A stretch of DNA of 64,000 nt from an uncultured Clostridia bacterium (GTDB taxonomy: Bacteria; Bacillota; Clostridia; Oscillospirales; Acutalibacteraceae): the NCBI GenBank assembly GCA_945876745.1, contig CAMCPL010000006.1:62001-126000 (forward strand), given 5' to 3'. The notes under the pieces were generated by a model. It had not been told where the DNA came from, ran no database searches, and saw only the letters and a program-made list of their open reading frames with translations. The translations under genes were made by a program, and so were the position numbers. This document shows, piece by piece, positions 1 through 64,000 of this stretch (its first letter is position 1; each line of letters starts with the position of its first letter).

Positions 1-1
1 G

Positions 2-364
2 CTTATGTTCCTTGACATTCCGGTAATTAAGATTCAGCCGGGCTCATTCAAGACTGCAATGCACGGCAAGACCCTTGACTCATTCGACAAGCTTATGAAC
101 AGCACAAACCTTTATCGCGACGTGCTTGAAAGAATGAAGGGCATGATGTTGATCGAGCTCAAGATGGCTAACGATCCTAAGGCACTTATCGACGCTGTTA
201 TGGCTGCTGCCAACGACCCGAAGCCTCGTCAGAAGTACAGAGTAAAGAACTCACCTATTCTCGGCATAATCGAAACAATGCATCCTGTTGCAGTTGACAG
301 TCTTTACAAGAGATTCCTGAAGTCCGAGCTTGTAGGCAAGGTAATGGACAAAATTAACCTATAA
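2..364 (+). CDS. Short-chain dehydrogenase/reductase, C-terminal part (cut by window edge)
   Basis: The frame is open from the first bases of the window, so only the last 120 or so residues of the protein are present. The segment IKIQPGSFKT near the left edge matches the PG-x-F-x-T loop that follows the catalytic Tyr-x-x-x-Lys in NAD(P)-dependent short-chain dehydrogenases (retinol-dehydrogenase-like group). The rest is helical and ends in a basic tail. The cofactor-binding and catalytic residues lie outside the window, so the substrate cannot be inferred. A strong hairpin terminator follows directly, so this is the last gene of its transcript. It is the only plus-strand gene in the first 33 kb. 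Confidence 0.6.
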   Translation, partial: LMFLDIPVIKIQPGSFKTAMHGKTLDSFDKLMNSTNLYRDVLERMKGMMLIELKMANDPKALIDAVMAAANDPKPRQKYRVKNSPILGIIETMHPVAVDSLYKRFLKSELVGKVMDKINL

Positions 365-373
365 AAAACAGAT

Positions 374-407
374 TCCCGATGCTTCAAAAAAGCATCGGGA
401 TTTTTTT
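374..407 (+). terminator. Rho-independent terminator, probably bidirectional
   Basis: A perfect 10-bp stem (TCCCGATGCT / AGCATCGGGA) with a 7-base loop is followed by seven T on the plus strand. An A-rich run lies just to its left, so it can also stop minus-strand transcripts coming from rqcP. It separates two converging genes. Confidence 0.9.
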
Positions 408-409
408 GT

Positions 410-649
410 TTACAATACCTTATACATATTTGCCGCATCTTCCTTAAGGGCGTGCTCCGTAACCTCAAGCACCTGAAAGCTACGCTCATTTTGACCGAGC
501 GATACCTTGATTACATCGCCTACCTTGACGTCGTAGGAAGCACGTGCCACCTTGCCGTTTACCTCTACTCTGCCGGCGTCACACGCCTCATTTGCGACAG
601 TTCTGCGTTTTATTATTCGTGATACCTTTAGATATTTATCAAGTCTCAT
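410..649 (-). CDS. rqcP: S4-domain RNA-binding protein RqcP (YabO/Hsp15-like)
   Basis: The 79-residue protein is essentially one S4 RNA-binding domain. It starts MRLDKYLKVSR, followed by IKRRT, the V-N-G-K turn and the V-x-x-G-D-x-I strand typical of YabO/Hsp15 proteins. In Firmicutes this family (RqcP) binds stalled 50S-peptidyl-tRNA complexes and works with RqcH to add C-terminal alanine tails in ribosome-associated quality control. An rqcH gene is also in this window (45.5-47.1 kb). The gene lies downstream of mazG and hup, as yabO does in many Firmicutes. An AGGGTGA ribosome site precedes the ATG. A hairpin between hup and this gene probably reduces read-through. Confidence 0.88.
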   Translation of the reverse strand: MRLDKYLKVSRIIKRRTVANEACDAGRVEVNGKVARASYDVKVGDVIKVSLGQNERSFQVLEVTEHALKEDAANMYKVL

Positions 650-660
650 ATTGTCACCCT

Positions 661-688
661 AAAAAAGAAGGTGTCCAAAGGACACCTT
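661..688 (-). terminator. Terminator after hup
   Basis: AAGGTGTCC / GGACACCTT with an AAA loop forms a 9-bp stem. On the minus strand it is followed by six T. It sits between hup and rqcP and would make hup the more abundant transcript, as expected for a nucleoid protein. Confidence 0.85.
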
Positions 689-703
689 ACAATTTTGCAA
701 AAC

Positions 704-979
704 TTATGCGTTTACAGCGTCTTTAAGAGCCTTACCTGCCTTGAATGCAGGAGCCTTTGATGCAGCGATTTCAATCTTTTCCTTAGTCTGAGGGTTAAGA
801 CCTGTACGAGCTGCGCGCTCCTTAACAGCGAATGTGCCAAAGCCAACAAGTGCAACCTTGTCACCCTCTGCGAGTGCTGCTGTGATAGCGTCGAAGGTAG
901 CTGTTACAGCTGCTTCTGCATCCTTCTTTGAAATTTCTGCCTTTGCAGCAACTGCTGCTACGAGTTCGGTTTTATTCAT
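704..979 (-). CDS. hup: HU-family DNA-binding protein
   Basis: This is the standard HU length (91 residues) and architecture: N-terminal [11 protein letters not shown] helices, the [12 protein letters not shown] beta turn, the arm beginning around VKERAARTG, the Gly-x-Asn-Pro-x-Thr tip (GLNPQTKE) whose proline intercalates DNA, and a C-terminal [11 protein letters not shown] helix. HU dimers bend and compact chromosomal DNA. The start has a GGAGG ribosome site and lies 2 bases after the mazG stop, so the two genes are probably cotranscribed. A terminator follows. Confidence 0.97.
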
Positions 980-981
980 TT

Positions 982-1809
982 TTAATCCTCCATTGCCGAT
1001 TTTTCGGCATTTTTTATTTTCTTAGCATTGTCCCAAAGCTCATCAAGCACCTGCAATGACGACGATTTCATATCAATACCCTTTTCCTTCGCCATCTGCT
1101 CAACCGATGAAAAGCGAGAAATGAACTTGTCGGTCGATTTTGTCAACGCTTCCTCGCTTTCGACATTTATAAACCGTGCAATATTCACGCAGGAAAAAAG
1201 CACATCTCCGAATTCGTCCTCTATAAGTGATGAATTACCCTGATTCATTGCTATTTTTAACTCATTAATTTCTTCATACAGCTTATCGAAAGCACCGTGC
1301 GCACTCTGCCAATCAAAGCCTGCCTTTGAAGCCTTATGCTGAACCTTTTGAGCCCTCATAAGAGCAGGCAATTCTCTGGGAACGCTTTGCATAGACTGCG
1401 TTTTATTCTTTTCGCCTTTAAGCCTTGATTTAGCTTCGTTCCAGCTTTCGAGCGCCTGTGAAGAATTTTCGGCAACTACGTCGCCGAATACGTGAGGGTG
1501 CCGCGCAACGAGCTTTTTCACTACCTCGTCAACAACGTCTTCAAAGCAAAAGCCGCCCTGTTCCCTCTCCATTTCGGTATGCATAACGATTTGGAGCAAA
1601 ACATCGCCGAGCTCCTCACGAAGCATATCGGAATTATTCTTGTTTATAGCTTCGACAACCTCGTAGGTTTCTTCAATAAAGTTTTTCTTAATCGAGGTAT
1701 GCGTTTGCTCTGCGTCCCACGGACAGCCGCCCGGTGCACGAAGCACCTTTATGATTTCGAGCAAGTCGCCAATATCATACCTATCCTTAATTTCAAACTT
1801 ATTCGACAC
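982..1809 (-). CDS. mazG: Nucleoside triphosphate pyrophosphohydrolase MazG
   Basis: MazG hydrolyses NTPs and dNTPs to the monophosphate plus pyrophosphate and serves as a house-cleaning enzyme. Both tandem MazG domains are visible. The first has CPWDAEQTH, the [10 protein letters not shown] metal-binding helix and [14 protein letters not shown]. The second has EEINELK and [17 protein letters not shown]. The 275-residue length fits the two-domain bacterial form. The start is GTG: the two nearby ATG codons upstream are out of frame, and an AGGAG site lies 11 bases upstream of the GTG. It is followed at 2 bases by hup. Confidence 0.93.
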
Positions 1810-1851
1810 GAGGCATCATTCTCCTAATTCCTACAGATAATATTACACTAT

Positions 1852-3549
1852 TTAGTCAGTATTTGCAAGGGTTTCGGGAATTTTTTTATGGTTAAAGTAA
1901 CGAAAAAAATCACTAAATTTCAGCAATCTACACAAAAAACACAAAATTAAATAAATAATTGAACAAAAAACGCATTTTGTGAGGCAGGAAACAACGCCGT
2001 TTTGAATAATGAAAGCCGCTTCAAAAGCGTAATTACAGACAAATCCCGCAACAAAAGCAAGCAGTATCGGGGCTGCAACACACGAAAAAAGCCTTAAACG
2101 AAGCGCCGTTTTAGCTTTGAACACACGAAGATTAAGTAATACCAATACAAGGTAACCGACTGCGCCGCTTATTACAGGTGCAAAAAGAAGCAGGCTTGTT
2201 TTTGACATAAGAATATAATTCAGTGCAACTCTCATAACCCCACAGATTGCGTAAGGCAGGATTGATTTTTGCGGCATACCGATTGCCTGAACAAAGAAAA
2301 CGGCAGTTCCTGCAATGCTGTAAACAGGAACGCTTACTGCATACGCTTTTACTATTTTGTCGATTGCCGGAGAAACGTCGGGTGAAGATGAGTAAAGAAA
2401 TGACAGTATATCGTTACTGCAAAGAAACAGTGCAAGTCCTCCGAGCGACGACAAAATGGCAGTGTATTTAAGAATAGACGAGGCGAGAGTTTCCAATCTT
2501 TCTTTATCCGAATTATCAAAGGCACGACTTATTACAGGCACTGCGCAAACACCGAGCGCCATAGTGACACCGGGAATGAGATTTTTGAAATCAAGTGCGC
2601 AGGAATGAAGTCCGTAGGCGTAGGTTGAAAGGTCGCTATCTATTACAGCCGTGAGCTTCAAAGCATCGCTAAATTCGGATTTAAGCATCGGCAGGGGCGT
2701 TTTGTCGAGTAAAATCTGAATACTTGAAGAATCAAGAAATTGGAAAACGCTCTGTACTCCCGAACTAACCATAATCGGAAATGCAAAACGAAGAATTTCC
2801 CTACTGTATTGCTTCGACGCTTTTACTGACGGAAGATTATTTTTGAAAAAAGCCGAATACGTCCACAGAAAGCATAAGCTCAACGCCGCGCCGAGCGTTA
2901 CGCCGAGCATAGCCGCCGCAGAAGAAACGGGATATATCATACTCAAGGCAGTCTGTTCGTTTTCCGCAAGGTGACCTAAAACCGTATTTGAGCTTTCATA
3001 TTCATTCATAAGACCGACACAGACAAGTTTTGCGAAAAGCAAACCGAATATCATTTTAACAAGTGCTTCGATAAGCTGTGATATCGAGGTGGGCTTCATA
3101 TCGAGCATACCCTCGTAATAGCCTCTTATGCCGCCCGACATACACGACAAAAGCACGGCGGGAATCAGCGCAAGCGAGGTGTATATTCCCTGCGGCGCTT
3201 TTACTATATAATAATTATAGACAAAAGCGCAGGCTGTCAGTATTAACGTACTTACCGAGCCGACAAGAAAGAAAACTTTTGTTGAAGATTTTTTGAGCTT
3301 TGCAACGCTTTCAAAATCGTTTTTTGCGGCATAGGAGCTTACGAGCTTTGAAAGAGCAACGGGAAAAGCGCCCATAGTTACAATATGAACAGGCATAACG
3401 AGATTATACGCATAGGCAAAATAGCCTCTGCCTACTGCTCCTATATACGAGGTTAACGGAATTTTATAAACAGCCGATATCAGCTTCACGGCTATACCCG
3501 AAAGAAGCAATAAAAAAGCAGAAGAGATATATTTATTTTTCAAGTTCAC
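1852..3549 (-). CDS. Polysaccharide/lipid flippase of the SpoVB-MurJ (MATE-like, MVF) superfamily
   Basis: This is an integral membrane protein of about 565 residues with 13-14 hydrophobic segments and the N-terminal signature KLISAVYKIPLTSYIG typical of SpoVB and related lipid-linked oligosaccharide flippases. Other matches include GIRGYYEGMLDMKPTSISQ and ALGVCAVPVISRAF. The likely role is export of lipid-linked cell-wall or spore-cortex precursors. The substrate cannot be told from sequence. The GTG at 3549 was chosen as start because the frame upstream runs through a terminator hairpin (3562-3591) and has no ATG. A GGTGAT site lies just before it. An assignment to spoVB itself is possible but not certain. 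Confidence 0.8.
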   Translation of the reverse strand: MNLKNKYISSAFLLLLSGIAVKLISAVYKIPLTSYIGAVGRGYFAYAYNLVMPVHIVTMGAFPVALSKLVSSYAAKNDFESVAKLKKSSTKVFFLVGSVSTLILTACAFVYNYYIVKAPQGIYTSLALIPAVLLSCMSGGIRGYYEGMLDMKPTSISQLIEALVKMIFGLLFAKLVCVGLMNEYESSNTVLGHLAENEQTALSMIYPVSSAAAMLGVTLGAALSLCFLWTYSAFFKNNLPSVKASKQYSREILRFAFPIMVSSGVQSVFQFLDSSSIQILLDKTPLPMLKSEFSDALKLTAVIDSDLSTYAYGLHSCALDFKNLIPGVTMALGVCAVPVISRAFDNSDKERLETLASSILKYTAILSSLGGLALFLCSNDILSFLYSSSPDVSPAIDKIVKAYAVSVPVYSIAGTAVFFVQAIGMPQKSILPYAICGVMRVALNYILMSKTSLLLFAPVISGAVGYLVLVLLNLRVFKAKTALRLRLFSCVAAPILLAFVAGFVCNYAFEAAFIIQNGVVSCLTKCVFCSIIYLILCFLCRLLKFSDFFRYFNHKKIPETLANTD

Positions 3550-3561
3550 AAAATCACCAAC

Positions 3562-3591
3562 AAAAAAAGACAGCGTGATAAACACACTGTC
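3562..3591 (-). terminator. Terminator between coiled-coil gene and flippase
   Basis: On the minus strand GACAGTGTG pairs with CACGCTGTC (one G-T pair) over a 5-base loop and is followed by seven T. It lies 13 bases before the flippase GTG, so flippase expression depends on read-through or on a promoter not recognised here. Confidence 0.8.
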
Positions 3592-3608
3592 CAAAAAATA
3601 ATAACTAA

Positions 3609-4034
3609 TTATTCGCCGTCTACCTCAACGACTTCAATATTATCGTCTCCGACAACTACGTCTTCATCCTTTTTGCCCATTTTTGTCTCAAACTGGGAAG
3701 CAAGCTCCTCCTTAAATGCGGCAATCTCTTGGTCTAAATATTCGACCTGACCTTTAAGAATAATGATTTCGTTTGCGGTTGCTTCAAGCTCCTGCTCGTT
3801 AGCCTCTTCGCCGTCATAGATTGCAAACTGCTGCTTTCCAAACTTTTCATATGCCTTTGAGAGCTTCGTTTTTGCATCTAAAAGCTCGATTTTCTTTCTG
3901 GAAATTTCGATAGCCTCGGCACTCTTTTTTGCATACTGCTTCGTTTTATTGAGCATATCCTCAAAGCCGGGATTTTTTCTAACGTTATTTATAGCTTCGT
4001 CAACGCTGTTAAATACATCGTTCAAATTTTTCAT
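3609..4034 (-). CDS. Coiled-coil protein of unknown function
   Basis: I do not recognise the family. The 141-residue protein is soluble, has no signal peptide and is strongly helical: Lys/Glu-rich heptads run from about residue 20 to 115 (for example KSAEAIEISRKKIELLDAK and LDQEIAAFKEELASQF). The last 15 residues form an acidic Asp/Glu/Val tail. The ATG has an AGAGGTG ribosome site. A promoter with a perfect TATAAT lies just upstream and a terminator follows, so it is probably a single-gene transcript. The size and charge resemble small cytoplasmic scaffold or division-associated proteins, but that is only an impression. Confidence 0.7.
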   Translation of the reverse strand: MKNLNDVFNSVDEAINNVRKNPGFEDMLNKTKQYAKKSAEAIEISRKKIELLDAKTKLSKAYEKFGKQQFAIYDGEEANEQELEATANEIIILKGQVEYLDQEIAAFKEELASQFETKMGKKDEDVVVGDDNIEVVEVDGE

Positions 4035-4054
4035 ATCTACACCTCTTTGGTATC

Positions 4055-4083
4055 ATTATATTACAACAAGTAAAATAATGCAA
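4055..4083 (-). promoter_or_regulatory. Candidate sigma-A promoter for the coiled-coil gene
   Basis: A perfect TATAAT (4055-4060, minus strand) lies 17 bases from a weak TTGCAT -35. It is 21 bases upstream of the ATG. The -35 matches only half of the consensus. Confidence 0.45.
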
Positions 4084-4127
4084 TACCAAAAGTGATATTT
4101 TATTTTAATCTTTCGTTAATAGTGTGT

Positions 4128-5561
4128 CTATTCACTATATGCCGAATAAAAATCAATTATACCCTGCTTACGATTTTTAATTTCATCAAAGTTATTCAGG
4201 TACTCATACGGATATTTATAGTTATAGATTCTTTCGATATGATAGCTTATCGGGTCAACAAGCTTTGTAACAGCACCTGCGCCTGCGGCGAAAACGCTGT
4301 GAGTTTCGTCCATCATAAACACGTTATAAAGACATTCTCTGCCTTTTTTGGCGTAGCCGACGTTTTCAAGATTGCCCAGCGACTTACTTTGGCGGTACAT
4401 ATAATAGGGCAGATAGCCGTTTTTCGTCAAGGTATCAAAGGAATAATCAATCATATCACGTGCAGTATTTCTTTGAGACAGGTCAAAAAATTCCTTTTCG
4501 GTTGCAAGATACGCACCTGATTTCAAGGCAAGATTATGAACGGTTATGCTTTCCGGCGCAAGCTCAACGGCGGTATCAATACTGTTTTTGAAGCTGTCGA
4601 GAGTATCGGAATTAAGTCCTGCGATAAAATCCATATTGATGTTATCAAAGCCGACCTTGCGTGCAAGATTATACGCCTGAACGGTTTGGAGCGAGGTGTG
4701 GCGTCTGCCGATATTTTCGAGCACAGAATCGGAAAAGGTCTGCGGATTAATGCTTATTCTGCCGACATTGTGCGAAAAAAGAGCGTCTAATTTTTCCTTT
4801 GTGACGGTGTCGGGTCTGCCGGCTTCAACCGTATATTCACGCAAGTACGATAAATCAAAGCTACGCTCAACCGCGCACAAAATGCTGTCAAGCTGACGAG
4901 CGTTTAGTGTTGTCGGAGTTCCGCCGCCGAAATAAATCGTCTCAAGTCTTAAAGAAAGTGATTTGGCAATACTGCCTATTTGCTCAATTTCTTCGCACAA
5001 AAGCTCGCAATAAGGCTCTATCAGGCTTTTGGTATTCTCAATTGAATGAGATACAAACGAACAATATGAGCATCTGCTCGGACAAAACGGAATAGAAACA
5101 TAAAGCGAAAACGAATTGCTTTTTGAAAGTGCAATAATTTTGTTTTCGCTTTCCATAACGGAAAGTGCAAGGCGCACCTTTTTTTCCTGAACTCTGTCGG
5201 AAATAAATTTTTCTTTAGCTTTTTGTATTCCGAGCTTTTCAACAGTTGCGTGCATTAAGCGTGCAGGACGAACGCCGTAGAGAATACCCCAAGGAAGAGT
5301 AAAGCCCATAAGCTCACTCAACGCATCATAAAGCAAAAGACTCAAAACATTCGCTTCGTCGCTGTTTTCGGATATTAAAACGCTTTTTTCGATATGTCGT
5401 GTGTACGCCTTAATATTGACTGAAAATGCACCGTTTTCTTTTTTTGTTATTATTACAACATCATCGTCGCCGTCTTTTTTCAGCTTTTCAAGAGGAAAAA
5501 ACATAACGGCGATTTTTTCAGTATGATAGGAATACGGATGATTAATATTTTTTATTATCAT
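4128..5561 (-). CDS. hemZ: Coproporphyrinogen dehydrogenase HemZ-type radical SAM protein
   Basis: The 477-residue protein carries the radical-SAM cluster motif C-x3-C-x2-C within IPFCPSRCSYCSF (about residues 168-180), then the SAM-binding YFGGGTPTTL and EAGRPDT. EAGRPDT is the HemZ form of the motif, in place of the EANP of HemN/HemW. HemZ is thought to catalyse oxygen-independent coproporphyrinogen III oxidation, or to act as a related radical-SAM/heme-handling protein. Its place at the end of recJ-relA-dtd-MBL-hemZ matches gene order in other Clostridia. The ATG overlaps the stop of the upstream hydrolase by 4 bases. No heme biosynthesis genes are nearby, so the physiological reaction is uncertain. 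Confidence 0.85.
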   Translation of the reverse strand: MIIKNINHPYSYHTEKIAVMFFPLEKLKKDGDDDVVIITKKENGAFSVNIKAYTRHIEKSVLISENSDEANVLSLLLYDALSELMGFTLPWGILYGVRPARLMHATVEKLGIQKAKEKFISDRVQEKKVRLALSVMESENKIIALSKSNSFSLYVSIPFCPSRCSYCSFVSHSIENTKSLIEPYCELLCEEIEQIGSIAKSLSLRLETIYFGGGTPTTLNARQLDSILCAVERSFDLSYLREYTVEAGRPDTVTKEKLDALFSHNVGRISINPQTFSDSVLENIGRRHTSLQTVQAYNLARKVGFDNINMDFIAGLNSDTLDSFKNSIDTAVELAPESITVHNLALKSGAYLATEKEFFDLSQRNTARDMIDYSFDTLTKNGYLPYYMYRQSKSLGNLENVGYAKKGRECLYNVFMMDETHSVFAAGAGAVTKLVDPISYHIERIYNYKYPYEYLNNFDEIKNRKQGIIDFYSAYSE

Positions 5562-6175
5562 AATTCTTTCATATACGGATTGTTTTTGCGTTCATAATCA
5601 AGATTAGTATGACTGCCATGACCTGTATAAACGGTATAATTTCCGTCAAGATTTTTCAGGCGTTTGAGCGAGTTCATCATTTCTTCTACGCTTCCAGACG
5701 GAAAATCGGTTCTTCCGCAGGAGCAACAAAACAGGGTGTCTCCGCTGAAAAGCGAGTATTCGGCAAGATAGCAGACACTTCCCTTTGTATGACCGGGAGT
5801 TGAAATAACGGTTATTTCGGTATCGCCTATAATTATTTTATCATTATCCTTAACTATAACATCCGCATCTGCGTCGTTTTGCTCACCGCCTATAAATACG
5901 GCAAGCGACAGTCTGCCCGAATGAAGCATTGGCTCATCGGGAGAAGAAATAACAATCTTCGCATTAAATTTTTCTTTAATCTGCTTTGCACCTGCAATAT
6001 GGTCGCAATGACCGTGAGTGAGCAAAATGTACTCTAATTCGGTATCTCCGATAAGATTTATCATTTTTTCGCTGTACTCGGTACAGTCAACAAGTGCGCT
6101 TTTATTCGTTTTTTCATCAACAATAAGGTAGCAGTTGTTATCCATATTACCGAATGAAGAATATTTTACAAGCAT
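5558..6175 (-). CDS. Metallo-beta-lactamase-fold hydrolase (glyoxalase II-like)
   Basis: The 205-residue single-domain enzyme carries the zinc motif THGHCDHIAG (H-x-H-x-D-H, about residues 54-59), a second histidine in STPGHTKGS, the bridging aspartate in LFSGDTLF and a late histidine in YTGHGSHT. These are the ligands of a dinuclear Zn/Fe hydrolase of the YcbL/glyoxalase II-like subgroup, which act on thioesters such as S-lactoyl-thiols; the substrate here is not known. It is fixed in the relA-dtd-hydrolase-hemZ order: its ATG overlaps the dtd stop by 1 base and its end overlaps hemZ by 4. Confidence 0.9.
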   Translation of the reverse strand: MLVKYSSFGNMDNNCYLIVDEKTNKSALVDCTEYSEKMINLIGDTELEYILLTHGHCDHIAGAKQIKEKFNAKIVISSPDEPMLHSGRLSLAVFIGGEQNDADADVIVKDNDKIIIGDTEITVISTPGHTKGSVCYLAEYSLFSGDTLFCCSCGRTDFPSGSVEEMMNSLKRLKNLDGNYTVYTGHGSHTNLDYERKNNPYMKEL

Positions 6176-6627
6176 TAGTGAAGCTCCTTTGAATCAAGAA
6201 TTATCGTCACGGGTCCGTCGTTCAGAAGCTCGACTGCCATATCTGCTCCGAACCTACCTGTCTGAACGCTTCTCACGCCTACATTTTTCATACCCTGAAC
6301 AAAATATTCATACAGTTCATTTGCAATATCGGGAGGTGCGGAGTCGGTAAAGGACGGTCGTCTTCCGTGGGTGCAGTCGGCATACAGGGTAAACTGCGAA
6401 ACAACAAGAGCAGAGCCATTTATGTCAAGCAGGCTTTTGTTCATCTTGCCATTTTCGTCCTCAAATATGCGCAAAACAGGTATTTTTTTGAGCAGCTTAT
6501 CGGCGTCGTCGGTTGTGTCGCCCTGACCTACTCCGAGCAAAATCATAAATCCCTGCTCACATTCACCGCAAAGAACATTATCAATTTTTACATTTGCATA
6601 TTTTACTCTTTGAACAACCGCTTTCAT
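6175..6627 (-). CDS. dtd: D-aminoacyl-tRNA deacylase
   Basis: The 150-residue protein is a typical DTD. It starts MKAVVQRVKYANV and carries the catalytic SQFTLYADCTHGRRPSF block (about residues 77-93) and the cross-subunit GPVTIILDS motif (Gly-cis-Pro type) near the C terminus. DTD removes D-amino acids, and glycine from tRNA-Ala, so that they do not enter proteins. It is linked to relA by a 1-base stop/start overlap and to the downstream hydrolase the same way. Confidence 0.96.
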   Translation of the reverse strand: MKAVVQRVKYANVKIDNVLCGECEQGFMILLGVGQGDTTDDADKLLKKIPVLRIFEDENGKMNKSLLDINGSALVVSQFTLYADCTHGRRPSFTDSAPPDIANELYEYFVQGMKNVGVRSVQTGRFGADMAVELLNDGPVTIILDSKELH

Positions 6628-8834
6628 CAGTTATCTCCTCGTTCTATAAGATATACGCCGTTGATTTTACTAAGCAATCGGATAATCGCATCAAGATGCT
6701 CTTTATTATTTACGGTAATTGACATTGAGGTAATGCAATTTCCGTCGTTAATCGGGCGTGCGTTTATTGTATGAAGCTTAACGTGAGCGTTGACGATAGT
6801 CGTAGTTATATCCAAAACTACGCCGTCACGGTCAATAGCATAAACGTCAAGCGACGAGCGAGCTTCAACCTTAACCTTGCTGTCCCAATGGGCGCTGATC
6901 CATCTTTCGGGCTCAGGTGAATTTGCAATATCGACAGGGACATTTTTGCAATCTCTGCGATGAACGGTAAGACCGTGTCCTCTCGTAATAAAGCCGATAA
7001 TCGGCTCACCCGGAAGCGGCGAGCAGCATTTTGCCATATTGATAAGGCAGTTGTCAATGCCCTCAACAACAACACCGTCAGACGACTTCGTTTGATGAGT
7101 TTTCACAACCTTATTAACGCTCGGTGCAACAGGCTCCTTTATCTTCCAGTTACGATTATATTCATCCTTGATACCGGGCATAAGTCGGGAAATCTGTACA
7201 CCGCCGTAGCCTATTGCCGCATAAAAATCCTCTACGCTGTCAAAATGCTGACGTTCGGCAATTTTTTTAACAAATTCGTCGTACTGTCCGGCTTCAAAGC
7301 GAAGATAATTTCGCTTAAACTCGTGTTCCAAATCCGCCTTGCCCTGAACGATATTTTCGTCGCGTTTTTCTTTTTTGAACCACGCGCGGATTTTCGAGCG
7401 TGCTTCACCGCTTTTTACAATACCGAGCCAATCACGCGACGGTCCCTTGCCCTGCTGATTAGAGGTTATAATTTCAACAACCTGACCTGTTTTGACAACG
7501 GTATCAAGCGGTACAATCCTGCCGTCGATTTTTGCGCCTATCATACGGTTTCCGACAGCGGAGTGAATGGCGTAGGCAAAATCAATTACGGTTGAGCCTT
7601 TTGGCAGAGACTTAACGTCGCCCTTTGGGGTAAACACATATATTTCGTCAATGGACAAATCACCCTTAATGGACGATACCATATCCTCGGCATTCTCGGC
7701 AGAGTCACCGTTTTCAAGCATTTGATGAATCCATTGAAGCGACTTATCAAGGTTATCCTTGCCGCCCTTGCCTATCTTGTACTTCCAATGAGCCGCAATA
7801 CCGTATTCGGCAGTTCGGTGCATATCCCAAGTTCTTATTTGGATTTCAAACGGTATTCCCTTTTTGGACAAAACCGTTGTGTGAAGCGACTGATACATAT
7901 TCGGCTTCGGGGTAGAAATATAATCCTTAAATCTACCGGGAAGCGGAGTGAACATATCGTGGACAATACCGAGTGCGTTATAGCAATCTATCATACTGTC
8001 AACGATAATTCTAATAGCATAAATATCGTAGATTTCTTCAAAATTCTTGCCCTTGATGTAAACCTTACGGAAGATGCCGTGAACGGATTTTACACGTGAG
8101 GTTATGGTTACATCCTTCATAATGGGCTCTAATTTCTCTTTAATCTGAGTCTTTATATCGTCAAGAAATTGCTTACCCTCGCTGACCTTCATATCAAGAG
8201 AGCTTTCGATTTCCCGATATGCAATTGGGTCGAGATATCGAATTGCCAAATCCTCAAGCTCCTCTTTTACTGCACGAATACCTAAACGGTGGGCAATCGG
8301 AGCATAAATTTCGAGCGTTTCAAGCGACTTTTCGCGTTGCTTATATTCGGGCATAAACTGAAGCGTTCTCATATTATGAAGTCGGTCGGCAAGTTTAATA
8401 ATAATTACCCTAACATCCTGATTCATAGCAATGAACATCTTTCGGATATTCTCCGCCTGAACCTCTTCTTTTGTTGAAAGCGGAATTTTACCGAGCTTCG
8501 TTACACCGTCAACCAAAACGGCAACCTCTTCTCCAAACTTTTCACGAATGAAGTCCAAATCATAGGTAGTGTCCTCAACAACGTCGTGCAAAAGCGCGCC
8601 GATAATACACTCGTTATCCATACCAAGCTCATAGAGTATTTTTGCAACGGCAACAGGGTGCATTATATACGGCTCGCCCGAACGGCGGCGTTGGTTTTTA
8701 TGAGCTTCGTAGGCAAGAGTGTATGCTTTTTCGATTTTTTCGGAGTCATACTGTGAATTGTTCTTCACAAGCTCAAAAAAATCGGAAAAATGATCGTCAT
8801 ATTCCTCTAATTTTATTTCGTTACTCACTTTCAA
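6627..8834 (-). CDS. relA: Bifunctional (p)ppGpp synthetase/hydrolase, RelA/SpoT (Rel)
   Basis: This is a full-length Rel of 735 residues. Domains in order are: the HD hydrolase (MHPVAVAKIL, then ALLHDVVEDT at about 82-91, and KLADRLHNMRTL), the synthetase with IYDIYAIRIIVD and STPKPNMYQSLHTTV, the TGS domain (IYVFTPKGDVKSLPKGSTVIDFAYAIH at about 400), a zinc-finger/helical region with NCLINMAKCCSPLPGEPI, and a C-terminal ACT domain (SSLDVYAIDRDGVVLDITT). It makes and degrades the stringent-response alarmone. The start is TTG at 8834 or GTG at 8828: both lie after an AAGGGA site, inside the last codons of recJ. No ATG is available nearby. Confidence 0.97.
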   Translation of the reverse strand: MKVSNEIKLEEYDDHFSDFFELVKNNSQYDSEKIEKAYTLAYEAHKNQRRRSGEPYIMHPVAVAKILYELGMDNECIIGALLHDVVEDTTYDLDFIREKFGEEVAVLVDGVTKLGKIPLSTKEEVQAENIRKMFIAMNQDVRVIIIKLADRLHNMRTLQFMPEYKQREKSLETLEIYAPIAHRLGIRAVKEELEDLAIRYLDPIAYREIESSLDMKVSEGKQFLDDIKTQIKEKLEPIMKDVTITSRVKSVHGIFRKVYIKGKNFEEIYDIYAIRIIVDSMIDCYNALGIVHDMFTPLPGRFKDYISTPKPNMYQSLHTTVLSKKGIPFEIQIRTWDMHRTAEYGIAAHWKYKIGKGGKDNLDKSLQWIHQMLENGDSAENAEDMVSSIKGDLSIDEIYVFTPKGDVKSLPKGSTVIDFAYAIHSAVGNRMIGAKIDGRIVPLDTVVKTGQVVEIITSNQQGKGPSRDWLGIVKSGEARSKIRAWFKKEKRDENIVQGKADLEHEFKRNYLRFEAGQYDEFVKKIAERQHFDSVEDFYAAIGYGGVQISRLMPGIKDEYNRNWKIKEPVAPSVNKVVKTHQTKSSDGVVVEGIDNCLINMAKCCSPLPGEPIIGFITRGHGLTVHRRDCKNVPVDIANSPEPERWISAHWDSKVKVEARSSLDVYAIDRDGVVLDITTTIVNAHVKLHTINARPINDGNCITSMSITVNNKEHLDAIIRLLSKINGVYLIERGDN

Positions 8835-10848
8835 TTCTTCCCTTCAAAGTCTTCAAAATATCTGTGCTTTCCAAATCAACCTTTTGCTTCGGCTGATTAA
8901 GCGTAATTTTCTTTTGAATATTGATTAAGCCGGCTTGATTAAAGGCTTTCAGTGCAAACATCAGCTTACCGTAGGTAATACTGCTTTGAAGTCTGAAATA
9001 CAAATCCGAAGCGGTATAATTATATCCGCCGTTTTGCTTGAGATACTTATAGACAACCGAGCAATCCTCACGCTCGGGATAGAGCGATTTATCCGCCTTA
9101 CCGGTGCTTAAGTACAATTCATAAATACTCTTTTCGCTGAAATACTTTTCTTCATCACTTGAAGAAAGCCTAACATCAACTATATGAACGGACAAATACG
9201 TTTTGCCGTTATAATAATTTTTTCCTATTCTTACGGCTAAATCAAGGACATCACCGCTTGAATAAGGAAAATCCTCAACCGTTTGAGAAAACTTTACGGC
9301 TCTGATTTTTGTATTTTTCTTTTGAAGCTCAAGACGAATATGCTTGCCCTCGCCTATCGGTGTAACACCAAGCAGGGTCATTTTGTATATTCCGAAAACT
9401 ACATTGGGATTACCTGCGCCGTAAGGTTCAAGCACGCAAAGCGAATCGGCAAGCTCAACATTTAGATATGCCGGAGAGAGCTTCATATCAATAATAAGCT
9501 CACTTTGAGGCATAACAGGATAGTTTTCAAGTGCAAATTCGTTTATATCCTGTCTGAATTTATCTATCATATCCTCCTTGAGAGTTATACCTGCGGCAAG
9601 AGGATGGCCGCCGAACTGTACTAAATCATCCGAGCACGCGCTAATTGCCTCAAAAATATTAAATCCCTCAATACTTCGAGCCGAACCCCGCGCAATACCG
9701 TTTTCATCAATACCGATAACAAACGATGGCTTACCGTATTTTTCGGTTATATGAGCCGAAACGATACCGATAACACCGTGATGATAACCCTTTTCGGCAA
9801 CAACAATAACAGGACGTGAGGCAAGCCTTTTATCCTTGGCAAGTTTCTTTTCGACATCTTCAATAATACTCTGTTCAACGCTTTGACGGTGAGCATTTTC
9901 TTCGTTTAGTTCGTTAAAAGCGCCGGTGCTTTCCTGCTCATTTTCACTAAGCAAAAGCTCTACGGCGCGCTTTGCATCACCCATTCTACCCATTGCGTTA
10001 ATCCTCGGACAAATCCTAAACGCTATATCGGTACAGTTAAAGCCCTTTTCTCCGTTGGCAACAACAAACGGCTTAAAAACGGCTCTCGGCGAGGAATTGA
10101 ACTTTTTTATGCCAAGTCGCACAATAGCTCTGTTTTCATCAACAAGCGGCATAACATCAGCAACGGTACCCACGGCAACAAGGTCGATATACTTATCTAC
10201 AATCTCGTCTGCGTTATCCTCGTCCATTGCAACGGCGAGCTTAAATGCAACGCCTACGCCGCAAAAATCGGAAAACTCAAGCGAATTATCCTTTCTGTGA
10301 GGGTTGACGACAGCCTCAGCTCTCGGCAATTTATCGTCGGTCAGCTGGTGATGGTCAGTAACAACGAGCTTCATTCCAAGCTCATAAACACGCCTTGCCT
10401 GTTCAAAGGCGTTAATTCCGTTATCAACGGTAATTATCAGCTTCACACCCCAAGAGGCTATTTTTTCAACAGCCTGAATGTGCATACCGTAGCCCTCGCC
10501 CTCTCTCGACGGAATATAAAAGCAAACGTCCGCGCCCTTTGATTTCAGAAAGTCAACGAGCAAGGTCGTTGCGGTTACACCGTCACAGTCATAGTCGCCG
10601 TAAATACAGATTTTTTCACCGTTTTCAACAGACTCGTAAACAGTTTCAACGGCTGCTTCCATATCTGCAAAATCGAACGGAGATGACATCAAAAAATCGG
10701 TCGATAGGAAATTAAGCGCTTCAATATCGTCTGTTATTCCTCGTGATACCATTAAGAAAGCGACAAATGGGTCAATATTAAATTTTTCGCTGAGTGCACA
10801 GGCGCGTTCTTTTTCGGCACTGCGCACAACCCATTTCTTAAACGCCAT
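8821..10848 (-). CDS. recJ: Single-stranded-DNA-specific exonuclease RecJ
   Basis: The 675-residue protein has the DHH-family motifs of a 5'-3' ssDNA exonuclease: GDYDCDGVTAT (about residue 79), VTDHHQL, VGTVADVMPL, and the DHHA1 block with GYHHGVIGIVSAHITEKYGKP and FGGHPLAAGITL. RecJ acts in RecF recombination, mismatch repair and base excision repair. It is shorter than Bacillus RecJ (about 786 residues), but it keeps the OB-like region and a C-terminal extension of about 100 residues. Its ATG shares one base with the hisE stop (TAATG), so the histidine genes and the recJ-relA run are translationally coupled here. Confidence 0.95.
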   Translation of the reverse strand: MAFKKWVVRSAEKERACALSEKFNIDPFVAFLMVSRGITDDIEALNFLSTDFLMSSPFDFADMEAAVETVYESVENGEKICIYGDYDCDGVTATTLLVDFLKSKGADVCFYIPSREGEGYGMHIQAVEKIASWGVKLIITVDNGINAFEQARRVYELGMKLVVTDHHQLTDDKLPRAEAVVNPHRKDNSLEFSDFCGVGVAFKLAVAMDEDNADEIVDKYIDLVAVGTVADVMPLVDENRAIVRLGIKKFNSSPRAVFKPFVVANGEKGFNCTDIAFRICPRINAMGRMGDAKRAVELLLSENEQESTGAFNELNEENAHRQSVEQSIIEDVEKKLAKDKRLASRPVIVVAEKGYHHGVIGIVSAHITEKYGKPSFVIGIDENGIARGSARSIEGFNIFEAISACSDDLVQFGGHPLAAGITLKEDMIDKFRQDINEFALENYPVMPQSELIIDMKLSPAYLNVELADSLCVLEPYGAGNPNVVFGIYKMTLLGVTPIGEGKHIRLELQKKNTKIRAVKFSQTVEDFPYSSGDVLDLAVRIGKNYYNGKTYLSVHIVDVRLSSSDEEKYFSEKSIYELYLSTGKADKSLYPEREDCSVVYKYLKQNGGYNYTASDLYFRLQSSITYGKLMFALKAFNQAGLINIQKKITLNQPKQKVDLESTDILKTLKGRIESE

Positions 10849-11171
10849 TATGAATTCTTGTCTACCTTATGAAATTTTTTGAGGTTGCCGGCTTTTTCAG
10901 CTCTCTTGTGCATCACAGCCTCAACATCCTCGATAGTTATATTCTCGTTAACCATCATAACGAGTGTATGATAAATAAGGTCGCAAATCTCACCCACGGT
11001 TTCGTCCTTATCGCCGTTTTTTGCGGCAATAACCATTTCAGTGCTTTCCTCTCCGACCTTTTTTAATATCTTATCAAGACCCTGTTCAAAAAGATAGCAG
11101 GTATAGGAGCCCTCCTCCTTTGCTTGCTTTCTGGCAAGGATAGTTTCGTAATCGTTTCTTATATAGTCCAT
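10848..11171 (-). CDS. hisE: Phosphoribosyl-ATP pyrophosphohydrolase
   Basis: HisE catalyses the second step of histidine synthesis, removing pyrophosphate from phosphoribosyl-ATP. The 107-residue protein has the all-alpha MazG-like fold signature: KVGEESTEMVIAAKNG, then GEICDLIYHTLVMMV, which supply the metal-binding carboxylates. It is a free-standing gene, not fused to hisI as in many bacteria. It lies 18 bases after hisI and overlaps recJ by one base. Confidence 0.95.
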   Translation of the reverse strand: MDYIRNDYETILARKQAKEEGSYTCYLFEQGLDKILKKVGEESTEMVIAAKNGDKDETVGEICDLIYHTLVMMVNENITIEDVEAVMHKRAEKAGNLKKFHKVDKNS

Positions 11172-11189
11172 ATTTTATGCCTTTCAAAT

Positions 11190-11522
11190 TCAGTCTGCTT
11201 TGTTAAATTCAATATTATTAAAGAAACAGGAATGATTTCCCGTATGACAGGCGGCACCTGTTTGAACAACCTTTATAAGCAAGGTATCGTCGTCGCAATC
11301 GCCCTTAATATCAACAATCCTTTGAAGATGACCGGAGGTTGCGCCCTTATTCCAAAGCTCCTTGCGCGAGCGTGACCAAAACCAAGTATATCCTGTTTCT
11401 ATCGTTTTTTGCAGAGATTCCCTATTCATATATGCAAGCATCAAAACCTCACCTGTGCTGTCCTCCTGAACAACAGCGGGGATAAGCTCGCCTTTCTTAA
11501 AATACTTGTCCAAATCAATCAT
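11190..11522 (-). CDS. hisI: Phosphoribosyl-AMP cyclohydrolase
   Basis: The 110-residue HisI opens the adenine ring of phosphoribosyl-AMP (third step). It shows the family's signature blocks: [12 protein letters not shown], the WSRSR(K)[11 protein letters not shown] metal-binding region, and the Zn cysteines within [12 protein letters not shown] and [13 protein letters not shown]. The ATG overlaps the hisA stop by four bases. Confidence 0.97.
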
Positions 11523-12232
11523 TTACATACCTCCACAGCTTCACGCAAGGAAAGTGTACCCTGATAAATACTCTTGCCGCAAATTGCACCGTACAGATTA
11601 TTATTGCAAAGAGTGATAATATCGTTTATATCCGTCACGCCTCCGGAGGCGGTTATATTACAGGAAACGGCGTTATTCAGTTCAACAAGCTGCTCGGTGT
11701 TCGGTCCTGTCAATGTTCCATCCCTTGAAATATCGGTATAAATTATAGTTTTTACGCCGAAATCCTCCATACGTTTTGCAAGCTCAATGAAATGAGTATC
11801 CGAGCCCTGCGTCCAACCCTCTGTTGCAACAAAGCCGTTTTTTGCGTCAATTCCGACAGCCACTAAATCTCCAAATTCCTTTACCGCCTGCCTAACAAGC
11901 TCCGGATTTTTTAGTGCAACGGAGCCTAAAATAACACGGCTTATGCCCTTATTTGCATAAAAGTCTATATCCTGCATAGTGCGAATACCTCCGCCAAGCT
12001 CAACCTTAAGTGGAGTATTATTTGCAACGGATATAAAGCAATCATAGTTTACCGGCTTTTTTTGAAGCGAGCCGTCGAGGTCTACCATATGCACCCACTG
12101 AGCACCGTCGTTTACGAAGCCTTGAGCAGTTTCAAGTACATCATTTGCAACCTGATGAGCCGTTGCAAAATCGCCCTTAAAAAGGCGCACCGGTTTACCG
12201 TCAATTATATCAATAGCAGGAAAAATAATCAT
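11519..12232 (-). CDS. hisA: ProFAR isomerase
   Basis: The 237-residue TIM-barrel enzyme converts ProFAR to PRFAR. It has the catalytic first-strand aspartate in [18 protein letters not shown], the phosphate-binding repeats [10 protein letters not shown] and [12 protein letters not shown], and the second-half catalytic aspartate in [16 protein letters not shown]. It overlaps hisI by four bases and hisB by one. hisH and hisF, which normally flank hisA and use its product, are not present in the window. Confidence 0.97.
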
Positions 12233-12810
12233 TACAAAACTCCCTTTGTGGACAGCACGGCGCCGTCGGAATTTTTCGTTACGGCAATTTTTAGAGCGTG
12301 AGCGACTGCCTTAAATATTGCTTCGATTTGGTGATGAGCATTTGTACCGTACGGCACGTTGATATGAAGCGTAATGCCGCTGTTCATTGCAAAAGCACGC
12401 CAAAATTCTTCGGTTACGCAGGTTTCGTAGTCGCCGCAAAGCTCCTGCTCAAATTTTGCATTAAAGACTAAAAACGGACGGTTTGAAATATCAAGGCTTA
12501 CCTGCGCAAGACTTTCGTCCATCGGAATACTGAAGCTTCCGTATCTTTCAATACCACTCATATCGCCGAGCGCTTCTTTGAAAGCCTTGCCGAGGACAAT
12601 ACCTGTATCCTCGGCGGTATGATGAGTATCAACCTCTAAATCACTCTTAACCTCAACCCTTAAGCCGAAGCCGCCGTGAACGCCGAAGGCAGTCAGCATA
12701 TGATCGAAAAAACCGATACCTGTCGAAATTTCAACCTCGCCGCCGTCAAGATTAAGTTCAATATTAATTTTAGTTTCCTTTGTATTTCTTTGAATATTAG
12801 ATGTACGCAT
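12232..12810 (-). CDS. hisB: Imidazoleglycerol-phosphate dehydratase
   Basis: This is a monofunctional 192-residue dehydratase. Both manganese-binding histidine motifs are present: DTHHTAEDTGI (about residue 62) and NAHHQIEAIFKA (about 158), with GFFDHMLTAFG in between. It makes imidazole acetol-phosphate. The histidinol-phosphatase half found in enterobacterial HisB is absent, as in other Firmicutes. It lies 12 bases after hisD and overlaps hisA by one base. Confidence 0.97.
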   Translation of the reverse strand: MRTSNIQRNTKETKINIELNLDGGEVEISTGIGFFDHMLTAFGVHGGFGLRVEVKSDLEVDTHHTAEDTGIVLGKAFKEALGDMSGIERYGSFSIPMDESLAQVSLDISNRPFLVFNAKFEQELCGDYETCVTEEFWRAFAMNSGITLHINVPYGTNAHHQIEAIFKAVAHALKIAVTKNSDGAVLSTKGVL

Positions 12811-12822
12811 ACTTATTATTCC

Positions 12823-14106
12823 TTAATTAAATCTGACTTTGATTGAATTAGCGTGAGCACTCAAGCCCTCTGTTTCGGCGAGCTTGATAATATCATCAGC
12901 CGCATTGCGAAGCTCGGCAGGAGTGTAGTAAATGAACGATGATTTTTTAACAAAGCTGTCAACGCCGAGAGGTGAGAAAAATCTCGCAGTTCCCGAGGTC
13001 GGAAGAACGTGGTTCGGTCCTGCATAATAATCTCCGAGCGGCTCTGGTGAGAAATTGCCTAAAAATACCGAGCCTGCATTATCAACTCTGCCTATATATT
13101 TAAGCGGCTCCGAAACGCAAAGCTCCAAATGCTCGGGAGCAAGCTCGTTTGCAAAATCAATAGCCTGCTCAAGATTTTCGCAAACAATTATTTCGCCGTA
13201 GTTTTCAAGACTTTCTTCGATTATAGCCTGTCTTTCAAGATACTTTATCTGCTTTTCAATCTCGTGAGCGGTTGCACGAGCCAAATCGGACGAAGTCGTA
13301 AGCAATATAGCAGAAGCGAGCTTGTCGTGTTCGGCCTGTGACATAAGGTCGGCGGCAAGAAAAGCAGGATCAGCCGTCTTGTCGGCTACAATAAGGATTT
13401 CACTCGGTCCTGCAACCATATCAATATCGACGATACCGTAAAGCAGCTTCTTTGCGGTAGCAACAAAAATATTACCGGGACCTACAATCTTGTCTACCTT
13501 TGGTATTTTGTCAGTACCGTATGCCAAAGCCGCAACAGCCTGTGCTCCGCCTACCATAAACACCTTATCAACGCCTGCAACTGCGGCAGCCGCCATAATA
13601 TTCGGATTTGGATTTCCGTCCTTTCCCGGAGGCGTTACCATAATTATTTCCTTAACACCTGCGATTTTTGCAGGAACGGCATTCATAAGAACAGAGCTTG
13701 GATAAGCGGCAGTACCGCCGGGAACATAAATACCGACTCTATGTAATCCCCTCACGCGCTGTCCCATAATAACGCCGTTTTCTTTAGTAGTCATCCACGA
13801 CTGCTGTGCCTGACGAAGATGAAAGTCATAAATATTGTCCTTTGCTTTTATGATTGCCGACTTAAAATCGTCGTCAACCATATCAAGATAAGACTGAAGC
13901 TCGTCCTTTTCTATAACAGTTTTCTTCGGTACGCCGCCGTCGAAACGAACAGTGTATTCAAGCACGGCATTGTCGCCGTTTTCCTTAACGTTATTAATAA
14001 TAGTTGTTACGATATCTACTATCTTTTGGTCGGTTTCGCCGCAACGCTTTTTGAGATTTTCTACAGCCTCGTATTCAACCTTACCGTTTGCTTTTGTTAT
14101 TCTCAT
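12823..14106 (-). CDS. hisD: Histidinol dehydrogenase
   Basis: The 427-residue zinc enzyme oxidises L-histidinol to histidine in two NAD-dependent steps. Visible blocks are YVPGGTAAYPSSVLMN, the NAD/zinc region VDKIVGPGNIFVATAKK, DMVAGPSEILIVAD, LMSQAEHDK, NELAPEHLEL with the catalytic Glu-His pair, and LPTSGTARFFSPLGV near the C terminus. It lies 8 bases after the hisZG fusion. Confidence 0.97.
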   Translation of the reverse strand: MRITKANGKVEYEAVENLKKRCGETDQKIVDIVTTIINNVKENGDNAVLEYTVRFDGGVPKKTVIEKDELQSYLDMVDDDFKSAIIKAKDNIYDFHLRQAQQSWMTTKENGVIMGQRVRGLHRVGIYVPGGTAAYPSSVLMNAVPAKIAGVKEIIMVTPPGKDGNPNPNIMAAAAVAGVDKVFMVGGAQAVAALAYGTDKIPKVDKIVGPGNIFVATAKKLLYGIVDIDMVAGPSEILIVADKTADPAFLAADLMSQAEHDKLASAILLTTSSDLARATAHEIEKQIKYLERQAIIEESLENYGEIIVCENLEQAIDFANELAPEHLELCVSEPLKYIGRVDNAGSVFLGNFSPEPLGDYYAGPNHVLPTSGTARFFSPLGVDSFVKKSSFIYYTPAELRNAADDIIKLAETEGLSAHANSIKVRFN

Positions 14107-14114
14107 ATATCCTC

Positions 14115-15734
14115 CTACTTATCGAGCTGACACGCAAGCTCTAAATCAGACAAAAACGCTTCAATTTCCGCTTTGCGAAGCTTCATTGACGCCATATTTA
14201 CAATTACTCTTGCTGAAATCGGGAATATTTCCTCGACTACCTCAAGTCCGTTTTCCTTTAGGGTTGAGCCTGTTTCAACGATATCGACAATACCGTCAGC
14301 CAAGCCCAAAAGCGGAGCAAGCTCAACGCTTCCCTCAATTTTTATTACGTCAACATCCATTCCCTTGGAAGCAAAAAATTCCTTTGCAACCTTCGGATAT
14401 TTGGAGGCAACGGTTTTACGCTTATAGCCGGTAAAGAAATCCGTACCCTTCGGACAGGCAAGTGCAAAACGGCATTTGCCGATATTAAGGTCGATTACCT
14501 CATAAAATGAATTTCCGTTTTCAACGATAGTGTCCTTTCCGACAATACCGATATCGCATACACCGTGTTCAACATAGGTTATTACATCGGGTGCCTTTGA
14601 CAAAACGGTTTCGTACTTATCAACAGGTAAAATCAGTCTTCTGCCCTTATTTTCAAGCTCCGTGGTATCAAGTCCCATAGTCTTGAAAAGTCCTATCGTC
14701 TTTTTTTCAAGTCTGCCCTTTGTAAGCGCAATTCTTATCGGACGTTCAACATTGATAACCTCTCGTATTGCCTCGCACAAGGCGGATACCTCAACTGCAA
14801 AGCCGATAGCCGGGGCGCTCATACCGAATTCTTCAAGCAGATTATCATATCTACCGCCCGACAAAACGGTTATTCCGCTACCCTCGGCATAGCCGTGGAA
14901 GATAACGCCCGTATAATAATTTGAACGGTTTACAAGACCTAAATCAATGATGATATGGTCTTTTAATCCTGCGTTGCACAGACGATTGTAAACGTCCTTA
15001 AGATATTCAAGCGCGCTGTCGGAGTCGGGATTTGAATAGAGCTTTATCGCTTCGTCGATAACTCCGGCATCACCGAAAAGACGGGGCAAACGGCGGATAA
15101 TCTTCGTTTCATCAGTATCGCCGATTTTGTCAAGCAAGTCGCCGAGCGCGGCATAATTCTTCGCTTCAATAAGATTGATTATATCCGCTTTCTCGGTTGA
15201 AGCAATGTTCATCTTATTAAGAATCGAATTGAAAAATGCGGCATTTCCTATTTCAATCTTAAAGGAATTAAGGTCGCATCTTTTCAGACATTCGACAGCC
15301 ATTTTGATTACCTCAATATCGGCGTCAATACTGCCGTCGCCGATAAGCTCAACGCCGCTTTGGGCAATCTCGCTCGGTCTGCCTGCCAAATCCTTTGCAC
15401 GAACAAAAACGGATTGATTATAATACAGTCTTACAGGAAGCTGGGTATCATTAAGTCTTGTTGCGACAAGCCTGGCAATAGGCATTGTATTATCGGGACG
15501 AAGCACAGTTGTTCTGCCCTTGGAATCGCTCATTTTGAACATTTCCTCAGGCTCAATACCTGTATTGTCGCTGTTGAACACATCGAAATATTCAATAGTC
15601 GGAGTCATTACCTTGCGATAGTTATTTTCCTTAAACAGCTCGGTAACCGTGCGTTCAACCTTTCGTCTGTCGTCACATTCCTCAAAGAGAAAATCTCTGC
15701 TTCCCTGCGGCGTAATTCTTGAATATCTTTTCAT
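14115..15734 (-). CDS. hisZG: HisZ-HisG fusion: ATP phosphoribosyltransferase with regulatory domain
   Basis: This is one continuous 539-codon frame holding two proteins that are usually separate. Residues 1 to about 325 are HisZ, the histidyl-tRNA-synthetase-like regulatory subunit: TPQGSRDFLFEE, LRPDNTMPIARLVATR, GRPSEIAQSGVELIG and LSGGRYDNLLEEFG. From about residue 332 comes a short-form catalytic HisG: IRIALTKGRLEKK, DIGIVGKDTIVE and the PRPP loop in IVDIVETGSTLKENGL. HisG condenses ATP and PRPP in the first step of histidine synthesis; HisZ is needed for activity and histidine feedback. The fusion heads the his run and has its own promoter. A sequencing frameshift would split the frame rather than join it. 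Confidence 0.93.
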   Translation of the reverse strand: MKRYSRITPQGSRDFLFEECDDRRKVERTVTELFKENNYRKVMTPTIEYFDVFNSDNTGIEPEEMFKMSDSKGRTTVLRPDNTMPIARLVATRLNDTQLPVRLYYNQSVFVRAKDLAGRPSEIAQSGVELIGDGSIDADIEVIKMAVECLKRCDLNSFKIEIGNAAFFNSILNKMNIASTEKADIINLIEAKNYAALGDLLDKIGDTDETKIIRRLPRLFGDAGVIDEAIKLYSNPDSDSALEYLKDVYNRLCNAGLKDHIIIDLGLVNRSNYYTGVIFHGYAEGSGITVLSGGRYDNLLEEFGMSAPAIGFAVEVSALCEAIREVINVERPIRIALTKGRLEKKTIGLFKTMGLDTTELENKGRRLILPVDKYETVLSKAPDVITYVEHGVCDIGIVGKDTIVENGNSFYEVIDLNIGKCRFALACPKGTDFFTGYKRKTVASKYPKVAKEFFASKGMDVDVIKIEGSVELAPLLGLADGIVDIVETGSTLKENGLEVVEEIFPISARVIVNMASMKLRKAEIEAFLSDLELACQLDK

Positions 15735-15776
15735 AATATAAATTATTTCCTCGGAAATAGTCCTTTCTATAATACT

Positions 15777-15818
15777 TTAGTGCGCTAATATGCTAACACA
15801 ATAAAGTAATCTTGTCAA
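15777..15818 (-). promoter_or_regulatory. Promoter and possible operator of the his run
   Basis: On the minus strand a perfect TTGACA (15813-15818) is followed after 17 bases by an extended -10, TGT-TAGCAT (15790-15795). Directly downstream, a TTAG-N4-CTAA palindrome (15777-15788) sits across the expected start of transcription, and a related TTAGCATATTAG copy covers the -10. Overlapping dyads at this place suggest repressor control; a TrpR/YerC-type HisR is one candidate, by inference only. There is no T-box: the leader is only about 45 bases long. Confidence 0.65.
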
Positions 15819-15831
15819 TACTTAAATTAAG

Positions 15832-18800
15832 TTAAAACAGAGTAATTTGGGTACTTTCCGGCAAATCACCGAGCGCACCTGCCGAACGTAAAGCGTCAAC
15901 AACCGATTTTCCAACGCCCGGCTCGTTTGCCAAATCGTCGCTTGCTATAAAGCCGTCGGGGTTTCGCTTTACTGCATCGGCAATAGCAACGGCGGCGGTT
16001 TCGCCTATACCGTCGATTGCAGAAAACGGAAGTCGAATTTTTCCGTCCTCGATTTTATACACACGCCAATCCGATTTATACAAATCAACAGGCAAAAATT
16101 CATATCCTCGTGCAAGCATTTCAATAACAATTTGGAGTACAACATACTGCGATTCATCTTTTGCGCTTGCATCGTTACCCTTTAGCTTAATTTCCTGCAT
16201 TCTGCGTTTTACGGCGTCCTTGCCCTGAACTGCGGCAACTGCATCAATTGCGCCGCCTCGAACAGTAAAGTATGCGCTGTAAAACTCAACAGGGTAATAA
16301 ATCTTATACCACGCAATACGCAATGCCGCAATAACATAAGCCGCTGCGTGAGCTTTCGGGAACATATATTTAATTTTATAACACGAGTCGATATACCATT
16401 GCTCAACGCCGATTGTTTTCATACCCTCTTCATAGGGTGGAAGCTCCTTAGGTGCTTTACCTTTACGGGTATATTCCATAATCTTGAAGCAATCCTTTTT
16501 TGAAAGCGGTGATTTTTTACCTGTTTTACGTTCGTATGCTTCGAGTTTATGGATAAGATACGTCATAATATCATCACGGCAACCGATAACCTCACTGATT
16601 GTACAGGTTCCGTTTTGAATAAGCTCCTGTGCATTGCCGAGCCACACATCGGTACCGTGGGAAAGTCCCGAAATTTGAAGCAAATCGGCAAAGGTTTTCG
16701 GTTGTGCCTCCATAAGCATACCGACAACAAACGGCGTTCCCATTTCGGGAATTGCCAGCGTTCCCGTCGGGTTATCTATATCCTCGCTCGAAACGCCGAG
16801 GGGCGCACACGAGGTTATAAGCTCGTACAATTTAGGGTCTGACAGGTCAACCTCCATAACAGGCACGCCTGTTGCGTCCTCAAGATACTTATACAATGTA
16901 GGATTATCGTGTCCGAGCTCGTCAAGCTTTAGAAGAGTATCGTGAAGCGAGTTCTTAAAGTCGAAGTGAGTAGTATATGTACCCTTCTTTTCGTCATTCG
17001 ACGGGAACTGAATAGGTGTAAAATCCTCAACGCTATACTTATCGGGGACAACAACCATACCGCCGGGGTGCTGACCTGTTGTACGCTTAATTCCCGTACA
17101 GCCGATTGTCAGTCGGTCGATTTCAGCCCTCGGAGTGATATTTGCAAGTCCACGTTCGTCAAGATATTTTTTTACATAGCCGTAGGCGGTTTTGTCGGCA
17201 ACGGTAGCCATAGTACCTGCCTTAAACACATATTCCTTACCGAAAAGCTCCTCGGTAAATTTGTGAGAACGGGACTGATATTCGCCCGAGAAATTAAGGT
17301 CGATATCGGGTTCCTTGTCACCGTCAAAGCCGAGGAAGGTTTCAAACGGAATTTCGTGACCGTCACGCTTCATAGGAGTACCGCAAACAGGGCAATCCTT
17401 TTTAGGCAAATCGAAGCCTGAGCCGTATTCACCGTTTAGGAAAAACTCGCTGTGCTTACAATTCTTACAATAATAATGAGGCGCAAGCGGATTAACCTCG
17501 GATATACCGCCGAAGTGAGCCGCAAGCGACGAGCCTACGGAGCCTCGCGAGCCGACTAAATATCCGTTTCTCTCACTTTCCTCAACAAGTCGCTTTGCAA
17601 TGACATAAAGCACACCGTAGCCGTGAGAAATAATAGAGTTAAGCTCTCTTTCAAGACGGCTTGCAACATATTCGGGAACAGGGTCGCCGTAAAGCTCCTT
17701 TGCGGTATTCCAGCATTTTTCGGTAAGCTCTTCGTCTGCACCGTCAATATGCGGCTGATAGGTTCCGGGAGGAATAGGAGGCAGCTTGTCCTGACACATA
17801 TCGGCTATCATATTCGGATTGTCAATTACAAATTCCTTTGCTCTATCTCCTGCCCAAGCAAAATCCTCAAGCATTTCTTCGGTCGTCTTGAAGTAAAGCG
17901 GAGCCTGATTATCGGCGTCGTCAAAGCCCTTTGAAGCCATAATGATTGCACGGAATTTTGCATCGCTCTCGTCAAGAAAATGAACGTCGCCCGTTGCAAC
18001 AACAGGTTTACCGAGTTTATCGGCAATTTCAACGAGGCGCTTATTGATTGCGATTAAATCTTCCTCGCTGTTTATATTTTCGTGAAGCTCCTTTGTGGAG
18101 CGAATCATAAACGCATTATTTCCGTTTGGCTGAATTTCTATATAGTCGTAAAATTCGGCAAGACGCTCGATTTCCTCCTGACTTTCACCCCTCAATATTG
18201 CCTGAATAAGCTCTCCCTGCTCACACGCAGAGCCTATTAGAATATCCTCACGCTTTTGGGCAAGCAGGGATTTCGGTATAAGCGGTCTGCCCTTAAAGGT
18301 TTTTACATTGCTGTGGCTGATAAGCTCGTAAAGATTCTTTCTGCCTCTATGAATTATGCCGTCCTCCGGCTCGTCCATAACGGGTCGCCAGTTTTCATCA
18401 AGACGAAGGGGCATTGAATTATCCGCCTTAACAAGCAAAATGATATGATGACGGCGAAATTCCTTCATCTTCATATTCATAAAGTCGGGGAAAACGCTGT
18501 CGTCAACAACATATCCCTCCATACCTAAAATGAGCTTTATGCCGTTTGCCTTTGCACAGGCGTACGCTTCGGGAAGTGCCTGAACAACGCCGTGGTCGGT
18601 AACGGCAATGGCTTTATGTCCCCATTTTGCCGCGCGTGCAATAAGTTTTTTCGGCGGAGTGATTCCGTCCATATCCGAAAACGAGGTATGAAGATGCAGC
18701 TCAACTCTCTTTTCACTTGCATTATCCATCTTCTCGATTTTCTTTACGGCTTCGATATTATTAGGTCTTATAAGATACTCGCCGGAAAACTGGTCATACT

Positions 18801-19665
18801 GATATATACCGTTTATTATTACCGTTCCTGCACTTTCGATATTCTTAATTATCGGGTCGATAACGGAATTTTTTTCAAATATCTTTGCAGAAATAGACGA
18901 GGTATAATCTGTGATATCAAAGGAGAAAATCCTCGAATCTCCTCTTTTTGTATCTCTCGTATCGGTTTTTACAACATCGCCCCAAACGGTGACAAAGCCG
19001 TCGTCGGGCATAACGTCCTTAATGGGCTTGGGCATATCCTTAATCTGTCTGCCCATAATGATTTTTCGTGTATCCTCGTAAAGCGGTAAATCACCCATAG
19101 GAATATGAGGAACATATTTTTCCTTTTCCTCTTCCTGCTTTGCCTTTTGAGCCGCCTTTTCCTGTACAGCCTGTCTTACTGCGGCTTCCATATCGAAGCT
19201 CTTTACCTCTAAAAATGAAATATCGTAATCTGCTTCAAATTTATCGTAAAGATACCTTGAAATTACCTTGTCCATATTTTGGCTTTCAAGCAGTTCTCTG
19301 CCGCCGTGCTTAAGGCAAAGGGTAATAACACCGTCGTCCTCCTCTGCTTCAACACCCTCAAAAAAGCCGTTTACAACAGGATTGTCGGCAACAACAAAGG
19401 AAAGTATTTTTTCTATATTATCAATATCGAAAAGGCTTTTGAAGTACTTGATATTAATTACGGCTTCGTTAAGGTCAAGCGCATTTTTCAGCGCAATACG
19501 ACACCTTGAAACAACCTGATAATCAAGAAGCCTATCCATCAAAATATCAAGCTCCAAACGCCTATCGGACTTATATACGGTAAAGCGTGTAATCTCGCCG
19601 TTTCCGATATAAGCCAAATCCTCGTCGTTTATGTAATTGCTAAAATAATTATAAATCTTTGCCAT
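15832..19665 (-). CDS. polC: DNA polymerase III PolC-type alpha subunit lacking the exonuclease domain
   Basis: This is the replicative polymerase of low-GC Gram-positives, 1277 residues against about 1430 in Bacillus. In order: N-terminal domain, OB fold (about 226-315), PHP domain beginning HLHTSFSDMDG (about 322) with VTDHG, resuming later with GSACEQGEL and GDVHF (about 560), a four-cysteine zinc site (CKNC about 731, CPVC about 758), the polymerase catalytic PDIDLNFSG (about 787), palm/fingers with TTGQHPGGM, and the C-terminal helix-hairpin-helix DGIGETAA. In Bacillus PolC a DEDD 3'-5' exonuclease of about 170 residues interrupts the PHP domain. Here GMEGYVVDD (about 380) passes within 25 residues to HHIILLVK (about 405), so the proofreading domain is absent. 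It ends the pyrH-polC run. Confidence 0.96.
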   Translation of the reverse strand: MAKIYNYFSNYINDEDLAYIGNGEITRFTVYKSDRRLELDILMDRLLDYQVVSRCRIALKNALDLNEAVINIKYFKSLFDIDNIEKILSFVVADNPVVNGFFEGVEAEEDDGVITLCLKHGGRELLESQNMDKVISRYLYDKFEADYDISFLEVKSFDMEAAVRQAVQEKAAQKAKQEEEKEKYVPHIPMGDLPLYEDTRKIIMGRQIKDMPKPIKDVMPDDGFVTVWGDVVKTDTRDTKRGDSRIFSFDITDYTSSISAKIFEKNSVIDPIIKNIESAGTVIINGIYQYDQFSGEYLIRPNNIEAVKKIEKMDNASEKRVELHLHTSFSDMDGITPPKKLIARAAKWGHKAIAVTDHGVVQALPEAYACAKANGIKLILGMEGYVVDDSVFPDFMNMKMKEFRRHHIILLVKADNSMPLRLDENWRPVMDEPEDGIIHRGRKNLYELISHSNVKTFKGRPLIPKSLLAQKREDILIGSACEQGELIQAILRGESQEEIERLAEFYDYIEIQPNGNNAFMIRSTKELHENINSEEDLIAINKRLVEIADKLGKPVVATGDVHFLDESDAKFRAIIMASKGFDDADNQAPLYFKTTEEMLEDFAWAGDRAKEFVIDNPNMIADMCQDKLPPIPPGTYQPHIDGADEELTEKCWNTAKELYGDPVPEYVASRLERELNSIISHGYGVLYVIAKRLVEESERNGYLVGSRGSVGSSLAAHFGGISEVNPLAPHYYCKNCKHSEFFLNGEYGSGFDLPKKDCPVCGTPMKRDGHEIPFETFLGFDGDKEPDIDLNFSGEYQSRSHKFTEELFGKEYVFKAGTMATVADKTAYGYVKKYLDERGLANITPRAEIDRLTIGCTGIKRTTGQHPGGMVVVPDKYSVEDFTPIQFPSNDEKKGTYTTHFDFKNSLHDTLLKLDELGHDNPTLYKYLEDATGVPVMEVDLSDPKLYELITSCAPLGVSSEDIDNPTGTLAIPEMGTPFVVGMLMEAQPKTFADLLQISGLSHGTDVWLGNAQELIQNGTCTISEVIGCRDDIMTYLIHKLEAYERKTGKKSPLSKKDCFKIMEYTRKGKAPKELPPYEEGMKTIGVEQWYIDSCYKIKYMFPKAHAAAYVIAALRIAWYKIYYPVEFYSAYFTVRGGAIDAVAAVQGKDAVKRRMQEIKLKGNDASAKDESQYVVLQIVIEMLARGYEFLPVDLYKSDWRVYKIEDGKIRLPFSAIDGIGETAAVAIADAVKRNPDGFIASDDLANEPGVGKSVVDALRSAGALGDLPESTQITLF

Positions 19666-20708
19666 TATAGTTTTTCAATCTCTTTCATCAGTTCATCGAG
19701 CAAGCTTTCCTCCGGAACCTTGCGGAGGATTTCGCCCTTTTTGAAAATAAGTCCGCAGCCGTCACCGCCGGCAACGCCGATGTCGGCTTCCTTTGCTTCG
19801 CCGGGGCCGTTTACAATACATCCCATTACGGCAACGGTAATCGGCTTTTTGCAATCACGCAGTCTTTCTTCGACATTTTTTGCAAGACCGACTAAATCAA
19901 TCCTTGTTCTGCCGCAGGTCGGACAGGAAACAAGATACGGACAATCGGTTTTAAGTCCGACAGCCTTTAATATATCAAATGCGGCGTAAACCTCTTTAAC
20001 AGGTGCGTCAGTAAGGCTTACTCGAATTGTATCGCCTATACCGTGGGTGAGAAGCGAGCCGATACCTATGGAGGATTTTATTATTCCCATACGCTCGGTG
20101 CCTGCTTCCGTAACGCCCAAGTGAAGCGGATAATCGCATTTTTCACTCGCAAGCTCATACGCCTTTATCATTGTGTTTACATTCGACGATTTAATTGAAA
20201 TTACAATATTGTCAAAGTCAAATTTTTCAAGAAGAGAAGCGTGATACATTGCCGACTCGACAAGCGCTTCGGGAGTCGGCGAGCCGTATTTTGCAAGGAT
20301 TTCCTTTTCAAGCGAGCCCGAATTAACGCCTATACGGATAGGAAGTCCCTTCTTATTGCACATATCTGCAACAGCCTTAACCCTATCCTCACTTCCGATA
20401 TTGCCGGGGTTGATTCTAATCTTATCTATTCCTCTTTCAGCCGCGCCGAGTGCAAGTCGGTAGTCAAAATGAATATCGGCAACAAGCGGTACGGTGGTTG
20501 CATTTTTTATCGGCTCAACAAGTGCAAGCGCTTCTTCGTTTGGTATTGCAAAACGAATGACCTGACAGCCTGCTTTTTCAAGCTCGACTGCCTGCTTTAC
20601 GGAGCCTTCAATATCGGTTGACGCAACATTGAGCATACTTTGAACAAGTACAGGACTTCCGCCGCCTAAAAATGTATTTCCTATTTTTATTTTCTTCGTA
20701 GTTTTCAT
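19665..20708 (-). CDS. ispG: 4-hydroxy-3-methylbut-2-enyl diphosphate synthase
   Basis: IspG (GcpE) converts MEcPP to HMBPP, the penultimate step of the MEP isoprenoid pathway, using a 4Fe-4S cluster. The cluster ligands are visible in SCPTCGRTRIDL and MGCIVNGPGEAKEADIG, with a conserved glutamate downstream. RINPGNIG and PLHLGVTEAGT are TIM-barrel family blocks. The second ATG (20708) was chosen because it is 8 bases from the GGAG site; the first, at 20714, is too close. The gene abuts polC (shared base) and follows rseP by 18 bases. ispD and ispF are elsewhere in the window. Confidence 0.95.
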   Translation of the reverse strand: MKTTKKIKIGNTFLGGGSPVLVQSMLNVASTDIEGSVKQAVELEKAGCQVIRFAIPNEEALALVEPIKNATTVPLVADIHFDYRLALGAAERGIDKIRINPGNIGSEDRVKAVADMCNKKGLPIRIGVNSGSLEKEILAKYGSPTPEALVESAMYHASLLEKFDFDNIVISIKSSNVNTMIKAYELASEKCDYPLHLGVTEAGTERMGIIKSSIGIGSLLTHGIGDTIRVSLTDAPVKEVYAAFDILKAVGLKTDCPYLVSCPTCGRTRIDLVGLAKNVEERLRDCKKPITVAVMGCIVNGPGEAKEADIGVAGGDGCGLIFKKGEILRKVPEESLLDELMKEIEKL

Positions 20709-20726
20709 AATCATATCTCCAAGATA

Positions 20727-21758
20727 TTAAAACAGTTTTGTTATATCGGAAAATGTCACAACGCACATAAGACCGATTAAAAGTGCAAGACCTATTGAAT
20801 TAATAAGCCACTCGAATTTTGACGGCAGCTTCTTTTTGAATATTCCTTCAAATGCAAGCACAAACATTCTCCAACCGTCAAGCGCAGGAAACGGAAAAAG
20901 ATTGAAAAGACCGACATTAACGGTAAGAAGTGCCATAATTCTCAAAACAGTCGGCAAGCTCGTTTTTACTGCTGTTGAAACAATGCTTACCGTACCGACG
21001 GGACCGCTGATATCGGACACGCCGTATCTGCCGACAATCAAATCGTGAAGCGACAGAAAAATCATTCTGCAATACGAAACAAACTGCGCAAGGCTTTCCT
21101 TAATTACAGAGAAAAACGTTTTTTCAACGCCTAAAACGAAGAAGTCCATATTTATATATTGATGTCCCTCGTACTCGGTCATCTCAAATTCAACGTCAAG
21201 CGTTTTTGATTCGCCGTTTCTTTCGACTACAAATTCGACTGTATTATCGGCGCTTCTTGAAAGTCCGGTAGTAACGTCCGTCGAGGTATAAACACGCATA
21301 CCGTCGATAGACTTAATTTTATCGCCGACCTCAAGCGTTTGAGACGAAATGGCGTTGTCTTCAAATTTTGCAACGGTAGTTGTTCCGATAAGGCTTTGAG
21401 TGCTTACCATAATTGAGATTATGACCAAGCCCAAAACCAAATTCATAAAAGCGCCTGCAACGACAACGAAAATTCGCTGAATAACCCTTTTGTTCGCAAA
21501 AGCATTTTCATCGTCGCTGTCGCTGTCCTCGCCCTCCATTGCACAATAACCTCCGAAAAGGACAAGGCGCAGAGTGTACTTCGTTTCTCCCTTTGTAAAC
21601 TGAATAAGCTTCGGTCCCATACCTATTGAAAATTCGTTGACTTTTATTTTCATCAGCCTTGCGGCAACAAAATGACCACCCTCGTGAATTACGATTATAA
21701 GCTGAAAAAACAAAACAGCGATTATTATGGGGTAAACAGTTTGCCAAATACCGGACAT
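20727..21758 (-). CDS. rseP: Site-2 intramembrane zinc metalloprotease RseP/RasP
   Basis: This is a membrane protease of about 343 residues. The first transmembrane segment contains the HEGGH zinc-binding motif (H-E-x-x-H, about residue 25). A PDZ domain follows (about 110-190; LEVGDKIKSIDGMRV), and a later segment holds the third ligand motif NLFPFPALDG. RseP/RasP cuts transmembrane segments of anti-sigma factors, signal-peptide remnants and division proteins. The ATG at 21758 has a GGAGAG site and overlaps the dxr stop codon; an in-frame TTG one codon earlier is less likely. The dxr-rseP-ispG order is common in Clostridia. Confidence 0.94.
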   Translation of the reverse strand: MSGIWQTVYPIIIAVLFFQLIIVIHEGGHFVAARLMKIKVNEFSIGMGPKLIQFTKGETKYTLRLVLFGGYCAMEGEDSDSDDENAFANKRVIQRIFVVVAGAFMNLVLGLVIISIMVSTQSLIGTTTVAKFEDNAISSQTLEVGDKIKSIDGMRVYTSTDVTTGLSRSADNTVEFVVERNGESKTLDVEFEMTEYEGHQYINMDFFVLGVEKTFFSVIKESLAQFVSYCRMIFLSLHDLIVGRYGVSDISGPVGTVSIVSTAVKTSLPTVLRIMALLTVNVGLFNLFPFPALDGWRMFVLAFEGIFKKKLPSKFEWLINSIGLALLIGLMCVVTFSDITKLF

Positions 21759-22906
21759 CAATTAACGCTCTCCAATACAAATTCCCTCGCCTTTCTATCT
21801 GCTTCAAGAACATCCGCAAGGGTGAAATTCTCGATATCGTCGGCTCTCTTCATAGCCTCGTTATTAAGATATGCAATATCGGTAAATTTAATTTTACCGT
21901 TTAAGAAAAGTCGAACACTTTCTTCATTTGCGCCGTTTGCGGCAGCAGGATGAAGACCGCCGAGCTCAATTGCATTTCTGCAAACATCAATGCACTTAAA
22001 GGTTTCGTAATCAGGCTCAAAGAAGGTAAGCTTTCCGTAGTCTGCAAGCGAAAGATATTTTACAGGGCTTTCAAGTCTTTCGGGATATGTCAACGCATAC
22101 TGTATGGGAATACGCATATCGGGAACGCCTAACTGTGCTATCATTGAGTTATCCTGATAAACTATTGCGCTGTGAACAACACTTTCACGGTGAACAACGA
22201 TTTCAATATCGTCGTTAGGCATATCGAATAGCCATTTTGCTTCAATAAATTCCAAGCCCTTATTCATCATTGTTGCACTGTCGATGGTAATTTTTGCACC
22301 CATATCCCAATTAGGATGCTTCAACGCGTCGGCAGGTGTTACGCTTTCAAGCTCATCAAGTGTTTTGCCGAAGAACGGACCGCCCGAAGCGGTGAGAATA
22401 ATTTTCTTAATCGACTGCTTATTAGGTGCGCCCTGCATTGCCTGGAAAATAGCAGAATGCTCGCTGTCAACAGGCAAAATCGAAACGCCGTTTTCCTTTG
22501 CAAGATTAGTCACAAGGTGACCGCCTGCAACGAGCGTTTCCTTATTTGCAAGGGCAATAGTCTTCTTTGCTTTAATCGCTTCGAGGGTTGGCTGAAGTCC
22601 CACCATACCTACAACGGAGTTCAAAACTGTATCTGCGCCCTCGTAGGTTGCACACTCGATAAGTCCCTGCATACCGCTACTTACTCTCGTTGAAGTATCG
22701 GCAATTCTCGTCTTAAGCTCTGACGCCGCCTGCTCGTTCATCATACAAACAAGCTCGGGCTTAAACTGCCTTACCTGCTGTTCGATAATATCAACTCTTG
22801 AATTCGCAGTAAGGCATTTTATGTTATAGCCGTGCATTTTTGCAACGTCAAGCGACTGCGTTCCTATTGAACCTGTTGAGCCTAAAAGTGATATATTCTT
22901 TGTCAT
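21758..22906 (-). CDS. dxr: 1-deoxy-D-xylulose 5-phosphate reductoisomerase
   Basis: The 382-residue enzyme commits carbon to the MEP pathway, turning DXP into MEP with NADPH. Visible are the N-terminal Rossmann motif LLGSTGSIGTQSLDV, LANKETLVAGG, the substrate/metal loop LPVDSEHSAIFQ, TASGGPF, and the MNKGLEFIEAKWLFD block. It follows cdsA by 4 bases and overlaps rseP. Confidence 0.97.
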   Translation of the reverse strand: MTKNISLLGSTGSIGTQSLDVAKMHGYNIKCLTANSRVDIIEQQVRQFKPELVCMMNEQAASELKTRIADTSTRVSSGMQGLIECATYEGADTVLNSVVGMVGLQPTLEAIKAKKTIALANKETLVAGGHLVTNLAKENGVSILPVDSEHSAIFQAMQGAPNKQSIKKIILTASGGPFFGKTLDELESVTPADALKHPNWDMGAKITIDSATMMNKGLEFIEAKWLFDMPNDDIEIVVHRESVVHSAIVYQDNSMIAQLGVPDMRIPIQYALTYPERLESPVKYLSLADYGKLTFFEPDYETFKCIDVCRNAIELGGLHPAAANGANEESVRLFLNGKIKFTDIAYLNNEAMKRADDIENFTLADVLEADRKAREFVLESVN

Positions 22907-22910
22907 AGCC

Positions 22911-23795
22911 TTACCTCATACGCACAATGGCGTCCATAATCGTAACAATGCAATATGTAAGCGGAACGGAGAAAAGCGAGGAATCGAATCTATCCATAAC
23001 TCCGCCGTGTCCCGGAAAGATATTTCCGAAATCCTTAACATCAAAGTTTCTCTTAAGTACGGAAGCCGAAAGGTCGCCCATCATACTCAAAAATGAAATA
23101 AACGGACAGACAACCAAAAGCACGGTTACCATTGACTTTTCAAGCGGAATAAATGCAAAGCGATTATAAAGAAGCATTGCAATTACATTAAGCACAAAGG
23201 AGGTAATAATTCCCGAAACGGCACCCTCAACTGTCTTTTTCGGCGAGATATTAGGAGCCATTTTATGCTTACCGAACGCCATACCGCCTAACTGTGCGCC
23301 GGTATCGGTTCCGAGTGCACAAATAAGCGCATAGAAAATCACATAAACGCCAAGCTGTGAACGGTAGGAATAATGGTCACGAAGAAGACCGAAAACCGAA
23401 AACCCGTATGGCACGATAACGCTTGCGATAATCGAAACAGCTACGTCCTCAAATTTAGTATGAGCATAGTCGGCAATCATAGCAAGGAAGAAAATAACGA
23501 TGATAAAAACAATTCCTGCCATAGGACTGATAACGTTAATTATATTTCCCCATTTTTCGGCAGTAATAAGCGGACGCATAATACTGTCGCTCGAAGTAAA
23601 GGGAATCAAAGCGGCAACAGCCGTTCCGAAATACATAATAAACTTATTGCTTATCTTTGCACATTTCATTATTTCGTTTGCCGCAACGGCGCTGAAAAAC
23701 GCAATCACAACAATGAACACAGGAGTATAAATTCTCCAAACAACCAAAGCCAAAAGCGCCAAAAGCGCAAAGGCGGTAATAACTCGCTGTTTCAT
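22911..23795 (-). CDS. cdsA: Phosphatidate cytidylyltransferase
   Basis: CdsA makes CDP-diacylglycerol, the branch point for anionic phospholipids, at the membrane. The 294-residue protein has 7-8 membrane segments and the family signature near the C terminus: GDLSASVLKRNFDVKDFG followed by PGHGGVMDRFDS. KKTVEGAVSGI is a further conserved block. It lies 3 bases after uppS and 4 before dxr. Confidence 0.96.
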   Translation of the reverse strand: MKQRVITAFALLALLALVVWRIYTPVFIVVIAFFSAVAANEIMKCAKISNKFIMYFGTAVAALIPFTSSDSIMRPLITAEKWGNIINVISPMAGIVFIIVIFFLAMIADYAHTKFEDVAVSIIASVIVPYGFSVFGLLRDHYSYRSQLGVYVIFYALICALGTDTGAQLGGMAFGKHKMAPNISPKKTVEGAVSGIITSFVLNVIAMLLYNRFAFIPLEKSMVTVLLVVCPFISFLSMMGDLSASVLKRNFDVKDFGNIFPGHGGVMDRFDSSLFSVPLTYCIVTIMDAIVRMR

Positions 23796-23798
23796 AAA

Positions 23799-24527
23799 CT
23801 AACCTCCGAATCTGCGGTTTCTGTTTTCAAATTCACGCAAAGCGTCGTACAAATCGTATTTTGTAAAATCTGGCCACAAAACATCGCTGTACCAAAATTC
23901 GCTGTACGCCGCCTGCCACAAAAGGAAATTCGACAATCTTTGCTCACCCGACGGACGAATGATAAGGTCACAATCAGGCACGGTGTAGATATTGTCGCTT
24001 ATATCCTGCTCGGTAATTTGCGTTTTTCCCTGCTTAATAAGTTCATTCACGGCGTGAACAATTTCCTGACGTCCGCCGTAGTTAAAGGCGACATTAATCT
24101 CACAGCCGGTATTATTCTTCGTATCCTCCTCGGCTTCGTCAATGAGCCTCAAAAGCTCATCGGAAATACCGTCGCGAAGACCGATAAAGCGAAGTCGGTT
24201 ATTTTCTGCGCCTGCGACATCCTCCTTGGCTTCAAGCAAATATTCCTTAAGCAAGCGCATAAGTGCGTCAACCTCGTCCTTTGACCTGCGCCAATTTTCG
24301 GTCGAAAAAGCGTAAAAGGTTGCATGCTTAATGCCGAGTCTTCCACATTCCTTTGCTATCTCACGGAAAACCTCTGCGCCTGCCTTATGACCTGCGCTTC
24401 TGGGAAGTCCTCTCTTTTTCGCCCATCTGCCGTTGCCGTCCATTATAATTCCGACATGGTCGGGTAATACGGAAAATGATACATTTTCATTAGCTTTTTT
24501 ATCATCTTTTTTTGAAAACAGAGCCAT
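23799..24527 (-). CDS. uppS: Undecaprenyl diphosphate synthase (isoprenyl transferase)
   Basis: The enzyme chain-extends FPP with IPP to the C55 carrier lipid used for the cell wall. Motifs: HVGIIMDGNGRWAKKRGLPRS (catalytic Asp, diphosphate-binding), AGAEVFREI, FYAFSTENWRR, NVAFNYGGRQEI and the C-terminal LIIRPSGEQRLSNFLLWQ followed by YSEFWYSDVLWPDF. The start at 24527 gives a 242-residue protein beginning MALFSKKDD behind a strong AGGGGAG site. The frame stays open 57 bases further upstream, but no ribosome site is visible there. Confidence 0.96.
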   Translation of the reverse strand: MALFSKKDDKKANENVSFSVLPDHVGIIMDGNGRWAKKRGLPRSAGHKAGAEVFREIAKECGRLGIKHATFYAFSTENWRRSKDEVDALMRLLKEYLLEAKEDVAGAENNRLRFIGLRDGISDELLRLIDEAEEDTKNNTGCEINVAFNYGGRQEIVHAVNELIKQGKTQITEQDISDNIYTVPDCDLIIRPSGEQRLSNFLLWQAAYSEFWYSDVLWPDFTKYDLYDALREFENRNRRFGG

Positions 24528-24596
24528 ATAAATCTCCCCTATAAAAAGTGTTTTAGGGCGTAGCAAACGCAACGCCCGAAACAAAATGATGATTAA

Positions 24597-25151
24597 TTAG
24601 ATTGAAAGGATTTCGTCTTCCTTTTTCTTTGTCATATCTTCAACCTGCTTGATATACTTATCGGTAATATCCTGCATTTTCTTTTCGCCGTCCTTCAGGT
24701 CGTCCTCTGTGATGGCGTTATCCTTTTTCATTTTCTTCAAGTCGTCTATTGCGTCACGGCGCACGTTACGAACTGCAACCTTTGCTTCCTCGCCTCTTTT
24801 TGCAACGTCCTTAACCAAATTCTTACGGTGCTCTTCTGTTAACTGAGGAAATGCAAGACGAATAACCTTACCGTCGTTTTGAGGATTAATTCCGATATCG
24901 GCAACGTTTATAGCCTTTTCGATATCCTTGAGAGTAGAAGCGTCCCACGGCTGAATAACCAAAAGTCTCGGCTCGGGCACCGATACAGCCGCCATTTGTC
25001 CGACAGGGGTCGGAGTTCCGTAGTAATCAACCATTATGTTGTTGAGAACATTCGGGTTTGCTCTGCCTGCACGAATAGTCGAAAAATCTCTTTCAAGACT
25101 GTCAAGGCATTTTTCCATTCTTTCCTTTGTTTTTGCAAATAAAGTTTCCAT
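24597..25151 (-). CDS. frr: Ribosome recycling factor
   Basis: RRF splits post-termination ribosomes together with EF-G. The 184-residue protein is typical: FSTIRAGRANPNVL near the N terminus, VDYYGTPTPVGQMA, LLVIQPWD, and the C-terminal three-helix bundle with RNVRRDAIDDLKK. It lies 13 bases after pyrH. The pyrH-frr-uppS-cdsA-dxr order is widely conserved. Confidence 0.98.
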   Translation of the reverse strand: METLFAKTKERMEKCLDSLERDFSTIRAGRANPNVLNNIMVDYYGTPTPVGQMAAVSVPEPRLLVIQPWDASTLKDIEKAINVADIGINPQNDGKVIRLAFPQLTEEHRKNLVKDVAKRGEEAKVAVRNVRRDAIDDLKKMKKDNAITEDDLKDGEKKMQDITDKYIKQVEDMTKKKEDEILSI

Positions 25152-25164
25152 AAATATCCCTCTC

Positions 25165-25872
25165 TTAATTTTTTACTGTTGTTCCGATTTTTTCACCGCA
25201 TACTGCACGCATAATATTGTCGGGGTCGTTAAGATTGAAGACAATAATAGGCATATCGTTGTCCTTACACAAGGAAAATGCGGTTGAGTCCATAACCTTT
25301 AAGTCACGTGTGATAACCTCTTGGAAGCTAACCTCGTCGAACTTAACGGCGTCGTCAAACTTGTTCGGGTCCTTGTCGTATACGCCGTCAACGTTAGTTG
25401 CCTTTAACAAAGCGTCGGCGTTAATTTCTACACTGCGAAGCGCAGCGGCAGTATCTGTTGAGAAAAACGGCGAACCTGTGCCGCATCCAAAAATAACAAT
25501 TCTTCCCTTTTCAAAATGACGAATAGCCTTGTTGCGGATATAAGGCTCGGCAATCTGACGCATTTCGATAGCAGTCTGTACTCTGACATCTGCACCGAGC
25601 TGCTCAAGCGCGTCGCAAAGTGCAAGCGAATTCATCGCAGTTGCAAGCATACCGATATGGTCGGCTCTTGTTCTGTCCATATGCTCACTCGTTCTGCCTC
25701 TCCAGAAATTGCCGCCGCCTACAACGATAGCAACCTCTACGCCTAAATCGGCAACCTTTTTTACTGCCTTGCAGATTTTAAGCACGGTTTCGTTGTCGAT
25801 ACCCTTACCTGCTTCTCCTGCAAGCACCTCACCGCTGAGCTTAAGTAAAATTCTTTTATATGAAATATCCAT
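25165..25872 (-). CDS. pyrH: UMP kinase
   Basis: PyrH phosphorylates UMP to UDP and, in the amino-acid-kinase fold, forms hexamers regulated by GTP and UTP. The 235-residue protein carries [38 protein letters not shown] and the ATP-side [13 protein letters not shown]. The ATG has a GGAGGA site. It heads the run that ends with polC. Confidence 0.98.
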
Positions 25873-25910
25873 ACACAGAATCCTCCAAAAAATATTTATA
25901 ATTCTTATAT

Positions 25911-25939
25911 ATAATATTATAAATTAGCATTAAAGTAAA
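25911..25939 (-). promoter_or_regulatory. Candidate promoter for the pyrH run
   Basis: TTTACT (25934-25939), a 17-base spacer and TATTAT (25911-25916) on the minus strand lie about 40 bases before the pyrH ATG in very AT-rich DNA. The match is moderate, and other AT-rich hexamers nearby cannot be excluded. Confidence 0.4.
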
Positions 25940-26002
25940 TAATTAACACAAAAAAAGTAGTTACAATTTTATTACAATTTACAAAATCTACTGTACTGTC
26001 GC

Positions 26003-26038
26003 AAAAATGACCGCTTACCTTACGAAAGATAAGCGGTC
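26003..26038 (-). terminator. Terminator after the secreted LRR protein gene
   Basis: A 9-bp stem GACCGCTTA / TAAGCGGTC with a 12-base loop is followed by ATTTTT on the minus strand. It separates the LRR protein gene from the pyrH run. Confidence 0.8.
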
Positions 26039-26050
26039 GGTAATTCTTTT

Positions 26051-28768
26051 TTATTGAGCAACGTCGGGATTTGCAGGCTGCTCAACAAGAGAAGCCTGAT
26101 ATTCCTTATGGAGATTATACAAAATTGCATAGTCCTTGGCATTTATCTTGCCGTCGCCGTTTACGTCCATATACGAGGAGTTATTCTCGCCTGTTCTGCC
26201 ACTCGGCGTTGTGTTGTAGTAGTAAATATCCCACATATTGTAGATATCCTCGCCGAGCTGATTTTCGGTCTTTGCACAATGTCTGCAAATGTAGACAATA
26301 CTGTATTCCTTGATGGCAGAGGAAACGCTGTCGCCAATACCGCCGATAATACTTCCAGACGAGCCTGAGCCGTCGGTTCCGTCTTCGGTTGTACCGTCCG
26401 AGCTTGAGGAGCCGGAGGAGATATTATTCTTATGAATAACACGAACAAATCTAAATTCGTGACCAAGCGGCCTGCCCTCGTTGTTTGCTCTTGTCGTGTT
26501 GCAGACTGTACAGGTATCGGTTGAAATCTCACCTGTAACGCAGGTGCCCTCTGTAACAACGGTATGAGTATAGTAGCCCTCAATCCATTCTGTATGCTTA
26601 ATTACCGCAGTTTTAGTAGTCTTGCAGCCCTCACGCTGACAGGTCGGGGTTGAAAGAACGTGACCCGGCTTATCCTCACTTTCGGGGATTTCGGTATCTA
26701 CATCAACAAAATCGTGACCGAGTGCCGGAATAACAATATCATAATCAACGCCGCATACCTTACATCTTGAGCTTGCCGCACCGTCATTTTCACAGTCGGC
26801 AGCCTTTGATTCTACATAGTATGCGCTATCCGACGTATGTCCGAGCGCCGGAACAGTTTCCTGCTTTGAAGCAGAGCAACGCGAGCACCTAAAAGTATTG
26901 TAGCCTGAATTTGTGCAATCGGGAGCTACACAGCTTTCGGGAACAAGCTGATAATCGTGACCGAGTGCTGCAACGGTGTCTTTTTTTGTAAGCTCGCAGT
27001 TTGCACATTTATAGTTTGTTTGTCCCTGCGAGGTACAGGTAGGCTCAACAGTTCCCGTTACCTCCCAAACGTGCTCGCCGTTTGCCTGAAGAGTTACATT
27101 TCTCGTCTCGCCGCAAATATCACAAGTATCTCTTTGGAGACCGTTGATGGTACAGGTCGGTCTTGAAATAACGTTAGGAGTATACTCGCCCTCTATCCAA
27201 GCAACGTGGAGAGGAACGCAGACACTCTCGTTACAGTTATTGCAGTTATAGTAGTTATAGATATGACCGTCAACAGTCGATTTATCTTCTGATTTAACTA
27301 CAACGCTCATATCGAGGTCGTGACCTGTTGCAGGGATAACTTCGGTAACATCTGTATCGCAGGTAGTACAATGACCCGTTCTCTCACCGTCGGTAGTACA
27401 GGTTGCTGAAACGGTTGTTCTCCAAGTGTCAACAGTATGACCGCCCTTTTGAACAACGTGGGCTTCAATTTGATTACAGCCCTCGACGCTGCAACGGTAT
27501 GTTTCCGTGCCGGAGCGAGTGCAGGTTGCGGTGTTTGTATAAGTATAGTAGCCCTCAACCCAAAGATACTGGTTTGTGCCGAGCTTTACGTGTTCGATAA
27601 TTGTATTAACGAAGCCGCAGGTTGAACATACCTGTGTTGTGCGGATGTGACCGTCAAGCTCTGTATCATCCTGAACAACGTCCTCGCCTTCGGGATAGCT
27701 GTGTCCCGTTGCGTCAATAGTCGAATTCGAGATAGTAACGCCGCAGTCATCACAGATAAGCGCCATATTTCCTGCTTGAGTACAGGTTGCAGGAACAGTT
27801 ATAGCAGTATGAGTATTTGCGTGAGCGCAGGTATCAAGGGATACAAAGGTATAGTTTCTGCTCTCGGCAAAGGTCTGCGCAGTTGAGCCTGTGTAGCCGT
27901 ATACGGTGAAATCCTGCGGACTTGTGAGCTTTGTGTTATTAAAAGCAAGGTCTGCGATTGAACATTCACGGTTAAGAATTGTAGCTTCATAAAGGTGATA
28001 GCAGTCGGCAAAGCCTCTTGCACTGATTGTGCTAATTTGCTCGGGAATTGTAACCTCGGTAAGACGAGTGCCGTAGAAAGCCCACGCGCCGACCTTATTA
28101 ACATTAGGTCCCCAATTAATCGTGGCAAGATTGGAGCACTGATAAAATCCCTCGGTAGGAATTTCGGTTATACCGGAGCCGAACGTTACGCTTGTCAGAC
28201 CGGTGCAGTTTACAAAAGCCGCTGTACCGAGAGAAGTAAGACTGTCGGGAAAAACAACCTTTTTAAGCGAGGTACATTCACGGAATGCAACAGGCTCGAT
28301 AGTCGTCAGTCCCTCAGGGAAATTGATATCGACAAGAGAAGTACAATTACGAAATGCACCGTAGGACAAAGTTGAAGAGGATTCAACCGCACCGCCCGAA
28401 GCGCCGAAGCCTCTGATTTCCTTAAGCGTTGACGGAAGAACAACCTTCGTCAAATTAGTGCAGTTATAAAACGAGTAGTCGCCGATACCGGTTACGCCCT
28501 CGCCTATGATAACCGTTTTAATCTGATCCTTGATATCCGTCCACGGAGTTTTTCGGTTAGTTCCGAGAGCGGTATCACGGAAGTCGTACATATCACCCGT
28601 ACCGGTAATGGTAAACGTTCCGGTTGCGGAGTCGAACGAATACGTAAGGTTTGGTCCCGGTGTAGTCGTCGTTGTAGCGTTTGCCACAACAAAAGCCGAG
28701 CAAAGCGTCGCAACGGCAAGAACCAAGCCTAAAATAACAGACATCGTTCTTTTAGTCATATTTTTCAT
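26051..28768 (-). CDS. Secreted BspA-type leucine-rich-repeat protein with Cys-knuckle repeats and a dockerin-like C terminus
   Basis: The 905-residue protein begins with a signal peptide (KRTMSVILGLVLAVATLCSA). Residues of about 60-300 are LRR_5/BspA-type repeats (for example TSLKKVVFPDSLTSLGTAAF). From about 310 to 830 there are twelve paired-cysteine units: ten C-x2-C such as CDDC, CANC and CKVC, and two C-x4-C. Most follow a TCT-x-x-G turn and alternate with ALGHD / WIEGYYT spacers. A Ser/Gly/Thr-rich linker follows, then DVNGDGKINAKDYAILYNL, a dockerin-like calcium loop. No LPxTG is present, so attachment may be by dockerin-cohesin or other non-covalent contact. The role is probably surface adhesion or binding; the ligand is unknown. 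AAGGTG precedes the ATG, and the gene is a single transcript with its own promoter and terminator. Confidence 0.88.
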   Translation of the reverse strand: MKNMTKRTMSVILGLVLAVATLCSAFVVANATTTTTPGPNLTYSFDSATGTFTITGTGDMYDFRDTALGTNRKTPWTDIKDQIKTVIIGEGVTGIGDYSFYNCTNLTKVVLPSTLKEIRGFGASGGAVESSSTLSYGAFRNCTSLVDINFPEGLTTIEPVAFRECTSLKKVVFPDSLTSLGTAAFVNCTGLTSVTFGSGITEIPTEGFYQCSNLATINWGPNVNKVGAWAFYGTRLTEVTIPEQISTISARGFADCYHLYEATILNRECSIADLAFNNTKLTSPQDFTVYGYTGSTAQTFAESRNYTFVSLDTCAHANTHTAITVPATCTQAGNMALICDDCGVTISNSTIDATGHSYPEGEDVVQDDTELDGHIRTTQVCSTCGFVNTIIEHVKLGTNQYLWVEGYYTYTNTATCTRSGTETYRCSVEGCNQIEAHVVQKGGHTVDTWRTTVSATCTTDGERTGHCTTCDTDVTEVIPATGHDLDMSVVVKSEDKSTVDGHIYNYYNCNNCNESVCVPLHVAWIEGEYTPNVISRPTCTINGLQRDTCDICGETRNVTLQANGEHVWEVTGTVEPTCTSQGQTNYKCANCELTKKDTVAALGHDYQLVPESCVAPDCTNSGYNTFRCSRCSASKQETVPALGHTSDSAYYVESKAADCENDGAASSRCKVCGVDYDIVIPALGHDFVDVDTEIPESEDKPGHVLSTPTCQREGCKTTKTAVIKHTEWIEGYYTHTVVTEGTCVTGEISTDTCTVCNTTRANNEGRPLGHEFRFVRVIHKNNISSGSSSSDGTTEDGTDGSGSSGSIIGGIGDSVSSAIKEYSIVYICRHCAKTENQLGEDIYNMWDIYYYNTTPSGRTGENNSSYMDVNGDGKINAKDYAILYNLHKEYQASLVEQPANPDVAQ

Positions 28769-28802
28769 ATTATCACCTTAATTCTCATAATTTCACATAT
28801 AA

Positions 28803-28831
28803 ATTATACCATACAGAAAAAATAAATTCAA
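28803..28831 (-). promoter_or_regulatory. Sigma-A-like promoter of the LRR protein gene
   Basis: TTGAAT (28826-28831), a 17-base spacer and a perfect TATAAT (28803-28808) on the minus strand, 35 bases before the ATG. It sits between the mltG terminator and the gene. Confidence 0.7.
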
Positions 28832-28847
28832 TATCAGCATTTCGCAC

Positions 28848-28880
28848 AAAAAAAGACCACCCGTTTTGTGCAGGTGGTCT
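28848..28880 (-). terminator. Terminator after mltG
   Basis: An 8-bp stem AGACCACC / GGTGGTCT with an 11-base loop is followed by seven T on the minus strand. It lies 6 bases after the mltG stop and ends the ABC-ABC-mltG run. Confidence 0.87.
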
Positions 28881-28885
28881 AAAAA

Positions 28886-29929
28886 TTATTGCCAAGGATA
28901 TTGCTTTTGAAGCGCTAAAAATTCGTCGCCCGTTTTTGCAAAATGAAATTCCTTTTGCAAATCGGAGAAGAAGTAGAGGTATTCGGTTTTGGGATAATTA
29001 ACCGTTGCTTCGATAATATCCGCTCCGCTGTTTGTAAGCGGTCCGGCAGGCAATCCCTCACAACGATAAGTATAGTACGCATCGTATACTTCCTGCGAAA
29101 AGCCATAGGAATCACGCAAATCACGAGCATAAAAATAGGTTACATCGGATTGAAGCTTAATTCCCCTTTCAAGCCTGTTCATAAACACGCTTGCAATATT
29201 TTTCGCCGAGTCAACGCCGAACGCCTCCTCCTGAACAACAGAGGCAAGAGTGATTAATTCAAATAACGTCATATTTTGCTCGTTGCAAAACGCAGTCATA
29301 TCGTCTGTAATATGCTCCTCAAACGCATCAAGCATTTGGCATACAACCTTTTCTGCCTCGGTATTAAGTCCTATATCATACGTCGCAGGGAACAGAAAGC
29401 CCTCAAGCTCAAATCCGATAATATCCGTATCAGGTACAGACGAAAGAAAATCATAACTGTTTGTATATTTTTCCGCTTCCCGACACTCATTCAAAAAATC
29501 ATCTGCTTTGCAAATTCCGTTTTCCTCAAGTATCTCGGAAATTTCCATAACATTTGTTCCCTCGGGGATACAGACCTTTACGATTTTATGGGAAATATCG
29601 GGATTGTTGAGCTTATCGACAATTTCCTCATACGACATATCGGCACGCATATTATACTCTCCGTTGATATACACAAGGTCGGGATAGTGCTTATCCATCC
29701 ATGCCGACCAGACGGAAGCAGACTCGACAATTCCTGTTCTGCCGAGCCATTGACTGACCTCATATTGGTAGTCATTACCGGAAATAACGAGCGTTTTTTG
29801 TATATCGGGTTGGTTTTTTCCGTTAATATCGTTGTTGATTTTATTGTAGGCGGTAAATCCGAAAACGCCTGCCGCCGCAGCTGCAACAACGACAATCAAA
29901 ATGATTGCGAGCTTTGATTTTTTAGTCAT
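28886..29929 (-). CDS. mltG: Endolytic peptidoglycan transglycosylase MltG (YceG-like)
   Basis: This is a membrane-anchored protein of about 347 residues with an N-terminal transmembrane helix (KLAIILIVVVAAAAAGVFGF). The extracellular part has a LysM-like region followed by the YceG catalytic domain: LEGFLFPATYDI, ASVVQEEAFG with the catalytic glutamate, LQSDVTYFYA and GLPAGPLTNSG. MltG cleaves nascent glycan strands and sets their length. The start at 29929 has an AAAGGAG site and overlaps the upstream ABC gene by 8 bases. The usual LQSDPT reads LQSDVT here. Confidence 0.9.
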   Translation of the reverse strand: MTKKSKLAIILIVVVAAAAAGVFGFTAYNKINNDINGKNQPDIQKTLVISGNDYQYEVSQWLGRTGIVESASVWSAWMDKHYPDLVYINGEYNMRADMSYEEIVDKLNNPDISHKIVKVCIPEGTNVMEISEILEENGICKADDFLNECREAEKYTNSYDFLSSVPDTDIIGFELEGFLFPATYDIGLNTEAEKVVCQMLDAFEEHITDDMTAFCNEQNMTLFELITLASVVQEEAFGVDSAKNIASVFMNRLERGIKLQSDVTYFYARDLRDSYGFSQEVYDAYYTYRCEGLPAGPLTNSGADIIEATVNYPKTEYLYFFSDLQKEFHFAKTGDEFLALQKQYPWQ

Positions 29930-31754
29930 AAATTCCTTGCTCCTTTCTGTATTTTTCAGCTTGAAGATTGAACATATAAGCATACGCTCCGCCCTGCTTC
30001 ATCAATTCGTCGTGAGTTCCCTGTTCAATAATCGAGCCGTTTTCCATAACGTAAATTCTGTCTGCATTAATAGTTGTAGACAAACGGTGAGAAATGAAAA
30101 CAACTGTCTTATCCTTTGCCGCCTCCATCATCGCACGGTTTAGATTATACTCGGCGACAGGGTCCAAATTTGCGGACGGTTCATCAAGAATAACATATGG
30201 GCAATTCTTATAAAACGCTCTTGATATTGCGATTTTCTGCGCTTCACCGCCCGACATCATCACGCCGTTGTCATCAAATTCACGAAGCAAAACGGTATCG
30301 TTTCCTTTTGCCATTTCCTTTGTAAAGCCACTGTATTTCAGCGCATTGGAAACGCCGTCATCATCAAAGACTTCGTCCATAGAAACATTTTCTCCGAGCG
30401 TTGCGGAAAATAGCTGAAAGTCCTGAAATACTGCGGAAAATCTGTTTCTGTGAGAGTCAACGGTAACATCGCGAATATCCTCGTTGTCAATGAGAATTTC
30501 TCCCTCGCTGACATCGTAAAGTCTCAAAAGAAGATTAGTAAGCGTTGTTTTACCGGCACCGTTATAGCCGACAAGTGCAATCTTTTCTTTCGGTCGGATA
30601 GTGAGATTAATATTATTGAGCGTAGGCGAAGAATTGCCCGGATAGGTAAAGGAAACGTTTTTAAGCTCAATTGTTTTCGGCTCGCCACATTCGGCAATTT
30701 TTTCACCGTCAAGGATTTTTACATCTCTTGCAAGAAATTCCCTGTATTTATCAATAAGCCTTGCAAGCTCGGAAAAGTTACGAATTACGCCGACTGTCAA
30801 AAACGAGAAAGAGGTTGACACGGAGAAAGCTCCGTTGAAGGTTGCGACAAAGTCGCCTGCCGAAAGCGTTTTCTTTACCAAAACGCAGTAGCCGAGATAA
30901 AGCGGAAGCAAAAGCATAAAGCCGATTATCTGCACTCCGCTTTCTTGGAAGAAGTACAAAAAATCTATTTTTTTAACAAATCTCTTTTGGTTTTCGACAA
31001 CTGCGTCGGCAGCCTCGTTATAGCGCTTTATCAGCAGTTCGGTAACGTTATTAACCCTGACCTCCTTGCAGTAGTCCTGCAAATAGAATATACGTGCAAA
31101 GTAGTCTGCTCTACGGTGAAGACGGTTGTTTTCTATCTGTCTTTTAGCCTGCAATTCGCCGATTTTCTTCGACAAAGGAGTAAAAATCACAACAACCGCA
31201 ACGATAATAAGAAGACATACGGGATCAAGCGCAAGCATAATCGAGCATATTGTAAAGAACGATACAAGCTCGGTTACATAGCCCTGAATCATACTCAAAA
31301 TGCCGACAATACCGCCTGCCGATGAATTAATTACAAGTATGAAATTGTTGTAAAAATCGGGGTTGTCGTAGTTTTCAAGGTCAAGCTGACGAGCCTTTTT
31401 GTATAGCTTTTGACTGAGCTTGCCCTCCAGCTTCTCACGCTCGGTATTAAAGAAAAATTCACAGTAAAGCCAGTCGAGCGTTTTAGTCACCAAAAGCACA
31501 ATGCCTATAACAACGACGGCGGTAATGATTTTTGATTTATCACCGCCTGCGGCAATTACGTCGATAACATACTTAACTCCGAGCACGGATATTATTCTCG
31601 TCGGCAGACGGCGCATAACTCCCGCCGTACATTCAAGCACAACAAGCGCAGGGCTGAGCTTAAACAGCACGCCCAAAAAATAGAATACATTTGAAAATAT
31701 CGACAGTGACGAGTCCGAGCCTCGTTTTACCTTCTTATCAGCCAACGCTATCAC
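29922..31754 (-). CDS. ABC transporter, fused permease and ATPase (half-transporter, second of pair)
   Basis: The N-terminal membrane domain has about six segments (residues 30-330). It is followed by an ATP-binding domain with Walker A LVGYNGAGKTT, signature MSGGEAQKIAISRA, Walker B YVILDEPSANLD and the switch histidine in VVFISHRLS. It is probably a heterodimeric exporter with the product of the preceding gene, which has the same layout. The substrate is unknown; lipid, peptide or drug export are all possible. No ATG is near the start. GTG at 31754, behind AGAGAGG, overlaps the partner gene by 17 bases; TTG at 31745 is an alternative. It is followed by mltG with an 8-base overlap. Confidence 0.85.
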   Translation of the reverse strand: MIALADKKVKRGSDSSLSIFSNVFYFLGVLFKLSPALVVLECTAGVMRRLPTRIISVLGVKYVIDVIAAGGDKSKIITAVVVIGIVLLVTKTLDWLYCEFFFNTEREKLEGKLSQKLYKKARQLDLENYDNPDFYNNFILVINSSAGGIVGILSMIQGYVTELVSFFTICSIMLALDPVCLLIIVAVVVIFTPLSKKIGELQAKRQIENNRLHRRADYFARIFYLQDYCKEVRVNNVTELLIKRYNEAADAVVENQKRFVKKIDFLYFFQESGVQIIGFMLLLPLYLGYCVLVKKTLSAGDFVATFNGAFSVSTSFSFLTVGVIRNFSELARLIDKYREFLARDVKILDGEKIAECGEPKTIELKNVSFTYPGNSSPTLNNINLTIRPKEKIALVGYNGAGKTTLTNLLLRLYDVSEGEILIDNEDIRDVTVDSHRNRFSAVFQDFQLFSATLGENVSMDEVFDDDGVSNALKYSGFTKEMAKGNDTVLLREFDDNGVMMSGGEAQKIAISRAFYKNCPYVILDEPSANLDPVAEYNLNRAMMEAAKDKTVVFISHRLSTTINADRIYVMENGSIIEQGTHDELMKQGGAYAYMFNLQAEKYRKEQGIYD

Positions 31755-33570
31755 CGTCCTCTCTGTTATACGACGAAGCCTGAAGCGTAAACATACGACT
31801 GTATTTTCCGCCTCTTGCCATAAGCTCGGCGTGACTTCCGCTTTCACTCACGGTACCGCCGTCGAGTACAAAAATCTTATCCGACAAAACGGCAGAGGAG
31901 AGGCGGTGAGAAATGTAAATTACCGTCTTATTCTCGGTTGCGGCAATAAGATTTTCATACATCTTATATTCGGCAATAGGGTCGAGTGCGGAGCTCGGCT
32001 CATCTAATATTGCAAGCTCAAAATTCTTTGCAAACATTCTCGCAACGGCAAGCTTTTGATTTTCGCCTCCGGAAAGTCCTGCGCCGTTGTCGTCAAATTC
32101 CCTCGTCAATACCGTATCAACACCGTCTTCAAGAGTTGCAATTTTATCCCATGCACCCGAACGCCTGAGCATTTGTTCAGCTTGGATTTTATCATTTTCG
32201 TCACATTCGCGGCACATTACATTTTCGGCAACGGAAAGCGCAAAGGTTTTGTAATCCTGAAAAACAGTTGCGATTTTTGAGCGAAGCGACAAAACGTCAT
32301 ACTCTTTAATATTCACGCCGTTATACAGAATTTCACCCTCGGTCGGGTCGTAAAAGCGAAGAAGCAGCTTTACAAGGGTTGACTTACCGGCGCCGTTTAC
32401 ACCGACAAGCGCAACCGTTTGACCCTTTTCTATCTTTATATTTACATTTTTAAGCGAATACTTTTCGCTGTGCGGATACTTAAAGGAGACATTTTTTATT
32501 TCAAGCGATTCAAGCTCGCCTGCCTGCTTACCGCCGGAGGTAATCTTCGGTTCGTATTCAAAAAAGTCACGCAAATTTTGGAAATAAAGCGCCATGTTGG
32601 AAAGCTCGGCGAAGCTCCTTGCAATATCCTCGGCGCAGGTACGAACAGAATTTATCGCAGACAAAACAACGCTGAAGCCCGAAATATCGGCACCTGCATT
32701 GTTATAAAACTTATAAGAAGCAAGCGCATATGTTCCGACAATCGGAACGAGTTCTCCGAATATTGAGCCTGTCATACTAAAAAAGAAAAGCTTTTTTCCG
32801 TACGTCTTTATTATTCTTACGTTATCGTCGACAGCTCTTTGGTAATTGCGAAGCATAACGCCGAAAATATTAGAGCATCTGATGTCCTTTGAAAAATCCT
32901 TTAGAAAAACCGTTCTTTGGGCATAAGCTTTTATTCTGTTATTAGAGGTCATAGAGAGGTCTTTTTTGTAAATCAGCTTACTCTTTATTATCTCAACAAC
33001 AAAGACAATCGAAACAGGCGCAAGAAAAATTAAATACGCCTTATCTATTGTCGCAACAACTCCAACAATTAATATCAATGAAAGAAGATTTGCAATTACT
33101 CTTGCAAACTGCAAGCAATATCCGAGAAAGAAGCCGCTGTTCAAAATATCGGTAGCCCTCTTATAGCTATCGTAAAAAACAGGGTCCTCATAGCAGGCGA
33201 CGTCTACCTCCGACGCCTTTTTGAAAATCATATTATTAAGTCCCTTAAAAACTCTTTTCGCCGAAACGTTGAGCAAATAATCGCACCCTACGACTATCAC
33301 CTCATTAAGCATTGAAAGTCCGACAAAAGCAAGAAGTATTTTTACATAATAGCTAAACGAGGCGTTTCCCTCAATGAGCGAAAGCAGTACCTTCAAAAAC
33401 AAAACTGCCTGAAAGAAATTTACGAAAACAAAATAAGAGGTCTGTGCAAAAACTGCGGCAGGCATTATAACCTTGTCGGATTTATACATTATTTTTGCGG
33501 CGTATAAAATATTTTTTACAACAGGAACCTTGACGTCCTCGTGCAAGGGTACCCATCTTCCCTGCGGCAT
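31738..33570 (-). CDS. ABC transporter, fused permease and ATPase (half-transporter, first of pair)
   Basis: The protein has about 610 residues, with six membrane segments and then an ATPase domain: Walker A LVGVNGAGKST, signature LSGGENQKLAVARM, Walker B LAILDEPSSALD and switch histidine in VIYISHRLS. Both partners have intact catalytic motifs. The start at 33570 begins MPQGRW behind GAAGGTGAG. The two transporters and mltG form one run ended by a terminator. This suggests, by inference only, export connected with the envelope. The alternative is a general multidrug-type exporter. Confidence 0.88.
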   Translation of the reverse strand: MPQGRWVPLHEDVKVPVVKNILYAAKIMYKSDKVIMPAAVFAQTSYFVFVNFFQAVLFLKVLLSLIEGNASFSYYVKILLAFVGLSMLNEVIVVGCDYLLNVSAKRVFKGLNNMIFKKASEVDVACYEDPVFYDSYKRATDILNSGFFLGYCLQFARVIANLLSLILIVGVVATIDKAYLIFLAPVSIVFVVEIIKSKLIYKKDLSMTSNNRIKAYAQRTVFLKDFSKDIRCSNIFGVMLRNYQRAVDDNVRIIKTYGKKLFFFSMTGSIFGELVPIVGTYALASYKFYNNAGADISGFSVVLSAINSVRTCAEDIARSFAELSNMALYFQNLRDFFEYEPKITSGGKQAGELESLEIKNVSFKYPHSEKYSLKNVNIKIEKGQTVALVGVNGAGKSTLVKLLLRFYDPTEGEILYNGVNIKEYDVLSLRSKIATVFQDYKTFALSVAENVMCRECDENDKIQAEQMLRRSGAWDKIATLEDGVDTVLTREFDDNGAGLSGGENQKLAVARMFAKNFELAILDEPSSALDPIAEYKMYENLIAATENKTVIYISHRLSSAVLSDKIFVLDGGTVSESGSHAELMARGGKYSRMFTLQASSYNREDGDSVG

Positions 33571-33681
33571 ATTCTCACCTTCTGTTACTAAATTACAATA
33601 TACACTACATATTATCACAAGGCTGAATTTTTTTCAATCAAAACGACGCATTTTGCAAAATTAAAATCGTCACAAAAGGTA

Positions 33682-33709
33682 TTGACATTTGGAAAATAAA
33701 GGCTATAAT
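33682..33709 (+). promoter_or_regulatory. Sigma-A promoter of htpG
   Basis: A perfect TTGACA (33682-33687) and a perfect TATAAT (33704-33709) are separated by 16 bases. The CIRCE operator begins 5 bases after the -10. Confidence 0.9.
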
Positions 33710-33714
33710 TAGAA

Positions 33715-33741
33715 TTAGCACTCGCAAGTGTAGAGTGCTAA
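33715..33741 (+). promoter_or_regulatory. CIRCE operator (HrcA site)
   Basis: TTAGCACTC-N9-GAGTGCTAA is an exact match to the CIRCE consensus. It covers the expected transcription start of htpG, so HrcA would repress the gene until heat or protein-folding stress titrates GroEL/HrcA. Confidence 0.97.
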
Positions 33742-33765
33742 TTTGCAAAAAAGGATATGATTTTT

Positions 33766-35646
33766 ATGAAGAAAAAACAATTTAAGGCAGAGTCGAAGAA
33801 GCTGCTTGATATGATGATTAACTCAATTTACACGCACAAGGAAATCTTTTTGCGTGAGCTGATATCCAACGCAAGCGACGCTATCGACAAGCTCTATTTC
33901 AGGTCGCTCACCGACGACAGCGTAAAAATGAACCGTGACGAATTTTGCATTATGCTCGACATTGACAAGGAAGCTCGAACACTCACAATTTCGGACAACG
34001 GTATAGGTATGACTGCCGAGGAGCTTGAGAGCAATCTCGGAACAATCGCAAAAAGCGGCTCATTCAATTTCAAAAACGAAAATGCAGACAACGAAAATGC
34101 CGACGACATTTCGGTTATCGGTCAGTTCGGTGTAGGCTTTTACAGCTCATTTATGGTTGCCGACAAAGTTGAGGTTGTTTCAAAGGCGTTTGGCGAGGAA
34201 AAGGCTAACAAGTGGATTTCTTCGGGTGCAGACGGTTACACAATAGAGGAATGTGAAAAGGAAAACGCAGGTACCGTAATCACTCTGCACATTAAAGAAG
34301 ACACGGAAAACGAGCACTACTCCGACTATTTGGAGCAGTACAGGATAGACGAGCTTGTTAAGAAATACAGCGACTATATCCGCTATCCCATTAAAATGGA
34401 AATGAGCCATCAAGTGCCCGACAAGGATAAGGAGGGCGAATACATCACAGAGGTAAGCGTTGAAACTCTCAATTCTATGATTCCGCTTTGGAGAAAATCA
34501 AAGAGTGAAATTAAGCCGGAGGAATACAACGAATTTTACAAGGAAAAGTTTATGGATTACAGCGACCCTCAGCTTGTTATTCACTCAAAAACAGAGGGAC
34601 AGGCTACCTTTAATTCGCTTATGTTCATTCCCGAAAATCCGCCATATGATTTTTATTCAAAGGAATACGAAAAGGGCTTACAGCTTTATTCAAACGGCGT
34701 TTTGATTATGGACAAATGCGCCGACCTGCTCCCCGATTATTTCAGCTTTGTAAAGGGTCTTGTGGACAGCGCAGATTTAAGCCTCAACATCAGCCGTGAA
34801 ATGCTTCAGCACGACCACCAGCTTAAAATAATCGCAAAAGCTATTGATAAGAAAATCAAGAACGAGCTTAAAAAATTGCTCGCAAACGACAGAGAAAAAT
34901 ACGACAAGTTCTTCTCCACCTTCGGCACACAGCTCAAATACGGCGTTTATGCAAACTACGGTATGGAAAAGGACGGCTTGAAGGATTTGCTTGAGTTCAA
35001 GAGTTCTATGTCGGACGGCTACACAACGCTCAAAGAATATGTTGAAAGAATGGCTGACTCGCAGGAAAGCATTTATTATGCCTGCGGCGAAAGCGTTGAA
35101 AAAATCGCACTTCTTCCTCAGCTTGAGGCAATAAAGGAAAAGGGCTACGAGGTGCTTTACTGCACGGATGAAATAGACGAATTTGCTATTCAGATGCTTA
35201 TGGAATACGACGGCAAGCACTTTGCAAACATCTGCAAGGACGACATTGACCTTTCAACAGACGCCGAAAAGGAAGCTATCAACAAGAAAAACGAGGACTC
35301 AAAGGAGCTACTTGATAAAATAAAGAATGTTTTGGGTGACAAGGTAAGCGCCGTAAAGTTCTCAAACAAGCTCGGTTCGCACCCTGTTTCAATCTCGGCG
35401 CAGGGATATGTTTCACTCGAAATGGAAAAGGTGTTCAGCCAAATGCCCGGTGCAAATCAAGGAATGAAAGCACAACTCGTGCTTGAAATCAACTCCGAGC
35501 ACCCGATTGCAGAAAAGCTCAAAAAAGCCGACGACGAGCAGCTCAAAAAATACGTAACGCTTCTGTATTCAAGCGCAAGACTTATTGCAGGACTTGACAT
35601 TGAAAATCCAACGCAGTTCAGCGACTTGATTGCGGAAATGATGTAA
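33766..35646 (+). CDS. htpG: Molecular chaperone HtpG (Hsp90)
   Basis: This is a full-length bacterial Hsp90 of about 626 residues. The GHKL ATPase domain shows LRELISNASDAIDKL (catalytic Glu and Asn), ISDNGIGMT, GTIAKSG and QFGVGFYSSFMVAD. The middle domain has YSNGVLIMDKCADLLPDYFSFVKG and the catalytic-loop LNISREMLQ. The C-terminal dimerisation domain follows. The second ATG (33766) was chosen, 10 bases after AAAGGA; the ATG at 33757 is too close to that site. It lies alone between divergent ABC genes and the accessory island, under CIRCE control. In Bacillus subtilis htpG is not in the HrcA regulon. Confidence 0.97.
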   Translation: MKKKQFKAESKKLLDMMINSIYTHKEIFLRELISNASDAIDKLYFRSLTDDSVKMNRDEFCIMLDIDKEARTLTISDNGIGMTAEELESNLGTIAKSGSFNFKNENADNENADDISVIGQFGVGFYSSFMVADKVEVVSKAFGEEKANKWISSGADGYTIEECEKENAGTVITLHIKEDTENEHYSDYLEQYRIDELVKKYSDYIRYPIKMEMSHQVPDKDKEGEYITEVSVETLNSMIPLWRKSKSEIKPEEYNEFYKEKFMDYSDPQLVIHSKTEGQATFNSLMFIPENPPYDFYSKEYEKGLQLYSNGVLIMDKCADLLPDYFSFVKGLVDSADLSLNISREMLQHDHQLKIIAKAIDKKIKNELKKLLANDREKYDKFFSTFGTQLKYGVYANYGMEKDGLKDLLEFKSSMSDGYTTLKEYVERMADSQESIYYACGESVEKIALLPQLEAIKEKGYEVLYCTDEIDEFAIQMLMEYDGKHFANICKDDIDLSTDAEKEAINKKNEDSKELLDKIKNVLGDKVSAVKFSNKLGSHPVSISAQGYVSLEMEKVFSQMPGANQGMKAQLVLEINSEHPIAEKLKKADDEQLKKYVTLLYSSARLIAGLDIENPTQFSDLIAEMM

Positions 35647-35666
35647 AAGTCATAATTAATAATATT

Positions 35667-35744
35667 ACGGGAGGTCGAGGACACCCTCCCCTACAATGTG
35701 TTTATGAAACGATTTCGTAGGGGGTTGGTGTTTTGACCTCCCGT
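35667..35744. repeat. 78-base palindromic element after htpG, possibly its terminator
   Basis: Outer arms ACGGGAGGTC and GACCTCCCGT (10 of 10 paired) enclose a second stem, CCCCTAC / GTAGGGG, and a loop of about 22 bases. TATTTTTAATATTTTT follows on the plus strand. The size and nested stems are more than a simple terminator needs, so a dispersed palindromic repeat that also ends the htpG transcript is likely. Confidence 0.6.
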
Positions 35745-35799
35745 TATTTTTAATATTTTTATGTTAGTCAAGAGCGGAATTAACCAACCTTTGTTTGTC

Positions 35800-35826
35800 A
35801 ACACAAGGAACCGTCCCCCCTGTGTT
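35800..35826. repeat. REP-like palindrome, copy 1
   Basis: AACACAAGG-aaccgtccc-CCCTGTGTT has complementary ends and the core GAACCGTCC shared with the other four copies in this island. Confidence 0.6.
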
Positions 35827-35828
35827 CA

Positions 35829-35910
35829 GTGAAATACGGCTTCGCCGTGTGAAATCGCAAGCGGTGAAATTTTGCGACTGACATAGCAAAGTGAAATACG
35901 CCTAAGGCGT
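35829..35910. repeat. Mini-hairpin array A: four GTGAAAT words alternating with four hairpins
   Basis: The constant word GTGAAAT occurs at 35829, 35849, 35864 and 35891. Each copy is followed by a different small inverted repeat: ACGGC-ttc-GCCGT, CGC-aa-GCG, TTTGC-N10-GCAAA and ACGCC-taa-GGCGT. The constant parts match exactly, while the hairpin sequences differ but keep their pairing. No coding frame explains it. Confidence 0.7.
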
Positions 35911-35946
35911 GTTGAGGTTTATTTGATTATAATTGTTTTGCATGAT

Positions 35947-35975
35947 GTACAACTAAGGACGGTCCCTATTTGTAC
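35947..35975. repeat. REP-like palindrome, copy 2
   Basis: GTACAA-cta-aGGACGGTCCc-tat-TTGTAC is almost fully self-complementary over 29 bases and carries the shared GGACGGT core. Ends are read by eye to within a base or two. Confidence 0.55.
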
Positions 35976-36048
35976 ATACTTGTAATATTTTTTGAATGAA
36001 ACGGCAAAATATTATACCAAGAGTTAAATAGAGTGCAATTAGGGCGCA

Positions 36049-36105
36049 CAAAGGGACGGTTCTCTTGTGTTGAAATCATCACAGTAGAACCGTCCCCTTG
36101 TGTCC
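36049..36105. repeat. REP-like palindromes, copies 3 and 4 in opposite orientation
   Basis: CACAAAGGGACGGTTCTC-TTGTG and GTAGAACCGTCCCCTTGTGT face each other about 12 bases apart and together form a larger inverted repeat. The right copy interrupts a GNAT gene remnant. Confidence 0.6.
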
Positions 36106-36175
36106 GATTATCAAAAAAATCAAGATAATCTTTATTCAGTTCAGGTGTCAATGGTTTTATAGTAATTGTGTTCAT
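36104..36175 (-). pseudogene. GNAT acetyltransferase, first 24 codons only
   Basis: The start is intact: a GAGGT ribosome site, an ATG and the N-terminal sequence MNTITIKPLTPEL-NKDYLDFFDN, which is typical of a GNAT N-acetyltransferase family in Clostridia. After the codons for N-R the frame runs straight into the REP-like repeat (ACACAAGGGGACGGTTC) and never returns to GNAT sequence. The remaining 100 or more residues are missing from the window. It is most simply read as a gene truncated by insertion of, or recombination at, the repeat. It lies 60 bases after the HEPN-like gene and in the same direction. Confidence 0.65.
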
Positions 36176-36235
36176 TGGTGTTTACCTCAAAAAACTAAAT
36201 TTTATAGATGTATCGATAACTTTAAATATTACAGA

Positions 36236-36922
36236 TCATTTTACCATGAAATCCCAAAAATACTTAAAATCATTATCCTTAATATTTTCTTTAAGTTTTT
36301 TAGTAACAGAAAAGGAATGAAGCAACTTTGCTAATGCTAAAATAAATTGCTCATTAAAATCAACTAATGTTTGCCCTGGATATCTTGCTTTTATATTAGG
36401 AAGGACGCTACCAGATGCAAAAGAGTTTAAATAGTCCGTGAGTGGAATTGAATATTCATCAGGGTATTCTTCTTTATAATTATCAGAACAGCCTACTGGC
36501 GGCGATAAAAAGAGTGCATCAAACGTGGGGAAATTCATAATATAATCAAGAGGTATTGATTCTATAAGATTTTTATCGGCTTCATTTAATGCATTATAAC
36601 AATCTAAAAGATTATGCCCAAGCCCTTTTAATTCTCCCCAATTTTTGCCGTTTTCAACTAAGATAGCTTTACAGTATAACTCACAAGTTTCCGTTGCCAT
36701 TTTAATAACTTTTGCTCTTATACAATAATTTTTTACACATTCAATTTCGCTTTCGAATTCTCGAACAAAAATCATACTGTGGTCAAGAGATGTTCCAAAG
36801 TCAGTTTTGTTTTCTGTTATAAAAGCACTTGCAAATTCTCGCAAATCATTGAATGAGGCTTTGGCTGTCCAATAATTTATATAGTTTTGATAAGTATTAA
36901 TTAACGAATCATTAATTTGCAT
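36236..36922 (-). CDS. HEPN-like protein of unknown role
   Basis: The protein is soluble, mostly helical, about 228 residues. The segment TETCELYCKAILVENG followed by LGHNLLDCYNAL resembles the helix-loop-helix of HEPN-fold proteins (ELYLKALL...GHDL...). The catalytic R-x4-6-H of HEPN ribonucleases is not clearly present, so toxin activity is not supported. The start at 36922 was chosen because the AAAAGG site is 9 bases away and touches the two upstream ATGs. The DNA is visibly more AT-rich than the neighbouring housekeeping genes, and the gene is flanked by REP-like repeats, which suggests acquisition by transfer. A defence or stress role is possible but unproven. Confidence 0.6.
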   Translation of the reverse strand: MQINDSLINTYQNYINYWTAKASFNDLREFASAFITENKTDFGTSLDHSMIFVREFESEIECVKNYCIRAKVIKMATETCELYCKAILVENGKNWGELKGLGHNLLDCYNALNEADKNLIESIPLDYIMNFPTFDALFLSPPVGCSDNYKEEYPDEYSIPLTDYLNSFASGSVLPNIKARYPGQTLVDFNEQFILALAKLLHSFSVTKKLKENIKDNDFKYFWDFMVK

Positions 36923-36970
36923 AAACATCATCCTTTTTTGATTATATCATTATATATTATATCATAGTCC

Positions 36971-36998
36971 CACCATGTGCACAGGGGATGGTTTCTTG
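36971..36998. repeat. REP-like palindrome, degenerate copy 5
   Basis: GCACAGGGGATGGTTTCTTGTGTTG has the same layout as copies 1-4 with one core change (GGATGG for GGACGG). It lies upstream of the HEPN-like gene. Confidence 0.45.
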
Positions 36999-37100
36999 TG
37001 TTGCATAAAAAAACAGCAATGTATTGTGAGTAATATATTGCTATTTTTGTACGGTATTCCAAAAATAGCATTTCTGAAACGAGGGTTTGTCAGCAGTCTG

Positions 37101-37126
37101 AAGCACGCAAAAGCGTGCTTTTTTAT
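37101..37126 (+). terminator. Orphan plus-strand terminator
   Basis: AAGCACGC-aaaa-GCGTGCTT followed by a T tract. No plus-strand gene precedes it, so it is probably left over from a deleted gene or belongs to an unrecognised transcript. The rest of the gap from 36932 to 37196 shows no gene. Confidence 0.6.
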
Positions 37127-37196
37127 GCGAAAGAGCGACTAAAAGGTGTATAATTGGGGGGAAAAAGAACTACCAAAATTATGCGTAGCCCTTGTT

Positions 37197-37592
37197 TTAC
37201 GCCCAGTGCAACTCATAATAGTACCAGTTATCAGAAATCTTTTTAATAAAGCACCAATCCGTGCCGTTGTTAGGTTTTCCAAAATACGCGCCACCGTCAC
37301 CTTCGTGCATATCATTTTGAATCTTTTCCAAATCGTTTCCATCATAAAAATCAGGCAGTAACCATTCGTTTTCGAAAGAGTAATAATACCCGTAATATAC
37401 TCCACCAACACTTAACCCCGTTGCTTTATAATCGTAGAATTCGTTTTCTTCTGCCGGGGAAAACGAATCCATATTTTCTGTTACATAATCGGAAATCTCA
37501 TTATACATTTTGTTTGATACCGACATCCCACTACAAGCAGACAAAGAAAAGGTGAAAAAACAGATCATTAGCATACACAATATTTTTTTCAT
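37197..37592 (-). CDS. Small lipoprotein of unknown function
   Basis: The 131-residue precursor has a basic start, a hydrophobic stretch and the lipobox LSAC (about residues 17-20): MKKILCMLMICFFTFSLSACS. It should be lipidated and anchored outside the membrane. The mature part is acidic and rich in Tyr, Asp, Gly and Asn, with no known motif. An AAAGGAGGG site precedes the ATG, which overlaps the upstream four-helix-bundle gene by 4 bases (ATGA), so the two are translationally coupled. Confidence 0.8.
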   Translation of the reverse strand: MKKILCMLMICFFTFSLSACSGMSVSNKMYNEISDYVTENMDSFSPAEENEFYDYKATGLSVGGVYYGYYYSFENEWLLPDFYDGNDLEKIQNDMHEGDGGAYFGKPNNGTDWCFIKKISDNWYYYELHWA

Positions 37593-37936
37593 TTTGTTCC
37601 CTCCTTTAATGTTTTACAAGAGGCGATCAACAGTCGCCTAATGCGACCGCAAAGATTTCTGTGGTTTTTATAGATTTCTTCATCAATCGCGTTCGTATTG
37701 AACAACAAACGCAACCATCCTTCGGTTTCGCTACGTTCCTTAAGAGCAATTTCAAATTTTGAAAGCATATCCGCTTTACTCTGTCCATAATTTGCTTCAC
37801 GAATATTTGCATAAATACTGTTTGAACTTTTACAAATTTGGAAAAGAAGGTTAGATGGTGCCTTGATATTCTGGCAAAGCAATTCTATTTTTGTTGCAAG
37901 TTGATCGGAATATTTCAGCAAATAATTTTTCGGCAT
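37589..37936 (-). CDS. Four-helix-bundle protein (S23/IVP-type, TIGR02436-like)
   Basis: The 115-residue protein carries the family pattern SSNSIYANIREANYGQSKADMLSK followed by FEIALKERSETEGWLRLL. This family was first met in intervening sequences of 23S rRNA genes, and related proteins occur near diversity-generating retroelements and in mobile regions. No reverse transcriptase or rRNA is present here. Its biochemical role is unknown. AAAGGAG precedes the ATG, and the gene is coupled to the lipoprotein gene. It lies just beyond mini-hairpin array B. Confidence 0.82.
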   Translation of the reverse strand: MPKNYLLKYSDQLATKIELLCQNIKAPSNLLFQICKSSNSIYANIREANYGQSKADMLSKFEIALKERSETEGWLRLLFNTNAIDEEIYKNHRNLCGRIRRLLIASCKTLKEGTK

Positions 37937-37983
37937 ATAACCACTCCTTTCAAGAGAATGATACTACTTTTCCACAAACAAAT

Positions 37984-38149
37984 CAAGGCGAAGCCTTGTA
38001 TAGCATCAATTCCGCATAAATTGCATATCATCAACACGCAGTGTTGCATCACATCAAGCCGCAGGTAATACAGCCTTCGGCTGATGATATGCGCCTACGG
38101 CGATGATATACACGCTGACGCGTGATGATATGCCAAGCCTGCGGCTTGG
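37984..38149. repeat. Mini-hairpin array B: TGATGATATGC words alternating with hairpins
   Basis: The word TGATGATATGC is seen at 38082 and 38123, as CGATGATATAC at 38101, and inverted as GCATATCATCA at 38023. Between and beside the words lie small stems: CAAGGC-gaa-GCCTTG, AACAC-gca-GTGTT, AGCC-ttc-GGCT, CGCC-tac-GGCG, CACGC-tgac-GCGTG and CCAAGCC-tgc-GGCTTGG. The layout is that of array A with a different constant word. No coding frame runs through it. Confidence 0.7.
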
Positions 38150-38152
38150 ATA

Positions 38153-38195
38153 AAAAAAGAAGTAACTTTTGGTAGACAAAAGTTACTTCTTTTTT
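38153..38195 (-). terminator. Strong bidirectional terminator after tRNA-Leu
   Basis: An 18-bp stem centred on GAAGTAACTTTT / AAAAGTTACTTC with a 7-base loop, flanked by A and T runs on both sides, lies directly after the tRNA 3' end on the minus strand. Confidence 0.9.
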
Positions 38196-38280
38196 TGGTG
38201 CACCTGACAGGAATCGAACCTGCACATCTCTCGATACTAGATCCTAAATCTAGCGCGTCTGCCAGTTCCGCCACAGGTGC
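38196..38280 (-). tRNA. tRNA-Leu (UAG anticodon)
   Basis: The 85-base gene has acceptor arms GCACCTG / CAGGTGC, the D-arm GGCGGAACTGGCAGACGC, the anticodon stem CTAGA / TCTAG with loop TTTAGGA (anticodon UAG), a long class II variable arm, and the T-loop GTTCGATTC. Discriminator A and an encoded CCA follow. It reads CUN leucine codons. It marks one edge of the accessory island. Confidence 0.95.
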
Positions 38281-38329
38281 CTAACGGTGTATATGATATC
38301 ACAGGTTTTTAGAAAATGCAAGGGCGAAA

Positions 38330-39031
38330 TTAAAAAAGTCTGAAGCTGTTTTCCATTTCTTTTTTTATTTTTGCAAGGATTCGTTTTTCGAGGCGGGAAA
38401 TATAGGACTGGGATATGCCGAGCTCATCGGCGAGCTGTTTTTGGGTATGTGCCTTACAGCCGTTCATACCGAAGCGCTGATACATAATGTTGCGCTCCTT
38501 TTCGGGAAGCGAGCCGACGACCTTACGAAGCAGCTTCTTTTCATCGTCGTATTCGATATTTTCGCTTATTTCATCGGGCTCGGTGCCGAGAACATCACGC
38601 AGGGTAAGCTCGTTTCCGTCCCAATCGGTGCTAAGCGGTTCATCAAAGGACATCTCAATTTTTGAATTTGAGGACTTGCGCAGGAACATCAATATTTCGT
38701 TTTCGATACATCTTGAGGCGTAGGTTGCGAGCTTGATATTTTTTGAATAATCAAAGGTGTTTACGGCTTTCATAAGACCTATTGTTCCGATAGAGACGAG
38801 GTCCTCTGTCGTAACATTGGGACATTCAAACTTACGTGCGATATAAACAACGAGGCGCAGATTATGAATAATCAAAAGTTCCTTATTTGTTTCGTCACCG
38901 CAGGCAAGCTCGTTTACTATCTTTTCCTCCTGTTCCTTTGAAAGAGGCGGCGGAAGAGTATCGGGACCGTTGATATAGTAACAGGAATTACCCTTAAAGA
39001 TTTTTTGCAAAAATGAGATTAGCTTTTTCAT
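38330..39031 (-). CDS. sigE: Sporulation sigma factor SigE
   Basis: SigE directs early mother-cell gene expression during sporulation. The 233-residue protein starts with a pro-sequence of about 25 residues (MKKLISFLQKIFKG) removed by SpoIIGA; the conserved region around YYINGPDTLPPPL marks the processing area. Region 2 (LIIHNLRLVVYIARKFE, EDLVSIGTIGLMKAVNTFD), the KLATYASRCIENEI block and region 4 with the helix-turn-helix TQKQLADELGISQSYISRLE are intact. It follows spoIIGA by 12 bases. The sigG gene that often comes next is replaced here by tRNA-Leu and the island. Confidence 0.96.
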   Translation of the reverse strand: MKKLISFLQKIFKGNSCYYINGPDTLPPPLSKEQEEKIVNELACGDETNKELLIIHNLRLVVYIARKFECPNVTTEDLVSIGTIGLMKAVNTFDYSKNIKLATYASRCIENEILMFLRKSSNSKIEMSFDEPLSTDWDGNELTLRDVLGTEPDEISENIEYDDEKKLLRKVVGSLPEKERNIMYQRFGMNGCKAHTQKQLADELGISQSYISRLEKRILAKIKKEMENSFRLF

Positions 39032-39043
39032 ACAATCGACCTT

Positions 39044-39841
39044 TCAAACAGACAAAATATTATAGCTCAGCAAGGCTGAATAGCTTTCGTTTTCAATATT
39101 ATCGGACAATGCTACATAGGCGTTTTCGATAATCTCCTCGCCCTTTGAGGATTTCAAAATCATTTTATCGGGCTTAAAGGCGGTAAGAAGCCCATTTCCG
39201 TTTACGGATTTTACGGGAACATATCGAAAGCTGTCAATTTCAAAATTGATTTTTGATTTATCGACAACAATCACGGGAGAATTTGAAAACGGCTCACGAA
39301 GATTATTGCCGGAATCCAAAAACGCAAGCAGGGTTACGCTATTGCCTTTATATTCAATTTTGAGGGTATAGATTTCTTTTTTTGAAAGAACACGGTCATA
39401 TATTCCGATTACAATACAAGAGAGCAAATATGCCGAAAGTGCGCAAACAATAATAACACCTGCCGAGAGGTCAAAATAAAGCACCGAATTATTCACGGCG
39501 ACAAAGCCGAGCTTAAAAACAAAGCACACAGCAGCCGTTACGCCTAAAATGATAATGCTCGAAAAATAAAAAATCAAAACCGATTTTATGTACTGCGTCA
39601 ACCTATGAAAGCTGAAAGCTACAGCGACGATAACAAGGCTTGAGGCGATTTTCAGCAAGGCACTCACCGCTTCATTCATACCGTCGCAAAATATAATCAA
39701 CGAATACGCCGCACCGATGACTGATGAAAAAACGAAGCGAACGCCGACGACGCGTTTTTTAGTAAGCTTTGCGGTTATTTCAAGAAGCAAAAAGGTCAAA
39801 AGAAAATTGAGCATCAGCAAAACATCAACATAAATTACAAT
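39044..39841 (-). CDS. spoIIGA: Sigma-E processing protease SpoIIGA
   Basis: SpoIIGA is a membrane-embedded aspartic protease that removes the SigE pro-peptide after septation. Five hydrophobic segments occupy residues of about 1-150, followed by a soluble domain with the catalytic LAFLDSGNNLREP (D-S-G-N). The start is unusual. Family-like sequence VIYVDVLLMLNFLLTF runs upstream of the first TTG (39820) and ATG (39814), but no ATG, GTG or TTG exists further up in this frame before a stop. AUU at 39841, 7 bases after an AAGGGGG site, gives the expected N terminus. A conventional TTG start would lose seven conserved residues and has no ribosome site. Confidence 0.85.
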   Translation of the reverse strand: MVIYVDVLLMLNFLLTFLLLEITAKLTKKRVVGVRFVFSSVIGAAYSLIIFCDGMNEAVSALLKIASSLVIVAVAFSFHRLTQYIKSVLIFYFSSIIILGVTAAVCFVFKLGFVAVNNSVLYFDLSAGVIIVCALSAYLLSCIVIGIYDRVLSKKEIYTLKIEYKGNSVTLLAFLDSGNNLREPFSNSPVIVVDKSKINFEIDSFRYVPVKSVNGNGLLTAFKPDKMILKSSKGEEIIENAYVALSDNIENESYSALLSYNILSV

Positions 39842-39881
39842 AAAAATACCCCCTTGCGATTTGATTATAAATCACAAAGGG
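39842..39881 (-). terminator. Hairpin after ppiB, overlapping the spoIIGA promoter
   Basis: On the minus strand CCCTTTGTGATTT pairs with AAATCGCAAGGG (one bulge, one G-T) over a 6-base loop and is followed by TATTTTTATT. It can end transcription from ppiB. The loop is the -10 element of the spoIIGA promoter and the right arm is the spoIIGA ribosome site. Confidence 0.6.
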
Positions 39882-39897
39882 AGTAAATTTTGTCAAA
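39864..39897 (-). promoter_or_regulatory. spoIIG-type promoter with a stretched spacer and a 0A-like box
   Basis: TTGACA (39891-39896) and TATAAT (39864-39869), both perfect, are separated by 21 bases instead of 17. The -35 is embedded in TGTCAAA (plus strand, 39891-39897), one base off the Spo0A box TGTCGAA. The spoIIG promoter of Bacillus has a 22-base spacer with 0A boxes at the -35 and needs Spo0A-P. The same design is inferred here. Confidence 0.7.
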
Positions 39898-39906
39898 AAA
39901 AGATAA

Positions 39907-40467
39907 TCAATCGATAATTTCGATAGTTTCAATTACAACGTCGTGCAGTGGCTTATCGTTCATACCGGTTCTGACGTTTGCAATATCGTCAAGCACATCT
40001 GCGCCGTCGGTGAGCATACCGAAAACGGTGTGATGAAAATCAAGCCACGGAGTGCCGCCCTTTTGCTCATAGGTGCCCACAACCTCGTCGGGAAATCCGC
40101 CCTGTGCGCCGATTTGCTTCATTTGAGAAATGAGATTTGAGGGAACGTCCTTTGCCTGAACAACGAAAAACTGCGAGCCGTTTGTATTCGGTCCCGAATT
40201 AGCCATTGAAAGCGCGCCGTAATAATTGCGTGCGTCAATCGAAAATTCATCCTCAAAGCTCCTGCCCCAAATGGATTCGCCGCCCATACCTGTTCCTGTC
40301 GGGTCTCCGCCCTGAATCATAAAGTCCTTGATTATTCTATGAAAAATCAAGCCGTCATAATAGCCGTTTTTAGCATGGGTTGCAAAGTTCTCCACGGTTT
40401 TGGGAGCGACCTCGTCATAAAGTGTAAACGTCATATCTCCCATATTTGTTTTAATAATTGCCTGCAT
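39907..40467 (-). CDS. ppiB: Peptidyl-prolyl cis-trans isomerase (cyclophilin)
   Basis: The 186-residue cytoplasmic cyclophilin has family blocks [27 protein letters not shown] (catalytic Arg and the Q-G-G-D-P loop), [18 protein letters not shown] and [14 protein letters not shown] tryptophan (DFHHTVFG replaces WLDGKHTVFG) is missing in the cyclosporin-binding segment, which is common in bacterial forms. Its ATG overlaps the stop of the GH2 gene (TAATG), so it is read with the run above. Confidence 0.94.
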
Positions 40468-42161
40468 TATATTTTCATCCTTTCATTAATTTGCTTTATC
40501 ACGTCTGTATCAATTTTTTGCACCTTTCTGTCGTAGGTAAACAAGCCGTTGAGCTCGTCCTCAACATCGGTCAACTGAGTATAGACGGTTGCGCAAAGCC
40601 CTTTCTTTATCTGCGGGATAATCGTGCGCTCATAAAGTCGCTTATACGCCGAGGTCAGGGACTCCTTTGAACGGTAAATCTTATAGCCGAACATCTTGTC
40701 GTTAAATGTATGTCCCTTTACACGAATACCGAGACCGCCGAATTCCGTAAGGCACCAAGGCTTATCCCCTGCCCTTACGACAATCGGAGTAAAGTATATA
40801 TGCTTTGAAATAATGTCATTCTTTGTTTGGGTATGCCAGCCGGAAGCGCTGTCGACAATTCTTGTTTTGTCATTCGATTTGATATAATCGTATGCAAAAT
40901 CGCTGTCAAACTGTCCCCAACCCTCGTTAAACGGCACCCAAGCGGCAATGCACGGGCAGTTATAAAGTGCGTCGAGCATTTCCTGAAGCTCGGTATAATA
41001 AAGCCTGCGAGACGCTTCGTTTGTGCGCTTAAAGGTTGAATAATTTGTATCGTCAAGATTTATGCCTATAAACGGAACAGCACTTACTTCCAATCCGTAA
41101 TCTCCTCCGCCGTTTATCATATCCTGAATAACGATAATACCATTAACATCGCAGTAATGATACCACAGCATAGGCTCAATTTTTATATGCTTACGAAGCA
41201 TATTGAAGCCTAAATTTTTAACCGATTTCACATCAAACTCCATTGCCTTATTAGACGGCGGAGTAAGAAGCCCATCGGGATAATATCCTTGGTCAAGAAG
41301 CCCGTTGAAGAAATACGGCTCGTTATTAAGCATCAACCTCGGCAGACCGTCCTTGTCCTCGCCTATGCTGAATTTTCGCATACCGAAATAGGAGCTTACT
41401 CTATCCCTGCCGTAGGTGAAAACTACCTTGTACAAAAACGGATTTTCGGGTGACCACGGCTTCATATTGTCTATAACAACGGTATTGTCGGTTGTATCGG
41501 CGATAAGCGTGTCGCCGTCATAAATCTGCTTTTGAACACAAATTCCGTCGGGCGCTTCAAAGCAGACTCTTTCATTGTCAAAATCGGGTGTAATACGAAC
41601 ATAGGGAATATAGTCAACAGGCGTGCTTTCAAGCCACACGCTCTGCCAAATTCCGCTTTGAGCAGTATACCAAATGCCGCCTCTTTTCGTTCTTTGCTTA
41701 CCACGGGAATAATGATTTTTCTCGGTCAAATCACGCACGGTAACGTTCAGTATATTATGCTTTCCTACGTAGTCGGTAATTTCAAGGCTAAACGGAGTAT
41801 ATCCGCCGTGGTGAGCACCGACGAATGAGCCGTTAACATAAACCTTTGCAATCTGGTCAACTGCGCCGAAATTCAAAAATACTCTGCCCTTATTGAAGCC
41901 GTCGGGAATTTCAAAATCCCTTTCGTAAATCAAATATTCTTCGTCAGACAACGTGCGGTTAACTCCCGACAAAGGCGCTTCGGGAGAAAAAGGAACAAGG
42001 ATTGTCTGCGAAAACGAATCGGGTATTTCCTCACTTTCGCAAAAATCGCATTTCCAAACGCCGTTAAGACTGATATAGCTGTCTCTTTTGAACTGAGGTC
42101 TCGGATATTCACCGAGAGGACAGTCCTTTTTCAAAGTTTCGCCCCAAGGAGTAGTAATCAT
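40467..42161 (-). CDS. Glycoside hydrolase family 2 protein
   Basis: This is a 564-residue GH2 enzyme with no signal peptide, so it acts in the cytoplasm on imported sugars. It has the jelly-roll sugar-binding domain (about 20-170), the immunoglobulin-like domain (to about 265) and the TIM barrel. The acid/base glutamate is in [11 protein letters not shown] and the nucleophile in CLTEFGGLG. It is shorter than LacZ and closer in size to beta-glucuronidase-like forms, but the substrate cannot be set from sequence. It overlaps the ABC transporter gene upstream by 4 bases and ppiB downstream by 3, an unexpected place for a glycosidase. Confidence 0.88.
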
Positions 42162-43861
42162 TGCTTTTCCTCCATAACAATTTTTCCGTCAACAATTTGA
42201 ATATGCTTGTTACAAATCTCAAGCGCCGCTTTTTTGTGCGACACGATAATGCAGGTTTTATTTTGCATTTGACGAAGGTTACTGAGAAATTCAAGCTCTG
42301 TTTCCTCGTCAAGCGCAGAGGTCGCCTCATCAAGTAGCATAATAGGTGATTTTGATAAAATTGCACGAGCTATTGCAAGTCGCTGAAGCTGACCCTCGGA
42401 AAGACCTATACCACGCTCGCCGATAACCGTTTCAAGTCCGCCGGGAAGCTCGTCCAAAAATTTATCGGCACAGGCAATACGAACAGCCTCGTTTATTTCA
42501 TCTTCGGTTGCATCGGAATTAATAAAGGTCAGATTTTCACGTATAGTTCCGGAAAGAAGGAAATTGCCCTGCGGAACAAACGTAAACAGCTTTCTTGTAT
42601 GGCAGTCAACCTGAACATCACCCTCGCTTGTATTGAGCCAAATTTTGCCGCTTTCAACATGAAATACGCCCAAAAGCAACTTTAACAGCGTTGACTTTCC
42701 TATACCGGAAATGCCCATAATAGCGACAAAATCACCTTTATTAACAGTCAGCGAGGTGTTGTCAAGAATGACATCTCTGTCATAACGGAAGGTGATGTCA
42801 TTAAACTCAATTGTTTGAAGTTTATCATAAAAATACGGTACGTTTATGTCATACTCGTTTTTCTCAAATTCATCGTTAAGAGCATCCAGTTCAATAATTC
42901 TTTCGGCTGATGCAAGAACTGCAAAGTATTTTGAAAGATAACCGGACAATATTGAAAACGGTTGTTGAATTTGGTTTACAAGCTGAAGCATTGCGGTTAC
43001 GGTACCGAAGCTCATACCGTAAATCAGTCTATATGCTCCAAATCCGAGAGCAAATACATATCCTAAATTAAACACTGTGGATATACCGGCGTTTGCACAT
43101 ATACCGAAAAAGCGGCGTTTCATTTTTGCCTTATAGTTGTCCTCCATAAGCTCCTCAGCTTGAGTACAAACCTTTTCCTCAGCTGCAAAGGATTTTATTA
43201 CAAGAAGCGAGGTCAATACCTCCTGAATAAACGAACGTACCTTTCCCTCCGTTTCTTGAACGCTTTTATGAAGTTTTTTCAAAACGCCTCTGAATGAAAC
43301 GGTAAACAGGAAAATAAGTATTCCGCCTACAACGAAAACTATGGCGAAAAGTTTGTCTATAATAACAAGATAAATAAAGGCGCTCACAATTTTCACAATA
43401 TAGTACACGGTATTGGGAAGAATGGTTGTAAATCCTTCGGATATGGTCGTAACGTCGCTTGTCATACGGTTTTGAATTTCACCCGTATGATATTTTGTTA
43501 CAGCGGAATAATCCTTTTTTATTACGGAATTGAGGATATAAGACCTTAAAGTTACTTCAATTCTGCCTTTACATCTGTCTGAAAAGCTCGCCGACAAAAG
43601 ATGGAGCACAAGCTGAAACATTATAAGCATTAAAAATAATCCAGCGTTATATAAGACCTTTTCAAAGGAGTGATCCTCTGTTGCGGCATTGATAATGCGC
43701 TTTGAAAAATCGGCATACAAAACCGTCATTATCGCATTAACCATATTTGCAAAAACGAGAACTGCCACCTGCCACTTTTCTTTATGAAAGGTTCCGATCA
43801 TCCATTTCAGCGTTTTTAGATCTGATTTGGAAAACTTCCTTTTTACATTTACTTCGCTCAC
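42158..43861 (-). CDS. ABC exporter, fused permease and ATPase
   Basis: The 567-residue protein has six membrane segments and then an ATPase with Walker A GISGIGKST, Walker B IMLLDEATSALDEET and switch histidine in IIVSHKKA. The signature reads LSEGQLQRLAIARA, a mild departure from LSGGQ. The architecture is that of homodimeric lipid, peptide or drug exporters. It overlaps the S26-type peptidase by 4 bases, a pairing seen in peptide export and maturation loci. No C39 peptidase domain is present, and no precursor peptide was found next to it. Confidence 0.88.
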   Translation of the reverse strand: MSEVNVKRKFSKSDLKTLKWMIGTFHKEKWQVAVLVFANMVNAIMTVLYADFSKRIINAATEDHSFEKVLYNAGLFLMLIMFQLVLHLLSASFSDRCKGRIEVTLRSYILNSVIKKDYSAVTKYHTGEIQNRMTSDVTTISEGFTTILPNTVYYIVKIVSAFIYLVIIDKLFAIVFVVGGILIFLFTVSFRGVLKKLHKSVQETEGKVRSFIQEVLTSLLVIKSFAAEEKVCTQAEELMEDNYKAKMKRRFFGICANAGISTVFNLGYVFALGFGAYRLIYGMSFGTVTAMLQLVNQIQQPFSILSGYLSKYFAVLASAERIIELDALNDEFEKNEYDINVPYFYDKLQTIEFNDITFRYDRDVILDNTSLTVNKGDFVAIMGISGIGKSTLLKLLLGVFHVESGKIWLNTSEGDVQVDCHTRKLFTFVPQGNFLLSGTIRENLTFINSDATEDEINEAVRIACADKFLDELPGGLETVIGERGIGLSEGQLQRLAIARAILSKSPIMLLDEATSALDEETELEFLSNLRQMQNKTCIIVSHKKAALEICNKHIQIVDGKIVMEEKQ

Positions 43862-44316
43862 TTTTTTATCCTCTTCAATATATGATTTTCAAACCAAACA
43901 ATACACCTGTTTATGAACATTGTGACAGGTCTTATCGGCATTAGCGCAACCCAAAGCCTTGAGTAAAATCTGTATAGTTTATTATTGTCGCAGTCGATAT
44001 AGCGCTTACCCTTTTTGTAGTAGCCGACAAGTCTGCCGCAAATCATATCGTCGGTTACATATTCACGCATTTTCAGGTTATCGCCTACGATTATGTAATG
44101 GTCGGGATGAACCTCAACAACACGGTGCATAACATATTTTCCCGTTTTAAGCTGATAAACGGCAACGTCATATTTCTTTAGACGCTCGGTGTTTTTAACA
44201 ATAATGATATTATCTCTTTGCTGATGAATCATAGGCCGCATAGACGTACCCATTGTAAGACCTGTATACTTCCCTGTTTTTTCAAGACATTCTCTTATAG
44301 ATGTAAATTCTTCCAT
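43858..44316 (-). CDS. S24/S26-family (signal-peptidase-like) peptidase
   Basis: The 152-residue protein has the catalytic serine motif GTSMRPMI (about residue 24), then YDVAVYQLKTGKYVMHRVVEV with the S26B-type HRV in place of the usual lysine, and the IIVGDN box: the layout of SipW-like signal peptidases and related S24 peptidases. There is no clear N-terminal membrane anchor; the hydrophobic segment is near the C terminus (WVALMPIRPVTMFINR). It may process a peptide exported by the adjoining ABC transporter, by inference. GGGTGAT precedes the ATG. Confidence 0.78.
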   Translation of the reverse strand: MEEFTSIRECLEKTGKYTGLTMGTSMRPMIHQQRDNIIIVKNTERLKKYDVAVYQLKTGKYVMHRVVEVHPDHYIIVGDNLKMREYVTDDMICGRLVGYYKKGKRYIDCDNNKLYRFYSRLWVALMPIRPVTMFINRCIVWFENHILKRIKK

Positions 44317-44325
44317 ATCATCACC

Positions 44326-44799
44326 CTATTTCCTGTCAACTAATACAACGGCATGGGCGCTAATGCCCTCCTGTCTGCCTGTAAAGCCCAGCTTTTCCTC
44401 GGTAGTTGCCTTTACGCTTACGCAATCAACATCAATCGAGCACGCCGAAGCGATATTTTTTCTCATATCAAAAATATAATCTTTCATTTTCGGCTTCTGC
44501 GCAATGATTGTAGAGTCGATATTTTCAACATAATATCCGGCATTATTTATTCTCTCAACCACCGCTTTGAGCAGTTCAAGAGAATCTGCACCCCTCCATT
44601 TTTCATCGGTATCCGGGAACATTCCTCCGATATCGCCCATAGCGCACGCTCCCAAAATCGCGTCGCTTATTGCGTGAAGCAAAACATCTGCGTCGCTGTG
44701 TCCCAAAAGTCCGAGTGTGTGAGGTATTTCAACGCCGCCTATAATCAGCTTTCTTCCCTCGACTAATTTATGTACGTCATATCCGTGACCGATTCTCAT
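44326..44799 (-). CDS. ispF: 2-C-methyl-D-erythritol 2,4-cyclodiphosphate synthase
   Basis: The 157-residue zinc enzyme of the MEP pathway carries [37 protein letters not shown] (metal-binding Asp and His residues), DIGGMFPD and [18 protein letters not shown]. It overlaps ispD by 4 bases. Confidence 0.97.
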
Positions 44800-45473
44800 A
44801 GCAAGCCCTCATTTTTCAGTAAATTTTCGGCAAGTGCAATATCGTCGGGAGTAGTTATTTTTATATTTGAATAGCTCCCCTCAACCATTTTCACCTTACC
44901 GCCGCAAAGCTCAACGAGCTGGCAGTCATCGGTAAAATCCAAGCCCTGCTCATCAGCTTTTTGCATTGCGTTTTTATATAGCTCAAAATCGAATATCTGC
45001 GGAGTCTGTACCGCAAAAAGCGTTGACCTGTCGGGTGTCGACTCAACAAAGCCCTGTTTGTCAACAATCTTTATTGTATCTTTTACGAATACTCCGACAG
45101 CTGCAGCCGAAAATTCCTCGGCGGCACGAATTGTTTTTTCTATATCCTCACATTTTATCAGCGGTCTTGCACCGTCATGAATGACAATCAAATGAGCGTC
45201 GTCCACAGTTTCAACCGCATTTTTTACGCTTTGCTGACGTGTTGCACCGCCTATGACAAACGAAATTCGCTCGTCAGTCAAAAGCTCGCTGTAAATATCG
45301 ATATCCTGCGCTCTTGCAACAACGATTATTTCGTCTATATCGCTGACAGACAAAAACGCTTCAACACTTCTTTCGATAACGGTTTTTGAGCCGATTTCCA
45401 AAAGCAGCTTACTTTTTTCGGATTTCATTCGTGTGCCGTTTCCCGCACCGAGAATTATTGCAACATTACTCAA
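44796..45473 (-). CDS. ispD: 2-C-methyl-D-erythritol 4-phosphate cytidylyltransferase
   Basis: The 225-residue enzyme transfers CMP to MEP. It shows the nucleotide-binding [22 protein letters not shown], the HDGARPLI motif, [11 protein letters not shown] and the C-terminal [13 protein letters not shown]. It overlaps rqcH by 8 bases and ispF by 4. ispG and dxr lie 23 kb away in another run. Confidence 0.96.
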
Positions 45474-47148
45474 TTTCTTTAACCTCTGCTAATTCTTCAT
45501 CATTCGGAGTTACATATTCCGTATTATAGTGGTCATAAATAACCATTCCCGGCTTCGCGCCGTTTGGCTTATGAACATTTTTTACGATAGTATAATCGAC
45601 CGCAACATTGGACGAGGCGCTCGCCTTTGAGTTTTGGGTGGCAAGCATTGCAGCTTGACGGATAGCCCTATCTGTAAAGGGTTTATCCTTTACAGCTTCA
45701 ATTATGACATGTGAGCCCGGAGTGTCCTTTGTATGAAGCCACAAATCGTAATTTTTTGCAGTCTTTAGGGTGAGCAAATCATTTTGAACATTATTCCTGC
45801 CGACGTAGATAACAAATCCCTCGTCGGTGATATATTTTTTAGGTTTCAGCTTTTGCTGATTCTTATTTTTCTGCGGTGCTTTTGAAAGGAAGCCGCTTAT
45901 ACGAAGCTCGTTGCGAATAGCCGAAATTTCCAAATGGGTATTGGCTCTTGTAAGCTCGTCGATAACTGTATCAAGATAGCTCGCTTCATCATCAGCCTGC
46001 TTAATAAATTCTCTTAATTTTTGCTCGGCAACCTGCTTTTTCCTGTATTCCTTATAGTATTTTTGAGCGTTTTGGGACGGCGTAAGCGTTGGGTCGGCAG
46101 GTATGCGAACGATATTATTGTTGTCGTAAAAATTCTCTAAATCGTAAAACAGCGAGCCTTTTTCAAGCAAATAAAGGTTTGCATTTATTAAGTCGCCGTA
46201 GATTTTCAGCCTTTGCATATCGGCACATTCGTCAAGCTCTCTTTGACGGTTGAGCGACTTTCTTATTGCTCTTTCTTTGAGCGTTTGGAGATGATGAAAC
46301 AGGTCGTTTGACATCTGCTTTATGCGTTCAAGTCTCACCTGCTCAAAGAAAAAATAGTCGATAAGCTCGCAAAATGTATCAAAGGTTTTATAGGTGCAAA
46401 GCTCGCCGAACTGCTTTGGAACGAAGAATGTAAAGTCCTTCGGCTTGTCAAGAATAACGGCTGTCGGCTGAGGATTCGCAATATAATTCTTCAATCCCGA
46501 CAGGCTCAAATCAAATTCAATCTCATTTGCAACAATCGGCGAAATGCCCTGAATGACCTTTCCTGCGGCTTTTCCTCTCGTTGTATTCAGCTCTTTCATT
46601 TTTGCTTCGATTTCGGGAATTGAGGCTTGCAGAATATTGAGCTTGTCCTGCTTTGGCGGAGCGCAATATTTCATTCCCGGTAGTATTTCACGCACGGAGG
46701 ATTTTGTTTCGTCAATGCGTTTTACACATTCGACTATCCTGTTTTCGCTATTGACGAGAATTATGTTGCTGTACTTGCCCATAATCTCGATAATCAAACG
46801 ATATTCGACAGGGTCGCCCAAATCGTCTCTTGCGTCAAAAACAAGAGTAAGTATTCTTTCAAAGCCGTCTTGAGTAAGTGCCGTCAGCCTTGCACCGCAA
46901 AGCAGCTTACGAAGCAGCATTGTAAGCATCGGGGGCTTCTTCGGATTTTCGATATATTGGTTAGTAAGCTGTATCCTTGCACTGTCTGCCCTCGCCGACA
47001 AAAGCAGCTTTTCAACTCCGTCCAAGGTACGAAAGGTGAATAATATCTCCTCCTTTGACGGCTGATAAATCTTATCCACTCTGCTGCCGAGAATTTTATT
47101 TTCTATTTCATTTTTGGTAAGATAAAGAAATATTCCGTCAAATGCCAT
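45466..47148 (-). CDS. rqcH: Ribosome quality control protein RqcH (NFACT/FbpA family)
   Basis: The 560-residue protein begins with the NFACT-N domain (MAFDGIFLYLTKNEIENK ... VDKIYQP), followed by helix-hairpin-helix and coiled-coil regions (about 290-420) and the NFACT-R domain (VIYVGRNNVQNDLLT, DLWLHTKDTPGSHVII). RqcH binds obstructed 50S subunits and recruits tRNA-Ala to add alanine tails. The last block is the family's most conserved motif. It was formerly called fibronectin-binding protein. It is transcribed with trmK and nif3; its partner rqcP is near the left end of the window. Confidence 0.96.
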   Translation of the reverse strand: MAFDGIFLYLTKNEIENKILGSRVDKIYQPSKEEILFTFRTLDGVEKLLLSARADSARIQLTNQYIENPKKPPMLTMLLRKLLCGARLTALTQDGFERILTLVFDARDDLGDPVEYRLIIEIMGKYSNIILVNSENRIVECVKRIDETKSSVREILPGMKYCAPPKQDKLNILQASIPEIEAKMKELNTTRGKAAGKVIQGISPIVANEIEFDLSLSGLKNYIANPQPTAVILDKPKDFTFFVPKQFGELCTYKTFDTFCELIDYFFFEQVRLERIKQMSNDLFHHLQTLKERAIRKSLNRQRELDECADMQRLKIYGDLINANLYLLEKGSLFYDLENFYDNNNIVRIPADPTLTPSQNAQKYYKEYRKKQVAEQKLREFIKQADDEASYLDTVIDELTRANTHLEISAIRNELRISGFLSKAPQKNKNQQKLKPKKYITDEGFVIYVGRNNVQNDLLTLKTAKNYDLWLHTKDTPGSHVIIEAVKDKPFTDRAIRQAAMLATQNSKASASSNVAVDYTIVKNVHKPNGAKPGMVIYDHYNTEYVTPNDEELAEVKEIE

Positions 47149-47165
47149 ACATAATCACTTTCAAA

Positions 47166-47912
47166 CTAAATTGTTTTTACTGCATTTTCCTGCTCAAAGA
47201 GTACAAATTCAACGTCCGAAAACATTTTCGACAACGCATCATACAGCGACAAAAACGGCTTATTTTCCGTTTCAAAATGTCCTGCGCTGACAACTGCAAA
47301 GCCTTGCTCGCTTGCATCGAGCATATCGTGATATTTCAAATCTCCGGTAACGAAGCAATCACTGTTTTCGCACGCCTGCTGCATAAACTCGGCGCAAGCG
47401 CCGCCACCGACTGCAACCTTCTTTATAAGTCTGTCGGTATCGGTATATCGAATACCATTGCAATCAAGACATTCACTTACATACTGTGCAAAATCATCCA
47501 TACTCATAGGGTAATCAAGCTCACCGACGGCGACGAAGCCGTTATCAAGAAAGTACACATTATCAAGACCGAGCATTTCGGCTAATTTTGTATTTATTCC
47601 GCAGGGTGCTTTATCAAAATTAGTATGCGCGCTGATACAGGCTATATCGTGATTAACAAGAGTATACACGGCGCTTCCCTTTTTGATTTCTGTTAAGGGT
47701 GAAAAAATCACGGGGTGATGGGAAATAATTAAATCGGAGCCGATACCTGCGGCAAGCTCGCTCACCTTTTTTGTTACATCAAGAGTGAGCACCGCTTTTT
47801 TAACCGGCTTTCTGTATTCGCCGAGTAAAAAACCGCTGTTGTCCCACTCCTCCTGAGTATCAAAGGGTGCTATTGAATTAATGTAGTCATAAATATTTTT
47901 TACGGTAGTCAT
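47166..47912 (-). CDS. NIF3-like dinuclear metal center protein
   Basis: The 248-residue Nif3/YqfO-family protein has metal-binding blocks WDNSGFLLG, IISHHPVIF, CISAHTNFDKAPCGIN and the C-terminal VVSAGHFETENKP. It is often labelled GTP cyclohydrolase I type 2, but the function is not settled. The trmK-nif3 pair is conserved across Firmicutes. The gene overlaps trmK by 4 bases and lies 17 bases before rqcH. It lacks the PII-like insertion found in longer members. Confidence 0.92.
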   Translation of the reverse strand: MTTVKNIYDYINSIAPFDTQEEWDNSGFLLGEYRKPVKKAVLTLDVTKKVSELAAGIGSDLIISHHPVIFSPLTEIKKGSAVYTLVNHDIACISAHTNFDKAPCGINTKLAEMLGLDNVYFLDNGFVAVGELDYPMSMDDFAQYVSECLDCNGIRYTDTDRLIKKVAVGGGACAEFMQQACENSDCFVTGDLKYHDMLDASEQGFAVVSAGHFETENKPFLSLYDALSKMFSDVEFVLFEQENAVKTI

Positions 47913-48538
47913 ATTTTTCCTTCTATTGCGCTTATTACCTTGCTGTAATCAACGCCTGATTTTTCCTTATTTTTAAGATAGACGAGCAAATGCTCAAAAT
48001 ATTCTCTATCGGAGAAATCGGATATTTCGCCGAGAAAGTAATCAACCTCGCTTTTTTCTTTTACCTCACTTGTATAATGAGCCGAAAGCACGCTGTAATG
48101 ATGATTTGAGTCGGCGACAACAATATCGTTTTCTATGCGAAAGCCGTTATTGTACAGCCATTTTCTTGCAAGTTCCGGATGAGTCATGGGATTAATTATC
48201 AAGCGGCAATGCCTGATATTATCGGCGTTTTGAAGTAATTGAGCAATGAGCTCGCCGCCCATACCGGCAATAATCACAGTATCGTATTCAACATCAATAT
48301 TTTTCAGCCCGTCGGACAAAACGCATTTTATCCTGTCATCAAGTCCGAGAGATGATATATAGCGTTTACAGGACATTAGAGGCTTTTCGTTAATATCACA
48401 GGCGATTACGCTTTTTGCAATTTGATTTTCTGCAAGATAAGCGGGAATATAGCCGTGGTCGGTGCCTACGTCAACAACGCACGCGCCCTCATTTACCATA
48501 TCGGCAACTGCCTGTAATCTGCAAGAAAGCTTTATCAT
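47909..48538 (-). CDS. trmK: tRNA (adenine(22)-N(1))-methyltransferase TrmK
   Basis: This Rossmann-fold SAM-dependent methyltransferase of about 209 residues carries ACVVDVGTDHGYIPAYL (SAM loop), IACDINEKPL, DTVIIAGMGGELIAQLL and NPMTHPELARKWL. It modifies A22 in bacterial tRNAs. The start at 48538 (MIKLSCRLQ) matches the family; the frame is open further up, but the transcription start predicted from the promoter lies only about 25 bases before this ATG. Confidence 0.93.
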   Translation of the reverse strand: MIKLSCRLQAVADMVNEGACVVDVGTDHGYIPAYLAENQIAKSVIACDINEKPLMSCKRYISSLGLDDRIKCVLSDGLKNIDVEYDTVIIAGMGGELIAQLLQNADNIRHCRLIINPMTHPELARKWLYNNGFRIENDIVVADSNHHYSVLSAHYTSEVKEKSEVDYFLGEISDFSDREYFEHLLVYLKNKEKSGVDYSKVISAIEGKI

Positions 48539-48568
48539 ATCCAACAATACCCCATAGTAATTTATCTT

Positions 48569-48597
48569 ATTATAATATAAGTTAATATTTTTTTCAA
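48569..48597 (-). promoter_or_regulatory. Promoter of the trmK-to-ppiB run
   Basis: TTGAAA (48592-48597), a 17-base spacer and a perfect TATAAT (48569-48574) on the minus strand. A TAATAT-type plus-strand -10 with TTGCAA (48605-48633) for the divergent DUF4364-like gene is also possible. Confidence 0.75.
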
Positions 48598-48666
48598 GAT
48601 TAGTTTGCAAGATAATGAAATATGTGGTAATATAAAACACATAAATAAATAAAACGAGGTGATTAT

Positions 48667-49275
48667 ATGAGTAATCAGCCGCTTGACGATATCAAAAATC
48701 AAAGCAGAAACGAAACAGATCCGAGACTGCGCTTTGACGCATTCACGGCTAATGTAAAAAACGGCGGACTCAGAAGCATAAGCTCTATTAATATGCTTGT
48801 GTCATACATTGTCGCAAACCTTAATCACAGAGTAACGCCCGAAACGATAACCCTTGCCTTGAGCGAAAGTATGCTTGCAAATCATTTTGAGGTTGCAGAC
48901 GCTTTATCAAAGCTACTTAAATCGGGAACAATCAAGCTCGACGACGAGGGCGCGCTTTATATGGACAACTCCTCTCTTGCGGAAATCGACCTGATAGAAA
49001 AGGATTTGCCGCTGACAGTCAGACAAACGAGCATTAAGGCGTGCCAAAAAATCATTGCAAAGGAAACCTTCAAAAGAGAGAATATCACCGAAATTGTTGA
49101 AACTCCTAACGGCTACAAGGTGCTTCTTACGGTAAGCGACGGAGAAACGCAGTTTATGAAGTTAGAGCTTTATGCGGTAAGTCTTACTCAAGCCGAAATA
49201 ATGAGAGACAAATTCATAACAAATCCCGTCAATGTTTACGAAACGCTGATTGAATCAATTTTTTCAAACGAATAA
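48667..49275 (+). CDS. DUF4364-like winged-helix protein
   Basis: The soluble 202-residue protein looks like the DUF4364 family: an N-terminal winged-helix-like region (about 35-100; INMLVSYIVANLNHRVTPETI, FEVADALSKLLKSGTIKLDDEG) followed by a mixed alpha/beta domain. Winged-helix folds suggest DNA binding, but no regulatory target is evident. GAGGTGA precedes the ATG. It is transcribed away from trmK. The family assignment is from memory of its general pattern and should be treated as moderate. Confidence 0.65.
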   Translation: MSNQPLDDIKNQSRNETDPRLRFDAFTANVKNGGLRSISSINMLVSYIVANLNHRVTPETITLALSESMLANHFEVADALSKLLKSGTIKLDDEGALYMDNSSLAEIDLIEKDLPLTVRQTSIKACQKIIAKETFKRENITEIVETPNGYKVLLTVSDGETQFMKLELYAVSLTQAEIMRDKFITNPVNVYETLIESIFSNE

Positions 49276-49288
49276 CCCCCGTGGGGGC

Positions 49289-49317
49289 TTGAAAAACGGT
49301 ACTTCAACAGGTAAAAT
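49289..49317 (+). promoter_or_regulatory. Promoter of the membrane-protein pair
   Basis: TTGAAA (49289-49294), a 17-base spacer and TAAAAT (49312-49317), 34 bases before the ATG. A short GC-rich dyad (CCCCC-gt-GGGGG) precedes it but lacks a T tract. Confidence 0.6.
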
Positions 49318-49350
49318 ATTACCGTAAATTAACATAAAGGAGGAATGGCT

Positions 49351-49764
49351 ATGGCATGCTTTGCCGTACCTGCCGCAGAGGCAATTATAGTTACAACAGC
49401 TTATTTTGTTGCAAAAAGAAAGGAGCAAAAATTACAGGCTCCGACTCTTTCGGGCGAAAACACATTAAAGACACAGGAAACAAAAATCACTTGGTCAAAG
49501 AGACTGAGCTGGCTTATGGGACTTCTTTGGGGCGGCGTTGCTCTTTTGGCATTTGAGCACTTCTGGCATGGAGAAATTGTTGCGTATCCGCCGTTCCTAT
49601 CGGCTATGGCAACGCCTGAGGATACATCGCAGATGCTCTACGAAATGGCAACCGTCGGCGTATCAATGGCAGCTTTAGTAACTGCATTTTGGGGCGCAAT
49701 TTGTGCATTTGCTCAGGTTAAGTTCAAAAAGGCACGCTCAACCGTCGCAAAGGACGAAGCATAA
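49351..49764 (+). CDS. Membrane protein of unknown function, first of pair
   Basis: About 137 residues with three predicted membrane segments: residues of about 3-20 (FAVPAAEAIIVTTAYFVA), about 51-70 (LSWLMGLLWGGVALLAFEHF) and about 98-124. A basic loop follows the first segment and the tail is charged. I do not recognise the family. The second ATG (49351) was chosen, 7 bases after AAAGGAGG; the ATG at 49345 is too close to it. It is followed 3 bases later by another three-segment membrane protein, so the two probably form a complex. Confidence 0.75.
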   Translation: MACFAVPAAEAIIVTTAYFVAKRKEQKLQAPTLSGENTLKTQETKITWSKRLSWLMGLLWGGVALLAFEHFWHGEIVAYPPFLSAMATPEDTSQMLYEMATVGVSMAALVTAFWGAICAFAQVKFKKARSTVAKDEA

Positions 49765-49767
49765 AAT

Positions 49768-50079
49768 ATGACGTTGCTTATTACTCTTATTGCGGCTGTT
49801 TGTGCAACGCTTGTTTGGTATTTTAATTCAAACAGAGACAATTACAAATTAGGCACACTCAGTCTTATGTACTGGGGTGCGGGGCTTATGTGGTTTGTTG
49901 ACTTCGTATTTGAATATGCCGAGCTGAAGGCGGATTATTTTGTTCAGGAATTTGCCGACATTCTAAACGATTCATTGCTTGGAATAACTGTTGTAGCTCT
50001 CGGTTTAATAATTTGGGTTGCAATTTTGATAATCAAAGACCCGAACAAGGTTATCGAAAAAAAGCTTACTAAAAACTAA
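49768..50079 (+). CDS. Membrane protein of unknown function, second of pair
   Basis: The 103-residue protein has three hydrophobic segments: about 1-19 (MTLLITLIAAVCATLVWYF), about 28-48 (GTLSLMYWGAGLMWFVDFVF) and about 70-90 (LLGITVVALGLIIWVAILII), with a Lys-rich cytoplasmic tail. Its spacing of 3 bases from the preceding gene indicates co-translation. No known motif was seen. A bidirectional terminator separates it from pstB. Confidence 0.75.
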   Translation: MTLLITLIAAVCATLVWYFNSNRDNYKLGTLSLMYWGAGLMWFVDFVFEYAELKADYFVQEFADILNDSLLGITVVALGLIIWVAILIIKDPNKVIEKKLTKN

Positions 50080-50083
50080 ACAG

Positions 50084-50117
50084 TAAAAAAAGGGGTTCGT
50101 AAAGAATCCCCTTTTTA
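50084..50117. terminator. Bidirectional terminator between membrane pair and pst operon
   Basis: AAAAAAAGGGGTTC and GAATCCCCTTTTT pair with one bulged T over a short loop, with A and T runs on both sides. It serves both converging transcripts. Confidence 0.85.
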
Positions 50118-50118
50118 T

Positions 50119-50874
50119 TTATCCGAATTTACCGGATATATATTCCTCTGTGCGAGCGTCGTTCGGATTTGAAAACATCATTGAAGTTTTACCGAATTCA
50201 ACAAGCTCACCCAAAAGAAAGAATGCAGTATTGTCCGATATTCTTGCCGCCTGTTGCATATTGTGAGTAACGATTATTATGGTATATTTTTCTTTCAGCT
50301 TCAAAACAAGTTCTTCGATTTTGAAGGTTGATATTGGGTCAAGCGCAGAGGTCGGTTCATCCATAAGTAAAACCTTTGGCTCAACGGCAAGTGCACGGGC
50401 AATACACAGTCTTTGCTGCTGACCGCCGGAAAGTCCAAGTGCATTTTTCTTCAATCTATCCTTAACTTCATCCCAAATTGCCGCACTTTTCAACGACCTT
50501 TCAACAATTTCATCCAAACGGTTTTTGTTTTTTATGCCGTGAGTTCGAGGACCGTAAGCGACATTGTCATAAATACTCATAGGGAACGGATTAGGCTTTT
50601 GAAACACCATTCCGATATCACGACGAAGCTCATTTACATCAAGGTCTTTTTTGAAAACGCTTGTGCCGTTATACTTTATATCTCCCTGCGTTTTTACTGT
50701 CGGAATGAGGTCGTTCATACGATTTATGCTTTTAAGACAAGTTGATTTTCCGCATCCTGACGGTCCTATCAATGCAGTAATTTCGTTATCAGAAACGCTC
50801 AAATCAATATTTTTTAGTGCCTGCGTTTCACCGTACCAAAGGCTGAAGTTCTCAATTTTTATTATTTCGCTCAT
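50119..50874 (-). CDS. pstB: Phosphate ABC transporter ATPase PstB
   Basis: The 251-residue ATPase has Walker [16 protein letters not shown], the Pst-type [13 protein letters not shown] segment, signature [14 protein letters not shown], Walker [17 protein letters not shown] and switch histidine in [15 protein letters not shown]. It powers high-affinity phosphate uptake. It overlaps pstA by 4 bases and is the last gene of the operon; no phoU follows within the window. Confidence 0.98.
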
Positions 50875-51707
50875 AGGCTTCTCCTTTTTTCAAAATATTT
50901 TCCTACCATATCAGCCGAAAAATTAATAATTAATGTCAAAATTATAAGGATTGCCGCTATAGCAAATGCAACGCCAAATTCTCCCTCCTCCTTTGCGTAG
51001 ACGTACAGCGCAACAGTGAGAGTTGCACCGGGACTTACCAAAGCAGAAGCGACGCCGTCGATTATATGTGCAAATCCTGCTGTAAAAAGCAATGCGGCGG
51101 ATTCACTCAAAACCCTGCCTACCGACAAAATACAGCCTGTAATGATTCCGTCAACACAATTCGGTAAAACGACGGTTCTGATTACTCTCCATTTTCCCGC
51201 TCCCAAACCAAAAGCACCCTCTCTCAAGCTTTGGGGTACAGTTTTCAAGCTTTCCTGAGTTGTACGCATTATAGTAGGCAGATTCATTATAACAAGTGTA
51301 AGCGCTCCGGCAAGCAAGCATGTTCCGAAATTATTCGAGAACAACAGCATTCCTACAAGACCGAAAATAACAGACGGAATACCGGATAGTATCTCGCAAG
51401 CATATTCAATTGCCATAGAAACTTTCTTATTCTTTGCGTATTCGGTGAGATAAATTGCCGCGCCGACGCCAAGCGGCAGGACTAAAACTATCGTTGCTAA
51501 AACGATATAAACAGTATTCAGTATATCGGGTAAAATACCTATTTTCCCTGATATGTAGCTGGGCTTTGTAGTAAGAAATTCCCACGAAATGTTGGGAATG
51601 CCCTTAACGAAAACATATCCCAAAAGGAAAAACAACAACGCCGCTGTAACAAAAATACTAATAAGCATTAATACTTTCATAAGAACGATATATATTTTTC
51701 TTTTCAT
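50871..51707 (-). CDS. pstA: Phosphate ABC transporter permease PstA
   Basis: The 278-residue membrane protein has six segments and the inner-membrane-transport (EAA) loop in [37 protein letters not shown] is a Pst permease hallmark. It lies 1 base after pstC. Confidence 0.96.
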
Positions 51708-51708
51708 A

Positions 51709-52578
51709 CTATTCCTTATCTCGCTTCAAAAAATAATTCAAAGTTGCATTAATAAGCATAATAAACACAAACAGCACCAATGCAATAGAAAACAAAGCGT
51801 TTCTTTGAAGGCTGTCGGGGCTTGAATATGCCATTTCACTTGCGATTGCCGTTGTTAAAAACCTCACGCTCTTGAAAAGCGACGGCATATTTGCAACATT
51901 TCCCGCAACCATCATAACAGCCATTGCTTCGCCTATTGCTCTGCCAACGCCTAATACTATCGCCGCAACTATACCGCTTTTTGCGGCAGGAACTGATACT
52001 CTGAATGCTGTTTCGACCTTAGTTGCGCCCAATGCATATGAAGCGTCCTCATATTCAGCGGGAACCGCGTCCAAAGAGGTTACGGCAACCTTTATTACAC
52101 TCGGTAAAATCATAATGGCAAGAACAATAATTGCCGCTAAAAGACTTGCTCCGTCGGGGATATTAAACACTTTTCTTATCGCAGGAACAAGCACAAGCAT
52201 ACCAACAAGACCATAAACAACGGACGGTATTCCTGCAAGAATATTTATTGCTGATTCAATTACGAAGCGAACCTCTTTTTTTGCAAACTTTGAAAGATAC
52301 ACGGCGCAGAAAAAGCCAATAGGAACACCCAAAACAATAGCTCCCGATGTACCGTATATGCTCGTCAAAATGAAGGGCAATATTCCAAACTTCGGTTCAG
52401 CGGCAGTAGAAGCCCACTCTTTTCCAAACAAAAAATCGACAAGTCCTATTTCCTTTATTGCAGGCAATCCGGAGATTACCAAATACACAGTTATCATCAA
52501 CACACAGCCGACAGTGATCAGCCCTAAAATAAGAAATATACCGTAAACGATATTTTCAAACAATCTTTTCTTTTTCAT
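51709..52578 (-). CDS. pstC: Phosphate ABC transporter permease PstC
   Basis: This is a permease of about 289 residues with six segments. GIPSVVYGLVGMLVLVP and the EAA loop EYEDASYALGATKVETAFRVSVPAA match PstC. The start at 52578 (MKKKRLFENI) has a TTGAGGA site; an in-frame extension upstream runs through the pstS-pstC hairpin and is not likely to be translated. Confidence 0.96.
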   Translation of the reverse strand: MKKKRLFENIVYGIFLILGLITVGCVLMITVYLVISGLPAIKEIGLVDFLFGKEWASTAAEPKFGILPFILTSIYGTSGAIVLGVPIGFFCAVYLSKFAKKEVRFVIESAINILAGIPSVVYGLVGMLVLVPAIRKVFNIPDGASLLAAIIVLAIMILPSVIKVAVTSLDAVPAEYEDASYALGATKVETAFRVSVPAAKSGIVAAIVLGVGRAIGEAMAVMMVAGNVANMPSLFKSVRFLTTAIASEMAYSSPDSLQRNALFSIALVLFVFIMLINATLNYFLKRDKE

Positions 52579-52600
52579 ACTTTTCCTCAATGAAAAATTT

Positions 52601-52628
52601 ATGCGGCGGCACACAGGCACCGCCGCAT
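52601..52628 (-). terminator. Attenuating hairpin between pstS and pstC
   Basis: ATGCGGCGG / CCGCCGCAT (9 bp) over a 10-base loop, followed on the minus strand by AAATTTTTC. It probably lets pstS be expressed above the membrane components. Confidence 0.75.
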
Positions 52629-52633
52629 ATGTA

Positions 52634-53446
52634 TTAATTTGCAGGTACTACGCCGGCGTCAACAATAATTTGATTTGCCTTATCGGAGGTTGCAAAGTCG
52701 AAAAACGATTTTGCACTCTCGGAAAGTTCAACACCTTCTTTTGTTACAAGAACGAACGGACGCTGAATAACATAGCTTCCGTCTTTTATTGTAGCCTCGC
52801 TTGGTGTAACGCCATTTACCGTAACAGCCTTAACCGTATCCTTCACAGAAGCGAGTGAAGCATAGCCTATTGCATTCGGATTTCCTGCAACTGTTGCAAT
52901 AACATCGCCCGTTGAAGTGAGCTCCTGATTATACTTGCAGCTATCCTTTGTATCGGTTATGGATTCAAAGCCATCCCTTGTTCCGCTTCCTGCCTCACGA
53001 CCGATAATAACAATGCTTGAGTCGTTACCGCCGATTTCATTCCAGTTTGCAATTTCACCCTTGTAGATTTTTGCAATAGTTTCAACATCCAATTCTCCGA
53101 CAGGATTGCTTGGATTAACAATAATTGCAATTCCGTCGTAAGCCAAAACTGTTTCCTTTAAGCCTTTTGCCTTTTCCTCATCTTTCAGGCTCCTGCTTGA
53201 AAGTCCGATGTCACATCTTCCCTCTTCAACAGCCTGAATACCTGCTCCCGAACCGGTTGCGTTGTAGCTAACCGCTATTCCTGTTTCTGATTCAAACGCT
53301 TCGCTCAACGATCCAATAACCTTGCTCATAGAAGTTGAACCGTCTGTAGATACGGTTTCCTTTTTCCCGCTACAGCCTGTGAATAAGCATACTACCGTTG
53401 CCGCAACAACAATCAAGCTAACAATTGTTCCAAATAATTTTTTCAT
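52634..53446 (-). CDS. pstS: Phosphate-binding lipoprotein PstS
   Basis: The 270-residue extracellular receptor has a lipobox in VVCLFTGC (cysteine at about 25). The phosphate-contacting DGSTSMSKVI, SYNATGSGAGI, IGLSSRSLKDEEK and GREAGSGTRDGFES follow. AAGGAGA precedes the ATG. No convincing Pho box was identified upstream, though the operon is expected to respond to phosphate. Confidence 0.96.
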   Translation of the reverse strand: MKKLFGTIVSLIVVAATVVCLFTGCSGKKETVSTDGSTSMSKVIGSLSEAFESETGIAVSYNATGSGAGIQAVEEGRCDIGLSSRSLKDEEKAKGLKETVLAYDGIAIIVNPSNPVGELDVETIAKIYKGEIANWNEIGGNDSSIVIIGREAGSGTRDGFESITDTKDSCKYNQELTSTGDVIATVAGNPNAIGYASLASVKDTVKAVTVNGVTPSEATIKDGSYVIQRPFVLVTKEGVELSESAKSFFDFATSDKANQIIVDAGVVPAN

Positions 53447-53570
53447 TTTCTTTGTCTCCTTAAAATAGTTTTTATAGCACTTAACTGCTACAACTAAATC
53501 TTAATCCGAAAATGTAAAATCCACAAGCAATCATAAATCAAATTATAGTAAAAAAATTTGTTGAAAAAGC

Positions 53571-53599
53571 AAAAAAAACACGCAGGTAATGTTCCTGCG
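53571..53599 (-). terminator. Terminator after the FliB-like gene
   Basis: CGCAGG / CCTGCG with a 7-base loop, followed on the minus strand by eight T. It ends the murT-gatD-CYTH-fliB-like run. Confidence 0.85.
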
Positions 53600-53612
53600 C
53601 ATTTTCATTTAT

Positions 53613-54572
53613 TTAGCTTATTCTGTTTATAAGACTTTGAACGCTGAGGCAATCGGCATATTTTAGGAGCTTTTTGTATCTATCCATATTGTACTGGGAA
53701 TGCTCCGTTTCCTTGCTCCAAAGGTGAACACCCCAGCTATCCTCACCGAAATATGTATTTACAAGAACGCCGACGACCGCCATTTTTACCTTTGAAATAA
53801 CATCAAGGTCATACACTGCCTGCATAAAATATTTGTAGAGAAAATACATAATGATATTTTCATTTGCACGACTGTTTGAAACGGCTTTTTCATCGTGATT
53901 ATCAACACGCTGCTCCCATTCGGGATTGATAAGCTCCGGATTTTTGAAAACATCAAAAAAGCCGATACTGTCGCCTCCCTCGTCATATTCGCCAAGCTCG
54001 CTTTGAATTTTTTGTGCAAAATGCAAAAGCTCAACAAGGCGGTCGGAGACGGTCAAATTCCTGTTTTTTGCAATTGAATAGGCAGTATTTCGAGCCTTGA
54101 AAAGAGTGTAATAGGTTTGTGCGTCAATGTCGTTAAGAGTAGGAAGCTCGTCGTTTAGCTCCTGCTCAAAATCAAATTCGTCAAGATTATACATCATATC
54201 ACTCGCAACGGGACAGGAAAACGAAACGCCGATTTCTCTCGTTGCTCCGAAATCGTAAATAAATCTCGGAAAGGTGCGGCAGGTATATGGAGTATGCTCG
54301 CCGCCTATTGCAATATGCATATCACAAAGATTTTCGCTGTTCAAAAACGGACAGCGCTTTTTTGCGGCAAGGGTGAATATCGTGTTGCCAAATTCATCGT
54401 ATGAAAGAACACGGTCAATACGCTGCTTAATTTCAAGTGAATCGGGCAAGGTATTATAGTATTCAAGAGAATCACGGTCGGCGTCAACCTCCCAGCCCTG
54501 ACAGCAGGAATCGGGACAGTCGCCGGCTATACATTTGAAATTCTTATAAAACTTTGGCTTTACTATCTTCAT
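53613..54572 (-). CDS. FliB-family protein (flagellin lysine-N-methylase-like, YkgJ cysteine cluster)
   Basis: The 319-residue protein opens with the family's cysteine cluster FKCIAGDCPDSCCQGWEVD (about residues 12-30). KRCPFLNSENLCDMH and YTCRTFPRF follow. This is the FliB/YkgJ arrangement, probably binding zinc or an Fe-S cluster. FliB methylates flagellin lysines in Salmonella, but many Clostridia carry homologues without nearby flagellar genes, as here, so the substrate is unknown. It overlaps the CYTH gene by 4 bases. Confidence 0.85.
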   Translation of the reverse strand: MKIVKPKFYKNFKCIAGDCPDSCCQGWEVDADRDSLEYYNTLPDSLEIKQRIDRVLSYDEFGNTIFTLAAKKRCPFLNSENLCDMHIAIGGEHTPYTCRTFPRFIYDFGATREIGVSFSCPVASDMMYNLDEFDFEQELNDELPTLNDIDAQTYYTLFKARNTAYSIAKNRNLTVSDRLVELLHFAQKIQSELGEYDEGGDSIGFFDVFKNPELINPEWEQRVDNHDEKAVSNSRANENIIMYFLYKYFMQAVYDLDVISKVKMAVVGVLVNTYFGEDSWGVHLWSKETEHSQYNMDRYKKLLKYADCLSVQSLINRIS

Positions 54573-55363
54573 AATTTCAGGCTCGCTAAATGATTATTTT
54601 TGTATTTCGGATTATCGGAAACATCGTCGATAACCTTGATTTCTTCGGGCAAATTAACGATATCACCCTCGTTATTAAGCTCAATTTCAAGAAGTGCTTT
54701 ATCATTCCAAAAATCGAATACATCAAGTTCAAAATACTGTCCCTCGTACAAAAAGCAATACCTGAACTTGTTAATTGTACTCTTTTCGGGGTCGGCGGAT
54801 TTCATCAGCTCGTTGTATTCGTTTTCGGAAATAACGCCCTCGCTTTCCTCACAGCAGGTCGGGCTTATGCGAATTTTGAGCGTCTCAAAATAGGTATAAT
54901 TTCCGTGCGCACCTCTTTTTCGTATGCGGTGAGAGCCGAGTGACGAGATAAGATATGTTTGGGAAATTTCAACCTTAAAGGGCTTATATTTTGCCAGAGC
55001 ATCAAAATCGGGATATGCAATGAGATACTTTTTTTCAATTTCAAGACCGCTTAAAATCGCATCAATTTCAGCCTTAACGGCGTTGAGGAGACATTCATTT
55101 TCTTCAATACAATCGACGTATCTCAAATGAGCGTGACCTACCAAGTGTTCCTTTAAGCGCTCGTCGGCTTGAATATCATTTGAGCCGAGCATTATGACCG
55201 CATCATATTTTGCCCATAGCTCAATGAGGCTCGGTGCGCTTTCGTCATCGCAAAAGGGTGAAATATCACACGGCTTATTACCGTAAAATTCACGTAGGTG
55301 TTCGATAATTTCATCAATATTATCAAGGTTTCCCGCAATTGCAATTTTTGTTTTTTCAGCCAT
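54569..55363 (-). CDS. CYTH-domain (triphosphate tunnel) protein with an extra N-terminal domain
   Basis: Residues of about 110-264 form a CYTH domain: EIEKKYLIAYPD (the E-x-E-x-K motif), HRIRKRGAHGNYTYFETLK, ISENEYNELM, FRYCFLYEGQYFELDVF and ALLEIEL. Such enzymes cleave triphosphates or polyphosphate in a beta tunnel. The first 105 residues form a separate alpha/beta region (KIAIAGNLDNIDEIIEHL ... DAVIMLGSNDI) that I cannot identify. It follows gatD by 18 bases and overlaps the FliB-like gene by 4. Confidence 0.83.
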   Translation of the reverse strand: MAEKTKIAIAGNLDNIDEIIEHLREFYGNKPCDISPFCDDESAPSLIELWAKYDAVIMLGSNDIQADERLKEHLVGHAHLRYVDCIEENECLLNAVKAEIDAILSGLEIEKKYLIAYPDFDALAKYKPFKVEISQTYLISSLGSHRIRKRGAHGNYTYFETLKIRISPTCCEESEGVISENEYNELMKSADPEKSTINKFRYCFLYEGQYFELDVFDFWNDKALLEIELNNEGDIVNLPEEIKVIDDVSDNPKYKNNHLASLKL

Positions 55364-55381
55364 AAATACAATTATCCTAAA

Positions 55382-56104
55382 CTATTTAATATAAAGGCTC
55401 ATAGCCTGCTTTTGTGCTTTAAGCTCAAGTGTATCGTCAAGAGGCTCAAGCTCTGCTTTACCGTATTTATTTTCAAGTGCAAGGCTTATAAGCAAATCGG
55501 CAAAGCGTGAATTTTTCGGCAACACGGGACCGTGAGAATATGTGCCGAAGGTGTTTTTATAACGCACGCCCTCGGTTTTGTCCTCGCCGTTATTGCCGTA
55601 GCCCTTAATCACAGTTCCGAGAGGCTCAAGACCGTTTGAAAGATAGGTACGTCCGCTGTGGTTTTCAAATCCGACAATCTCAATTCCCTCTTTGGTTGTA
55701 AAAGCGTAGTTGCCAATCATTCTTTCCTCTTCGCCACGGGTGTAAAAATCGAGTATTCCGAGATAGTCAAGGCGCTTTCCGTCATAGGTTTCGTAATATC
55801 TGCCGAGCATTTGATAGCCGCCGCAGATTGCAAGAACAACCTTGCCGTTTTCTACCGCCTTTTTTAGCTCCTTGTCCTTGCCCTGCTTAAGGTCATTAAG
55901 CAAAGCGTCCTGTTCAAAATCCTGTCCGCCGCCGATAAAAATCATATCGTATTCGTCGCTGTTAAAGGTTTTTCCCATAGTGATATTATCAACCTGAACG
56001 CCGATATTTCTCGCATTTAATCTTGTTTTAAGCGTAATGATATTTCCCCTGTCGCCGTAAAGATTAAGCATATCGGGATAAAGGTGCGCAATTTTTATCA
56101 TCAT
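55382..56104 (-). CDS. gatD: Lipid II isoglutaminyl synthase, glutaminase subunit GatD
   Basis: This class I glutamine amidotransferase of about 240 residues has the nucleophile in LAICGGYQMLG and the histidine in YSHGPVLPKN; FIGGGQDFEQD is the oxyanion region. With MurT it amidates the D-glutamate of lipid II to D-isoglutamine, a Gram-positive cell-wall modification. ATG at 56104 overlaps the murT stop by 4 bases; an earlier TTG is less likely. Confidence 0.94.
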   Translation of the reverse strand: MMIKIAHLYPDMLNLYGDRGNIITLKTRLNARNIGVQVDNITMGKTFNSDEYDMIFIGGGQDFEQDALLNDLKQGKDKELKKAVENGKVVLAICGGYQMLGRYYETYDGKRLDYLGILDFYTRGEEERMIGNYAFTTKEGIEIVGFENHSGRTYLSNGLEPLGTVIKGYGNNGEDKTEGVRYKNTFGTYSHGPVLPKNSRFADLLISLALENKYGKAELEPLDDTLELKAQKQAMSLYIK

Positions 56105-57474
56105 TTCCAAAATTCCTTTCCTCCTAATCTTTTTGCTATAACAGGGCGCATTGTCATCATAGAGGTATAGGTCGGGATAATATAAACATCCCTGCCCTGA
56201 TTTTCGGCAATGTCAACGAGCTTTTCGTAATCCTCGTTTTCGATAACCTTGATTTCTCTGTCGCCCACGCCCTCATATTTTAGGCGTATTGCCATATCGT
56301 AGCAACGCTTTCCGGTTACATAAATTTCCTTAATATTCGGCTTTGAAAATATATCGGCAAAGTCGACATCCCATATCCAGCTTACATCTTTACCGTCTGC
56401 GGCGTTATCGTTGAGCGAGAAAATGAGAGTACACTCGTCATTTATTGATTTAAGAAAGCTCATAGTCTGCGAAAATCCGGCAGGATTTTTTACAAGAATA
56501 ACATTTAGCTTATTACCGTTGCAGTCAAACTGCTCCATTCTGCCGAATGCGCCGTTAAATTCCTCAAGTGCTTTTATGATAGTCTTATTATCAATTCCGA
56601 GAGATGAAAGACCGGCAACGCAGCCTATTGCATTGTAGATATTATATGCACCGCCGATATTGATTTTAATCAAATTCTTCTCGCCGTTAAAGTCGGCTTT
56701 CACTATCGAATAATTCTGCTTCAGCTCGGCAACGCTGTCAACGGCAAAGTCAACGCTCGGTCGCTTATAGCCGCACTCCTTACACTCAAAGCCGCCTAAA
56801 TGACCGTAGGTATGGTAGGTATAGCTATACTCGTTTTTGCAGAAAATGCAATACTTTGCGTCGCTTATTTCAGGAGCCTTTGTCTCTTTGTCAAAGGGCT
56901 CGTTAACGCCGAAGGTTACTATTTTATTTGGTATTTCCCTTGACATAGAATATGTCAGCGAGCAGTCGGCATTAAGACAGACTACGGCGTTCGGAAGATT
57001 TTTTACGCTTTCCTTAATAGCGTTTAAGGTATGAGTTACCTCGCCGTATCTGTCAAGCTGGTCACGAAAAACGTTTGTTACCAAAACAACGTCGCAGTTG
57101 ATGTATCTCGACACCTCACGAAATGCGTTTTCATCACACTCAACAATGGCATATTCGTACTTATTCTTGCCGGTAATTGTTGAGTTCATAATGAACGAGG
57201 CGGTAATTCCTGTTATGAGATTTGCGCCGGATTTATTGATGAAATAAGTCTTCCCCGCCTGCTTCAAGCCCTCTTCAATAATACGGCAGGAGGTCGTTTT
57301 TCCGTTTGTACCGGTTACGATAATAACCTTTACGTTCTTTGACAAATCCTTTAATATATTTCGCTTCACCTTAAGCGCCGCTCTACCGGGCATAGTGGTA
57401 GCTCCTCTGCCCATTTTTTGCAGTATAAAATGAACAAGCCTGCAAACAAGACAGCTGATAATTACCTTCATCAT
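56101..57474 (-). CDS. murT: Lipid II isoglutaminyl synthase, Mur-ligase subunit MurT
   Basis: The 457-residue Mur-ligase-family protein has ATP loop IIVTGTNGKTTSCRI, YAIVECDENAFREV, TNVFRDQLDRYGEV, and a four-cysteine zinc ribbon typical of MurT (CIFC about 209, CKEC about 230). The C-terminal domain contains NDNAADGKDVSWIWDVDF. It activates lipid II glutamate for amidation by ammonia from GatD. AAGGTG precedes the ATG pair. Confidence 0.95.
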   Translation of the reverse strand: MMKVIISCLVCRLVHFILQKMGRGATTMPGRAALKVKRNILKDLSKNVKVIIVTGTNGKTTSCRIIEEGLKQAGKTYFINKSGANLITGITASFIMNSTITGKNKYEYAIVECDENAFREVSRYINCDVVLVTNVFRDQLDRYGEVTHTLNAIKESVKNLPNAVVCLNADCSLTYSMSREIPNKIVTFGVNEPFDKETKAPEISDAKYCIFCKNEYSYTYHTYGHLGGFECKECGYKRPSVDFAVDSVAELKQNYSIVKADFNGEKNLIKINIGGAYNIYNAIGCVAGLSSLGIDNKTIIKALEEFNGAFGRMEQFDCNGNKLNVILVKNPAGFSQTMSFLKSINDECTLIFSLNDNAADGKDVSWIWDVDFADIFSKPNIKEIYVTGKRCYDMAIRLKYEGVGDREIKVIENEDYEKLVDIAENQGRDVYIIPTYTSMMTMRPVIAKRLGGKEFWK

Positions 57475-57548
57475 ATCACACCTTACATATTATATTATTA
57501 TAATTCTAAACCACTATTCAAATTAAGTCAATAATCAAAAAAGATATA

Positions 57549-57577
57549 TTGTAATTTTTATAAAATAATAGTACAAT
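57549..57577 (+). promoter_or_regulatory. Promoter of the PfkB kinase gene
   Basis: TTGTAA (57549-57554), a 17-base spacer and TACAAT (57572-57577), 33 bases before the ATG. Confidence 0.6.
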
Positions 57578-57610
57578 AATCATTAGAAAATATGCAAAGG
57601 AGAAAGAAAT

Positions 57611-58489
57611 ATGAGTAAATATGATGTTTTGGTTATCGGTCCGGTTTCACTCGACTGCAACATAGATTATCAGGATAATGTTCGCAAGGAGGTCGGCGGT
57701 GCAGTTGTTGCGTCAGGCTTTGCGGCGGCTAAAAGCGAAAACAAGACCGCTGTTTTTACAAAGTTCAACAGTAACGACGTTGATATCAGCGAGCGCTTCG
57801 GCGACAGCGGCGCAGATGTCTATTTCAAGGAGTCAAAGAATACCTGCTCAATCAGAAATAAATATTTCACAGCCGACAAGGAGAAAAGAGAATGTACCTC
57901 GCTCGGAGTATGCGACGGCTTCAAATTTGAGGAATTCGGCGACATTGATACAGGGATTTATCATTTTGCAGGTCTTGTTTACGGTGATTTTGACGGCGAA
58001 TTGTTCAAGGAAGCATCAAAGCACGGCAAGGTTGCGGTTGATGTTCAATGCCTGCTTCGTCACGTAGAAGACGATAAGACCATGGCATTTCACGACTGGG
58101 CGGAGAAAAAGGAGTATCTTCCCTACATTGATTATCTCAAAACCGATGCCGCAGAGGCTGAAATTCTCACAGGCACAACAGACCGTGCAAAGGCTGCAAA
58201 AATGCTCTATGAATGGGGCGCAAAGGAAATTTTAATCACCCACAACACCGAGGTATTGGCATACGACGGAAAGGAAATATACACCTGTCCGATAAAGGCA
58301 CGCAACCTTTCGGGAAGAACGGGACGAGGCGACACAACCTTTGCAGGCTACATCACCGAGCGACAAAAGGCAGACATAAAAAGCGCTCTGCTATACTGCA
58401 CGGCGCTTGTATCTCTAAAAATGGAAACACCCGGTCCGTTTAAGAAAACAAGACAGGATGTGCTCGATTATATAAACGAATTTTATTGA
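57611..58489 (+). CDS. PfkB-family carbohydrate kinase
   Basis: The 292-residue ribokinase-fold enzyme has KYDVLVIGPVSLDCNID at the N terminus, the GGAVVASGFAAAK substrate region, and the anion-hole/catalytic LSGRTGRGDTTFAGYI (the usual D-T-x-G-A-G-D is changed to G-R-T-G-R-G-D, keeping the catalytic aspartate). The sugar or nucleoside substrate is unknown. AAAGGAGAAAG precedes the ATG. It is a single plus-strand gene with its own promoter and terminator between two minus-strand runs. Confidence 0.87.
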   Translation: MSKYDVLVIGPVSLDCNIDYQDNVRKEVGGAVVASGFAAAKSENKTAVFTKFNSNDVDISERFGDSGADVYFKESKNTCSIRNKYFTADKEKRECTSLGVCDGFKFEEFGDIDTGIYHFAGLVYGDFDGELFKEASKHGKVAVDVQCLLRHVEDDKTMAFHDWAEKKEYLPYIDYLKTDAAEAEILTGTTDRAKAAKMLYEWGAKEILITHNTEVLAYDGKEIYTCPIKARNLSGRTGRGDTTFAGYITERQKADIKSALLYCTALVSLKMETPGPFKKTRQDVLDYINEFY

Positions 58490-58502
58490 TAAACAGAAAT
58501 AT

Positions 58503-58537
58503 CCCCTGCGCAAAAATGGTACGCAGGGGTTGTTTTT
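58503..58537 (+). terminator. Terminator after the PfkB kinase gene
   Basis: CCCCTGCG / CGCAGGGG with an 11-base loop, followed by TTGTTTTT. It touches the stop codon of the converging permease gene and may serve both. Confidence 0.88.
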
Positions 58538-59642
58538 ATGATATCAAAATGCACAGAGCACAGTTCAATGCCAAGAATATCAGGTTAACAAGAGTAAAGA
58601 GCAATATATATTTTTGCATATTTACATTCTGCTTTTGTACAAGCTTAAATGAAATAAGGCTTGCCATTGAGGCAATAAGCGTTCCCAAGCCACCGAGATT
58701 TACGCCGATAAGGAGCGCTTTTGCGTTGTCGGTAAAGGCAGAAAGCAATATTGCCGCAGGAACATTGGAAAGCATCTGACTTGAAAGCACGCCGACTGCT
58801 ACCTCGTTGCCCCTAACAACTCTCTGCAAAAGGGCACTGACATAGTCGATATTCCCGAGATTCCCTATAAAAACGAAAAGAAAAACAAAAGTAAGCAAAA
58901 GGCTATAATCAATTTTCATTATCGTTTTTCTGTCAAAAACAAGCGCAAAAGCGAGAACAACGACAAGCAGAAAAACAAAGCTCAACACTCTGAAAACGCA
59001 GAGCAACGATAATAAAAACAGCACAAAATATGAAATCATTTTCGGCTTTGAGGTTATTCTCTCACCTGCATCGTATTCGATATTCACACCTTCGTTTTTT
59101 ATGAAAAATCCGCAGATTATCAGTAATACAAGCGACAAAGCGCAATACGGAAAAACAGTTGAAAAGAAATCGTATGCCGACAAATTAAACCTCGAAAACA
59201 AATATAGATTTTGGGGATTTCCGACAGGCGTCAGCATACTGCCCAAATTTGCCGCAACGGTCTGCATTACGGTAACAAACGCCAAATGTCTTCTTTGGTT
59301 TGAAATATTCAGGGTTGTGACGGTAAAGGGTACAAAGGTCAGCAATGCAACATCATTTGTTATCAGCATTGACGAGAAAAAGCAAAGCAAGGTCAAAACA
59401 AAATAAAGCGACCTCGTTGTTTTTGCAACAGACAAAAGACGGTACGCAAGCAGCTTAAACACACCTATTTCCTGCAAGCCTGCCATAACCGTCATAAGAC
59501 AGAACAAAAGACAAAGCGTTTTGAAATCAATATATTCTATGTACTCTGATCTCGGCTTTACGAAAAAAGCTGAGGCGACAGCAAGAAGCAGGGATATTAA
59601 AAGCACCGCTTCTTGCTTGATAAATTCAACTACCTTATTCAT
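58536..59642 (-). CDS. SLC13/ArsB-type (ion transporter superfamily) permease
   Basis: The 368-residue protein has about ten membrane segments. The paired re-entrant motifs of the superfamily are visible: ANLGSMLTPVGNPQNLYLF and SNVPAAILLSAFT followed by GVNLGGLGTLIASMASLI. The family carries dicarboxylates, sulfate, arsenite or Na+/H+. The substrate is unknown. It overlaps the flavin oxidoreductase gene by 8 bases. Confidence 0.83.
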   Translation of the reverse strand: MNKVVEFIKQEAVLLISLLLAVASAFFVKPRSEYIEYIDFKTLCLLFCLMTVMAGLQEIGVFKLLAYRLLSVAKTTRSLYFVLTLLCFFSSMLITNDVALLTFVPFTVTTLNISNQRRHLAFVTVMQTVAANLGSMLTPVGNPQNLYLFSRFNLSAYDFFSTVFPYCALSLVLLIICGFFIKNEGVNIEYDAGERITSKPKMISYFVLFLLSLLCVFRVLSFVFLLVVVLAFALVFDRKTIMKIDYSLLLTFVFLFVFIGNLGNIDYVSALLQRVVRGNEVAVGVLSSQMLSNVPAAILLSAFTDNAKALLIGVNLGGLGTLIASMASLISFKLVQKQNVNMQKYILLFTLVNLIFLALNCALCILIS

Positions 59643-60834
59643 TATTTATCCTACCGTATAGGCATTTTGTTTCGCCCTTTTCAATGACAAGTCCGCAGTA
59701 GTTACACATCAGGCATTTTGCTTCACTCTGCTGTCCGCTTTTGAGCTTGCTTACCAAATTAGGCTCACATATAAACGGACGGCACATAGAAACCGCGTCT
59801 GCTTTATTTTGCAAAATTATATTCTCCATATCGTCGAGCTTATGTATACCGCCGACAACGATTACGGGAATATTTAGTGTGGACTTGATTTTTTCGGCGT
59901 TTGCAACATTAAAATTCTCAAGCGGTGAAGGTTGCTTGATAAGCGGATTTACAAGATTTGCAAAAAACAGCGATACCGATTTAAGCGGCTTTGGGAACGA
60001 AGCGCAAGGCTCACGATATTCAAAAACTGCACGCATCGGCATAACACTGCTTCGCATTGTATTCATACCGTCCTCGACAGTACCGCAGGACACCTCAACG
60101 CAGTCAAGTCCTGCATTTTCGAGGATTTTGCAAATTTTCACACTGTCTTCAATACGCATACCGTTTTTGTGGTTATCCTCGGCGCTGATTTTTATCCAGA
60201 CGGGAAAAGTGGTTTTTTCCTTAATTCCTTTGATAATTTCGCAAATGATACGGCATCTGTTTTCAACCGAGCCGCCGTATTCGTCGGTTCTGTTGTTGCC
60301 GTAGGGTGACAAAAAATCGTGGAGCAAATAGCCGTGACCTGCGTGAAGCTGAACTGCGTCAAAGCCGCATTTTTCAGCCCTTTGAGCCGCCTTTACAAAA
60401 TCATTAACTATTGTTTTTATTTCGTTTTTATCAAGTTCCTTTGCCTTGTCGGGATAGAACAAATGGCGCTTTGCAGTCGGAGCTACCTTTTGAACGCCTA
60501 TTGTTTTCGACGAGGTTTGTCTGCCGCAATGAGCAAGCTGAAGCACAATAGGAGTATCATATTTATGCGCCGCCTCGGCTAATTTTTCATACTGCTCCAA
60601 ATTATCGTCGTTATGAATTTTAAGCATTGCAGGATACGGAGACATTCCGTTTTCGCTCACTCCGGCGTAGCCTGTAATAATTACACCTACCTCATTTTTT
60701 GCAAGGTACTCATATTTTCTAATCAGCTTTTCGGTAGGCGCACCGTTACCGTCGGCAAGACCGTCGTGGGTTGCCGAGCGTATAATACGGTTTTTTGCGG
60801 TTACTCCGCCTAAATTAATACTTTCAAAAATCAT
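59635..60834 (-). CDS. NADH:flavin oxidoreductase, Old Yellow Enzyme family
   Basis: This TIM-barrel flavoenzyme of about 399 residues has KNRIIRSATHDGLADGNG at the N terminus, QLAHCGRQT, the substrate-binding HAGHGYLLHDFLSPYGN with its His-x-x-His, RTDEYGGSVENR (FMN), and VPVIVVGGI. The C terminus carries CLMCNYCG, a short cysteine motif. The long form with a 4Fe-4S domain and NAD domain is absent. The start at 60834 has GCGAGGAG; an in-frame extension upstream has no ribosome site and overlaps the MGMT gene. Confidence 0.88.
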   Translation of the reverse strand: MIFESINLGGVTAKNRIIRSATHDGLADGNGAPTEKLIRKYEYLAKNEVGVIITGYAGVSENGMSPYPAMLKIHNDDNLEQYEKLAEAAHKYDTPIVLQLAHCGRQTSSKTIGVQKVAPTAKRHLFYPDKAKELDKNEIKTIVNDFVKAAQRAEKCGFDAVQLHAGHGYLLHDFLSPYGNNRTDEYGGSVENRCRIICEIIKGIKEKTTFPVWIKISAEDNHKNGMRIEDSVKICKILENAGLDCVEVSCGTVEDGMNTMRSSVMPMRAVFEYREPCASFPKPLKSVSLFFANLVNPLIKQPSPLENFNVANAEKIKSTLNIPVIVVGGIHKLDDMENIILQNKADAVSMCRPFICEPNLVSKLKSGQQSEAKCLMCNYCGLVIEKGETKCLYGRINNE

Positions 60835-61141
60835 TGCTTTCTCCTCGCCATTGATATTTTTCAAGGTCAACCTTACCGTCGATAACCTCAACGCCGTCGT
60901 CTTCAAGGCGTTTTTTCTGTGCATTAATACCGCCGAAAGCAAAGCTTTTCGTAAGCTCGCCCTTGCTATTTACAACGCGAAAGCAGGGTATTTCATAGGG
61001 GTTCGGATTTTTATGCAAAGCATTTCCGACAGCACGTGCGTAATGCGGATTTCCGCACATTGTCGCAATTTGACCGTAGGTTGCAACCCTGCCTTTCGGT
61101 ATACGGCAAACGGCTTCAAATATTTTTTCGTTCAAGTTCAT
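60824..61141 (-). CDS. MGMT-family protein (alkylguanine transferase-like domain only)
   Basis: The 105-residue protein is just the DNA-binding/active-site domain of O6-alkylguanine-DNA alkyltransferases: IPKGRVATYGQIATMCG (helix-turn-helix) and the active site IPCFRVV. The canonical P-C-H-R-V keeps its cysteine, but the histidine is phenylalanine. Alkyltransferase-like (ATL) proteins usually have P-W-H-R, so this is neither a standard enzyme nor a typical ATL. Methyl transfer cannot be assumed. It lies 15 bases after the phosphorylase gene and overlaps the oxidoreductase gene by 11. Confidence 0.85.
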   Translation of the reverse strand: MNLNEKIFEAVCRIPKGRVATYGQIATMCGNPHYARAVGNALHKNPNPYEIPCFRVVNSKGELTKSFAFGGINAQKKRLEDDGVEVIDGKVDLEKYQWRGESNDF

Positions 61142-61156
61142 ACAATCACCAAAATA

Positions 61157-61915
61157 TTATGTAATTTGTACAGCAAAATTTATACATTTTTCAAAAAAAT
61201 CTATTCTTGCACTTTTGGGCATATGCCATTTCCAGTCGCTTTCGTTCGGGCTTTGAGGGTGTTTATCGGAAGCAACAAGAACAGACACAACCTTTAATCC
61301 CAAATATTTACCAACGCTGAAAAGGGCAGATGTTTCCATATCTATGCCGACAGCTCCCATCGTTCTCCACTCATCCTCTTTGAGAAAAGTCTGTCTGTAA
61401 ACAGCATCGGTTGACACTATAGGACAATCTTTGCCCTTTAATAATTCAAGCGCCTTTTTATGCAAGGCTTCATCGGGTGAAGAAAACAAAATATCCTCGT
61501 AATAATGAAGAGAGGTTCCCTCCTCAACATAAGCCTTTGACGGAATAATAATATCTGAACATTCAAAATTTTCGCCAAAAGCGCCGAACATTCCTACGTT
61601 AACAACCTGTTCAACGCCGAGAGCGTTCAATGTTTCAAGAGTATCAACAGCCTGCGGTGAACCGTGACCGCCGTGCAAAAAGCAAAATTCGTAATCAACC
61701 GCTTTATAAATCGGGCAGGAATTAAGAAATCTCGGAAATTTTTCAGTTATCAATTCACAATTATAATTTTCCGTCAAGTATTCAACACCGCCGTGCATAA
61801 AGAAAAGTATAGCAGTCTTTGGCAAATGCAATTCGTCAGCAGTTTTATGACAGCTTTTTATATGCTTTTGGGCAGTAATTACAGGTAGTGAATTATCGTT
61901 TTTTAATCTGAACAT
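61157..61915 (-). CDS. Nucleoside phosphorylase (PNP/UDP family)
   Basis: The enzyme has about 252 residues. NVGMFGAFG is the phosphate/nucleoside loop, VGIDMETSALFSVGKYLGLKVVSVLVASD the characteristic M-E-x-x-x-L segment with the substrate-binding aspartate, and HGGHGSPQAVDTLE is an early conserved block. It splits a nucleoside with phosphate; purine or uridine preference cannot be set. ATG at 61915 has GAGG 9 bases upstream; the earlier TTG is unlikely. Confidence 0.85.
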   Translation of the reverse strand: MFRLKNDNSLPVITAQKHIKSCHKTADELHLPKTAILFFMHGGVEYLTENYNCELITEKFPRFLNSCPIYKAVDYEFCFLHGGHGSPQAVDTLETLNALGVEQVVNVGMFGAFGENFECSDIIIPSKAYVEEGTSLHYYEDILFSSPDEALHKKALELLKGKDCPIVSTDAVYRQTFLKEDEWRTMGAVGIDMETSALFSVGKYLGLKVVSVLVASDKHPQSPNESDWKWHMPKSARIDFFEKCINFAVQIT

Positions 61916-62012
61916 ATCTATTTTCCTCAAATTTAGAAGTTATAATATAAAATGTAATTTTCACAATACACCTTTTCACACAAAACTTTTGCCATATTTT
62001 ATACCAGTCATA

Positions 62013-62327
62013 TTACTTAATGACGCTTTCTAAGTAATATTTCTTTTCAAACTTTCCGTTTTTATTTGCTTTCAATTTCTTAATCTTTAACACATCGTCA
62101 AAAGTGCTTCCTTGTAAAACGGCAATAGCCTCAACAACCTCAAGAATGTCTGCAAGTTCTCTTATATCACCGCTTCTAATATATTCTTTTGTTTCCTCTT
62201 TAAGTTTCCGGTTAAGGGCTGTTTTGTATTCATTATCATTAAGCACTCTGTACTTTGGCTTTTGATTATTTGCAATGCAAATGTCCGGAATATTATCCCT
62301 GACCAATTTCTTATATAGCACTTTCAT
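62013..62327 (-). CDS. MazG-like phosphoribosyl-ATP pyrophosphohydrolase-related protein (COG4997-like)
   Basis: The protein has about 104 residues with YKKLVRDNIPDIC at the N terminus, then LKEETKEYIR and ELADILEVVEAIAVLQG, the two acidic helices of the all-alpha NTP pyrophosphatase fold. It probably hydrolyses non-canonical nucleotides. AGAAAGG precedes the ATG, which overlaps the Nudix stop by 4 bases. It ends a four-gene nucleotide/acetyl transfer run. Confidence 0.85.
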   Translation of the reverse strand: MKVLYKKLVRDNIPDICIANNQKPKYRVLNDNEYKTALNRKLKEETKEYIRSGDIRELADILEVVEAIAVLQGSTFDDVLKIKKLKANKNGKFEKKYYLESVIK

Positions 62328-62746
62328 ATTACCTTTCTCTTTTCTAATTCTGCAAGAAGATATGGTTGAATTGTCGGATAAGTCCAATTCGTCGGTAGCT
62401 CATCTGTAATGATAATTCTTTCAATTTCACTATTAATTTCGCCAAAGGATTTTATATCTGCATAGCAAAGAAGCCCGAATGTTTCTTCGCCATTAAAATT
62501 ATCCTTTTCAATTACTGAATAAACGCAAATGGGCTTTAAGTCAAAATCAATAGCACCAGTTTCTTCAATAAGCTCACGCTTTGCTGTATCAATAATATTT
62601 TCATTAGGCTCACGATGACCGCCCGGAATTTCTAATGTGTCTCTGCTCTTATGCTTACAGAACACCCATTTACCGTTTGTTTTTGCAACAATAACGGCAA
62701 ATTTTAATAAGCTATCTTCAACTGCTTCATAAAAAATTACACTCAT
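62324..62746 (-). CDS. Nudix hydrolase
   Basis: The 140-residue protein has a complete Nudix box GGHREPNENIIDTAKRELIEETGA (G-x5-E-x7-R-E-U-x-E-E-x-G-U, about residues 42-65). The substrate, probably a nucleoside diphosphate derivative, is unknown. It lies 2 bases after the GNAT gene. Confidence 0.92.
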   Translation of the reverse strand: MSVIFYEAVEDSLLKFAVIVAKTNGKWVFCKHKSRDTLEIPGGHREPNENIIDTAKRELIEETGAIDFDLKPICVYSVIEKDNFNGEETFGLLCYADIKSFGEINSEIERIIITDELPTNWTYPTIQPYLLAELEKRKVI

Positions 62747-62748
62747 AT

Positions 62749-63207
62749 CTAACCACCAATATTTTTAATAAAGTGAACAAGCTTAGCGCTTTCGTTAAAT
62801 CCGTATTTCTTATGCAGAATGATACTTGGTAAATTATTTATTTCGCAGTCACTTGCAAATTGTCGGCAACCCTTTAACTTTGCCCAGTTTTCACAGCATT
62901 GTATTAAACAACTTGCGACACCGCAATTACGAAATTGCTGTTCAACATAAATTCCTTCAAGATAAGCAACATTATCGCTATCAGCACCTTCAACATATTC
63001 GTTACGCAGACTGCAATGAGCAAATGCAATCATTTTTTCCTGACAATAAGCGGTATAAACTATATTGTTTTCGGCTTGTAATACCGCTTCAAATTCATCT
63101 TTCAATTCATCATAATCAGCGTCATTCCATAATTTTAAGGCAAGTTTTGCAACATCATCTACATTCTGACTTGTGCAAACATCGTAACATATCTTATCAT
63201 TCTGCAT
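62749..63207 (-). CDS. GNAT acetyltransferase resembling aminoglycoside 6'-N-acetyltransferases
   Basis: The GNAT protein has about 152 residues. VAYLEGIYVEQQFRNCGVA contains the acetyl-CoA Q/R-x-x-G-x-A loop (here QFRNCGVA), and CENWAKLKGCRQFASDCEINN with LHKKYGFNE matches the AAC(6')-I group. Resistance activity is not established: such chromosomal genes often act on other amines. ATG at 63207 has GGTGAT 6 bases upstream; the earlier TTG is unlikely. It lies 14 bases after the Nudix gene. Confidence 0.75.
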   Translation of the reverse strand: MQNDKICYDVCTSQNVDDVAKLALKLWNDADYDELKDEFEAVLQAENNIVYTAYCQEKMIAFAHCSLRNEYVEGADSDNVAYLEGIYVEQQFRNCGVASCLIQCCENWAKLKGCRQFASDCEINNLPSIILHKKYGFNESAKLVHFIKNIGG

Positions 63208-63221
63208 ACAAACATCACCTA

Positions 63222-63683
63222 TCAAAAAATTCTTTTAACCCATTCGCCGTTTTCCTGTTTCCACTGAAATTCCTGCAAATCATCACTTTGAAAAATCTCA
63301 TACATTTCTTCAAAATCACTTGATAACTTATAATTTTTCAGTTCTTCAGGTTTAATCCAAAACACTTTACCCTCTGCAGAGGATTTCAGTTCACCGCTAA
63401 ACTCATTCGTTTTGTAAAAAAACACTATATAACGTACTTTTTTATTTACCTGCCATTGCTTAACACCGCATATTTTAGGCTTTTTTATATCAAGTCCAGT
63501 TTCTTCTTTTATTTCTCGTATTACAGATTCAACAATGCTTTCACCTTTTTCAATATGTCCGCCGGGAAATGTTACGCCTCCCCACGATTTGCTAACTCTG
63601 TCCTGAACTAAAATATTACCTGCGTCGTCATATATCATACACATATTTGTAAGCTCGGTTTTTTCATAATTTTTAGGCAACAA
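63222..63683 (-). CDS. Nudix hydrolase, MutT/8-oxo-dGTP diphosphatase-like
   Basis: The 153-residue protein contains the Nudix box GGHIEKGESIVESVIREIKEETGL (about residues 41-64). TELTNMCMIYDD at the N terminus and WGGVTFPGG fit a subgroup often annotated as 8-oxo-dGTP diphosphatase. The start is odd: no ATG or GTG lies at the expected place, and TTG codons at 63683 and 63680 are inside the left arm of the large structured element. The original 5' end and ribosome site may have been replaced by that element. Confidence 0.85.
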   Translation of the reverse strand: MLPKNYEKTELTNMCMIYDDAGNILVQDRVSKSWGGVTFPGGHIEKGESIVESVIREIKEETGLDIKKPKICGVKQWQVNKKVRYIVFFYKTNEFSGELKSSAEGKVFWIKPEELKNYKLSSDFEEMYEIFQSDDLQEFQWKQENGEWVKRIF

Positions 63684-63951
63684 AGAGTAATCCGAACCGT
63701 GGTTAAAATTGGCTGATTTGCCCTTACTCTGCGTTAAAAATACTCGGAATACGAAAAGTATTCCTGCGTTTTTGTGCCTTGATTAAGAACAAATCAGTTC
63801 AATTTTAACTCTTCGACCGAAAATGCTTGTAGTAAAGATGAATTTTGGGCTTTGAGACGGAAGCCCTACTTGCGTAGGGCGACGGCGAAAAGGTCAAAAG
63901 TCGCTTTAATACAAGTATTTTCGGCAGGTTCGAATTGCTCTTTATTGCCTA
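63674..63951. repeat. 278-base three-armed nested inverted-repeat element
   Basis: The outer arms (63674-63698 and 63927-63951) are complementary at 22 of 25 positions. Inside lie two long hairpins. Arm 1 (63703-63808) starts TTAAAATTG, ends CAATTTTAA, and is tipped by GGAATAC-gaaaa-GTATTCC. Arm 2 (63817-63924) starts CCGAAAATGCTTGTA, ends TACAAGTATTTTCGG, and is tipped by GCCCTAC-ttgc-GTAGGGC. The whole thing would fold into a three-way junction as RNA, or a cruciform as DNA. No open frame of note crosses it. The remaining bases to 64000 show no gene. Either a structured RNA or a MITE-like mobile element would fit. Confidence 0.7.
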
Positions 63952-64000
63952 CGCATAATACTCTCCGAATTTCATCATATTTTTATTTTAAGCAAGCGAG

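Follow-up and report, generated by a model that had tools for sequence, protein, structure and literature searches.

A mobile, three-armed palindromic element of Clostridia whose arms are better conserved than its paired ends

A 278-bp element that folds into three arms, located at positions 63674-63951 of a 64,000-nucleotide stretch of DNA from an uncultured Clostridia bacterium (the window), is real, widespread, recently active and non-autonomous. Its three-armed fold is conserved through compensatory change, and in our view it is probably a MITE-like, non-autonomous transposon with selection acting on its folded arms; it is MITE-like on account of its terminal inverted repeats, its location at TA and the lack of a visible coding role. 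A sequence-only reading of the window had offered a structured RNA and an unknown mobile element as alternatives. Mobility is borne out by near-identical dispersed copies, an empty site with one TA and copies throughout the order, and RNA as the main function is disfavoured by opposite G-U biases, an excess of antisense neighbours and the lack of an Rfam match at the gathering score.

The element lies on the plus strand, defined here as the orientation from arm 1 to arm 2, opens with TAGGCAACAAAGAGTAATCCGAACC and closes with GGTTCGAATTGCTCTTTATTGCCTA. Its left terminal inverted repeat (63674-63698, plus strand), which starts with TA, and its right terminal inverted repeat (63927-63951, plus strand), which ends with TA, constitute the 5' and 3' halves of the closing stem. 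These 25-base ends form 22 Watson-Crick pairs, one G-U pair and two mismatches, so that the nested stem with 22 paired bases read from the letters is found in both sequence and fold. Arm 1 (63702-63809, plus strand) is a long imperfect palindrome of 108 bases with the core CTGCGTTAAAAATACTC-hairpin-CTGCGTTTTTGTGCCTTG and the tip hairpin GGAATAC-GAAAA-GTATTCC (63746-63764, plus strand). A short linker (63810-63816, plus strand) joins it to arm 2 (63817-63924, plus strand), an imperfect palindrome of 108 bases that is probably the inverted homologue of arm 1 and carries the tip hairpin GCCCTAC-TTGC-GTAGGGC (63863-63880, plus strand). The coordinates of arms, linker and tips derive from an alignment of 80 copies; by these coordinates the earlier arm lengths of 106 and 108 bases become 108 for both, and the short tip hairpin described for each arm is present in sequence, fold and alignment.

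Minimum-free-energy folding, which the earlier reading had proposed for both strands, yields three arms on either one. The plus strand folds at -122.7 kcal/mol against a shuffle mean of -69.0 (z -10.1) and the minus strand at -113.6 kcal/mol (z -10.7), and none of 100 shuffles equalled either value; order of this kind had been judged unlikely by chance, and the z values bear this out. An exact-repeat search at default settings reported no inverted pairs within the element because the palindromes are interrupted, but the fold and the 80-copy alignment do reveal them. The covariance model R1 scores the window copy at 284.4 bits across positions 1-278, a score that is not independent since this copy is itself one of the 80 sequences behind the model.

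Two minus-strand frames flank the element, namely a nudix-domain gene of the ORF list (63222-63683; PF00293, E 1.1e-18), whose listed TTG start lies inside the left end of the element, and a 177-codon frame that lies past the window edge. A second element on the plus strand, 35 bp to the right, is a decayed half of the L008 subtype; it begins at 63986-64000, where its end resembles the end of L008, and continues past the window (L152). Weak matches at 38151 and 36051 of the window are ordinary hairpins, and the hairpin at 36051-36098 contains a GGGGACGGTT-like sequence that also occurs in the flank of the L002 copy.

The genome of origin (G000; 18 contigs, 98.6% complete) contains at least 13 matches to R1. 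By BLAST, the window copy is accompanied by full-length copies at 98, 97 and 86% identity as well as longer partial matches at 74-86%. L002 shares 99.6% identity with L003, L001 is 97.8 and 97.5% identical to these two, and a comparison of the 1.5 kb flanks of the three found no mutual similarity. The element is dispersed at unrelated sites and is a mobile repeat.

Beyond this genome, BLAST matches occur in 41 of 60 genomes of the genus, and R1 at E <= 0.001 has matches in 67 of the 80 genus genomes examined, including 41 of the 51 of good quality; since at most 23 candidates were scored in each genome, the copy numbers it gives are lower bounds. The model was built via 98 hit loci, 85 of which passed a test of paired ends and length, several of the failures being cuts at contig ends. 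Alignment A2 retains 80 of these 85 copies after removal of the duplicate L137 and the shorter L113, L124, L125 and L126, and 79 of the 80 measure 274-283 bp. In the sample of the order, R1 matches 89 of 295 genomes and 52 of 148 genera. Among the matches listed, those of 250 bp or more come from at least 49 of the 89 genomes and from 14 families; the matches listed for others are shorter, some of them one-armed (G092). The 28 order loci that were inspected (L200-L227) measure 275-298 bp, 19 of them have TA at both ends, and their end sequences vary widely with respect to the window element and to one another. In the phylum sample, 8 of 398 genomes match R1, four of them outside the order, and of these four G395 alone has a full-length match, the other three being about 163 bp. 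The arm 1 core occurs in named records of uncultured Eubacterium, Clostridiales, Ruminococcaceae and Oscillospiraceae genomes and similar ones, several of them from the rumen.

Searches of plasmid and phage collections (blastn, E 1e-5), which may omit records very near the genome of the window, gave no match to the window element or to a one-armed relative, and one arm 1 core pattern had no exact match in viral contigs. No earlier description was found in the main texts of the open-licence literature, with the core motifs included as queries. Many partial copies stop at contig edges, and the repeat may partly explain why assemblies of these genomes are broken. One three-armed copy (L048) reaches 328 bp, with about 50 extra, partly palindromic-looking bases at the tip of arm 1 (region 1689-1770). 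At L043, omission of the element leaves one reading frame that stays open for 900 bases to either side; the element there interrupts a single gene or, as an adjacent start-like ATG suggests, stands between two closely packed genes.

Conservation of the fold is evident from the pattern of substitutions. Across the 79 distinct rows of A2, 95.5% of cells pair, a percentage favoured by the fact that the structure was taken from the same alignment and counted over cells inflated by kinship (at 90% identity the 80 rows reduce to 41 clusters, at 85% to 20); both sides have changed in 69 of the 81 pairs. The covariation score is 0.495, compared with 0.155 for shuffled alignments and 0.067-0.089 for slid partners. 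Pairing of the closing stem is favoured because the rows were picked partly for paired ends, but the arms played no part in the choice, and for the arms alone 96.0% of cells pair, 48 of 59 pairs have changed on both sides and the score is 0.384 against 0.123 shuffled and 0.041-0.073 slid. A covariance search among relatives, one of the checks put forward from the letters, has thus found stems that covary beyond both controls; homologues that keep sequence and lose pairing had been named as the contrary outcome, and the opposite is seen, with pairing kept while sequence changes.

The degree of sequence conservation differs between the parts of the element. By mean majority share, conservation is lowest in the paired ends (0.61 for their outer part) and highest in the arm 1 core (0.88); the arm 2 core reaches 0.81, and the outer stems reach 0.82 in arm 1 and 0.81 in arm 2. 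Towards its inner side the closing stem is in part conserved, one G-C pair for example being present in 79 of 79 rows. Paired changes could also come from repair inside palindromes: hairpin or cruciform intermediates would copy one side of a palindrome to the other and so keep the pairing without selection on shape. Such copying would account for ends that change yet stay complementary and for pairs that are mostly Watson-Crick, these making up about 90% of pairs in each of the closing stem, arm 1 and arm 2. Certain facing arm positions, however, almost never pair and are nevertheless fixed (T-T in 78 of 80 copies, G-A in 79 of 80), which argues against simple side-to-side copying within the palindrome. 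The sequence of the arm 1 core is kept as well, and the 28 inspected order loci hold their length, so that we regard repair by itself as an improbable origin of the conserved pairing.

Insertion sites were studied by querying nine sites of the own genome as joined flanks across the genus, seven of which were compared in detail. One of the seven comparisons is clean and demonstrates a precise insertion with a single TA in the empty site: at L003, genome G053 has GGC-TA-ACC where the filled site has GGA-TA-element-TA-ACC, and 344 bases align without a gap. The nudix frame at this site is open in G053, and its filled counterpart stops early (...AYKWIGNKE). L007, with the register taken from the end-pairing test, fits a single TA in each of the two relatives examined. 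At L008 four relatives have TTAA or TCAA and the junction of the own copy is inexact; at the L004 site G053 has a 16-bp palindrome, TAGGCAATTTTGCCTA, which resembles two fused ends; the L006 junction is imprecise; the L001 comparison did not span the site; and L005 is ambiguous, being inserted into a further repeat of which the same genome also has empty copies. The precise empty site that had been proposed as a sign of a mobile element is therefore seen at L003, with L007 in agreement, and five of the seven comparisons are inexact or uninformative. The repeat that harbours L005 is a second one of about 280 bp, present in three own-genome places (L063, C6:11563-11844; L064, C2:150864-151140; L065, C1:438803-439081) at 94-97% identity to the L005 flanks, with L005 inserted in one copy and matches across many genus genomes.

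A wider set of 123 unique insertions was kept from 214 model or profile matches, each with at least 600 bases on either side. TA is found at both ends in 84 of them, the other 39 failing the TA/TA test, and the flanks of the 84 are symmetric, with T before the element in 52% and A after it in 44%. The terminal TA could be a target duplication or could include a right-end TA that belongs to the element, and the present data fit both.

The element thus has the terminal inverted repeats and dispersed near-identical copies of a MITE and the TA target of an element derived from IS630/Tc1-mariner. An ordinary MITE of that kind, with sequence-specific ends read by a TA-targeting IS630 transposase that was lost or missed in drafts, and with arms that are mere internal palindromes, is accordingly a possible if doubtful explanation. 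The small size of the element fits, as do its TA ends, the single TA at the empty site and its largely intergenic locations, and RUP, a known TA-ended MITE, is tied to IS630 (PMC2229807). The IS630 transposase domain (PF13358; DDE_3), however, matches in none of the 80 genus genomes, 51 of which are at least 90% complete, while 3 of 14 controls do match. Moreover, the ends vary between subfamilies and the arms are conserved, which is the reverse of what sequence-specific end recognition predicts. The IS4/IS5 domain (PF01609) is present in 9 of the 80 genus genomes and matches nothing in the own genome.

An autonomous partner with matching ends and of transposon size was found neither in the own genome, for the window subtype, nor in the single-contig genome G577. 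The latter has 41 listed ends of the one-armed type (against 2 control hits), 16 of which form eight pairs at 57, 162-163 or 211-214 bp; no two listed ends face each other at insertion-sequence length, which also speaks against the IS630 reading, with 25 ends lacking a listed mate. Twenty regions with partial copies yielded no long autonomous version either: those with a second end nearby are deletions, and the others either are truncated or extend past the contig end. Two candidates were rejected. A 414-bp partner in L256 is merely the end of an adjacent copy, and three 18-bp tandem repeats (L146, 5334-5386), which came up in the terminal-repeat search of the own genome, looked like transposon ends and are not; the gene directly after them is presumably HprK-like.

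Single-strand (HUH) transposition of the IS200/IS605, REP-RAYT or PATE type, in which the closing stem and arms would be the recognised hairpins, would explain why structure is retained more than end sequence, and an unduplicated TA would be indistinguishable from a duplicated one. In keeping with it, the plus strand is found preferentially on the C-rich flank side (75 of 123, p 0.019), more strongly so where the skew is stronger (41 of 60, p 0.006; for the strongest 16 of 23, p 0.09); the order subset alone gives 16 of 27, which is not significant. The corresponding Y1 transposase is found in 21 of 41 genomes, with two matches in the own genome that each have an internal stop. It has no match, however, in G008 (99% complete) and G028 (97%), which bear at least 5 and at least 10 R1 matches, respectively, and a scan of 24 Y1 regions (L140-L145, L150, L156-L172) met the element only in L156, about 1.7 kb from the Y1 gene. 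Taken with the symmetric composition around the TA, these results make an HUH mechanism decidedly unlikely. The three transposase searches (PF13358, PF01609 and Y1) did not show the mobilising enzyme.

The strong covariation might also reflect a structured RNA carried by the mobile element, whose transcript would be selected as a three-way junction that acts in cis on neighbouring mRNAs (on stability, processing or insulation). The somewhat better fold of the plus strand agrees with such a role, as does the overall G-U excess on that strand (176 G-U to 93 A-C in raw counts that leave out two pairs that are nearly always U-G, themselves a point in its favour) and the proximity of gene ends, at a median distance of 25-37 bp according to a crude ORF caller. 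A single RNA strand should favour G-U in both arms, though, and once relatives are collapsed at 85% identity the ratio of G-U to A-C is 3:14 in arm 1, 23:6 in arm 2 and 30:16 in the closing stem (Fisher p 6e-5 for arm 1 versus arm 2); at 90% the arms stand at 16:18 and 44:10 (p 0.001). This opposite bias speaks against one functional RNA, as does the share of about 90% Watson-Crick pairs in all three parts. By the same crude ORF caller, the frames flanking the 123 insertions are -/- in 45 cases, +/+ in 25, convergent in 29 and divergent in 24, so that co-directional neighbours are antisense to the plus strand more often than sense (45 to 25). No Rfam family matches the element at the gathering score, in line with the earlier statement that it resembles no known terminator, T-box or riboswitch, and relaxed thresholds gave nothing credible, the best E being 0.17 beside L035. 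Selection for an RNA therefore appears unlikely to us, though single copies may have a role as RNA.

The preferred reading of a MITE-like transposon with selected arms is extended by the relationship between the two arms. A model of arm 1 alone (R2, from 40 copies) was applied to 38 loci, of which 34 have two arms, and matched arm 2 in 7 of the 34 (L217 at E 8.6e-8, L248, L130, L226, L201, L203 and L204, the weakest at 7e-4), always on the opposite strand and never on the same one; part of this score is shape, because R2 also matches the complement of arm 1 itself, which is palindrome-like. R2 matches 12 of 398 genomes in the phylum sample, and one-armed-looking matches are found in G577, G626, G679, G714, G720 and G433 and, within the order, G092, with G681 doubtful. 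Where their ends can be placed, these one-armed relatives measure about 150-170 bp, and they have the core TACTGCGTT or TACTTCGTT followed by GCCTTGT or similar. Most simply, then, the inverted match of arm 2 and the existence of one-armed relatives suggest that the three-armed element is an inverted dimer of a one-armed ancestor. A resemblance to attC sites was dropped because the arm starts with GTT and ends with AAC, an order that reverses the attC layout.

A mechanism can be proposed that accommodates these observations. A recombinase acting in trans would cut at the TA by which the basal stem is closed; the excised element would then be inserted at a TA elsewhere, TTAA being weakly preferred. 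Since the arm cores are conserved while the pairing ends change sequence, the enzyme, or a host protein alongside it, may recognise the folded or palindromic arms as a cruciform or a hairpin with fixed internal mismatches; conservation is what points to such recognition by shape. Arm 2 would have arisen by inverted duplication of a one-armed ancestor, a type that survives elsewhere in the phylum. Old copies would decay by loss of arms or by breaks near the hairpin tips into short scars, to which category we would assign the copies of the own genome that lack arms (41, 47 and about 51 bp), copies interrupted at a hairpin tip or close to it (L231, L237, L256, L321) and copies shrunk to about 65, 68 and 87 bp (L232, L233, L234). 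More tentatively, the element might represent a class of mobile DNA in which the folded shape is what is read: an inverted dimer made from one conserved structured arm, its ends paired yet variable in sequence, which an undescribed or unrecognised recombinase widespread in Oscillospirales-like Clostridia would move at TA sites.

In elements derived from insertion sequences the transposase generally reads the ends, which are hence conserved while the inside is free. The present element reverses this usual pattern, its arms being conserved more than its ends, across an order of gut and rumen bacteria. It lends itself to a test of whether DNA shape can guide transposition, and the pattern points to a mobilising enzyme beyond the three transposase searches made.

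Among known systems, bcr1 is a repeat associated with a TTTAT duplication. In PMC2267715, this repeat of the Bacillus cereus group is described as mobile, with a predicted common secondary structure and listed lengths of 147-167 bp; the present element is likewise mobile with a predicted shared fold but measures 278 bp. REP/BIME sequences with RAYT, the subject of PMC2817692, are hairpins dispersed in alternating orientation, and REPs measure 20-40 bp according to PMC3733652. The alternating orientation recalls arm 2 as the apparent inverted homologue of arm 1, whereas the present element has no consistent RAYT association and has TA-bounded terminal repeats. Among 3161 structured candidates from the human microbiome, 250 fold on both strands and 20 are not predicted terminators, as given in PMC8040213; the palindromic candidates share the both-strand fold, and the named examples, to which the comparison is confined, measure 80-132 bp and are mostly from Bacteroidetes. 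The Caulobacter CIR element is described in PMC2229807 as about 110 bp long, with two long inverted-repeat arms and a linker, and conserved between species. The element shares the two linker-joined arms and, unlike CIR as described there, has ends that pair and carry TA. PMC2229807 also describes Correia/NEMIS, RUP and ERIC/RU-1 as TA-ended MITEs of about 100-200 bp with long stem-loops, whose transcripts are predicted to fold. The present element resembles them in being small and dispersed, with terminal inverted repeats and TA termini, and it differs from them in its 278 bp, its three-way junction, its conserved arm cores, its variable ends and its order-wide distribution.
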